From Acidobacteriota bacterium (GTDB lineage Bacteria; Actinomycetota; Acidimicrobiia; Acidimicrobiales; Ilumatobacteraceae), in the NCBI GenBank assembly GCA_018970175.1, contig JAGWWV010000018.1:1-41219 (forward strand): a stretch of DNA of 41,219 bases, in the 5' to 3' direction. The stretch's first letter is position 1. Each line of letters begins with the position of its first letter. This document shows positions 1 to 41,219 of this stretch, piece by piece. The position numbers and the translations under genes were made by a program. A model generated the notes under the pieces. That model saw only the letters and a list, made by a program, of their open reading frames with translations, was not told where the DNA came from and ran no database searches.

Positions 1-53
1 TTCCACACCGAGAACCCTCGAGGGGAAGTCGAGCGTGGGTTGGGAGATGGGGT

Positions 54-67
54 TTACCCGCGGGTAA
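54..67. promoter_or_regulatory. Perfect 14-bp palindrome, likely regulator operator
   Basis: TTACCCGCGGGTAA is a perfect inverted repeat ending 9 bases before the ATG of the acyl-CoA dehydrogenase. Its position between promoter and start codon suits a repressor site. TetR-family fatty-acid regulators often bind palindromes of this size before acyl-CoA dehydrogenase genes; that assignment is inference, as no regulator gene is in the window. Confidence 0.45.
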
Positions 68-76
68 CTTGGGGGC

Positions 77-1291
77 ATGGCAGAGTTCTCCCTCAAACTC
101 AACGACGACCAGCTTCAAATCCAGGAATGGGTGCACACCTTTGCAAAAGATGTGATCCGCCCCGCTGCGCGCGAATGGGACGACCGCGAAGAGTTCCCGT
201 GGCCCGTCGTGCAGGAGGCCGCGAAGATCGGCCTGTACGGCTGGGAGTTCCTGATGAACGCCATGTCCGACCCGACCGGTCTCATGATGCCGGTCTCCAT
301 CGAAGAGTTGTTCTGGGGTGACGGTGGCATCGGCATGGCGATCATGGGGTCGGGCCTCGCCGCCGCGGGAATCGCCGGTAACGGCACACCCGATCAGATG
401 ATGGAGTGGGTGCCGCAGTGCTACGGCGACGCGAACGATGTGAAGCTCGGCGCTTTCTGCGTGAGCGAACCCGACGCAGGTTCCGACGTGTCGAGCCTGC
501 GCACGCGCGCGGTCTACGACGAAGCCACCGACGAATGGGTGCTGAACGGCACCAAGGCGTGGATCACCAACGGCGGTATCGCAAACGTGCACGTCGTCGT
601 TGCCGCGGTTGATCCCGCACTGAAGGGCCGCGGTCAGGCTTCGTTCGTCGTGCCGCCCGGAACCAAGGGTCTCAGTCAGGGCCAGAAGTACGAAAAGCAC
701 GGCATCAAGGCCAGCCACACCGCGGAAGTCGTTCTCGACGACGTGCGTATCCCGGGTCGTTGTCTCCTCGGCGGCAAGGAAAAGCTCGACGCAAAACTTG
801 CCCGCGCACGCGAGGCCGGTCGCACCGGTGAAGCGCAGCCCGCGATGAAGACCTTCGAAGCAACCCGTCCCGCCGTCGGTGCGCAGGCGCTCGGCATCGC
901 ACGTGGCGCATACGAAATAGCGCTCGAATACGCCAAGGAGCGCACGGCTTTCGGCAAGCCGATCATCATGAACCAGGCGATCGCCTTCAAGCTCGCCAAC
1001 ATGGTGACCGAGATCGACGCCGCGCGTTTGCTCATCTGGCGCGCCGCGTGGCTCGCGAAGAACGGTGGCTACAAGAACGCCGAAGGTTCGATGTCGAAGT
1101 ACTACGCGTCAGAGATGGCCGTGAAGGTCACCGAAGAAGCAATTCAGATTCTCGGCGGCTACGGCTACACCCGCGAGTACCACGTCGAGCGCATGCATCG
1201 TGACGCGAAGATTCACACCATTTTCGAGGGCACAAGCGAAATCCAGCAACTGGTGATCGCCCGCGCAATCGCCGGCATGCGTATCGAGTAG
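77..1291 (+). CDS. Acyl-CoA dehydrogenase
   Basis: A 404-residue FAD flavoprotein that would oxidise an acyl-CoA to the 2-enoyl-CoA, passing electrons to electron-transfer flavoprotein. The length is normal for the family. Visible motifs are CVSEPDAGSD in the middle beta domain, the following ITNGG segment, AFGKPI in the C-terminal helical domain, and the C-terminal IFEGTSEIQ signature. The latter carries Glu384 at the usual catalytic-base position of medium/short-chain enzymes. The ATG at 77 follows a G-rich stretch (TTGGGGGC) acting as ribosome binding site. It stands alone, and its 3' end faces the convergent reductase gene. The palindrome at 54-67 suggests repressor control. Chain-length specificity cannot be read from the sequence. 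Confidence 0.95.
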   Translation: MAEFSLKLNDDQLQIQEWVHTFAKDVIRPAAREWDDREEFPWPVVQEAAKIGLYGWEFLMNAMSDPTGLMMPVSIEELFWGDGGIGMAIMGSGLAAAGIAGNGTPDQMMEWVPQCYGDANDVKLGAFCVSEPDAGSDVSSLRTRAVYDEATDEWVLNGTKAWITNGGIANVHVVVAAVDPALKGRGQASFVVPPGTKGLSQGQKYEKHGIKASHTAEVVLDDVRIPGRCLLGGKEKLDAKLARAREAGRTGEAQPAMKTFEATRPAVGAQALGIARGAYEIALEYAKERTAFGKPIIMNQAIAFKLANMVTEIDAARLLIWRAAWLAKNGGYKNAEGSMSKYYASEMAVKVTEEAIQILGGYGYTREYHVERMHRDAKIHTIFEGTSEIQQLVIARAIAGMRIE

Positions 1292-1300
1292 AGCAACGAC

Positions 1301-1360
1301 GCGGCTACGCCGTGTTTATTGCGGCTACGCCGTGTTCAATGCGACTACGCCGTGGCGCGA
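1301..1360. repeat. Three 20-bp tandem repeats with small hairpins
   Basis: Three consecutive 20-base units begin GCGGCTACGCCGTG (1301-1320, 1321-1340) or GCGACTACGCCGTG (1341-1360). The first two contain the inverted repeat CGGC-TAC-GCCG. The array lies between two convergent genes, and the third copy contains the reductase stop codon (TAG on the minus strand, 1345-1347). There is no T-tract, so it is not a classical intrinsic terminator. Confidence 0.75.
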
Positions 1361-2559
1361 GTGCGACGCAAGAGCGGATCGGCAACTCGTAGCGTTTTGT
1401 CAGCCAGTCGCATGACTCGACCGGCGGCACCTGGTGTGCTCGAGTCGATGAGGTTTCCCATGACGGCCAGGGTGATGTCGGCCGCGGCCTGGGTACCCAC
1501 GGCGATGCGCAAACCGGGGCGCAACAACCACGGGTGTCCGATGATGAAGCTGAAGCGGCGGCCGGTGCGCAGGAACGAGTCGAACCGTTCACCGACTTGT
1601 TGGTCGTACGAGGTCGATGCGGTGGCGGGGTCATCGATGAAGCACTTCACGGCGAGCGCTCCCGATTCGAGCGCGTAGTCGATTCCCTCGCCGTTCATCG
1701 GGTTCACGAAACCCGCGGCATCGCCGATTGCGACCCATCCCGGGCCATGGCGACGGACGCAGCTCATGGGAAGGCGCCAGGCGCGGGGCTTGTCGACGTA
1801 TTCACCGAGCGACCACGAGTCGCGAACGATCGAGGCGTACTGGTCGAGCAGTGTGTTCAAGTTGAGTTTCTTGAAGCCCTTCATGGTGCTGAGTGCACCA
1901 ACTCCGATGTTGACCGTTCCGTCTCCGGCGGGGAACATCCATCCGTACCCGGGGATCGGCGTGCCGTGCTCGTCGCGCAGACTGAGGCACGCCTCGAGAT
2001 GACGCTCGGCGTGGCGGGGCGTCGGCGCGTACGCACGAATGGCCAGGCCGAAGGTTTCGTCGGGATCCCGAACCGCGCCGAGCATCTTGGCTGCAGCACC
2101 TTGGGCTCCGGTCGCCATGATCACGAGGGATGAACGCAGCACTTCGCCATTGACCGTGATGCCCACGACTCTTTCATCCTCGATGGCGGGAAGTGCCTCG
2201 GCGTCGAAACGAACGTCGGCGCCTGCGGCCATGGCCACGTCGAGAAGGTGATTGTCGAACCGTTGTCGGGGCCACACCGCTCCATGGTTGGGAAAACGAT
2301 TGGTTGTGGGCCAGGCCAGTTCGCGCTGCTTCTTGCCGGCGATCATTCGCAGTCCATCGATGCGATGAGCAACGGAATGGTCGATGCCCAGTTCGTTCAG
2401 CGCCCCGATGGCACGCGGCGTCAGTCCGTCGCCGCACACCTTGTCGCGGCCGTAAGGTCCCTTTTCGCACAACACCACCCGAAGACCGGCCCGCGCCGCT
2501 GAAATCGCCGCGGCTGAGCCGCCGGGGCCGCCCCCGATGATGGTGATGTCGCACTGCAT
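1345..2559 (-). CDS. Geranylgeranyl reductase family FAD-dependent oxidoreductase
   Basis: A 404-residue flavoprotein of the geranylgeranyl reductase/FixC type. These enzymes reduce isoprenoid side-chain double bonds; in actinobacteria the relatives usually act on menaquinone or polyprenyl lipids. The N-terminus has the dinucleotide-binding motif GGGPGGSAAA. A central region reads GWMFPAGDGTVNIGVG, and a second FAD motif is GDAAGFVNPMNGEGIDYALESG-like around residue 280, where the GD contacts the FAD ribityl chain. It is transcribed alone towards the acyl-CoA dehydrogenase, and its last codons lie inside the 20-bp repeat array. The exact substrate is unknown; no other quinone genes are nearby. 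Confidence 0.88.
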   Translation of the reverse strand: MQCDITIIGGGPGGSAAAISAARAGLRVVLCEKGPYGRDKVCGDGLTPRAIGALNELGIDHSVAHRIDGLRMIAGKKQRELAWPTTNRFPNHGAVWPRQRFDNHLLDVAMAAGADVRFDAEALPAIEDERVVGITVNGEVLRSSLVIMATGAQGAAAKMLGAVRDPDETFGLAIRAYAPTPRHAERHLEACLSLRDEHGTPIPGYGWMFPAGDGTVNIGVGALSTMKGFKKLNLNTLLDQYASIVRDSWSLGEYVDKPRAWRLPMSCVRRHGPGWVAIGDAAGFVNPMNGEGIDYALESGALAVKCFIDDPATASTSYDQQVGERFDSFLRTGRRFSFIIGHPWLLRPGLRIAVGTQAAADITLAVMGNLIDSSTPGAAGRVMRLADKTLRVADPLLRRTRATA

Positions 2560-2686
2560 GGTTCGAGCCTGTCACGCCCGTTTCTCATTTGCCAAGGTTG
2601 GCGCCCGTCTCTGCCTGTGCACTCGTCACATCCCAATTCGCATTGAGCCAGCGGGAGGAACTCGCTGGGAGTATGGCGCCTCGAGA

Positions 2687-3616
2687 ATGTCGAGCGGTCT
2701 GCCGCACAGCACTCTCCGCGTGTCGTCTGCACTGACAACCAAAAAGATGACTGGTAACTTCGCTTGGGTGTATCGGTCAATTCTGCAGTCGTCGGGCATC
2801 GTCCGATTTTTGATTTCGTTCGTGCCATGCGTTGTCATCGCCGCTATTTTTTCTCTGAGGTCGCGGAAATGGAACGCGGAGTCACGTGCAGACGACAGTC
2901 TCATGACTGCGGCGATTCGTTTTGTTGGTGCTGCATTCATCTTCATTGGCTCGTTCGCCAACGTCACCGCATGGCAGGGCGCGGGGTCGGCCACGGCAAA
3001 CCTGAAAAGCGAACTGTCGTCGCTGTCGGCACTTGCCGAATCGATCCTCGACTACGAGCAAGACGCGACTCTCCAGGGGGCTCTAACCAAGATCACGACG
3101 TACGTCGAAACCATTCGCGATACCGAATTGTCGAAGAATGGAATCAAGGGGTTCAACCAAGATTCCGGATCACTCGAGCGTAAGCAACGGGTCAAGAACT
3201 CTGCCCTCAATGCGCCAGCGGTGATCAAGCGTGACTCAGCCGAGCAACAAGCACTCGACATTCGCAGCGCAGTCATCGCAATCGAAGAGGCTGACATTGT
3301 CTCTGAGCGTGACCTGAATCGAATGCTGAGTCAGGTCGACGACTTTCAGGTTGCTCGGCGAAATCGTCTGTCATCTACATGGCCCTTGGTGCCGGAAGTC
3401 GTCGTAGCAACATTCGTCGTCATCACGGTGGCATTGCTCATCTTGATCGGGTTGTATCCCGGTGGGCCCAGACGAGGTTTGAAGTGGTTGCAAGTTGGAA
3501 CATCCGTCGCAGTGGTCACCGGCATGTGGTTTGCGGTTCTCTCGACCCAGGACGTCAGTGTCGAAACTCCGCGGGTCGGTCTCCCCATCGAAGGGTTCCT
3601 CAGCCGTTACAAATAG
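2687..3616 (+). CDS. Four-segment membrane protein, DUF4239-like topology
   Basis: I do not recognise this protein firmly. It has two hydrophobic segments near the N-terminus (FLISFVPCVVIAAIFSL and AAIRFVGAAFIFIGSF). A polar region of about 150 residues rich in Glu, Asp, Ser and Lys follows, then two more segments near the C-terminus (VVVATFVVITVALLILIGL and VGTSVAVVTGMWFAVL). A 2+2 arrangement around a cytosolic helical middle resembles the bestrophin-like DUF4239 family. The start is uncertain: ATG 2687 is used, ATG 2747 is as likely, and an upstream frame reaches 2537 but would overlap the divergent reductase start. Codon choice is less G/C-biased than its neighbours. It converges on the ABC exporter genes. 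Confidence 0.6.
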   Translation: MSSGLPHSTLRVSSALTTKKMTGNFAWVYRSILQSSGIVRFLISFVPCVVIAAIFSLRSRKWNAESRADDSLMTAAIRFVGAAFIFIGSFANVTAWQGAGSATANLKSELSSLSALAESILDYEQDATLQGALTKITTYVETIRDTELSKNGIKGFNQDSGSLERKQRVKNSALNAPAVIKRDSAEQQALDIRSAVIAIEEADIVSERDLNRMLSQVDDFQVARRNRLSSTWPLVPEVVVATFVVITVALLILIGLYPGGPRRGLKWLQVGTSVAVVTGMWFAVLSTQDVSVETPRVGLPIEGFLSRYK

Positions 3617-3657
3617 GCCGGACTGCGGTTCGAGGTCGGCGACCCACTTGAAATCAA

Positions 3658-4449
3658 TCAGCGCTTGTCGGTGCGCTGATACAAGCGGGTTGCGATCGGT
3701 GCGAACACCACGATCAACAAGACCGCCCATGCGAGGGAGTAGAGCATCGCGTTCTGCAGCGGCCATGAAGTTGGCTCGGGTGTTCCGGCGGGCAGGTTCC
3801 CGAACCGTACGCGCACCGCATGCGTCAGCGTCGACACCGGGTTCCACTCGGCGACCGTCCGCAGAATGCCGGGCAGGTTGTCGGACGGGACGAAGGTGTT
3901 CGCGATGAACGTCAACGGGAACAGCACGATGAACGTCGCATTGTTCACGACTTCGGGTGTCGGCACCATCAGGCCAAGGCACGCCATCACCCACGAGAAC
4001 GAGTACGAGAAAAACAACAGCAACATGTAGGCCGCGACGGCATCGAGAACTGATCCGCGGATTCGCCAGCCAACCGCCAGACCGGCGAGCGACATGATGA
4101 CGACCGACAGTCCGTTGTAGACGACGTCACTCGCGGTGCGTCCGGCGACGACCGCCGACCGTGCCATGGGCAGCGAGCGAAAACGGTTGATGAGACCCTT
4201 CTGGACATCTTCGGCGAGACCCGAGGCGGTGAAGGTGGCGCCGAAGACGACGGTCTGGGCGAAGATGCCCGCGATGAGGAACTCGCGGTAGCTGCCACCG
4301 GGAATGTCGATCGATCCTCCGAAGACGTACGCAAAGAGCAACACGAACATCAACGGCTGCACGAGGACGAAGACCATCACCTCGGGAACACGGCGGATCC
4401 GGATCATGTTCCGTCGGGCAATGGTCGCGGCATCACGCAACATGGTCAT
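3658..4449 (-). CDS. ABC-2 type multidrug exporter permease (DrrB-like)
   Basis: A 263-residue integral membrane protein with about six hydrophobic segments. It starts with a cytosolic stretch (LRDAATIARRNMIRIRRVPEV) typical of DrrB/ABC-2 permeases. The conserved region around VFGGSIDIPGGSYREFLIAGIFAQTV and the later NNATFIVLFPLTFIANTFV are family hallmarks. It would pair with the ATPase encoded immediately upstream on the same strand; the two genes overlap by ATGA (4446-4449), so they are translationally coupled. DrrAB-type exporters extrude drugs or lipids. The cargo is not evident. The operon is divergent from the arsenate operon. Confidence 0.9.
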   Translation of the reverse strand: MTMLRDAATIARRNMIRIRRVPEVMVFVLVQPLMFVLLFAYVFGGSIDIPGGSYREFLIAGIFAQTVVFGATFTASGLAEDVQKGLINRFRSLPMARSAVVAGRTASDVVYNGLSVVIMSLAGLAVGWRIRGSVLDAVAAYMLLLFFSYSFSWVMACLGLMVPTPEVVNNATFIVLFPLTFIANTFVPSDNLPGILRTVAEWNPVSTLTHAVRVRFGNLPAGTPEPTSWPLQNAMLYSLAWAVLLIVVFAPIATRLYQRTDKR

Positions 4450-5432
4450 GACGCGACCTCTTCCTGTGCGCTGTGACCTGTGAGTTCCATGAACACGTCG
4501 TCGAGAGTGGGTCGACGCAGGCCAATGTCGACCACGTCGACTCCGTTGGACTTCAGGTTCGTGAGCACAGATGCCAGCGCACCGACTCCGCTTGCGACCG
4601 GCACCGACACGAGGGATTCGTCGGTGACGATGCGTACCGCGCCCACCGCGACCGAGGCCACGATGGACTCAACCTGCGGAATATCTTCGGGACGCGCGAG
4701 GTGAACGTCGAGATGTTCGCCACCGACGTGGCGCTTCAGTTCCTGTGACGTGCCACGGGCGATGGCGCGACCATGGTCGATGACGACGATTTCGTTGGCC
4801 AGTTGGTCGGCTTCTTCGAGGTACTGGGTGGTGAGCACGACCGTCGTTCCGCCCGCCACGCGGTCCCGAATGGTGTCCCACAGTTCGCCACGGCTGCGCG
4901 GGTCGAGACCGGTCGTCGGCTCGTCGAGGAAGAGGACCGGCGGGTCGGCGAGCAGTGCACCGGCGAGATCGATCCGCCGCCGCATACCACCGGAGAACGT
5001 CTTGAGCGGACGATTCGCCGAGTCGGTCAGGCGAAACTGCTCGATGAGATCAGTTGCACGCCGCCGTGATTCGCGCCGGCGCATTCCGTAGAGGCAACCG
5101 ATCATTTCAAGGTTCTCGATGGCGGTGAGGTGTTCGTCGACCGCGGCGTACTGGCCCGACAGGCCGATGAGCGAGCGAACACCTTGGGGCTCGTTCGCCA
5201 CGTCGACACCCGCGACACGTGCCCACCCTGCGTCGGGTTTGATGAGGGTCGTCAGAACCGAGACCGCGGTGGTCTTTCCGGCGCCGTTCGGACCCAGCAG
5301 TCCGAGCACCGTCCCGGCGGGAACAGCGAGATCGAGGCCATCGAGCGCGGTGACCTCGCCGTACTTCTTCACGATCGCGCTTGCCTCGACCGCAAGTCCG
5401 TCGAAGCGAGGCTTTTCAGGAGCCACTGTCAC
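4446..5432 (-). CDS. ABC exporter ATP-binding protein (DrrA-like)
   Basis: A 328-residue ATPase with Walker A GPNGAGKTTAVS, ABC signature SGGMRRRIDLAGAL and Walker B VLFLDEPTTGLD, followed by the switch region with TTQYLEEADQLA. The C-terminal extension of about 80 residues ends RRPTLDDVFMELTGH, the usual tail of daunorubicin-resistance (DrrA) family ATPases. It energises the downstream DrrB-like permease. The ATG lies 98 bases from the GTG of the divergent ArsR fusion. The intervening bases hold a PHO-box-like repeat and an ArsR-like inverted repeat, so the exporter could share that control; this is inference. Confidence 0.93.
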   Translation of the reverse strand: MTVAPEKPRFDGLAVEASAIVKKYGEVTALDGLDLAVPAGTVLGLLGPNGAGKTTAVSVLTTLIKPDAGWARVAGVDVANEPQGVRSLIGLSGQYAAVDEHLTAIENLEMIGCLYGMRRRESRRRATDLIEQFRLTDSANRPLKTFSGGMRRRIDLAGALLADPPVLFLDEPTTGLDPRSRGELWDTIRDRVAGGTTVVLTTQYLEEADQLANEIVVIDHGRAIARGTSQELKRHVGGEHLDVHLARPEDIPQVESIVASVAVGAVRIVTDESLVSVPVASGVGALASVLTNLKSNGVDVVDIGLRRPTLDDVFMELTGHSAQEEVAS

Positions 5433-5468
5433 GACGCGAGCCTACCGATCAGGGCGATGGGCGAAGGA

Positions 5469-5486
5469 GTTCACCACAAGTTCACG
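5469..5486 (+). promoter_or_regulatory. PHO-box-like direct repeat upstream of the arsenate operon
   Basis: GTTCACC at 5469-5475 and GTTCACG at 5480-5486 are direct repeats with an 11-base period, matching the described Streptomyces PhoP box (GTTCACC N4 GTTCACC). It lies about 16-20 bases before an AT-rich -10-like stretch (AATATCTC, 5503-5510), so it sits where an activator would replace the -35 element. PhoP regulation is inference from this match. Confidence 0.55.
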
Positions 5487-5507
5487 GCGGATCTCTTGAA
5501 AAAATAT

Positions 5508-5523
5508 CTCAATCGTGTTTGAG
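5508..5523. promoter_or_regulatory. ArsR-type operator candidate
   Basis: CTCAA-TCGTGT-TTGAG is a perfect 5+6+5 inverted repeat just before, and overlapping, the possible starts of the ArsR fusion (TTG 5519, GTG 5531). An additional TTGA at 5496 makes TTGA/TCAA half-sites alternate. ArsR/SmtB regulators bind imperfect palindromes with similar TTGA/TCAA arms overlapping the promoter, so autorepression is likely. Confidence 0.55.
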
Positions 5524-5530
5524 TAATCGC

Positions 5531-6220
5531 GTGGTGCGAAATTCCTTGCAGAAACGAGCTCAATTGCACGCCGCGCTCGGCGATCAGACGCGTTTGGCGA
5601 TTGCCGAGGAGCTTCGGGTGAGTGATCGCTCGCCCAAGGAACTGATGGAGCTGATCAACGTCAAGTCGAACCTGCTTGCCCATCACCTTGATGTTCTCGA
5701 AGAAGCAGGCGCAATCGGGCGGTCACCCTCCGCGGGCGATGCGCGTCGACGCTACGTGCGGCTCACATCGGCGGCGGGAAGATTGCTGGGTACGCCGCCC
5801 GGTGCGCCGATTCGCGACGTGTTGTTTCTCTGTACGCGCAACTCCGCACGATCGCAGTTGGCCGCGGCGTTGTGGAAGTCGCGCACGGGACACGTGGCGC
5901 GTTCCGCCGGAACAAAACCCGCAGCAGCCGTCAACCCCGCCGCCGTGGTGGCCGCCGAACGTGTGGGTCTCTCGCTCGACGGGGCGGTGCCCTCCGCGAT
6001 TGGTCGTGTGGGGCGTGGGGTGCAGGTGATCACGGTGTGCGACCTCGTCCACGAGGAACTCGACGCACCCGTGACGTGGTGGCACTGGTCGATCGCGGCG
6101 CCGTCGGGCTCGGGTCGTGCACAGGCCTACCACGCGGTGGTCGACGAATTGAACACCCGCATGACGCAACTCGGCATTCCGCCGAGTCGCGGTGCAAAAG
6201 GAAAGGACGCGGAGCAATGA
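5531..6220 (+). CDS. ArsR HTH regulator fused to arsenate reductase/LMW phosphatase-like domain
   Basis: From GTG 5531 this is 229 residues. Residues about 5-85 form an ArsR-type winged helix ([18 protein letters not shown], recognition helix near [15 protein letters not shown], wing RRRYVRLT) with no cysteines, so the usual As(III) thiol site is absent. Residues about 95-225 form a low-molecular-weight phosphatase/ArsC domain: P-loop CTRNSAR (Cys101 to Arg107), NPAAV, and VCDL with Cys170. Where ArsC homologues have an Asp-Pro general acid, this protein reads HWSIAAP (Ala189-Ala190). The second redox cysteine is also not visible. Catalysis may be lost and the domain may sense oxyanions. It overlaps the GAPDH gene by ATGA. 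TTG 5519 is an alternative start. Confidence 0.85.
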
Positions 6221-7227
6221 CCGTGCGCATCGGAATCAATGGCTTTGGACGGATCGGCCGCCTCGCGGCGCGCGCTCTTCAGCACCGTCTCGGAGTCGAA
6301 GTCGTTCATGTGAACGAGGTGAAAGGTGGCGTGGAATCGGCGGCACATCTTCTCGAGTTCGACACCGTGCATGGTCGCTATCGCGGTTCGGTGACCGTCG
6401 CGGATGGGGGACTGGCGATCGACGGGCGTCGGGTTGGCTTCTCTGAGCATTCCCGGCCCGCCGACATTCCGTGGGGTGAGTTGGGTGTCGACGTGGTGAT
6501 CGAGTCCTCGGGCAAGTTCAAGACGGTCGAGGATCTGGAGCCGCATCTTGCAAACGGTGCGACGAAGGTTGTCGTCGCCTGTCCGGTGAAAAGCGAAGGT
6601 GTCTTGAACATCGTGATGGGATGCAACGACCATCTCTACGACTCGGCCCTGCACCCGATCGTCACTGCGGCCTCCTGCACGACCAACTGCCTCGCCCCGA
6701 TCGTGAAGGTGCTGCACGAGGGCATCGGCATCGAGCGCGGCGCAATCACGACGGTCCATGACGTCACGAACACGCAGGTCATCGTCGACGCGCCACACAA
6801 GGACCTGCGACGCGCACGTTCGGCGCTCAACTCCCTCGTGCCCACCTCGACTGGTTCGGCGACGGCGATCACCATGATTTACCCCGAGCTGAAGGGAAAA
6901 CTGAACGGAATCGCCGTTCGCGTACCGCTTCTCAACGCCTCGTTGACCGACTGCGTCTTCACGATGTCGCGCAACGTCACCGTGGAGGAAGTGAACGGCA
7001 TGCTCGAGGCCGCCGCCCGCGGGCCACTCCGCGGAATCCTGGGGTTCGAGTCGAAGCCGCTGGTGTCGGCCGACTTTGTCAATGACACGCGGTCGGGAAT
7101 CATCGACGGGCCATCGACGATGATCATCGACGGGAGCATGGTGAAGGTGCTGGCGTGGTACGACAACGAGATGGGTTATGCGCATCGCATGGCCGAGCTC
7201 GTCATCAAGGTCGGCGCCGACTTGTGA
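6217..7227 (+). CDS. ArsJ-associated glyceraldehyde-3-phosphate dehydrogenase
   Basis: A 336-residue GAPDH. Established knowledge: ArsJ-linked GAPDHs use arsenate in place of phosphate to form the unstable 1-arseno-3-phosphoglycerate, which ArsJ exports, giving arsenate resistance without reduction. Visible features are the N-terminal NAD fold ([18 protein letters not shown]), catalytic [10 protein letters not shown] with Cys154, and the activating His181 in TTVHDVTN (glycolytic enzymes usually read TVHAYT). The substrate region [21 protein letters not shown] and the C-terminal [12 protein letters not shown] are also present. The start overlaps the regulator stop, and the stop overlaps the arsJ start, so three genes form one coupled operon. 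Its operon context, more than sequence alone, separates it from glycolytic GAPDH. Confidence 0.92.
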
Positions 7228-8456
7228 AACTGCGCAACTACGTCCTCGTCACTGCGGGTTACTGGGCGTTCACTCTCACCGACGGCGCCTTGCGGATGCT
7301 GGTCCTGCTGCATTTCAACGAGCTGGGGTATTCGGCGGTCTCCATCGCCTTTCTGTTTCTCGCCTACGAGTTCATGGGGATCCTCACGAATCTTCTCGGT
7401 GGCTGGGTCGGTTCACGTCGCGGACTGAACCGCACACTCGTTGCGGGGCTCGTCCTGCAGATCGTGGCTCTGCTGGCTTTGTCGGCGGAATCGAGTAGTT
7501 GGGAGCGGTGGCTCTCGGTTGCGTTCGTGATGGCGATGCAGGCGCTGTCGGGTGTCGCCAAGGATCTGACGAAAATGAGTTCGAAGAGCGCGGTGAAGAC
7601 TGTTGCCGGCGACGGGTCACTCTTCCGCCTGGTCGCGATTCTCACAGGTTCAAAGAACGCGCTGAAAGGCGTCGGCTTCTTTCTCGGGGCCGTGTTGCTC
7701 GCGTGGTTGGGGTACGACGGTGCGTTGTGGGTGATGAGTGCGGTTCTGGCGCTCGTCGTGGTGGTTCTCATCGTCTTCCTGAACGAGGACATCGGGAAGT
7801 CGAAAAAGAAGGCTCCCTTGCGGTCGGTGCTGTCGAAGTCGTCGGCAATCAACCGACTGTCGGTTGCCCGGTTCTTCCTTTTCGGTTCGAGAGACATTTG
7901 GTTCGTCGTTGCCCTGCCGGTGTTTCTGGCCGACGTGCTTGGTTGGTCGCACTACACGGTTGGCGGTTTCCTCGCCGTGTGGGTGATCGGTTACGGCATC
8001 GTTCAATCGTCGGCGCCGCGAATTCTCACCTTGCGTCAGACAGAGATCGACGAGGTGCGCGCCGCGCAGCAGTGGGCCTTCGTTCTGGCCGTCGTGGCGG
8101 CGGTCATCGCGACGCTGGTGGGCCTCGACATCGCGGTCGAAGTCGCCATCGTGGCCGGATTGATCGTGTTCGGGGTGGTGTTCGCGATGAACTCGTCGTT
8201 GCATTCGTACCTCGTTCTTGCATTTTCCGATGACGACGAGGTCGCGCTCGACGTCGGTTTCTATTACTCGGCAAACGCCGCAGGCCGTCTCGTCGGCACC
8301 CTCTTGTCCGGGTTGTTGTATCTGTGGGGCGGGTTGCCATTGGCCATGTGGGGCGCGACTGCTTTCGTCGTGCTCACCGCTCTCTTCGCGCTGCGGCTCC
8401 CGCCCAAACCTGCCAACGTGCGGGTTTCGTTGGCCGAAGTCGACGGAGGTGACTGA
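7224..8456 (+). CDS. arsJ: ArsJ organoarsenical (1-arseno-3-phosphoglycerate) efflux MFS transporter
   Basis: A 410-residue MFS permease with about 11-12 hydrophobic segments. The N-terminus [20 protein letters not shown] with [22 protein letters not shown] is characteristic of ArsJ. Later segments include [21 protein letters not shown] and [22 protein letters not shown]. The start is GTG 7224, overlapping the GAPDH stop (GTGA); longer upstream readings are antisense-like and unnecessary. ArsJ exports the arseno-phosphoglycerate made by the GAPDH, and the compound hydrolyses outside to arsenate. No arsB, acr3 or separate arsC is present here, so this is a self-contained As(V) efflux operon. 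Confidence 0.94.
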
Positions 8457-8458
8457 TA

Positions 8459-8472
8459 GCCGCTTCTGCGGC
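8459..8472 (+). other. GC-rich hairpin after arsJ
   Basis: GCCGC-TTCT-GCGGC forms a perfect 5-bp stem three bases after the arsJ stop. A second hairpin, CGGTCC-GGGG-GGACCG, lies at 8502-8517, just before the next ribosome binding site. Neither has a T-tract, so termination is uncertain. The second could affect access to the AGGGGGG ribosome binding site at 8521-8527. Confidence 0.35.
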
Positions 8473-8534
8473 GGCGACTATCGTTTACCTCGTAGGAGAG
8501 GCGGTCCGGGGGGACCGGCCAGGGGGGACGAATC

Positions 8535-11099
8535 GTGGCCAAGGATGACGTCGACGTAGTGGTCGTCGGTGCCGGCTTTGCCGGTATGTACCTGCTGCAC
8601 GAACTGCGCACGCACGGCTTCACATCGCGTGTACTGGAAGCGGGCGACGACGTGGGTGGCACGTGGTACTGGAACAGGTACCCGGGTGCACGCTGCGACA
8701 TCGCCACGACCGACTACCAGTACACCTGGGACCCCGAACTGTTGGACGAATGGCAGTGGTCGGAGAAGCACGCCGCCCAACCGGAAATCCTGCGCTACGC
8801 CCAGTACGTGGCCAAGAAGCACGACCTCTACTCGGGGATCGACTTCAAGGTGCGGGTCGACAAGGCGGCATGGAACGACTCGACGAAAAAGTGGTCGGTT
8901 CACACCTCAACGGGGGAGACCATCACGTGCCGCCACTACGTGATGGCAACGGGTTGTCTTTCGGTGCCGAAGGAACCCGACATCCCGGGGACCGATCGCT
9001 TCAAGGGGAACGTGTACGTGACCGGACGCTGGCCCCACGAGGGTGTCGACTTCACCGGCCAGCGTGTCGCCGTCATCGGCACGGGATCGTCGGCCATTCA
9101 GTCGATGCCCCACATCGCGGCGCAGGCCAAGCAGCTCGTCATCTTCCAGCGCACACCGAATTTCTCGATGCCCGCGTTCAACGGGCCCCAGCCACCCGAT
9201 CGCGTTGCGCGACTGAAGGCCGACCGCGTCGCGTACCAGAACGAAGCACGCATGTCGCCCACCGGGGTTCCGATGGAGATGGCAACGGTCTCGGCTCTCG
9301 CGGTGTCACGCGAGGACGCGTTCGAGATGCTCGAGCGGTCGTGGCGAAAGGGTGAACTGCTCCAGATCGGAGCCACGTTCACCGATGTCGGTATCAATCG
9401 CGCCGCCAACGAGGTCGTCTGTGACTTCATGCGGTCGAAAATTCACGAGGTCGTGAAGGACCCCGAAACGGCGGAGACGTTGAGCCCTCGTGGGCATGCG
9501 TACGGAACCAAGCGTCCCTGCATGGACACCAACTACTTCGAAGTCTTCAACATGCCGCACGTGCGACTGGTCGACATTCGCAAAAAGCCGATCTCGTCGA
9601 TCACCGAGAGCGGAATCGACTTTGGCGGCGAGTCGATCGAGTTCGACGCCATCGTCTACGCGACGGGCTTCGATGCGATGACCGGCGCGATCGTGAACGT
9701 CGACATCACCGGCAAGAACGGTCTGACCCTGAAGAAGAAGTGGGAAAACGGCCCGCTCACGTACCTCGGCCTCACGACCGTTGGTTTCCCGAATCTGTAC
9801 ATGATCACCGGGCCCGGAAGTCCGTCGGTGTTGTCGAACATGATGGTGTCGATCGAACAACACGTCGAGTGGATCCGAGACGCGTTGCTCGAGATGCGTG
9901 CCAACGGATTCGAGACCATCGAACCGACTGCCGCCGCCGAAGAGGACTGGCGCGTGCACTGCACCGACTGTGCGGACATCACGCTCTTCCAGGACACGAA
10001 CTCGTGGTACATGGGAGCCAACGTGCCCGGCAAGCCGCGCGTGTTGCTGCCGTACATCGGTGGTGTCGGTCGCTACAGGCGTATCTGCACCGAGGCGCTG
10101 ACCAAGGGTTTCCTCGGCTTCGAACTCGCCGGTGCCGGCAAGACGCAGTTGAACCCGGGGCCGGTACGTCTCATGCAGCCCGATGTCGAGATGATGCTCG
10201 ACGTGATGGCGACCCTCGAACTTCCACCCATCGAGGCGATGTCCCCCGTTGAAGCGCGCGGGTTCATGGATGCGTCGGCGACTATGCGTGCGCCCGGCCC
10301 CGACGTCGGTGAGATCGTCGACGGAACGCTGCCCGGACCCGCCTGCGATCTCGAATACCGCATCTATCGGCCCGCGAAAGCCGGACCGCATCCGGTCGTC
10401 GTGTACTACCACGGCGGTGGTTGGGTGTTGGGCAGCCATACGTCCGACGACCCGCTGTGCCGCGACCTGTGCAAGCGCTCGGACGTGATGATCATTTCGG
10501 TCAACTATCGCCATGCACCAGAGGCACGTTTCCCGGCTGCCATCGATGACGCGTGGGCGGCGCTGCAATGGGTGGCGACAAACGCGACGAAGCTCGGGGC
10601 GGATCCCGATCGCATTGCCGTCGCCGGATGGAGTGCGGGTGGCAACCTCGCTGCCGTCGTTGCACTGATGGCGCGTGATCACGGCGGACCTCGTCTCAGT
10701 GGACAACTGCTGCTCACTCCGGTGACCGATGGTTCGCGGCAGGCACCGTCACATACCGAGAACGGCGATGGCTACGTCTTGACGAAGGCCGTGATGGAGT
10801 GGTTCTGGAACCACTACGCCACCACCGACGACCGCAAGCAGGTCACCGCATCGCCACTCCTTGCGCCGAGTCTCGCTGGCCTGCCGCCCGCAATGATCGT
10901 CACCGCGCAATTCGACCCGTTGCGGGACGAAGGCAACGACTACGCAAGGGCACTCAGCAGCGCCGGTGTTCCGGTGACGCGACTGCAAGCACGAGGACAC
11001 ATTCATACCTCGATCACGATGGTCGACATGTTGCCGTCGGGTCGCGCGATTCGTGAGCACATGGCTTCGGCCTTGCGCGGCTTTTTCGTCGACCGGTAG
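8535..11099 (+). CDS. Baeyer-Villiger-type flavin monooxygenase fused to HSL-family esterase
   Basis: An 854-residue bifunctional protein. Residues about 1-540 are a class B flavin monooxygenase: FAD motif VGAGFAG (Gly12-Gly17), GGTWYWNRYPGARCD, second Rossmann motif GTGSSA and KRPCMDTNYFEVFN holding the usual active-site Arg. The BVMO fingerprint region reads FKGNVYVTGRWP (from Phe156); the fingerprint His is Val162. Residues about 560-854 are an alpha/beta hydrolase of the hormone-sensitive-lipase family: oxyanion motif HGGG (His626), GWSAGG with nucleophile Ser700, Asp794, and His822 or His824. BVMOs turn ketones into esters or lactones, which the second domain could hydrolyse. The GTG start is preceded by AGGGGGG. 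The substrate is unknown. Confidence 0.93.
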   Translation: MAKDDVDVVVVGAGFAGMYLLHELRTHGFTSRVLEAGDDVGGTWYWNRYPGARCDIATTDYQYTWDPELLDEWQWSEKHAAQPEILRYAQYVAKKHDLYSGIDFKVRVDKAAWNDSTKKWSVHTSTGETITCRHYVMATGCLSVPKEPDIPGTDRFKGNVYVTGRWPHEGVDFTGQRVAVIGTGSSAIQSMPHIAAQAKQLVIFQRTPNFSMPAFNGPQPPDRVARLKADRVAYQNEARMSPTGVPMEMATVSALAVSREDAFEMLERSWRKGELLQIGATFTDVGINRAANEVVCDFMRSKIHEVVKDPETAETLSPRGHAYGTKRPCMDTNYFEVFNMPHVRLVDIRKKPISSITESGIDFGGESIEFDAIVYATGFDAMTGAIVNVDITGKNGLTLKKKWENGPLTYLGLTTVGFPNLYMITGPGSPSVLSNMMVSIEQHVEWIRDALLEMRANGFETIEPTAAAEEDWRVHCTDCADITLFQDTNSWYMGANVPGKPRVLLPYIGGVGRYRRICTEALTKGFLGFELAGAGKTQLNPGPVRLMQPDVEMMLDVMATLELPPIEAMSPVEARGFMDASATMRAPGPDVGEIVDGTLPGPACDLEYRIYRPAKAGPHPVVVYYHGGGWVLGSHTSDDPLCRDLCKRSDVMIISVNYRHAPEARFPAAIDDAWAALQWVATNATKLGADPDRIAVAGWSAGGNLAAVVALMARDHGGPRLSGQLLLTPVTDGSRQAPSHTENGDGYVLTKAVMEWFWNHYATTDDRKQVTASPLLAPSLAGLPPAMIVTAQFDPLRDEGNDYARALSSAGVPVTRLQARGHIHTSITMVDMLPSGRAIREHMASALRGFFVDR

Positions 11100-11158
11100 C
11101 GAAGCGTTCACCTTCCGTCCACATCCGTCCGCGCCACGCCGACCCGTAGGGTTTCTGC

Positions 11159-12337
11159 GTGACAAGTAGGCGAGCCATCCGGGCAGTTGATGCACTTGGT
11201 CTCGTCACGATCGCGGCGTACGGGTCGTGGTTTTACGGCTTCGGAATACTTGTTGGAGACATGTCCCGTGATCTCGCTGTAGGTGTCGGGTCGCTCGGCA
11301 TACTTTTTGGTGTCACGACATTGGTTGGCGGCTTGATCGCTATCGCCATCGGACGGACACTCGATCGGCATGGTCCGAGGCGAATCCTCGTTCTGTTCGG
11401 ACCACTGTCAGCGGTGCTGTACGGCGCTGTCTCATTTGTCGAATCTGCCGAGACATTCTGTCTGCTGTATGTCACTGCGGGTGGCCTTGTCTCGGGAACT
11501 GGGTTCTACTCATTCACCCAACCACTCGTCATCAAGATTCGCCCCGACGATCCGATGCGTGCAGTGACTCGACTGACTATCTGGGGTGCTCTCGCGTCTC
11601 CCGTGGCGATTCCCCTCACCGAATTTCTCAGGCGGTCCGTTGGCTGGCGCGCAACCATGCAATTTTCCGGACTGGTCCTCCTCGCCACATTCCTCATCGC
11701 AGCGACTGTCACGAGAGAGCTTGTGGCCACCGGACATCGACATCATTCAAGTTTGCATGAGATTGTGAGAGTTAGCGCGACCTCACATTTTCTCCGGATG
11801 TATGCCGCTTCTCTGTTTCTGTCGAGCATGTCCATCTCGTCGTTGCTCGTCTTCCAAGTCCCGACGATGAGATGGGCGGGATTGTCGGCGGCGACCGCGG
11901 CTTCGTTTGCGGGTGCCCGTGGATTTCTTCAACTTCTCGGTCGACTTCCGCTGTTGCCGATCGTGATGAGATTCGGTCCGTGGCGGGTCCAACGTGCCTG
12001 TCGATGGGCAATCGTGCCGGGAACGATTGCCCTCTGGTTTTCCGGCTCGCTCGTCTTCGCAACGATCTATGCGGTCGTTATCGGGGCGAGCGCCGGCGCC
12101 CTCTCGGCCCTTGACGGAATGGTCAATCGAGACGTGTTGCCGATCGAAAACTTCGGCACAACTGTCGCGCTTCTCGGATTCGTTGCGACAGTGGGAAGCG
12201 CTCTCGGCCCGATGGTTGCTGGAGTGGTTGTCCAATTCTCGGGGTCAGTGGCGTTCGCTCCGGGACTTGTCGTCTTCTTGGCTACCGCCGCTGCACTCGT
12301 GCAACGTGCGGCACAATCGGCTCGTTTGCGCTCGTGA
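11159..12337 (+). CDS. MFS transporter
   Basis: A 392-residue permease with about 12 hydrophobic segments. The loop between segments 2 and 3 is GRTLDRHGPRR, the classic MFS motif. Overall shape (YGSWFYGFGILVGDMSRDL at the start) resembles OxlT-like or general MFS carriers; the substrate cannot be named. Start is GTG 11159. Codon use is less G/C-rich at third positions than the flanking genes (many ATA, CTT, GTT, TCA), which hints at a different history. The 59-base gap upstream contains GTTCACC-TTCC-GTCCACA (11106-11123), a weaker PHO-box-like repeat. The methyltransferase gene begins 17 bases after the stop. Confidence 0.88.
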   Translation: MTSRRAIRAVDALGLVTIAAYGSWFYGFGILVGDMSRDLAVGVGSLGILFGVTTLVGGLIAIAIGRTLDRHGPRRILVLFGPLSAVLYGAVSFVESAETFCLLYVTAGGLVSGTGFYSFTQPLVIKIRPDDPMRAVTRLTIWGALASPVAIPLTEFLRRSVGWRATMQFSGLVLLATFLIAATVTRELVATGHRHHSSLHEIVRVSATSHFLRMYAASLFLSSMSISSLLVFQVPTMRWAGLSAATAASFAGARGFLQLLGRLPLLPIVMRFGPWRVQRACRWAIVPGTIALWFSGSLVFATIYAVVIGASAGALSALDGMVNRDVLPIENFGTTVALLGFVATVGSALGPMVAGVVVQFSGSVAFAPGLVVFLATAAALVQRAAQSARLRS

Positions 12338-12353
12338 CTTAGCATTACCCGTG

Positions 12354-12989
12354 ATGAGGCTTGACACGTCGGGGAGTCAGTTCTGGGACGAGCGGTACGG
12401 CGTCGAGGGTTACGCCTTCGGTGATCAGCCCAACGACTTTCTCGTCGACGTCGAGCCCACCCTGACAAAGGGTGACACCTTGATGTTGGGTGATGGCGAG
12501 GGTCGCAATGGCGTGTGGATGGCACAACAAGGTCACCGCATTGCCTCGATCGATCTGAGCGCCGTCGGCGTCGAGAAGGCCCTGGAACTCGCCCGGCTGC
12601 GGGGCGTGTCGATCGATGCGCGAGTTGGCGACCTTGACGTGTTCGACATGGGAAACGACAAGTGGGACAACATCGTGTCGATCTTCTGCCATGAGCCGTC
12701 GGAGCTGCGACGCCGTGTGCACGCCAACGTGAAGGCTGCCCTGCGCCCCGGCGGACGGTTCGTTCTCGAGTCGTACAACGCAGCGAACATCGGGCGTGGT
12801 GTCGGTGGTCCACAAAGCGACGACATCACGGTCGAGTTGGGGGAGCTCGAGTCCGACTTCGAGGGCTGGACCTGGGAAATTCACCGTGAGGTCGACCGCA
12901 GCATCGTGGAGGGGAAGTTCCACTCGGGTGACAGTTCGACCGTTCAGTTCGTCGCGGTCAAACCAATCGAGATCGCGAAGTCTCGATGA
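12354..12989 (+). CDS. Class I SAM-dependent methyltransferase (TehB-like)
   Basis: A 211-residue cytosolic methyltransferase. It begins with FWDERYGVEGYAFGDQPNDFL, the opening shared by TehB/thiopurine-type and related methyltransferases. Motif I is modified to MLGDGEGRNGVWMA (usually LxLGxGEGRNAxxLA), and an acidic ID at SIDLSAVGVEKA fits the ribose-binding residue. VGDLDVFDMGNDKWDNIVSIF and the post-motif AALRPGGRFVLESYN complete the fold. ATG 12354 is chosen because the protein begins directly with the family start; GTG 12351 is an equal alternative. It overlaps the following hydrolase by ATGA. The methyl acceptor is unknown. Confidence 0.88.
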   Translation: MRLDTSGSQFWDERYGVEGYAFGDQPNDFLVDVEPTLTKGDTLMLGDGEGRNGVWMAQQGHRIASIDLSAVGVEKALELARLRGVSIDARVGDLDVFDMGNDKWDNIVSIFCHEPSELRRRVHANVKAALRPGGRFVLESYNAANIGRGVGGPQSDDITVELGELESDFEGWTWEIHREVDRSIVEGKFHSGDSSTVQFVAVKPIEIAKSR

Positions 12990-13738
12990 AGGTCTTCGTC
13001 CACGGAAATCCGGAGACGGCGGCAATCTGGGGGCCGCTCGGTGCCGAACTGCACTCGCACGGTGTTAGAGACATGCTGTTTTTGTCACCCCCTGGATTCG
13101 GTGCGCCAACGCCGCACGGCTGGACGGCGACGCAAGGTGACTACGTCACGTGGTTGATCGACCAAGTCGAGCGAATCGGCGCACCCGTCGACGTTGTGGG
13201 CCACGATTGGGGAGCGGGCCACGTGTACGGCGCGATCGTGCGGCGTCCCGAAATGTTCTCCTCGTGGGCCGCCGACTGCGGCGGTCTGCTGCACGCCGAC
13301 TACGCGTGGCACGACGTGGCCCAGGCATGGCAGACGCCGGGCGTCGGTGAAGAAGCCGTGGGAATGCTCACGCACATGGACACCGCGGATCTTGCCGGTG
13401 TCCTGCAGAGCCTCGGTATGTCCGGTGACATTGCATCGGACGTTGCCGCACACGTGAACGACGAGATGGGTCGATGCATTCTCGCCCTCTATCGCTCGGC
13501 AGCCCAGCCCGCGATGCGCGAACTCGGTGCCCGACTCGCAGGTGCCGAGCTTCCGCGCGGCGCGGTCATCATCCCCACCGCCGACACCTACCCGGGCACG
13601 CCCGACATGGCACGTGACGTTGCCCGCTCGCTGAAGGCGACGACGATCGAACTGGTTGATCGTGGTCATTGGTGGATGATCGAAGACCCTGCCACCGCGG
13701 CACGACGGCTGATCGAATTCTGGGGTGCGGGCGCTTGA
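12986..13738 (+). CDS. Alpha/beta hydrolase with Asp nucleophile (haloalkane dehalogenase/epoxide hydrolase-like)
   Basis: A 250-residue alpha/beta hydrolase. It has the oxyanion motif HGNPETAAIW near the N-terminus and the nucleophile elbow VVGHDWGAGH. The Asp in place of Ser is typical of haloalkane dehalogenases, epoxide hydrolases and fluoroacetate dehalogenases. The catalytic His is in DRGHWWMIEDP near the C-terminus. The length is shorter than most dehalogenases (about 290-300), with a reduced cap region. The ATG overlaps the methyltransferase stop (ATGA), so the two are translationally coupled. The substrate is not predictable; dehalogenase, epoxide hydrolase and plain esterase-like roles remain possible. 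Confidence 0.85.
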   Translation: MKVFVHGNPETAAIWGPLGAELHSHGVRDMLFLSPPGFGAPTPHGWTATQGDYVTWLIDQVERIGAPVDVVGHDWGAGHVYGAIVRRPEMFSSWAADCGGLLHADYAWHDVAQAWQTPGVGEEAVGMLTHMDTADLAGVLQSLGMSGDIASDVAAHVNDEMGRCILALYRSAAQPAMRELGARLAGAELPRGAVIIPTADTYPGTPDMARDVARSLKATTIELVDRGHWWMIEDPATAARRLIEFWGAGA

Positions 13739-13766
13739 TTGTCGTCGACCGGTATTGAGGTCGCGA

Positions 13767-14996
13767 CTACTCGTCGTCGAAAGACAACCCCTCGGCATCA
13801 TCGCCGGCCGAAAGTTCCAGAATGCCCTGCTTCGTGCGCATCTTCTCGATGGCTTTGATGGGGACGTTGAGCTTCTTGAAGCGCGTACCGTCGGTGCCGA
13901 TGCTGTCGACTTTGTCGGTGAGTCTGTGGAAGACGTCTTTCACCTCGTCGACGGCCTTGACGTAGTTCTGCCATTCCTTGTTGAACTTGTTGATCTGTTG
14001 CATGATCGACGCAGCCGTTTGTTCGGTGTGGAAGCTGTCGGTGGCCTGGCGAATGACCGACAGAAAGGAATACAACGCCAAGGGCGAGCACAGGACGACT
14101 TTCTTCCCGAGTGCGTAGTCGATCATGCCGGGGTCGGCCTCGTGGACGAAGCCGCTGATGCTTTCGTTCGGCAGGAACATGAGCACGTAATCGAGCGCTT
14201 CTTCCTTCGCGTTCAACGTGTAGTCGCGGCGGGCCAACGCATCGACGTGGCCTTTGACCGCCTTCACGAACTCGGTCTTTGCCTGTTGGCGCAATGCATC
14301 GTTGTCGGCATTGAAGTGGTCGGCGTATCGATCGAGCGGGAACTTGACGTCCATGAAGAGCACTCGGTCGGGCGGCATGTGGAACTTGTAGTCGGGACGC
14401 CCTCCGACGGTGTTCACATCTTGTTTCGAGTAGTTGACCCCTTCGATGAAGCCGACGGCCCGGAGCATGTCTTCGACCACACGCTCACCCCACTGTCCAC
14501 GCTTTTGGGAACTCGACAGAATTTCACTGAGGTTGTCGGTGCGCCTGGCCAAAGCCTCGACCGCCTTGCCCACGTTGTCGTACTGCGAGGTGTTCACCTG
14601 CTGCAGGATCTGTAGTTCCTTCGAGAGAGCATCGATGCGCTGATTCATCTCGCCCGTCAGGTTGCGCAGTGTGTTGTCGATCAACTCGGCCCGGCTGCCC
14701 AACTGTTCGCCGCCCGACTTGGCGATGTTCTCGGCCGCGATCTTGATGGACTCTTCGCGGTCGCGGCGCGACTGTTCGCTGAGTTGGTGCAATGCGGTGG
14801 CGAGCGAGGCATTGACTGTTTCGCCCACCGTGCGGGCCAGTTCGGCCGACATTTCGGCGCGGAGGGCGGCGGTGTCGACGACCGGAGTAGGTGCCGCAGG
14901 AACGATCGGCGGTGGTGTGGCGCGACGTGAGTTCATGACAACGAGAGCAACCGCCCCAAGGGCGATGACGACGGCAACGACGGCCAAGGCTTCCAT
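13767..14996 (-). CDS. rmuC: DNA recombination protein RmuC
   Basis: A 409-residue RmuC family protein. RmuC limits inverted-repeat-stimulated recombination in E. coli, and its core is a predicted nuclease-like fold. The N-terminus has one membrane-spanning segment (ALAVVAVVIALGAVALVVM). A coiled-coil region of about residues 45-160 follows, and the RmuC domain contains SSSQKRGQWGERVVEDMLRA and the later DVKFPLDRY. YVLMFLPNESISGFVHEAD and the C-terminal KKLNVPIKAIEKM also match the family. It is a single gene, convergent with the hydrolase and divergent from the sulfatase operon. Confidence 0.93.
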   Translation of the reverse strand: MEALAVVAVVIALGAVALVVMNSRRATPPPIVPAAPTPVVDTAALRAEMSAELARTVGETVNASLATALHQLSEQSRRDREESIKIAAENIAKSGGEQLGSRAELIDNTLRNLTGEMNQRIDALSKELQILQQVNTSQYDNVGKAVEALARRTDNLSEILSSSQKRGQWGERVVEDMLRAVGFIEGVNYSKQDVNTVGGRPDYKFHMPPDRVLFMDVKFPLDRYADHFNADNDALRQQAKTEFVKAVKGHVDALARRDYTLNAKEEALDYVLMFLPNESISGFVHEADPGMIDYALGKKVVLCSPLALYSFLSVIRQATDSFHTEQTAASIMQQINKFNKEWQNYVKAVDEVKDVFHRLTDKVDSIGTDGTRFKKLNVPIKAIEKMRTKQGILELSAGDDAEGLSFDDE

Positions 14997-15070
14997 GACT
15001 CCAACAGTAGGTGAGGGGTGTGTGCTGGTTCCTGCGATGCCGTGATGTGAAACACTGGATCGGGGGTCGA

Positions 15071-16321
15071 ATGGCGCAGGACATCACGCAGGTACAGCGC
15101 AGAACGATCCGCGTTCTGGTGCTCGGTCAGTTGGCTGCCGCCGCTGCCTTGTCGTCTGCGGTCACCGTTGGAGCGTTCGTAGTGCAGCGCATCCTCGGAC
15201 AGACGACACCGTGGGCGGGCATTGCCACCGCAACCGTGACGACGGGAACCGCGTTCATGTCGCAGATGCTGGCTCGCCTGATGAACCGCGGGGGGCGCCG
15301 GCGCGGACTACAGACGGGTTATGCGATGGCGATCGTCGGGGGAGTGACCGCCGGTATCGGCGCTCAAACCAAGTTGCTTCCGCTGTTCATCGTCGGCTTG
15401 TTCGTCTACGGCTCGGGTCAGGCGTCGAATCTGTTGTCGCGGTACGCGGCGACCGATTTGGCCGACGTCGATCAGCGGGGTCGGGCAATGAGCAAGATCC
15501 TCTTCGCGTCGACATTCGGTGCGGTGCTGGGCCCGGTGTTGGTGCAGCCCGCGCAGTGGGCCGGGGAAGAGCTGTTCGGTTGGCACAAGTACACCGGCCC
15601 GTGGATTTTTTCGGCCGGTTTCTTCGTCTTCTCGATGGTGAATGCGGCGGTACGTCTGAAACCCGATCCACTGTTGCTCGCGCGAGAGTTGCGTGGCGAG
15701 ACGGCGGGTCAGGTTCCGCAGCTGAAGATTCGCGAGGCGTATTCCGCCGCCTTCGCGACGACGAACGGTCGCATCGCGGTGTTCGCGATGGTCGTGTCGC
15801 AAATGACGATGGTGGCGGTGATGACGATGACACCGGTTCACCTGAAGTTGCACGGCCACGAGACGGTGAACGCCTACATCATCTCGTTGCACATCGCGGG
15901 CATGTACGCATTCAGTCCGTGGGTGGGGCGATACAGCGATACGCACGGACGGCAGGCGTCGATCAAGTTGGGCGGAATCCTGCTGGTTCTTGCAACGGCG
16001 TTTTCCGCACTCTCGGGCGATCACTATCTGTTGTTGTTCCCCGCCCTGTGGTTGTTGGGTGTGGGCTGGAGTTTCGGATTGATCGGTGGGTCGAGCCTTC
16101 TCGTCGACTCGGTTCGCGACGAGTCGCGGGTGGCCGTGCAGGGCGTGGCCGACATGTCGATGAGCTTCTTCGGTGGCATGGCCGGCTTCTCGAGTGGGTT
16201 CATCCGCAAAGCGGTGGGTTACCACGTGCTCTCAACGTTCGCGCTCGTGTTGGCAATGGTGATGGTCGCAGTAGCGCTGTGGGCGGCGACGCCTCGGAAG
16301 CCTGCGAGACTTGTGACGTGA
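15071..16321 (+). CDS. MFS transporter in sulfatase operon
   Basis: A 416-residue permease with about 12 hydrophobic segments and an MFS-like cytosolic loop LMNRGGRRRGLQTGYAMAIVGG after the second segment. The second half contains WVGRYSDTHGRQASIKLGG, the repeat of the MFS signature loop. The ATG at 15071 is preceded by ATCGGGGGTCGA; an upstream frame begins 60 bases earlier without a ribosome binding site. The gene overlaps the sulfatase start by GTGA (16318-16321). Coupling to a sulfatase that has no signal peptide suggests it moves a sulfate ester in or the desulfated product out, but this is inferred from context only. Confidence 0.88.
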   Translation: MAQDITQVQRRTIRVLVLGQLAAAAALSSAVTVGAFVVQRILGQTTPWAGIATATVTTGTAFMSQMLARLMNRGGRRRGLQTGYAMAIVGGVTAGIGAQTKLLPLFIVGLFVYGSGQASNLLSRYAATDLADVDQRGRAMSKILFASTFGAVLGPVLVQPAQWAGEELFGWHKYTGPWIFSAGFFVFSMVNAAVRLKPDPLLLARELRGETAGQVPQLKIREAYSAAFATTNGRIAVFAMVVSQMTMVAVMTMTPVHLKLHGHETVNAYIISLHIAGMYAFSPWVGRYSDTHGRQASIKLGGILLVLATAFSALSGDHYLLLFPALWLLGVGWSFGLIGGSSLLVDSVRDESRVAVQGVADMSMSFFGGMAGFSSGFIRKAVGYHVLSTFALVLAMVMVAVALWAATPRKPARLVT

Positions 16322-18660
16322 AGCCGCAGGGTCCCGCACTTCCGTTTTCCACACCGGCCTTTTCCGGTCACGTCGACCGGCTGTTGCCCGATTCGCAGCC
16401 CGGAAACGTGACGATTCCCCTGCCGGGGCCGGATGCACCCAACATCGTGCTGGTGCTGCTCGACGACGTCGGGTTCGGTACGTGCGGAACCTTCGGCGGC
16501 CCGGTGCCGACACCGGCACTCGACCGCGTGGCGGCGAACGGATTGCGCTTGAACCAGTTCCACACGACGGCGTTGTGCTCGCCCACGCGCGCGGCGATGT
16601 TGACGGGCCGCAATCACCACGCCGTTCACATGGGCAACATTCCCGAAGGCGCAAGTGCATTTCCCGGGTACGACTGCATCATCCCGCGCGAAGCCGCGAC
16701 GGTTTCCGAGATTCTCCGGCAATACGGCTATTCCACCGGGGCGTTCGGCAAGTGGCACGTGACGCCCGCGCACGAACAAACGTTGACCGGCCCGTTCGAT
16801 CGTTGGCCGACGGGGCTCGGCTTCGAACGCTTCTACGGCATCCTCTCCGCCGAAGCGTCGCAGTTCGAACCACCGATGTTCGACCAGACGACACCGGTGC
16901 TGCCTTACGAGGGCAGGGACGACTACCACATGACCGAGGACATCGCCGACAAGGCGATTGCGTGGATGCGCCTGCAGCGCGCGTCGAACCCGCACCGGCC
17001 GTTCTTTGCCTACTTCGCCACCGGCGCGATGCACTGCCCGCATCATGTCTGGCCCGAGTACATCGAACGCTTCAAGGGGCAGTTCGACGAGGGCTGGGAC
17101 GTGCTGCGCGAACGCATCTACAAAGAGCAGTTGGCGCTCGGTGTGATTCCGGAAGGGACGACACTCACGCCGCGTCCCGCCGAGGTGCCGTCGTGGGACG
17201 AATACCCCGATCGCTACAAGCCCGTTGCGGCACGTTTGATGGAAGTGTTCGCTGGGTTCATGGCCCACACCGACGAACAGATCGGGCGCTTGCTCGACGC
17301 ACTCGATGAACTTGGCGTTGCCGACAACACCTTGTTCATCTACATCACGGGCGACAACGGGGCATCGGCCGAGGGCACGGTGAACGGCGCGTGGAGCGCG
17401 CCGTCGTTCCAGAACGGGTATCCGGAAGATCCCGAATGGTTGCTCGCTCACATCGACGACTTCGGGTCGGCAAAGTGCGAGAACCATTTCAACCTTGCAT
17501 GGGCGTGGGCGCTCGATTCACCGTTCCAGTGGATGAAGCAGATCGCATCGCACTTCGGCGGCACGCGCAACGCGGTTGCGGTTCAGTGGCCAAAGGCCAT
17601 CGCCGAACGCGGCGGGCTGCGCAATCAATTCCATCACGTCACCGATATTTTTCCGACGTTGCTCGAGGCCGCAGGTATCGATCCGCCTGCAGCGGTGAAC
17701 GGCATCGAACAAATGGACATCGACGGCGTGTCGATGTTGTCCACGTTTGCCTCACCGGTGGCGCCCGAGACGCATCTCACGCAGTACTTCGAGATGTTCG
17801 GCAACCGGGCGATCTACAACGACGGGTGGATCGCGTCGTGCTTCCACGGTCGAGTGCCGTGGAAGCGTTTCGACACCGTGCCCTTCGACGGGCCACAAGA
17901 GAAGTGGGAGCTGTACGACATCCGCAACGACTTCTCGCAGGGTTACGATCTCGCTGATCGGCACCCCGAAAAGTTGGCGGACATGCTGGCGTTGTTCGAT
18001 GCCGAGGCGCGGCGCAACAACGTGTATCCGCTGAAAGAGCCGGGCAGCACCTTCGGCCCGAAGTACGCCACGCCGACATCACTCGGCAATCTGACCAAAA
18101 TGACCTACACGATCGAACACCAGCGCATGCCGGAACGCAGTGTGGTGAACCTGAAAAACTGCTCGTTCCGCATCACGGCCGAGGTGACGGTTCATCCGGC
18201 GGGATGCGAAGGCGTCGTCGTGTGCCAGGGCGGGAACATGGCCGGATGGTCGCTCTACGTCGACGCCACGGGTCGACCGGTGTTCCACTACAACTGGTTC
18301 GGCCACGAACACTTCGTGGCGATGGCACCATCGCCGCTGTCAGGCGGTCGCCACGTGATCGTGGTCGACTTCGCCTACGACGGTGGGTTCGGCGCCGGGG
18401 GAGAAGCCGTGTTGAGCGTCGACGGGGTTGCCGCGGCGTACGTCCGTGTCGAAAAGACCGTGCCCGTCATCTTCTCAATCAGCGGTGAAACCTTCGACGT
18501 CGGCCTCGACACCGGCGCGGCCGTGGGCCCGTATCCCCACGTGTACCGCTTCACGGGAGCCATCCACGGCGTCACCCTGGAACGGTTGAGCGAGCCATCG
18601 GCCGAGGTGAAGGCGCTGCTCGAAGACGCCGAGTTCCGAGCCAGCCTCGCCGTCCAGTAA
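16318..18660 (+). CDS. Arylsulfatase-type sulfatase (Cys-type formylglycine enzyme)
   Basis: A 780-residue sulfatase hydrolysing a sulfate ester. The formylglycine motif is CSPTR at Cys87-Arg91, followed by AAMLTGRNHH. The N-terminal metal ligands lie in NIVLVLLDDVGFG (Asp49, Asp50), and GKWH and ITGDNGASAEGTVNG supply further conserved active-site residues. The catalytic region ends near residue 580. About 200 further residues look beta-rich, an accessory domain common in long arylsulfatases. No signal peptide is visible, so it seems cytoplasmic. The GTG at 16318 overlaps the transporter stop. A formylglycine-generating enzyme is needed and is not in the window. Confidence 0.93.
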   Translation: MKPQGPALPFSTPAFSGHVDRLLPDSQPGNVTIPLPGPDAPNIVLVLLDDVGFGTCGTFGGPVPTPALDRVAANGLRLNQFHTTALCSPTRAAMLTGRNHHAVHMGNIPEGASAFPGYDCIIPREAATVSEILRQYGYSTGAFGKWHVTPAHEQTLTGPFDRWPTGLGFERFYGILSAEASQFEPPMFDQTTPVLPYEGRDDYHMTEDIADKAIAWMRLQRASNPHRPFFAYFATGAMHCPHHVWPEYIERFKGQFDEGWDVLRERIYKEQLALGVIPEGTTLTPRPAEVPSWDEYPDRYKPVAARLMEVFAGFMAHTDEQIGRLLDALDELGVADNTLFIYITGDNGASAEGTVNGAWSAPSFQNGYPEDPEWLLAHIDDFGSAKCENHFNLAWAWALDSPFQWMKQIASHFGGTRNAVAVQWPKAIAERGGLRNQFHHVTDIFPTLLEAAGIDPPAAVNGIEQMDIDGVSMLSTFASPVAPETHLTQYFEMFGNRAIYNDGWIASCFHGRVPWKRFDTVPFDGPQEKWELYDIRNDFSQGYDLADRHPEKLADMLALFDAEARRNNVYPLKEPGSTFGPKYATPTSLGNLTKMTYTIEHQRMPERSVVNLKNCSFRITAEVTVHPAGCEGVVVCQGGNMAGWSLYVDATGRPVFHYNWFGHEHFVAMAPSPLSGGRHVIVVDFAYDGGFGAGGEAVLSVDGVAAAYVRVEKTVPVIFSISGETFDVGLDTGAAVGPYPHVYRFTGAIHGVTLERLSEPSAEVKALLEDAEFRASLAVQ

Positions 18661-18698
18661 TCCAGCGTTCGCAATGCTGCGACGGCAACAATGTCCGA

Positions 18699-18881
18699 AT
18701 GGATTCGGCAGGAGACACCGCGCAATCGCCAACGGCGGGCTTCGACCCGACGCAGTTCGACGCGTGTCGCTCGCGGTTCGGCACCTTCCCCGAGTGCCCG
18801 ATGTGCGGTTCTGATCTCACGCCCGAACACGCGCACTTCAAGTGTCGGTCGTGCGGCTGGCGTGACAGCTGTTGTGACTGA
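18699..18881 (+). CDS. Small zinc-ribbon protein
   Basis: A 60-residue protein whose second half carries CPMC, then CRSC after 14 residues, and ends DSCCD. The CX2C...CX2C spacing is a zinc ribbon, and the PEHAHFKCRSCGWRDSCC ending resembles a widespread uncharacterised small-protein family. The first 30 residues look unstructured. It starts 38 bases after the sulfatase stop in the same direction and converges on the phosphonate operon. The function is unknown; the pattern of paired cysteines is the main reason to call it real. Confidence 0.7.
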   Translation: MDSAGDTAQSPTAGFDPTQFDACRSRFGTFPECPMCGSDLTPEHAHFKCRSCGWRDSCCD

Positions 18882-18890
18882 CGGCTGTAG

Positions 18891-19688
18891 CTACCTGGTC
18901 GACGTCCAACGAATGATGCCGGCGATTGTGTCGGCAAGATCCGGCGTCGCGGCCACTACTCCACTCCATCGCAGCGACAAGTCCGGTTCGAATGAGAACG
19001 GCCTGCCGTGTGCGTCGATCACTCGACCGCCGGCTTTCTCGACCACCAGCTGCATCGCGGCGATGTCGACGATGCGGTGGATGTCACCACCCGGGTCGCA
19101 AAACGCATCAATCGAGCCGTCGGCAACGAGACAACCCTCGATCACCGAACTTCCCAGGATTCTCAGCCGTTCGGCCGTTTGTGCCAGTTCGGACCACGCG
19201 CGCCACGTTGTCGGGCGGGGTCGAAGCATCGACAACGACGATCCGCGAAGGTCGGTACGTTGCGTCGTCCGCGGCATGATCGGGTCGTCGTGGGATGCGT
19301 GCCAACGATGTGCGGTCCCGAGCCATGTGCACAACGCCTCGACGACGCGGTCTTCGACGACAACTGCGGCCGAAAAGGCCGAGATCGGAACCCCTGCGGC
19401 CGAATTGGCAGTCCCATCCACCGGATCGATCACCATCGTCACCGCTGATCCGCGGTCGACCCAACCGACTTCTTCCGACAGGACATTGGCGCCGAATTTC
19501 GCGATGATGTCGAGAACGGGGTCCTCGACATGACGGTCGAGGAACATCGTCGGCGTGCCGTCGCCTCCCAAGCCGATGTCAGCGCTTCTCTCGGCTGATG
19601 ACATGTGGGCCATCGCGTATCGATAGGCGGCGTCCGCGGCGTGAGCCATCTGCTCGAGGATTTCCGTGAAGCCTCGCATGTCAGGCAT
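18891..19688 (-). CDS. Inositol monophosphatase family phosphatase at the end of the phn operon
   Basis: A 265-residue Mg-dependent phosphatase of the IMPase/HisN/CysQ superfamily. The metal-binding motifs are visible: LSEEVGW (usual EE) and VIDPVDGTANSAAG (DPxDGT), and GGDIHRIVDIAAMQLVVEKAGGRV corresponds to the C-terminal WDxAAG region, with the Trp replaced. ATG 19688 overlaps the phnM stop by 8 bases; ATG 19679 is an alternative. As last gene of phnGHIJKLM it probably dephosphorylates an intermediate of the pathway, such as a ribose phosphate released after C-P cleavage. That role is inference, made attractive by the absence of phnP and phnN nearby. Inositol phosphatase activity is the alternative. 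Confidence 0.88.
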   Translation of the reverse strand: MPDMRGFTEILEQMAHAADAAYRYAMAHMSSAERSADIGLGGDGTPTMFLDRHVEDPVLDIIAKFGANVLSEEVGWVDRGSAVTMVIDPVDGTANSAAGVPISAFSAAVVVEDRVVEALCTWLGTAHRWHASHDDPIMPRTTQRTDLRGSSLSMLRPRPTTWRAWSELAQTAERLRILGSSVIEGCLVADGSIDAFCDPGGDIHRIVDIAAMQLVVEKAGGRVIDAHGRPFSFEPDLSLRWSGVVAATPDLADTIAGIIRWTSTR

Positions 19689-20856
19689 CCTGCATCGCAA
19701 GGCTCGGTAGATCTGCGGTGCCCGACCGGAAAGTCCCGATGACCGACGGGTCCTTGTCCATCAGGTGACAGATTGCCAGGTCGGCGCGCGCGCCGACCTC
19801 GAGACGGCCACGATCGCTCAACCCAACGGTGTGGGCCGGCCCGGATGTGACCAGTCGAACCGCTTCGGGCAGCGTGCAGGCGTTCAATCGAACGAGAGTT
19901 CCGATGGCTCCGACCATTGCGAATGGCAGATAGTCCGACGACAGTCCGTCGCACAGACCACGCGATACCAACTCCGCGGCGGAGACGTTACCCGAATGGC
20001 TACCTCCTCGCAGCACGTTTGGCGCGCCGCAGACGGTACGCATGCCGTTCCTTTTTGCGTGCTGTGCTGCAGCCACGGTCGTCGGAAACTCGGCGATCGT
20101 CGCATTCCATGTCAGTGCTTCGTCGATGTCGTCGATCGTTGCGGGATCGTGGGCCATCAGGGAGATCTCGGCTGCGGCCGCCTTGGCCGTGAGCCAAGGC
20201 AATGCGGCGGCGCGATGGTGGAGGAGTGCATCGCGCTCAGCGATCAATGCATCGACCTCGATTCGGGCCGTGTCTGCGTCGATGTTGCGGGTGCCCATGA
20301 TCCAGTTCTCGAAATAGGCGCGATCGCGGTACTGGCCTTGGCCCGGTGTGTGGTCCTCGAAACTGACGAGGGGTCTTGGGTCAATTGTGCGATCGGCGTC
20401 GAGACGTGCCGCGACGGCCTGGAATCCGGCGGCGTCACGCGCGTCGATGCGGTAGAGCACTCGGTGGTCGATCATCGTGCGGCTGTCGGCATAGCCGTGG
20501 ATCACGTCGACGAAGCTGTTGGCTAGGTCGACGGTCCGGTTCCCGTCATTTTCGAATCCGATGCCATGAAACAGAGTGGTGATTCCCGATGCCCGCACCT
20601 TTGCTTCGAACGAACGGAGGCTGAAGTCGAGGGGCAGTTTCGCACCTGGTCGCGGGCGGTGTTCCATCTCAAAACCGTCGCTGTGTGTGTCGACCAGCCC
20701 GGGAATGCAGAACGAGCCATTGCCGTCGAATGTGGTCTCGCCGCCACGATGCGGACCAATTTCAACGACGACTCCGTCTTCGACGACGATTCGAGCATCA
20801 GAGATGACCGAATCGTGCAGAACTGCGGTGACGTTTGTGACGATGAAGCGCTTCAA
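19681..20856 (-). CDS. phnM: Alpha-D-ribose 1-methylphosphonate 5-triphosphate diphosphatase
   Basis: A 391-residue amidohydrolase-fold enzyme that removes pyrophosphate from the ribose-phosphonate triphosphate, giving the 5-phosphate substrate for PhnJ. Visible features are the N-terminal beta domain, CIPGLVDTHSDGFEMEHRPRPGAKLP with the metal-binding His, GITTLFHGIGFEND, SFEDHTPGQGQYRD, SLMAHD and SDYLPFAM, all typical of PhnM. The start is TTG 20856, overlapping the phnL stop by TTGA, so it is translationally coupled. The length matches the usual 380-390 residues. It acts in the cytosol with the C-P lyase core. Confidence 0.94.
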   Translation of the reverse strand: MKRFIVTNVTAVLHDSVISDARIVVEDGVVVEIGPHRGGETTFDGNGSFCIPGLVDTHSDGFEMEHRPRPGAKLPLDFSLRSFEAKVRASGITTLFHGIGFENDGNRTVDLANSFVDVIHGYADSRTMIDHRVLYRIDARDAAGFQAVAARLDADRTIDPRPLVSFEDHTPGQGQYRDRAYFENWIMGTRNIDADTARIEVDALIAERDALLHHRAAALPWLTAKAAAAEISLMAHDPATIDDIDEALTWNATIAEFPTTVAAAQHAKRNGMRTVCGAPNVLRGGSHSGNVSAAELVSRGLCDGLSSDYLPFAMVGAIGTLVRLNACTLPEAVRLVTSGPAHTVGLSDRGRLEVGARADLAICHLMDKDPSVIGTFRSGTADLPSLAMQDA

Positions 20857-21611
20857 ATTTGAACCTCTGCTGGTTGAAGGTGTGGGAAAACATCGGCTGT
20901 CGGACCGTCTTCGACGATGGAACCTCGCTTCATGCGGATCACTCGTGTAGCGAGTCGACTGATTGCGTCGAGATCGTGAAAAACCGCCAGTACCGCGGTG
21001 CCCTGCAGCGACAGATCGGCGATCAAGTCAATCGCACGTTCGCGGTTCTCCGGATCGAGGGCAGAAACGGGCTCGTCGAGCAACAAGATCCTTGGCGGGG
21101 AGATGAGGCCGGCGGCGATGTTGACGCGCTGCTTCTCCCCGCCCGACAGCACTGCTGTGTGCATGTCCCACAGGCTCTCGGCGATGTCGAGTCTCTTGAG
21201 CGACAGTGCCGCCGCATCGCGAGCCTCGGAGCGGTTCATGCCGCGTGACACGCCCGCCCGGGTGACCAGATCAATCACGGCGCGACGAGGTTGGGCCCTC
21301 AGGAATTGCGAAACATAACCAAGTTCGCGCCCGCGAAGAGCGACCACCTCACGGTCCGTCAATTTGGTGAGGTCGACCACGTTTCCGGATGCGAGTGTGA
21401 GGTTGATCGATCCACTCGCTGCGGTGTAGGTGCGATAGAGGACGCGTAGCAACGTCGACTTCCCGGCACCCGATGAACCCGCCAGTGCGACGTGCTCACC
21501 CGGCGACAACGAGAACGACACGGCATTGAGCGCGGATACAGTCCGGCCATCGATGTTGTGGAGAGTGAAGGTCTTCGAAACGTCGCGCACGTCGAGAATT
21601 GGATTGGTCAT
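20853..21611 (-). CDS. phnL: C-P lyase accessory ATP-binding protein PhnL
   Basis: A 252-residue ABC-type ATPase without a membrane partner. Walker A is GSSGAGKSTLLRV, the signature is LSGGEKQRVNIAAGL, and Walker B is ILLLDEPVSALD. The region QFLRAQPRRAVIDLVTRAGVSRGM is typical of PhnL. PhnK and PhnL bind the PhnGHIJ core complex and are required for phosphonate breakdown in vivo, not for transport. ATG 21611 is preceded by AAAGG six bases upstream, and its stop overlaps the phnM start. Confidence 0.93.
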   Translation of the reverse strand: MTNPILDVRDVSKTFTLHNIDGRTVSALNAVSFSLSPGEHVALAGSSGAGKSTLLRVLYRTYTAASGSINLTLASGNVVDLTKLTDREVVALRGRELGYVSQFLRAQPRRAVIDLVTRAGVSRGMNRSEARDAAALSLKRLDIAESLWDMHTAVLSGGEKQRVNIAAGLISPPRILLLDEPVSALDPENRERAIDLIADLSLQGTAVLAVFHDLDAISRLATRVIRMKRGSIVEDGPTADVFPHLQPAEVQI

Positions 21612-21621
21612 CGTCGACCTT

Positions 21622-22545
21622 TCATGCCCGTGCTGCGGCGACGAGCTTTTGGCTGTACGGATGTTGTGGATCCTCGAGAAGTTGGTCGGTCAGAGCGTCT
21701 TCGACGACGCGACCGTGCTGCATGACGATGCACCGCTGGGTCAACATCTCGATGACTGCGAAATCGTGGGACACAACGACCACCGCGAGATCAAGTTCCT
21801 CGAGAAGACGACGAATGAGATCGAGAACGCCAGCGGCCACGCTCGCATCGAGTCCCGTTGTCGGTTCGTCGAGAAGGAGGATCGGTGGATTGTTCGCCAA
21901 TGCCCGGGCAATCTGGACGCGTTGGCGCATACCCCCGGAGAAGGTGCGCACGATGTCGTCCATGCGATCGAGGGGAACCTCCGTGCGACGAAGGAGGTCT
22001 GCCGCGCGCTCGCGGATCCGGCCGAAGTGGCGCCATCCCGCCGCCGTCAACGGGTCGGCGATGTTGCCTCCGGCCGTCACTCCGAGAGCGAGTCCTTCGG
22101 CGGCGTCTTGGTAGACAACCGACAGTTTGTCGATACGCAGGCGACGACGCGTCGCGGGATCCAAGTGAAGAATGTTGAATTCGCCGTTGTCGTGGCATGC
22201 CAACCGAACGTCACCGGTGGTGGCCGGCTGGTCGCCCGCGATGCACCGCAAGACGGTGGACTTGCCCGATCCCGACTCTCCGACGATGCCCAGGGCTTCG
22301 CCCGCGGCAACGTCGAAGTTGACGTTCCATGCCGCAATGATCGAGCCTGTCCGTGGATCTCGTGCCGTTCCGAATTCCGGGCCCGTTTGCAGAATGCTGT
22401 CACGAGTAAACGACCCGTAGACCTTGCCGAGATTGCGCACTTGAATCACCGGATCGGCAACGTGAATCGTCGGCACTGTGTTCATGCCTGCCTCCTGCGT
22501 CGGCAAGGTGTTCATGCCTGCCTCCTGTGTCGGCACCGTGTTCAT
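21622..22545 (-). CDS. phnK: C-P lyase accessory ATP-binding protein PhnK
   Basis: From ATG 22545 this is 307 residues. ABC motifs are Walker A GESGSGKSTVLRC, signature FSGGMRQRVQIARAL and Walker B ILLLDEPTTGLD, with DKLSVVYQDAAEGLALGVTAGG typical of PhnK, which docks on PhnJ in the core complex. The start lies in a 30-bp tandem repeat giving three in-frame ATGs (22545, 22515, 22485), each preceded by AGGAGG, so up to three N-termini could be made, differing by 10 or 20 residues. ATG 22545 overlaps the phnJ stop (ATGA). The extra N-terminal repeats precede the normal family start near VIQVRNLGKVYG. Confidence 0.93.
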   Translation of the reverse strand: MNTVPTQEAGMNTLPTQEAGMNTVPTIHVADPVIQVRNLGKVYGSFTRDSILQTGPEFGTARDPRTGSIIAAWNVNFDVAAGEALGIVGESGSGKSTVLRCIAGDQPATTGDVRLACHDNGEFNILHLDPATRRRLRIDKLSVVYQDAAEGLALGVTAGGNIADPLTAAGWRHFGRIRERAADLLRRTEVPLDRMDDIVRTFSGGMRQRVQIARALANNPPILLLDEPTTGLDASVAAGVLDLIRRLLEELDLAVVVVSHDFAVIEMLTQRCIVMQHGRVVEDALTDQLLEDPQHPYSQKLVAAARA

Positions 22546-22570
22546 GCCTGCCTCCTGCGTCGGCACCAAG
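22469..22570 (-). repeat. 30-bp tandem repeat carrying ribosome binding site and ATG of phnK
   Basis: Three 30-base units (22481-22510, 22511-22540, 22541-22570) plus a 12-base partial copy (22469-22480). On the minus strand each unit contains AGGAGG-caggc-ATG, so ribosome binding site and start codon are triplicated in frame. The units differ at only a few positions. The encoded repeat is PTQEAGMNT plus Val or Leu. The outermost ATG overlaps the phnJ stop codon. Confidence 0.9.
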
Positions 22571-23417
22571 CAGTATCGCTGCAGGTCCACGATGGGGTGG
22601 TGCCAGGGGATTCGACGAGAAACGAATCACTGGAACCACAGAGTTTGCACGTGGCGCCGTCGGCTGATTCGACTTCGAATTCGACGTCGTCGAACGTCAA
22701 CGGCTCGACGTCGGTGTGGGGTGGAATCGCATACACGCGCTTTTCGCGCCCCGCCCCGAATAGTGTGAGGAAGTCGGCCTGATGAAGGCGGGGAATGTCC
22801 CACCGTGGAATCGGTGTCGTGGCCGTCACGTAACGTCCGGCAACGAGGCACGGATAGCCTGTCGTCTGGGTGATCACGCCGTTGCGCACCTTGTCTTCGT
22901 AGAGGCTCACCCACATCTTCGAGTAGTCGGCCTCCGCGTGCATGCGCGCTAGTTCTTTCATGTCGCGTTCGACGCCGCGCAGGGGTTCGGGTACGGGCAC
23001 TTGCAGCACCAGGATCTGATCCGCGCCCATCGGATCCTCGGGAATCCGATGTCGGCTTTGAACGATGGTTGCTTCATTCACCTCTGTCGTCTCGTTGATT
23101 CCCGTCGACGACGCGATGAGACGTCGAAGATTCACTGCGTTGACACCCTCGTCATCGCCTTGGTCGATGACTTTGACGGTGTCGTCATTGCCGACGATGG
23201 CGAGAGAAATCTGCAGTCCACCGGAGCCCCATCCTCGCGCAACGGGCATCTCTCGTGATCCGAACGGAACCTGATAGCCCGGAATGGCCACGGCCTGGAG
23301 AAGCGCTCGTCGGATTTCTCTCTTTGATTCTTCGTCGAGGAGAGCGAACGGTGTTGTCGGTGCGTCTCCGGTGATCTCGGCAAGGGAACTCATGTCAATC
23401 GCGCTTTCGTTCGTCAT
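22542..23417 (-). CDS. phnJ: Carbon-phosphorus lyase radical SAM subunit PhnJ
   Basis: From ATG 23417 this is 291 residues. PhnJ cleaves the C-P bond of ribose-1-phosphonate 5-phosphate with a 4Fe-4S cluster and SAM, giving the alkane and a ribose cyclic phosphate. Conserved regions include AVAIPGYQVPFGSREMPVARGWGSGGLQ, GADQILVLQVPVPEPLRGVE and the C-terminal cysteines. These are CKLC, then 18 residues, then CSDTAWC, a CX2CX18CX5C form of the family motif (CX2CX21CX5C in E. coli). The protein stops 8 residues after the last Cys. ATG 23393 is an alternative start; TTG 23435 is less likely. It overlaps the phnI 3' end and couples to phnK. Confidence 0.94.
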   Translation of the reverse strand: MTNESAIDMSSLAEITGDAPTTPFALLDEESKREIRRALLQAVAIPGYQVPFGSREMPVARGWGSGGLQISLAIVGNDDTVKVIDQGDDEGVNAVNLRRLIASSTGINETTEVNEATIVQSRHRIPEDPMGADQILVLQVPVPEPLRGVERDMKELARMHAEADYSKMWVSLYEDKVRNGVITQTTGYPCLVAGRYVTATTPIPRWDIPRLHQADFLTLFGAGREKRVYAIPPHTDVEPLTFDDVEFEVESADGATCKLCGSSDSFLVESPGTTPSWTCSDTAWCRRRRQA

Positions 23418-24510
23418 GGGCACGTCGGACTGCAACCTTGCGTTCGATCATCGAACGAAAGGTCACGTAGTGGGGCAGTTTCAGGTGCTCGAGAAATCCG
23501 GCTGAATCGAGGCCATCAGTTGTCATGAGAATCGATTGCTCGAGTGGCGACTTTGAACCGTCCCGATGGCAGGCGATGTCAAGATTCGCCATCGCGATGG
23601 CCTTGCGCTCGTTGTGTCCGAGGCACATGCCATAGCCGACGTCGAACGATCCGCGGTCTTCGTCGATCCCGTCAAGATCCTCGATTGCCTCGACCTCGGT
23701 CACGCGGAAATTCCCGATCGTGACCTCGCCGCCGGTGATCGGGTGAGTGACCGATAGCGAAAGCGAGCCGTGTCGGACTTCACCAAGAGTCACTTCGTGG
23801 AGGTAGCCGTCAGGGCCGAGAATGTTGCGATACCACTGATTGACGAGCGCACCCGTCTCCGCCCGCGCCATCGTCGAGAGGCGTGCCGAGCGCGGGGCAG
23901 GTGGTTTCGCGGGCATCCGTGTGATGTCAAAGGGCTCCGGATCATCACCGCGACGACGGTCGACCAAAAGACCCATGTCGCGCAGAACGTCACTCATGCG
24001 GCGCATCTCGGGCCACCCTGCTGGCCTTGCGATTGTGTCGGCAGTGCGTTTACTGGCACTCTCATCGTCGTCGTGTGCAGTGGACACGGCGCGCCGCGGC
24101 ATCGCATCCCGCGCCTTTGGATCGAGCATGCGCGCCGTGTAGTCGGTGCTCCGCCCGAGGATCTGGGGACCACCCGGTTCACGGAATGCAGGAACGACCC
24201 GGCGCTCGGGCACCATCTCATCGGCGTCGTTGACCCGTGCGACGGCGAAGCGGGGGAGCGTGGACTTGTAGGCCCGCAGGAGATGTATTGCCTCGATCGC
24301 GTCGCCCTCGGCTTGTCTCACGGCGAGTGCGGCGAATTCCGGTGCCCAGAGGCCGGCCTCGCCCATGATTCGGTCGACAAGCAGACGTAGGCGACCGGTG
24401 ATCTGGTCGAGTTCGAGTTGTGCGCTTGAGTGGTTGTCGCGAAGGCGAGCAACAAGTTCTTCCGCGCGCTTGATGGCGGTCAAACCGCCGCGCGCTGCGG
24501 CGTAGCCCAT
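23395..24510 (-). CDS. phnI: C-P lyase core subunit PhnI
   Basis: A 371-residue core subunit. PhnI is the nucleosidase that, with PhnG, PhnH and PhnL, transfers phosphonate to ATP ribose and releases adenine. The start MGYAAARGGLTAIKRAEELV is the canonical family N-terminus. ATG 24510 is preceded by AAGGGGGAAC, which rejects longer upstream readings. Other conserved segments are QITGRLRLLVDRIMGEAGLWAPEFAALAVRQAEGDAIEAIHLLRAYKSTLPR (a conserved block near residues 38-90) and CLGHNERKAIAMANLD near the C-terminus. It starts one base after the phnH stop and overlaps phnJ. Confidence 0.95.
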   Translation of the reverse strand: MGYAAARGGLTAIKRAEELVARLRDNHSSAQLELDQITGRLRLLVDRIMGEAGLWAPEFAALAVRQAEGDAIEAIHLLRAYKSTLPRFAVARVNDADEMVPERRVVPAFREPGGPQILGRSTDYTARMLDPKARDAMPRRAVSTAHDDDESASKRTADTIARPAGWPEMRRMSDVLRDMGLLVDRRRGDDPEPFDITRMPAKPPAPRSARLSTMARAETGALVNQWYRNILGPDGYLHEVTLGEVRHGSLSLSVTHPITGGEVTIGNFRVTEVEAIEDLDGIDEDRGSFDVGYGMCLGHNERKAIAMANLDIACHRDGSKSPLEQSILMTTDGLDSAGFLEHLKLPHYVTFRSMIERKVAVRRAHDERKRD

Positions 24511-24511
24511 G

Positions 24512-25162
24512 TCAGTTCCCCCTTCGAATTTCGGCTGATGTGAAACAAAAGGTGAGGACCGACGTGCGAGGGATGCCGACGACGGCTCCAGTCGCATCGA
24601 CCAACCAGACATCGAAGCCGACCGGTGGTCGTTCACGGCGGGCGCCGAGCACCGTCCTCACGCGGAGAAGTTCGGGGTGTTCCGCGGCGATTCGGACGAA
24701 GCGCTCGCCAGGTACGCCAGGTCCCGTGATTGCTATCGTCGCGTCTGAAGGTGTCGATGGGTGAAGTGCGCCGTCGACGGCCATGCTGACCTGGCAAGCC
24801 GAGTCTGGGCGAAGATCGCTACCACATCGGATGTCGGCCAGGTCGGGCAGGTCGCCTGCCAGCAGCGCGGCGTATGCAGCATCAGTCAAACTTGTCGCGA
24901 GACCGAATGTGGCGCGGGCAAGTCCGCGTGCAAGCACCTCCGATTGATCGCCACTGACCGCAAATGGAGTGTTGTGACTCAACAGTGCCATGAGTGGCAC
25001 GAGTCCCGGCCGACTGCGAGCAACGAGGTGCGGAGGTAGCCGATGGATCTCTCCGGGTGAGCTAAGCGCGCGGAGAAGCGTGCGAAAGATCGACTGAGAT
25101 TCGTGTACGTCAACGATGCAGGCCCGATAGGCCTCTGCGGTGGTGAGATTTTGATCAAGCAT
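24512..25162 (-). CDS. phnH: C-P lyase core subunit PhnH
   Basis: A 216-residue core subunit that binds PhnG and PhnI in the (GHIJ)2 complex; it has a PLP-transferase-like fold without catalytic function. The characteristic SQSIFRTLLRALSSPGEIHRLP is near the N-terminus, LADIRCGSDLRPD is in the middle, and ITGPGVPGERFVRI plus GFDVWLVDATGAVVGIPRTS are towards the C-terminus. ATG 25162 is chosen because the family begins about there; earlier codons in this frame belong to the phnG region in another frame. There are 4 bases between the phnG stop and this start, and 1 base to phnI. Confidence 0.94.
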   Translation of the reverse strand: MLDQNLTTAEAYRACIVDVHESQSIFRTLLRALSSPGEIHRLPPHLVARSRPGLVPLMALLSHNTPFAVSGDQSEVLARGLARATFGLATSLTDAAYAALLAGDLPDLADIRCGSDLRPDSACQVSMAVDGALHPSTPSDATIAITGPGVPGERFVRIAAEHPELLRVRTVLGARRERPPVGFDVWLVDATGAVVGIPRTSVLTFCFTSAEIRRGN

Positions 25163-25166
25163 CGAC

Positions 25167-25643
25167 TCAGTCCAATTCTTCGAATTCGATCGCTGTGGCG
25201 AGGACTTCCTGCTGCATGACGTTCCGTTCGTAGGAGTCTCGTCGTTGCGCTGACAGAAGTGAGTCGATGACGCGTTTCTTCGTCGGTGCGCCATCGGTGT
25301 GGTCTGCGAGCCAACCATCGAGAACGGCAGCAGCAGTCGCGGCTTCGATGTTCGCACCAAGCCGCATCGCCCATCCGACGGATCCGTCGACAATCACCTC
25401 AGCGATCGTGACCAGTGCATCGGCCAGAATGAACCTCTCGTGGCAGATCGGTTCGCGCACCTGCAGTTGGACCGTTCCCACCTGTGCCTCACGAACGCGT
25501 TCGAGCGAGCCGATGTCTCCCGCATCAATGAGCGAATTGACGAGAGACACGATCTCCGCATCGGCCATCTGGGCGGCAATGGCGCACGTCTCCTCGCGGC
25601 TCGGTGAATTCGCAGTGTGTTCATTTCTGGGGAAGATCGGCAC
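25167..25643 (-). CDS. phnG: C-P lyase core subunit PhnG
   Basis: From GTG 25643 this is 158 residues, close to the usual 150. PhnG is the small core subunit partnering PhnI. The sequence is divergent but keeps the family pattern: REETCAIAAQMADAEIVSLV (helical start), VREAQVGTVQLQVREP, ADALVTIAEVIVDGSVGWAMRLG and IEAATAAAVLDGWLAD. First gene of the operon. The start is uncertain: GTG 25643 is preferred, ATG 25568 would cut the conserved helix, and the frame stays open to 25757. Starting at 25757 would put the PHO-like repeat (25705-25726) inside the gene and leave little room for the divergent promoters. Confidence 0.85.
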   Translation of the reverse strand: MPIFPRNEHTANSPSREETCAIAAQMADAEIVSLVNSLIDAGDIGSLERVREAQVGTVQLQVREPICHERFILADALVTIAEVIVDGSVGWAMRLGANIEAATAAAVLDGWLADHTDGAPTKKRVIDSLLSAQRRDSYERNVMQQEVLATAIEFEELD

Positions 25644-25704
25644 GGCCGGAAAAATACGCTCCCTCGGTGTCCACGACTTGATCGCTCGGTGCACTCGAGC
25701 AAGA

Positions 25705-25726
25705 GTTCGATGAACGTTGTCTGAAC
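25705..25726. promoter_or_regulatory. PHO-box-like 11-bp direct repeat between the divergent phn operons
   Basis: Two 11-base units, GTTCGATGAAC and GTTGTCTGAAC, lie head to tail; on the minus strand they read GTTCAGACAAC and GTTCATCGAAC. Eleven-base periodicity with GTTCA cores is the hallmark of actinobacterial PhoP boxes, though the CC of the consensus is missing. The site is 62 bases from the preferred phnG start and 119 bases from the secreted propeller gene, so it could serve one or both operons. Confidence 0.4.
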
Positions 25727-25844
25727 AAGCAGAGATTGGAAAAATCCCTCCGCACAAGTTCGCTCCAAGACTTCAGACTTCATTCGTTTGTATGTCATCT
25801 CACGACCACATGGGATCTACGTGTCTCATTTATCTTCGCGTTTC

Positions 25845-27842
25845 ATGACACGAAAAAAGAAGCTGATTATTCTCCCGTTTGCGGCCGCCGTTGGATTTTC
25901 GGCGGCGGGCCTCATTGCTCCGGACAATCTGAGATCTGTTTCGGCCGATGTCTCCACGACCGCTGGTCTCCGATTTGTCGGTCGGTGGACGAGTGGGAGT
26001 GGTCTTGGGGGAGCCGAGATCTCCGCGTATGACCCCGCAACCAGTCGCTTGTTCGTGACCAACGGGAAGACGAACCAGATTGACATCGTCGACATCTCGA
26101 GACCCCAGAATCCCGTGAAGGTGAAGTCGATCGACCTCGCCTCAAAGGGCGTGACCGGCGTCCAGAGCGTCGCCACCAAGAACGGTCTCGTCGCGGTTGC
26201 GGCTTCGGTCGGAGGCAACAACCAGGCCAATGGGAAGGTGTTCCTCACGGACACCAATGGTGTCGCCGTCAAAGGCGCGGAGGACGGCATTGGCGTCGGC
26301 GCACTGCCTGACCATGTGTCATTTTCACCCGATGGGCGGTACGTTCTGACGGCTGACGAAGGCGAGCCGCAGTCGTATTGCAAGGCAGCGGATGGCTCGT
26401 TGCCAAAGACCACGGACCCATACGGATCAGTGTCGATCATCGACGTCGGTGGCACAACACCAAGCGCCGCGACCATCGTCAACTTCGAGTTGTACAACGA
26501 CCGGGCAACGTCGCTGGTTTTCCAGGGTGGCCGGGTGTTCGGGCCCGGTGCGAGTCTTGCGCAGGACTTGGAGCCCGAGTACATCGCAGTGTCGCCTGAC
26601 AGCAAGTACGCCTATGTCACGCTGCAGGAAAACAATTCGGTAGCGACGATCGACCTCGCAACCAAAACGGTCAAGTCGATCGTCGGTCTTGGATTCAAGA
26701 AGCACTCCGAGTTGTACAAGGGAATCGACGCGGTTTCGGATGGGGGGCCGAATGTTGCGCAACCAAACGTCCTCGGCATGTACCAACCCGACGCGATTGC
26801 CACGATCACAGGTCCAGACGGACTGGAGTATCTCGTTACGGCGAACGAGGGAGATGCCCGTTCGTATCCGTGTCTGCTCGGTGGAACTGACACGGCGAAG
26901 GCTCAGGACGAAGAAGCAAAACTCTCCGGCGTCGCAGATACAACCGATACGGTGATTTCCGACGTCGCAAAACTGGTTCCCTCGCTCGGTGTGACCCCAT
27001 TTGCCCCGGCGAATCCGCGGTTGAGTTCGATCACATCTTCTACCAAGGTGAAGACGGCCTATTCATTCGGAGCGCGTTCGATTTCCGTCTGGCAGCCCGA
27101 GAACGACACCGAGGGTGTCGACACGATGACGCAGGTATGGGACTCGGGCGACCAACTGGAACAGCTGATTGCCCGACTTCGGCCGACGTTCTTCAACGCC
27201 GACTGGGACACAACCAGCGGACTCATCAAGTCCGTAGATGCGCGTTCGACGAAGAAAGGTCCCGAGCCCGAAGGCGTCGCGGTGGGTGAGGCATACGGCA
27301 AGACGTGGATTGCCGCCGGACTTGAACGCGACGGAGGGGTTGTCTTGTATGACGCATCAATCCCTCGCGCTCCCGTGCTGATTGACTACGTGAATACCTC
27401 GGTCCCATCCGGCAATCTGACCGCCGGTACAGCGGGTGACGTGTCGCCGGAGGGCATCCTCTTCGTGAGCCCGGACGACAGTCCGACGGACAGCGCCCTT
27501 GTGATCGTTTCGTACGAGTTGTCCGGCACGGTCGGAATCTACGAAATTCCCCGCAAGACGCCTTCGGAACCACGCAAGGTGAAGGCAACCGCTGCTCAGG
27601 GCTTCGTCTCGCTGCGATTTGAAGTCCCGACCGTCCCGGGATGGGCGGGAGACATTACCTACACGGCACGGTGCTCGGTGGTCGGTGACAAGGGAGTCCT
27701 TGTTGGATCCGCGAGAAAGTCGCCGCTGCGTGTCGCGATACCCCGAGCCATGAGTGGGTCACCGGTGTCGTGCACGGTGTCATCTGCGTCATCCCTCGGA
27801 ATGGGCCTTGCATCAAAGAGAGTCGTGGTGACGACAAAGTAA
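25845..27842 (+). CDS. Secreted beta-propeller protein (choice-of-anchor I type) with C-terminal Fn3-like domain
   Basis: A 665-residue exported protein. The N-terminus MTRKKKLIILPFAAAVGF with a hydrophobic core is a signal peptide, which fixes the start at ATG 25845 instead of an upstream GTG-type frame. Residues about 40-570 form beta-propeller-like repeats (FVGRWTSGSGLGGAEISAYD, RLFVTNG, LPDHVSFSPDGRYVLTADEGEP, EYIAVSPDSKYAYVTLQEN) resembling choice-of-anchor I proteins, some of which are annotated as phosphatase-like. Residues about 575-665 look like a fibronectin type III domain (EPRKVKATAAQGFVSLRFEVP). No membrane anchor follows. It leads the phnDCE arm, so an extracellular role in binding or hydrolysing organophosphorus compounds is plausible but unproven. 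Confidence 0.85.
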   Translation: MTRKKKLIILPFAAAVGFSAAGLIAPDNLRSVSADVSTTAGLRFVGRWTSGSGLGGAEISAYDPATSRLFVTNGKTNQIDIVDISRPQNPVKVKSIDLASKGVTGVQSVATKNGLVAVAASVGGNNQANGKVFLTDTNGVAVKGAEDGIGVGALPDHVSFSPDGRYVLTADEGEPQSYCKAADGSLPKTTDPYGSVSIIDVGGTTPSAATIVNFELYNDRATSLVFQGGRVFGPGASLAQDLEPEYIAVSPDSKYAYVTLQENNSVATIDLATKTVKSIVGLGFKKHSELYKGIDAVSDGGPNVAQPNVLGMYQPDAIATITGPDGLEYLVTANEGDARSYPCLLGGTDTAKAQDEEAKLSGVADTTDTVISDVAKLVPSLGVTPFAPANPRLSSITSSTKVKTAYSFGARSISVWQPENDTEGVDTMTQVWDSGDQLEQLIARLRPTFFNADWDTTSGLIKSVDARSTKKGPEPEGVAVGEAYGKTWIAAGLERDGGVVLYDASIPRAPVLIDYVNTSVPSGNLTAGTAGDVSPEGILFVSPDDSPTDSALVIVSYELSGTVGIYEIPRKTPSEPRKVKATAAQGFVSLRFEVPTVPGWAGDITYTARCSVVGDKGVLVGSARKSPLRVAIPRAMSGSPVSCTVSSASSLGMGLASKRVVVTTK

Positions 27843-27921
27843 ACGAGCCGTATCCAATTTCAGTCATGCCACTTGAAAGAACCCGTCTTAGCAAACAACA
27901 AATGATCAAAAAGGAGAAAAT

Positions 27922-29028
27922 GTGAACCTCAAACGTCTCAGCAAGCTGATTGCAGTTTCGTCAGTCACCATGATTCTTGCCGGATTGACCTCGACCGGTG
28001 TTTCGGCCGCTGCGGCCAGCCCCAAACCGGGCGCGCCGTGCACGAAGGAACAGTACGGAAAGGTCGTCAAAGCCGGTCAAGCATCGGTGCAGTGCACGTT
28101 CAACTCGAAGTCAAAGAAGTACATCTGGAGAGCGGTCGCCACGACCGCTACCACGGCGCCCACAATCGATCTCGCGCGGCTCGACAAGAAGGGCTGGCCT
28201 TCGAAGTTGGTCATCGGAGGTGTACCTGCCGAGAACGTCGCGACGATGCAGACGAAGTGGCAGGGTTTGGTCGACATGTTGAAGGCGGAACTTGGTATTC
28301 CGGTCGAGTTCTACGCGGCGACGTCGTATGCGGGTGTGATCGAGGCGTCGATCGCGGGGAAGATCGACGTCGTGGCCTGGGGTGCGATGTCCTACATCGT
28401 CGCCAAGCTCAACGGGGCAAAGATCGAGCCGGTCGGCATCAGCAAATATCTCGACAACACCACGTCGTACACGTCGAAACTGTGGGTGAAGTCCGGAAGT
28501 CCGATTTCCGGCATCAAGGATCTGAAGGGCAAGAAGGTCTGTTTCGTCAGCGCGACATCGACGTCCGGAAACCTCATTCCGACCGAGGGCATCTTGAACG
28601 CAGGATTGACCACCAAGGACATGACCGTCGATTACAAGGGTACGCACTCGAACTCGATCCTCGGATTGTCGAAAGACCAATGCGAGGCAGCCTTCGCATG
28701 CTGTTTGACCTTCGGCGAAGGCGACCTCGCCGCTCTGAAACCCGCCGACTACAAGATGGTCTGGGAGTCTGGCCCGATTCCGAACGGACCGTTCTCCATT
28801 CGCACCACCCTCCCCGCATCGCTGAAGGCGGCAGTGATCAATGCCATTCTGACGAAGGCAAACAAGGAACACTTCGTCTCGAAGGGCTACAACGGATGTA
28901 CCGTCGTGGCAACGTGCGTGATTATCGAGGACAAGAACGTGGGCTCGATTGTCGAAGTCAAGGACTCTTTCTACGACTACATTCGCGCGGTCTGCGAGGC
29001 AACCAAGAGTTCGTCGTGCAAGGCGTAA
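27922..29028 (+). CDS. phnD: Phosphonate ABC transporter substrate-binding protein PhnD
   Basis: A 368-residue periplasmic-type binding protein with a signal peptide (LSKLIAVSSVTMILAGLTSTGVSAAAA). After cleavage an extra segment of about 50 residues with Cys40 and Cys58 (GAPCTKEQYGKV...VQCTF) precedes the PhnD fold. Such a Cys-pair lead is not part of classical PhnD. The binding domain includes GVPAENVATMQTKWQGLVDML, YAGVIEASIAGKIDVVAWGAMSYI, LWVKSGSPISGIKDLKGKKVCFVSATSTSGNL and the DQC-E region. Start is GTG 27922 with AAGGAG five bases before it; the ATG two bases earlier runs straight into TGA. It delivers phosphonate to PhnC/PhnE. Confidence 0.93.
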   Translation: MNLKRLSKLIAVSSVTMILAGLTSTGVSAAAASPKPGAPCTKEQYGKVVKAGQASVQCTFNSKSKKYIWRAVATTATTAPTIDLARLDKKGWPSKLVIGGVPAENVATMQTKWQGLVDMLKAELGIPVEFYAATSYAGVIEASIAGKIDVVAWGAMSYIVAKLNGAKIEPVGISKYLDNTTSYTSKLWVKSGSPISGIKDLKGKKVCFVSATSTSGNLIPTEGILNAGLTTKDMTVDYKGTHSNSILGLSKDQCEAAFACCLTFGEGDLAALKPADYKMVWESGPIPNGPFSIRTTLPASLKAAVINAILTKANKEHFVSKGYNGCTVVATCVIIEDKNVGSIVEVKDSFYDYIRAVCEATKSSSCKA

Positions 29029-29041
29029 TGTGCAAGGCGTA
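29016..29041 (+). repeat. 12-bp direct repeat at the phnD/phnC junction
   Basis: GTGCAAGGCGTA occurs at 29016-29027 and again at 29030-29041, separated by two bases. The first copy holds the last phnD codons and two bases of its stop; the second begins with the GTG used as phnC start, and the AAGG of the first copy serves as its ribosome binding site. Confidence 0.8.
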
Positions 29042-29842
29042 GATGCTCGAGGGAGCGACGCGGTCGTTTCGATCGCGTCGCTCTCCAAGCGGTTTCCGAA
29101 CGGAACCGTAGCGGTTGACAATGTTTCGTTCGATGTGCCCTCGGGGCAGGTTCTCGGGCTGCTGGGACTTTCGGGCTCAGGGAAGTCGACACTCATGAGA
29201 CTCGTGAACGGACTCCACAGGCCAACCAGTGGGCACGTCAAGGTGCTGGGCACGACGGTCGACGAATGTTCGCCGCGCGAACTCCGGGAGATGCGCCGTG
29301 ACATTGGCTTCATCTTTCAACAGTTTGGCCTCGTCGGCCGAATGACGTGCATCGAAAACGTTCTCGTTGGCGCGTTGGGTCGCTTGCGTGGTCCCCGTCT
29401 TGGCGTGCGCTCGTACCCAAAGAACCTCCGTCGGCAGGCACTTGAGCGACTTGATCGTGTCGGTCTGCTCCCGCAAGCGTTTCAGCGCGCCGACACGTTG
29501 TCTGGCGGGCAAATGCAACGCGTTGCGATTGCTCGCAGCCTGATGCAGGAGCCCAAGGTGTTGCTAGCGGACGAGCCCGTTGCCTCGTTGGACCCCGAAT
29601 CCTCGGTTCAGGTTCTTGACCTCATCAGCCAGATTGCCCGGGAGGATGGCATGACCGTCATCTGCAGTCTCCACCAGGTTGAACTCGCCATCGGTCGTAC
29701 TGATCGCCTGATCGGGTTGCGCGACGGTCGTGTCGTCCTCGATCGCCTCACCGCTGGGGCAGATCAGGAATCGATCATGCGCCTGTACCGTCGCAGCGGT
29801 GCAGCCGAGGGCACACCGGATCCCGCTCGGCAATTCGCGTGA
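29030..29842 (+). CDS. phnC: Phosphonate ABC transporter ATP-binding protein PhnC
   Basis: A 270-residue importer ATPase. Motifs are Walker A GLSGSGKSTLMRL, Q-loop FIFQQFGLVGRMTCIENVLVGALGR (typical of PhnC), signature LSGGQMQRVAIARSL and Walker B VLLADEPVASLD followed by CSLHQVELA. The GTG at 29030 lies one base after the phnD stop and is preceded by AAGG; an ATG at 28949 would overlap phnD by 80 bases and is rejected. The stop overlaps the phnE GTG (GTGA), so phnDCE are coupled. Confidence 0.94.
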   Translation: MQGVDARGSDAVVSIASLSKRFPNGTVAVDNVSFDVPSGQVLGLLGLSGSGKSTLMRLVNGLHRPTSGHVKVLGTTVDECSPRELREMRRDIGFIFQQFGLVGRMTCIENVLVGALGRLRGPRLGVRSYPKNLRRQALERLDRVGLLPQAFQRADTLSGGQMQRVAIARSLMQEPKVLLADEPVASLDPESSVQVLDLISQIAREDGMTVICSLHQVELAIGRTDRLIGLRDGRVVLDRLTAGADQESIMRLYRRSGAAEGTPDPARQFA

Positions 29843-31521
29843 CGAACGTCGATCGAGCGGTACAGCTCGCGCCACGACTCGATCGTCAGGTCGTTCTCAA
29901 AGTCCTGTTTGTCGGGGGGCTCTTGAGTTCCTTTGTCTGGGGATGGACTCATCTCGACATGTCGATTCTCGGATTTTTCAAGGATCTCGGGAACGTCGGA
30001 AACCTCTTGAAGAGGATGTATCCACCTGACTTTTCCGAGACCGGACGCATCGTGGAGTCGATGGCCGAGACAGTTTGGATGGCCTTGCTGGGCACGGTTG
30101 GTGCTGTGGTCCTGAGCTATCCGCTGGCCATCGGAGCCGCTGCGAACACAACGCCACATCGTGCGGTTCGGGGAGTCTGTCGAAGTGTCATTTCGCTCTC
30201 GAGAGCGGTACCGGAACTGATTCTCGCCGCGATTTTTGTCACAGCATTCGCGCCCGGGCCGTTTCCCGGCGTGCTCGCACTTGCGCTCCACTCGATCGGG
30301 ATGATCGGTCGTTTGTTTGCCGACGCTATCGAGACGGCAGTTGAACCTCCACGTGAAGCTGTGATCTCGGTTGGTTCGAGCCGTCGCCAGATGATCAGAT
30401 CGGCAATCATTCCACAGGCACTGCCATCGATGATCGCGACCGCACTCTTTCGATTCGAGATCAACCTGCGAGGTTCTGCGGTCCTCGGACTCGTCGGCGC
30501 TGGCGGGATCGGACTTGTCATCTCTGAGTCGCTCGAGACGATTCAATACAAACCAGCCCTGGCGGCCGTCGCAGTCTTGTTCGTGGTCATCTTGGCCATC
30601 GAATTGGCGTCATCTGCCGTCCGCCGATCGCTCATTGGTGAGGCCGCAAACCTCGTATTGCAGTCCCAGCATCAAAGTCTCTTCTCTCGGTTCATGGTGC
30701 GACGGGACTCCGAGCGCATTCGCCGAGCTGAAACAACTCGTGCAATCTCACCACCATGGACGTCGGACAGGTTGTTTCGCGTTGGTGCAGCAACGTTGGC
30801 GCTTGCGCTCGTTGCTGTTGCACTTTTCAGCGTCGACATCGCGTGGCTTTCCGCTTTGCGCAATATCGACGAAATCGGAATCGTCTTGGGCCAGATGGTT
30901 CCACCAAGCTTTGTAGGTGAGAGAAACCTGGTCGTATCAGGGCTCCTCGAATCAGTGGCGATTTCGATCGTTTCCACGACGCTTGGGGTCGTAGTCGCGC
31001 TACCGCTCGGAGTTCTGATGGCTCGAAACGTCAATCTTCGACGCTGGTTGGCTACGGTTTCGCGAGTTGTCGTACTGGCCCTGCGCGGATTGCCAGAGTT
31101 GATCATCGCCGTCATCTTCGTGGCCGCGATGGGACTTGGGCCGGTTCCCGGAACTCTGGCACTTTCCGTTACGGTTGCTGTCTTCGCTGCAAAACTCTTT
31201 GCGGACACGATGGAGGAGGTGAGTCCTGCTCCGCGCGAGGCGGTGGTCTCAGTTGGGGCGAGTCGTCCTCAAGAGTTTGTTGCCTCCCTCATCCCGCAAT
31301 TCGTTTCACCGTTCATCGCCCATCTCTTCTATCTGCTCGACGTGTTCTTCCGCTCGTCGACCGTTCTTGGAATCGTCGGAGGCGGAGGCATCGGCTATCT
31401 GTTGATTCAGTCGATTCGAGTCTTCGAGTACCAACTCACGAGCATGATCATTCTCGGAGTATTCGCCATCGTTCTCGTACTTGAGTGGCTTGGGGTTGCA
31501 GTCAAGCGACTTTATCGTTGA
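29839..31521 (+). CDS. phnE: Double-length phosphonate permease PhnE (two fused PhnE domains)
   Basis: A 560-residue permease made of two PhnE units. The first (about residues 1-270) has LSRAVPELILAAIFVTAFAPGPFPGVLALALHS, the EAA-like coupling segment AIETAVEPPREAVISVGSSRRQMIRSAIIPQALP and GLVGAGGIGLVI. The second (about 310-560) repeats these as LRGLPELIIAVIFVAAMGLGPVPGTLALS, EVSPAPREAVVSVGASRPQEFVASLIPQ and GIVGGGGIGYLLI. A charged linker (FMVRRDSERIRRAETTRA) joins them. Classical PhnE is one domain of 250-280 residues working as a dimer, so this is a covalent dimer. The GTG start overlaps phnC. It converges on the flavin reductase gene five bases away. Confidence 0.94.
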   Translation: MTNVDRAVQLAPRLDRQVVLKVLFVGGLLSSFVWGWTHLDMSILGFFKDLGNVGNLLKRMYPPDFSETGRIVESMAETVWMALLGTVGAVVLSYPLAIGAAANTTPHRAVRGVCRSVISLSRAVPELILAAIFVTAFAPGPFPGVLALALHSIGMIGRLFADAIETAVEPPREAVISVGSSRRQMIRSAIIPQALPSMIATALFRFEINLRGSAVLGLVGAGGIGLVISESLETIQYKPALAAVAVLFVVILAIELASSAVRRSLIGEAANLVLQSQHQSLFSRFMVRRDSERIRRAETTRAISPPWTSDRLFRVGAATLALALVAVALFSVDIAWLSALRNIDEIGIVLGQMVPPSFVGERNLVVSGLLESVAISIVSTTLGVVVALPLGVLMARNVNLRRWLATVSRVVVLALRGLPELIIAVIFVAAMGLGPVPGTLALSVTVAVFAAKLFADTMEEVSPAPREAVVSVGASRPQEFVASLIPQFVSPFIAHLFYLLDVFFRSSTVLGIVGGGGIGYLLIQSIRVFEYQLTSMIILGVFAIVLVLEWLGVAVKRLYR

Positions 31522-31525
31522 CGTC

Positions 31526-32104
31526 TCAGTCGTCGTCACCCGCGTCGTCGGCCGGCGCATCGAAACCCGCCGCAGCAAGACGCGCAAGCAGTTCGTCGCG
31601 CGGACTCTCGCCGGGGGCACGCGCCTTGTCGGCGGCTACGCGCCACCCGTGACGCGACGAATACACGAGGGGCGGGTCCTTCAGTCGGCCGTATCCGTAG
31701 TCGGTGACGCGGGCGAAGAACAGTTCGTGGTCGGCCATCGTCTTCGTATCGAAGATCTCGGCGTGCACCCACGCGAGACAATCCTTGACGACGGGGTGGC
31801 CGTTTTCTTCGATCAGGTATTCGTCGGCGATGTAGTGGAACTTGCGGCCGGGATACGAGAAGTACTGGCCGATGTGCACCTGGTCGCCGGCGAGGAACGA
31901 CGTGGTGAATGCCCCGCTCGCCACCATCAGCGGATACGTGTCGTGCTTGGGAGACACGCTGGCCATGATGATCGGTTCTTCGAACGACACTTGGGTGACC
32001 CAGTGCGATGTGTAGGCACGGGTGACGCCGTCGTGCCGAGCAGCGACGATCTCGACGCCTTTCACCGCCTGGCCGAGTGCGCGTTTCAGTTTTGGATCGA
32101 TCAC
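31526..32104 (-). CDS. Flavin reductase-like / FMN-binding domain protein
   Basis: A 192-residue protein with the split-barrel flavin-reductase fold (DIM6/NTAB family). It shows the order VEIVAARHDGVTRAYTSHWVTQVSFEEPIIMASVSP (phosphate and isoalloxazine contact region), GAFTTSFLAGDQ and DCLAWVHAEIFDTKTMADHELFFARVTDYG, the conserved D-H-xLF segment of the family. The acidic tail PADDAGDDD is likely disordered. It follows the nitroreductase gene by 27 bases on the same strand, suggesting a two-gene redox operon. These proteins supply reduced FMN or act as FMN-bound oxidoreductases; the partner is unknown. Confidence 0.88.
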   Translation of the reverse strand: MIDPKLKRALGQAVKGVEIVAARHDGVTRAYTSHWVTQVSFEEPIIMASVSPKHDTYPLMVASGAFTTSFLAGDQVHIGQYFSYPGRKFHYIADEYLIEENGHPVVKDCLAWVHAEIFDTKTMADHELFFARVTDYGYGRLKDPPLVYSSRHGWRVAADKARAPGESPRDELLARLAAAGFDAPADDAGDDD

Positions 32105-32131
32105 GATCGAACAGTCAACCCGACATGGGCG

Positions 32132-32797
32132 TCATGCGCCACTCGTGAGAGGTGAGCCGTCGAATCGATCGGTCGTGGCGAAGGATTCGACCGGGTTGCG
32201 TCGCAGCTTCGTCACGTGTTTGTCGACGTTGCCGAGAAAGATCGTTGCCACGAGAGCGTGACCGGATGGCAAGCCAAGAAGTGGCCCGGTGATCGGTTCT
32301 GCGCGCGTTGCGAACGTGGTCATCACTCCGCCGAGGCCCCGATCGCGAGCGGCCAGGAGAATGCTCCAGCAGAACGGATAGATCGACCCACCGCCGGAGA
32401 TGGGGGGCCGCGAGAGTTGCCCGTCCATCGTGGCGATGCGGGACAAGTCGGCGGCGACGGCGAGAACGACGGGAACGGATGCGATGTCGTCGAGAAGCGG
32501 AAATGGCACGTCGGCTGCAGCGGTCGTCAGTGGGGGTGCGCCGTCCACGACGGCAAACGGGGTTCGGCCCGTTTGCGCGAGCGCGATGTACTCGTTCCAC
32601 ACCGGTTTCATCGCTGCAGCGAGATCGCGGCGAACCGTAGTGTCCTTCACCACGGCGACACGCCAGGGCTGTCGGTTGCCACCGCTCGGCGCGAAGCGGG
32701 CATCGTCGAGAATCGAATACACGACCGAATTGGGCACGGCGTCACCGGTGAACGACCTGACGGAGGCGGTTTGACGGAGCGCGACGCGTGTTTCCAT
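32132..32797 (-). CDS. Nitroreductase family protein
   Basis: A 221-residue FMN-dependent oxidoreductase of the nitroreductase family. The N-terminal RQTASVRSFTGDAVPNSVVYSILDDARFAPSGGNRQPWRVAVVKD contains the FMN-phosphate Arg residues and the APSGGNRQPW motif. The C-terminal half has SGGGSIYPFCWSILLAARDRGLGGVMTT and LLGLPSGHALVATIFLGN, also family features. It starts at ATG 32797, divergent from the dehydrogenase gene by 67 bases, and is followed by the flavin reductase gene. The physiological substrate is unknown. Confidence 0.92.
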   Translation of the reverse strand: METRVALRQTASVRSFTGDAVPNSVVYSILDDARFAPSGGNRQPWRVAVVKDTTVRRDLAAAMKPVWNEYIALAQTGRTPFAVVDGAPPLTTAAADVPFPLLDDIASVPVVLAVAADLSRIATMDGQLSRPPISGGGSIYPFCWSILLAARDRGLGGVMTTFATRAEPITGPLLGLPSGHALVATIFLGNVDKHVTKLRRNPVESFATTDRFDGSPLTSGA

Positions 32798-32864
32798 GTC
32801 GGAAAACTAACCCCCGCCACGTCACAGCGCGCACTGTCATAATTGCCGTGGAAGGGGGAACGAC

Positions 32865-36781
<3,917 letters not shown>

Positions 36782-36815
36782 TAATTTCGCCCCGGATTCG
36801 CAAGGGGGCGAGACG

Positions 36816-38504
36816 ATGAGCACGAACACAGCCGTGGATGAAGCCGTTGCGAAACTCACGGGGCCCGGTGGCGCCTTCGAGATCGCCACCGTTCCGGTAC
36901 ACGGCGTCCCACTACGGGTGTTTGCCACCGCACCGAAGTCGCTGCGCGATCTGTGGCTCATCGGCGCCGCCCGGGGTGACGTGCCGTACCTCATCTACGA
37001 AGACGATGTCATCACCTACGCCCGCGCCCACGAGATGGTGTGTTCGCTGGCGACATGGCTCGATGCGAATGGTGTCCGGAAAGGCGACCGTGTCGCCATC
37101 GGCATGCGCAATTACCCCGAATGGGCCATCGCCTATTGGGCAATCCAAAGCCTCGGCGCCATCAGTGTGAGTCTCAACGCGTGGTGGATCGCCGACGAGC
37201 TGAAGTACGCCCTGTCCGATTCGGGAACGTCGGTTGTGATCGTCGACGGCGAACGACTCGATCGACTGAGTGACGACCTTCTGCGTGAAGTCGGCGTGCG
37301 TCATGCCGTCGTCGTGCGTGGCACGGCGCGACCCGGTGTCGCGACGTGGAGCGACGTCACGGCCGATCGTGCCGCAACAGTTTCCGACGTCGACATCGCA
37401 CCCGACGACGATGCAACCATCCTCTACACGTCCGGCACGACGGGCTTCCCCAAGGGCGCGGTCGGCAGCAATCGGAACCACATCACCAACGTGTGGAACG
37501 GACTCTTCCGCGCCGCATTGAACGCGGCTCTTGCCGATCCGTCGACACCGCGTACCGGAGTGAAGCGTCAACCAAAGGCGCTGTGGACCTTTCCGTTCTT
37601 TCACATCGCGGGCGTCACCGGCGTGAGCGTTGCGCCCGCCACCGGCGGTGCTCTCGTCACGCAGTACAAGTGGGATCCCGCCGACGCGATGCGTTTGATC
37701 GAAAAACACCAGGTCACCCAGATCTCGGGAGTTCCCGCCGTCATCAGGTCGATGCTCGAACATCCCGACTACGACAAGCACGATCTCTCCAGTCTCGCCA
37801 CCATCTCGCAGGGCGGCTCACCCGTTCCCCCTGATTCGATCGCGCGTATCGAGTCGGACTTCTCGGGAAAGGTGAGTCCGACGAACGGATACGGCCTGAC
37901 CGAAACCACGTCTGCCGTCGTGGGTAACGCGGGCCGCGCCTATTTCGGCAAGAAGGACTCCGTCGGTCAGCCGATGATCGGAACCGACATTCGCATTGTC
38001 GACGAAGAAGGCAACGACCTGCCGCTCGGCTCGATCGGCGAGGTGTGGATTCAAAGTCCGATGAATGTCCGTGGCTACTGGAACAAGACCGAGGCCACCG
38101 AGAAGTCGTTCACCAACGGTTGGTTCCACTCGGGCGACGCCGGCTATGTCGACGAGGACGGCTTCCTCTTCGTCGTCGACCGCATCAAGGACATGGTGAT
38201 TCGCGGCGGCGAGAACGTCTACTGCGCCGAAGTCGAAGCAGCAGTGTTCGAACATCCGTCGGTCGCCGACTGCGCCGTGTTCGGCGTTCCGCATCCGACA
38301 CTCATGGAGGAAGTTGCGTTGGTTGTCGTCCCGAAGGACGGGAACTGCGAAACAGACACGAATTCGCTGGTTGCGCACCTGAAGGGGCGCCTCGCCGCAT
38401 TCAAGGTTCCCTCGCACGTGTTCTGGACAACCGAACCCCTGCCGCGCAACGCCACGGGGAAAGTCTTGAAAAAGGACCTCCGCGAGACCTACGCCGCGAA
38501 GTAA
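36816..38504 (+). CDS. AMP-binding acyl-CoA synthetase/ligase
   Basis: A 562-residue ANL-superfamily enzyme activating a carboxylic acid to acyl-AMP and then acyl-CoA. The P-loop is ILYTSGTTGFPKGAVGSN, followed by WTFPFFHIAGVTG. A5 is NGYGLTETTSAVV, A7/A8 are WFHSGDAGYVDEDGFLFVVDRIKDMVIRGGENVYCAEVE, and the A10 lysine is in PRNATGKVLKKDLRE. ATG 36816 follows AAGGGGGCGAGACG; the frame extends upstream into the galactosidase gene but has no ribosome binding site there. The acyl substrate is not readable. It ends before the strong terminator at 38535. Confidence 0.94.
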   Translation: MSTNTAVDEAVAKLTGPGGAFEIATVPVHGVPLRVFATAPKSLRDLWLIGAARGDVPYLIYEDDVITYARAHEMVCSLATWLDANGVRKGDRVAIGMRNYPEWAIAYWAIQSLGAISVSLNAWWIADELKYALSDSGTSVVIVDGERLDRLSDDLLREVGVRHAVVVRGTARPGVATWSDVTADRAATVSDVDIAPDDDATILYTSGTTGFPKGAVGSNRNHITNVWNGLFRAALNAALADPSTPRTGVKRQPKALWTFPFFHIAGVTGVSVAPATGGALVTQYKWDPADAMRLIEKHQVTQISGVPAVIRSMLEHPDYDKHDLSSLATISQGGSPVPPDSIARIESDFSGKVSPTNGYGLTETTSAVVGNAGRAYFGKKDSVGQPMIGTDIRIVDEEGNDLPLGSIGEVWIQSPMNVRGYWNKTEATEKSFTNGWFHSGDAGYVDEDGFLFVVDRIKDMVIRGGENVYCAEVEAAVFEHPSVADCAVFGVPHPTLMEEVALVVVPKDGNCETDTNSLVAHLKGRLAAFKVPSHVFWTTEPLPRNATGKVLKKDLRETYAAK

Positions 38505-38534
38505 CGCAGGAACACCGACGTATTCCGGAAAAGC

Positions 38535-38568
38535 AAAAGGGCCCGCTGCGAGCGCAGCGGGCCCTTTT
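38535..38568. terminator. Bidirectional intrinsic terminator
   Basis: A perfect inverted repeat with 16-base arms (AAAAGGGCCCGCTGCG and its complement) and a two-base centre. The A and T runs at the ends give a T-tract on both strands. It lies between the convergent ligase and repeat-protein genes, so it should stop transcription from both sides. Confidence 0.92.
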
Positions 38569-38579
38569 GAATGGGATGG

Positions 38580-40403
38580 TCAGCCGAGAGCTTTCTTCGC
38601 CTCGTCCGAGAGGTTCTGGATGCACTTCGGGCTGAGCGCTTTCGCCTCGGCTGCGGTCAACGTGTCGAGCTGCTGAGCATTGAACGCGTCGCATGCGTTC
38701 GGGTTCAAGGCGCGCAGCTGCTTGGTCGTCATCTTGTCGACCTGGGTCGGGTCGAGGGCGTCGACCTGACCGTCGGTGATCTTTCCGAGTGCCGTCGGCG
38801 GCAGAGCCGGAATCTTCGCAGGGTCGATTTCGGCCAGCGCCTCGGGAGCCAACTTCAGGAACTGGGCCGGGTTCAGCACCTTGAGAACCTTGGTGCTCAT
38901 TTCGGCAACTTGCTCGGGTGACAGAACCGACATCATCGTTGCGCGCAACTTCGTCATCTGTTCCGGTGTCAATCCCTGGAATGCTTCGGGAGCCATTTGG
39001 TCCAACTGCGTCGGCTTGATCGATCCGAACACGCGCGGGCTGAGGCTGCCCAGCTGGTTCGGCTGCATTCCTGCCATCGCATCCGCAGCCATGGCGACCA
39101 GTTTCTTCGGGTCCATTTGCTTGAAGATGTCGGCTCCCATCTGGGCCATCTGGTCGGGCTTCAGTCCGCCGAGCACGTTTGGCGGCATCGACTTGAACTG
39201 GTCCGGCTTCAGACCCTTCAGCGCCTCTGCCGCCATGTTCTCCATCTGTTCCTTGGTGAAGCTACCGAACACCTTCGCTCCGAGGTTCTTCATCTGTTCC
39301 GGCGTCATGCCCTGGAACGCCTCGGGAGCCATCGCCTTCATCTGCTCCGGGGTGAAGCCGGCCATTGCCGTGGGATTCATCTTCATGAACTGGTCGGGGC
39401 TCATGATGCCGAGTGCATCGGGCTTCAGGCCCTGCACCATCGACGGGTTGAAGTTCTTGAATTCGTCGGGCATCAACGACTTGAGTTGGTCGACCGACAA
39501 ACCCTTGCTGGGATCGAAGTTGGCGGGCAGCTTTGCGGTCATCATGCTCGTGGGCAACGCGCCTTCCGGCAGTTTGAAACCAGCGGGTACCTGGAATCCA
39601 CCAAGATCGAACGTCGCGTTCGATGGGATTGAACCAGGGACACTCGGCATTCCAGCGCCGCCAGCCGCACCCGACGCGGCAAGGATCTTGCGCAATGAGT
39701 CCTGGGTCAACGTCGCGGTGCCGGTACCACCGGGTACCCACTCGCCGCCGGGCAGTGCCTTGCACATCGTTTCGCCGAAGCCCATCGTCTGACCGGGCAT
39801 TGCTTCAACCTTGACGTACGACACGCCCGTCACCTTGCATGCGCCAACCGGTCCGCCACCACCGCTGAAGTTCGGCATCGATCCGGTCATGCCTGCGGGA
39901 ATCGAGCCGGTCATGCCTGCGGGGATTGTTCCGGTCATGCCTGCGGGAATCGAGCCGGTCATGCCTGCGGGAATCGAGCCGGTCATGCCTGCGGGGATCG
40001 AGCCGGTCATGCCTGCGGGAATTGTCGCATTAGGAATCGAACCGCCGGGAACACTGCCGCCGCCTGTCGATGGCGCCGGCTGCGTCACCTGCGGAACGCT
40101 CGAGCCGCCACCGCTTACCGGTGCAGATGAAGATGGGGCGGTAACGGCAGCGGGGTCGAACTCAGCGGTCGCGGTACCACCCAACTGGAAAGTACCTCTC
40201 GCTTGATCGCACGCCTCCTTGGGAAATCCCGTGATGAATGCTGGTTGACCCTTTACCTTTCCGTATTTCACGCCGTTGATCGTGCAAGCGCCGGTTTGCC
40301 CGCTGAAACCTGCCGAGGCATGGACGACGATCGGCATGCCCAACGTGGCTGTTGCGACCGAGAGTCCGAGGACGATCCGTGAGAGTTTCCGAGAGAGTGT
40401 CAT
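38580..40403 (-). CDS. Secreted repeat protein with 16-residue helical repeats
   Basis: A 607-residue exported protein of unknown function. The signal peptide is LSRIVLGLSVATATLGMPIVVHASA. A Cys-containing module (GACTINGVKYGKVKGQPAFITGFPKEACD) recurs divergently near residue 190 (GACKVTGVSYVKVEAMPGQTMGFGETMC). Between them a Pro/Ser/Gly-rich linker holds six IPAGMTG(S/T) octads. Residues 311-598 are eighteen uninterrupted 16-residue repeats (for example APEAFQGLTPEQMTKL) with hydrophobic positions and a central P-x-Q, probably short helices building a solenoid. No anchor is seen. ATG 40403 is preceded by AGAAAGG. Repeats of this style occur in surface or secreted proteins, but no function is established here. 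Confidence 0.85.
   Translation of the reverse strand: MTLSRKLSRIVLGLSVATATLGMPIVVHASAGFSGQTGACTINGVKYGKVKGQPAFITGFPKEACDQARGTFQLGGTATAEFDPAAVTAPSSSAPVSGGGSSVPQVTQPAPSTGGGSVPGGSIPNATIPAGMTGSIPAGMTGSIPAGMTGSIPAGMTGTIPAGMTGSIPAGMTGSMPNFSGGGGPVGACKVTGVSYVKVEAMPGQTMGFGETMCKALPGGEWVPGGTGTATLTQDSLRKILAASGAAGGAGMPSVPGSIPSNATFDLGGFQVPAGFKLPEGALPTSMMTAKLPANFDPSKGLSVDQLKSLMPDEFKNFNPSMVQGLKPDALGIMSPDQFMKMNPTAMAGFTPEQMKAMAPEAFQGMTPEQMKNLGAKVFGSFTKEQMENMAAEALKGLKPDQFKSMPPNVLGGLKPDQMAQMGADIFKQMDPKKLVAMAADAMAGMQPNQLGSLSPRVFGSIKPTQLDQMAPEAFQGLTPEQMTKLRATMMSVLSPEQVAEMSTKVLKVLNPAQFLKLAPEALAEIDPAKIPALPPTALGKITDGQVDALDPTQVDKMTTKQLRALNPNACDAFNAQQLDTLTAAEAKALSPKCIQNLSDEAKKALG
38610..39473 (-). repeat. Eighteen 48-bp coding repeats (16-residue units)
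   Basis: The protein repeats keep exact 16-residue phase for 288 residues. The DNA is diverged between units, so the array is old and held by selection on the protein, not a recent expansion. Typical unit: hydrophobic residues at 4/5, 8, 13 and 16, Pro near 10 and Gln near 12. Confidence 0.85.
39877..40020 (-). repeat. Six 24-bp tandem repeats in the linker of the secreted protein
   Basis: Six near-identical 24-base units sharing CCGGTCATGCCTGCGGG encode the octad IPAGMTG plus Ser or Thr. Near identity implies recent expansion and likely length variation between strains. Confidence 0.9.
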
Positions 40404-40479
40404 GGTGGCCTTTCTGATGACCTGTATTCGGTTTCAAGGGTAGCCAGCGTTTTAGGGGTACGGAAGTAGCCTCGGCGGC

Positions 40480-41064
40480 GTGTCTGCACCGCTTCGACTG
40501 AGTTTCGTGAAGTCGGTGACGAATCATCACGACTTGCCCCTCTTGCGTGCCGAAATTGCGGTCGTCGGGCGGTCGAACGTGGGCAAGTCGTCCCTCATCA
40601 ACGCACTGGCGAACCACCGGAACCTTGCCAAGGTGTCGAAGACACCGGGGCGAACGCAGTTGGTGAACCTGTTCGGCCTGGGACAGACGACCGGGGTGGT
40701 CGACCTGCCGGGTTACGGGTATGCGGCTGTGCCGGGGCGGGTGAAGGCGGGTTGGGAAAAAATGATCGTCTCGTACCTCCTCGAGCGCGAGTCGCTGGTC
40801 GAAGTGTTGGTGTTGGTCGACGGTGAAATCGGCCCGACGAAGCTCGATGTTCAGATGCTCGAGCATCTTCGCTACAACGACGTGCCCTTCTGTGTGGTGG
40901 CGACGAAACATGACAAGGTGAAATCCGCGAAACGTGAAACGCGCAAGCGCGACCTTGCAGCGGGTTGTGGTGTCGCGCAGCGCGATGTCATGTGGGTGAG
41001 CGCCGACACGGGAGTCGGAATCGACGCATTGCGCGCACACATTCTCGGTGCGCTCGAACAATGA
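40480..41064 (+). CDS. engB: Ribosome biogenesis GTP-binding protein YsxC/EngB
   Basis: A 194-residue TRAFAC GTPase assisting large-subunit ribosome assembly. G1 is GRSNVGKSSLINAL, the switch/G2 region is SKTPGRTQLVN, G3 is DLPGYGYA, G4 is TKHDK and G5 is VSADTG. The characteristic W-EKMIVSYLLERESL follows G3. The start is GTG 40480, 76 bases from the divergent repeat-protein gene. The length is typical. It overlaps the next gene by ATGA. Confidence 0.95.
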   Translation: MSAPLRLSFVKSVTNHHDLPLLRAEIAVVGRSNVGKSSLINALANHRNLAKVSKTPGRTQLVNLFGLGQTTGVVDLPGYGYAAVPGRVKAGWEKMIVSYLLERESLVEVLVLVDGEIGPTKLDVQMLEHLRYNDVPFCVVATKHDKVKSAKRETRKRDLAAGCGVAQRDVMWVSADTGVGIDALRAHILGALEQ

Positions 41065-41219
41065 CCGACAAGAAGAAGGGAATTCTCTGGATTCTCACAT
41101 CGGCACTTGCGTATTCGGTTTTCACCGTCATGGCGAAGCGGCTGCTCGACGAGATCGGCCCGACAGATGTTTTGTTCTGGCGGTTCGTGATTGCGGCGCC
41201 GGTGATTTGGGTGGTCGTT
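41061..41219 (+). CDS. EamA/DMT-family permease, N-terminal fragment (cut by window end)
   Basis: The first 53 codons are visible. After the charged start MTDKKKG come ILWILTSALAYSVFTVMAKRLLDEIGPTDVLFWRFVIAAPVIWVV, giving the first two hydrophobic segments and the WRF-like motif of EamA drug/metabolite transporters. The ATG overlaps the engB stop by ATGA. The gene continues beyond the window. Confidence 0.8.
   Translation, partial: MTDKKKGILWILTSALAYSVFTVMAKRLLDEIGPTDVLFWRFVIAAPVIWVVV

Follow-up and report, generated by a model that had tools for sequence, protein, structure and literature searches.

An ArsR-ArsC-like fusion at the head of a gapdh-arsJ operon as a candidate direct sensor of arsenate

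How does an operon that disposes of arsenate without reducing it detect arsenate? The question is raised by the first gene of a gapdh-arsJ operon in the window, by which we mean the whole stretch of DNA analysed (41,219 nucleotides; contig JAGWWV010000018.1 of assembly GCA_018970175.1, Ilumatobacteraceae). A sequence-only reading of the window had described the product of this gene as an ArsR-ArsC-like fusion and suggested that a catalytically dead ArsC-like domain could have become a sensor of As(V). From the comparison of sequences, we hold it moderately probable that the fusion is a direct arsenate-sensing repressor of its own fusion-gapdh-arsJ operon, with the ArsC-like domain as the receptor. 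If true, an ArsC-derived receptor would answer how gapdh-arsJ operons sense arsenate, and it would both supply biosensors with an arsenate-specific part and show cleanly how an enzyme can turn into a sensor.

5505..5526, + strand: candidate operator TATCTCAATCGTGTTTGAGTAA, with the core CTCAA-N6-TTGAG, CTCAATCGTGTTTGAG, at 5508-5523
5531..6220, + strand: ArsR-LMWP/ArsC fusion, the putative repressor, from GTG 5531 to TGA 6220
5558..5764, + strand: ArsR/SmtB-type winged-helix domain, Cys-free (residues 14-82; NCBIfam NF033788, below cut-off)
5816..6172, + strand: LMW-phosphatase/ArsC-like domain (residues 100-218; PF01451, NCBIfam ArsC models, PDB ArsC alignments)
6217..7227, + strand: glyceraldehyde-3-phosphate dehydrogenase of the ArsJ operon, gapdh (PF00044/PF02800; 4-nt overlap with the fusion gene)
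7224..8456, + strand: ArsJ MFS exporter (NF033734, E=1.4e-166, over cut-off; 4-nt overlap with gapdh)

Both halves of the fusion proposed at 5531-6220 were recovered by profile searches. The N-terminal half matched NCBIfam ArsR (NF033788) at 3.3e-9 with 36 bits, below the cut-off of 55 bits, as well as Pfam HTH_20 (3.8e-5) and HTH_5 (PF01022; 3.7e-4), both slightly below cut-off, and the PDB ArsR 8qkf (4.4e-4); these matches, together with the ArsR-type operator upstream, assign the protein to ArsR/SmtB on its winged-helix HTH. The C-terminal half matched Pfam LMWPc over cut-off (1.5e-8, residues 101-217) and NCBIfam arsC_pI258 below cut-off (5.7e-6). By its HTH-LMWP order and full-length homology, the protein belongs with the actinobacterial ArsR-ArsC fusions. 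The AlphaFold model, made from 3 sequences, is poor (pLDDT 60). The GAPDH and ArsJ claimed downstream were identified as well, by Gp_dh domains and the NF033734 equivalog respectively, and the three genes adjoin.

Residues are numbered from TTG 5519 (P0001), by which Cys101, Arg107 and Cys170 of the earlier reading become C105, R111 and C174. TTG 5519 and GTG 5534 are the other in-frame starts. Since TTG 5519 lies inside the operator, GTG 5531 or 5534 may be the start; an annotated ATG also lies inside the operator in the Rhodococcus erythropolis and Paenarthrobacter fusions, which speaks against ruling out TTG 5519.

The whole fusion contains two Cys only, C105 and C174. As the sequence-only reading had it, the DNA-binding half (residues 1-92) has no Cys, so no thiol site for As(III) or metal exists there. 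The key positions of the ArsC-like half are as follows, with conservation counted over the 113 full rows of the family alignment described below.

5831..5851, + strand: P-loop CTRNSAR, C105-R111 (C105 in 113/113 rows, R111 in 112/113)
6038..6040, + strand: C174, equivalent of the first resolving Cys of ArsC (113/113 rows; PDB alignments)
6098..6100, + strand: A194 at the position of the Asp general acid (Asp in 110/110 other rows; Ala in the window and in two congeneric orthologues, L113 and L114)

The CX5R oxyanion loop is complete and near-invariant, and the single further conserved-type Cys is C174, as the earlier reading had held for both. In the alignments with the structures 3t38 and 8p5n, C174 falls on the first member of the ArsC Cys pair, and the third ArsC Cys has no Cys counterpart in the window fusion. 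In the LMWP family, the Asp of an Asp-Pro motif is the general acid. The reported replacement of this motif by HWSIAAP was upheld by alignment without gaps to solved ArsCs (SIAAPSG in the window, ELADPSD in 3t38, PFEDPAA in 8p5n), which puts A194, followed by an invariant Pro (A194-P195), at the acid position; the ArsC structure 3rh0 reads SIEEPDA, and Glu thus occurs there. Compared with thioredoxin-linked ArsC of the LMWP type, the domain has the CX5R P-loop and lacks the set of three catalytic Cys, and the Asp-Pro acid of ArsC and LMW phosphatases is gone. In D. indicus ArsC2, three Cys are described as performing the reduction and the P-loop as holding the arsenic ligand (PMC10483234). The fused domain might nevertheless reduce As(V), with the ArsR half sensing the resulting As(III), which is how Paracoccus ArsRC, a protein of the same domain order, is described (PMC9479143); given an HTH half without Cys and the absence of both the third Cys and the Asp, we regard such a coupled signal as very unlikely here.

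To place these residues in the family, relatives were collected with the fusion as query. Matches came from 296 of 395 genomes in the class at E<=0.001, among them many plain LMWPs, from 83 of 221 in the taxonomic family at E<=1e-20 and, at E<=1e-15, from 54 of 396 in the phylum. The 117 loci fetched, which leave aside some weaker or truncated matches, make 118 fusions with the window; 115 were aligned after L087-L089, weak matches from another fusion family, had been dropped, and 113 full rows remained without L078 and L086, which are cut at contig ends. The resolving Cys pair is absent in 114 of the 115 fusions. Of 70 stand-alone ArsC ORFs beside them, 69 have the pair and 66 carry the W..DP motif. 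The single exception is L075, because a true ArsC is joined in frame behind its fusion: this 459-aa ORF (L075 5974-7353) unites the ArsR-LMWP fusion and a three-Cys ArsC, that is, sensor-like and catalytic copies, in one chain. Cys is missing from the HTH part in 89 of 111 classed rows, and the one or two Cys found in the other 22 occupy no strongly conserved position. Plasmid homologues in Rhodococcus, Arthrobacter, Mycolicibacterium and others are about 43-47% identical with >80% query cover. The second, distant ArsR-LMWP family (L087-L089, L189 and L190) keeps the Asp; its members in L087-L089 have 258-297 aa with no arsenic genes labelled beside them, and those in L189 and L190 have the third Cys.

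Residue 194 is Asp in 110 of the full rows and Ala in three, and the two congeneric orthologues with Ala are 66-67% identical to the window fusion. It is the sole column conserved at >=85% that all three have lost. In a tree whose bootstrap had not settled, the three form a clade with support 100/97 and its sister, L115, keeps the Asp; from this topology, the loss looks like one event, retained through at least two splits. L115 is the second fusion of the genome of L114 (G463); the two fusion-gapdh-arsJ units of this genome thus differ at column 194, Ala in one and Asp in the other, and offer a natural pair to compare. All 18 further phylum-level homologues examined retain the Asp. A sequencing error or decay behind Ala194 was rejected, as two congeneric orthologues share the Ala, and the Asp loss as the maker of gapdh-arsJ regulators was rejected as well, since the other aligned gapdh-arsJ fusions retain Asp.

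With its acid lost, the ArsC-like half could also be without any sensing role, a structural or decaying domain in an operon that is constitutive or otherwise controlled. In line with this, the window alone deviates at two more positions, H139 (His in 108/110 others) and F204 (Phe in 110/110), and the fusion diverges faster than its neighbours: between the window and L114, identity is 67% for the fusion, 92% for GAPDH and 95% for ArsJ, which would be a point for weaker constraint in the Ala clade; dN/dS of GAPDH and ArsJ in the three Asp-less genomes is 0.05-0.08, lower than that of the fusion. Against it, 40 columns are conserved at >=97% in the 113 rows, and the three pairs of Asp-less fusions have dN/dS values of 0.12-0.19. 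Four Asp-bearing pairs give 0.085-0.36. All the dN/dS figures are rough because synonymous sites are near saturation. Decay of the Asp-less fusions was rejected, because 194 is the one column at >=85% that none of the three retains. We consider a non-sensing domain very unlikely.

The 115 fusion loci comprise 42 with fusion-gapdh-arsJ, 2 mixed ones with gapdh-arsJ and arsC, 67 with arsC and/or an aquaglyceroporin-like gene (MIP), here called arsC-type, and 4 unclassed. Neighbour labels derive from seed sequences named by eye, one seed each being checked against NCBIfam; ACR3, ArsI and PstA were over cut-offs, PstB, a label that also takes in other ABC ATPases, was slightly below, and PstS, MIP and ArsC were best matches below cut-off. 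The 67 arsC-type loci, a class defined by ArsC or MIP, include ArsC in 64, MIP in 41, PstS in 12 and ACR3 in 6. On the tree, the context label switches about 5 times, two or three of the switches being forced by branches that are well supported in the unsettled bootstrap. As the fusion serves both contexts, it would be one kind of regulator for two pathways that have arsenate, not arsenite, as their first substrate. The fusion as the reductase of the operon in arsC-type loci was rejected, for a separate ArsC is nearby in 64 of the 67.

A putative operator is common to these contexts. The exact TCAA-N6-TTGA lies upstream of 93 of the 115 fusions, the window included, and a site with <=1 mismatch upstream of 113, while a first-order Markov control gave a mean of 0.41 and a maximum of 3 exact sites and a mean of 8.9 with <=1 mismatch. 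When spacings of 2 to 12 were scanned, spacing 6 gave 100 sites, spacings 2, 3 and 10 gave 6, 4 and 2, and the others none. Exact sites occur in gapdh-arsJ (36/42), arsC-type (53/67), mixed (2/2) and unclassed (2/4) loci, but in only 2 of the 18 loci examined at phylum level. Two further CTCAAN6TTGAG sites lie on contig C47 of the window's genome. A sigma-70 scan upstream of the window fusion found no promoter-like site. On the other side of the operator, a DrrA-like ABC ATPase and an ABC-2 permease are encoded divergently from the fusion (3658-5432, - strand); they are kept in both congeneric Asp-less loci with 88-97% identity, and may share the operator with the fusion.

The neighbours also bear on which ligand is sensed. 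Instead of arsenate, the fusion could respond to another oxyanion, to phosphate, to 1-arseno-3-phosphoglycerate or to oxidation (a C105-C174 disulfide), and it is true that PstS lies near the fusion in 12/67 arsC-type loci and that pstSCAB is divergent from the fusion in Rhodococcus erythropolis PR4. The neighbours are, however, consistently arsenic genes, and the labels PstS and PstC/A occur in none of the 44 gapdh-arsJ loci, the 2 mixed ones included. Phosphate in the cytosol is too high to serve as a useful inducer unless it is bound weakly. These points make such other signals quite unlikely. As for their arrangement, pst genes lie downstream on the opposite strand in 12 loci of the class (L061, L155-L158, L160-L162, L166, L168-L170), and the divergent pstSCAB of R. 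erythropolis PR4 is at L199 1851-5754.

Of the 118 loci, 14 also encode a conventional CxC ArsR within the stretch that was fetched. In R. erythropolis PR4 an ArsR with CC and CVC motifs precedes ACR3, and the fusion, facing pstSCAB, leads an arsC; in Stella, an ArsR with CCGRGRDAC follows arsJ. The conventional ArsR and the fusion seem to divide the work, the one sensing As(III) and the other As(V).

A chosen set of 32 gapdh-arsJ genomes was searched for ArsC and ACR3; G002 and G484, where both operon types exist, lie outside this set. The ArsC query gave 7 matches at E<=1e-12, of which five are the fusion itself and two (G575, G568) are members of the second ArsR-LMWP family with three Cys and DP; no stand-alone LMW-type ArsC was recognised in these 32 genomes. 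The arsC-context genomes, chosen for a nearby arsC or MIP, matched the same query in 26 of 26 cases at 50-88%. A PF01451 search showed that some of the 32 encode further LMWPs; a PF03960-type protein is present in 24 and an ACR3-like gene in 22, some at only 35-37% identity. In the three congeneric Asp-less genomes we found neither type of ArsC (PF03960 included), nor ACR3 or ArsB; G000 and G461 have no LMWP besides the fusion, and both LMWPs of G463 are fusions. Because these genomes are 90, 77 and 87% complete, the absence is likely but not certain. It agrees with the earlier argument that the operon serves an As(V) route without reduction. G521 and G444, which are gapdh-arsJ genomes, keep the Asp though neither type of ArsC nor ACR3 was found there, so the acid chemistry appears to matter in most members; losing the Asp may simply have made the protein work less well.

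As(III) itself could be the signal, bound by C105 and C174 as a two-thiol site in the ArsC-like domain that replaces the lost HTH site. Two Cys can bind As(III), which is a point against As(V) sensing, and both are invariant; a crystal structure of D. indicus ArsC2 is reported to hold arsenite at its P-loop Cys (PMC10483234). ACR3 is near the fusion in 8 of the 44 gapdh-arsJ loci, the 2 mixed ones included, and 22/32 genomes have ACR3-like genes, so in these As(III) could matter as a signal. But gapdh-arsJ is not known as an export route for As(III), the window genus yielded no ArsC, ACR3 or ArsB, and conservation extends beyond the two Cys to R111 and the other residues of the P-loop, which is an oxyanion site. 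We therefore take As(III) sensing to be unlikely.

An ArsR-LMWP fusion, distant from the window's, also stands directly 5' of gapdh and arsJ in Stella vacuolata (L003) and on five plasmids (L230-L234), from Cereibacter sphaeroides 2.4.1, Rhodobacter capsulatus SB 1003, Paracoccus liaowanqingii, Tistrella mobilis and Neotabrizicola shimadae. Besides Stella, six of at least 25 listed records were examined, and the sixth, Sphingobium baderi, has ArsR-arsC-ACR3 instead. The HTH part of the six alphaproteobacterial fusions contains 0, 0, 1, 1, 1 and 3 Cys, and the exact TCAA-N6-TTGA matched in none of the six loci. They may still reduce arsenate, because three catalytic-type Cys are present in five of the six and DP in all; the plasmid fusions of the laboratory strains C. 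sphaeroides 2.4.1 and R. capsulatus SB 1003 represent a related version, still with three Cys. The five plasmid fusions are annotated merely as 'metalloregulator ArsR/SmtB family transcription factor'. The presence of ArsR-LMWP before gapdh-arsJ both in the window's class and in Alphaproteobacteria reflects either separate origin or transfer.

For direct arsenate sensing, the following course would be consistent with the above. A dimer of the fusion would sit on CTCAA-N6-TTGAG and block transcription. Intracellular arsenate would bind the P-loop and be attacked by C105, and the reaction would halt early, as a Cys-arsenate adduct or a C105-C174 disulfide; it is expected to stall because the third Cys is absent and, in the window genus, the acid too. 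The altered ArsC-like domain would then release the DNA, whereupon GAPDH would make 1-arseno-3-phosphoglycerate for export by ArsJ, a pathway known from the literature. Sensing through the P-loop is probably covalent: the invariance of C105 and C174 suggests thiol chemistry with arsenate rather than passive binding of an oxyanion, and attack by C105 would explain how arsenate is told from abundant phosphate.

The As(V) proposal of the earlier reading draws support from the Asp loss, the intact P-loop, the HTH half without Cys for As(III) and the non-reducing pathway. What needs correction is the place of the Asp loss in this proposal. The protein seems not to have been made a sensor by the Asp loss, because 110 Asp-bearing rows share the missing third Cys and the operator; a sensor role would also predate the loss because arsC-type loci carry a separate ArsC next door. 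We infer that direct As(V) sensing through the P-loop is older than the Asp loss. If the sensor role is real, the whole fusion family would share it, and the Asp would have been lost later, in the window genus. More tentatively, the fused domain of that genus might be a pseudo-enzyme, a ligand- or adduct-gated arsenate receptor that tells As(V) from phosphate by a stalled Cys-arsenate bond, in cells never making As(III), with ArsR-LMWP heading gapdh-arsJ in Alphaproteobacteria too; this fuller picture is possible but somewhat doubtful.

Several known systems are related to the window fusion. One is Paracoccus ArsRC, also an ArsR fused to ArsC and a route to an arsenate response, which is described as sensing arsenate by reduction and subsequent As(III) binding (PMC9479143, citing Chen et al. 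2022, Environ Microbiol 24:1977); going by that description, the window fusion lacks the residues for both steps, since its HTH is Cys-free and the third Cys and the Asp are missing. Thermus thermophilus TtSmtB, likewise an ArsR-family repressor proposed as an arsenate sensor, is reported to prefer arsenate and to respond to As(V) and As(III) (PMC5658604), but it is given there as a protein of 123 aa without an ArsC domain and with an ELCVCD box. The ArsR of the Vibrio cholerae var operon shares the control of gapdh-arsJ, which is induced by As(V), and its sensing of As(V) is only suspected; no ArsC fusion is described for this protein in the available part of the paper (PMC9601151). Thioredoxin-linked ArsC (pI258, B. 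subtilis, D. indicus ArsC2) shares with the window domain the LMWP family by sequence, CX5R and the first resolving Cys, whereas the window domain lacks the third Cys and the Asp and is fused to an HTH.

The architecture as such has been published, with ArsR-ArsC fusions in Actinobacteria clusters C4 and C7 (PMC6514093) and in Microbacterium, Sinorhizobium and Leptospirillum (PMC6205960), as far as the available text of these papers goes. RER_RS00775 of R. erythropolis PR4, the first of a locus range given in PMC6514093, is a member of the present family. The two actinobacterial plasmid loci examined lie beside arsC and keep the Asp, in contrast to the window with gapdh-arsJ and Ala. Among the literature matches listed, most subscription papers being outside their scope, there was no study of a fusion without the As(III) site, the third Cys and the Asp, and none of the TCAA-N6-TTGA operator. 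ArsRC fusions are already known, and within these listed matches the variant that dispenses with the As(III) site, the third Cys and the Asp would be new.
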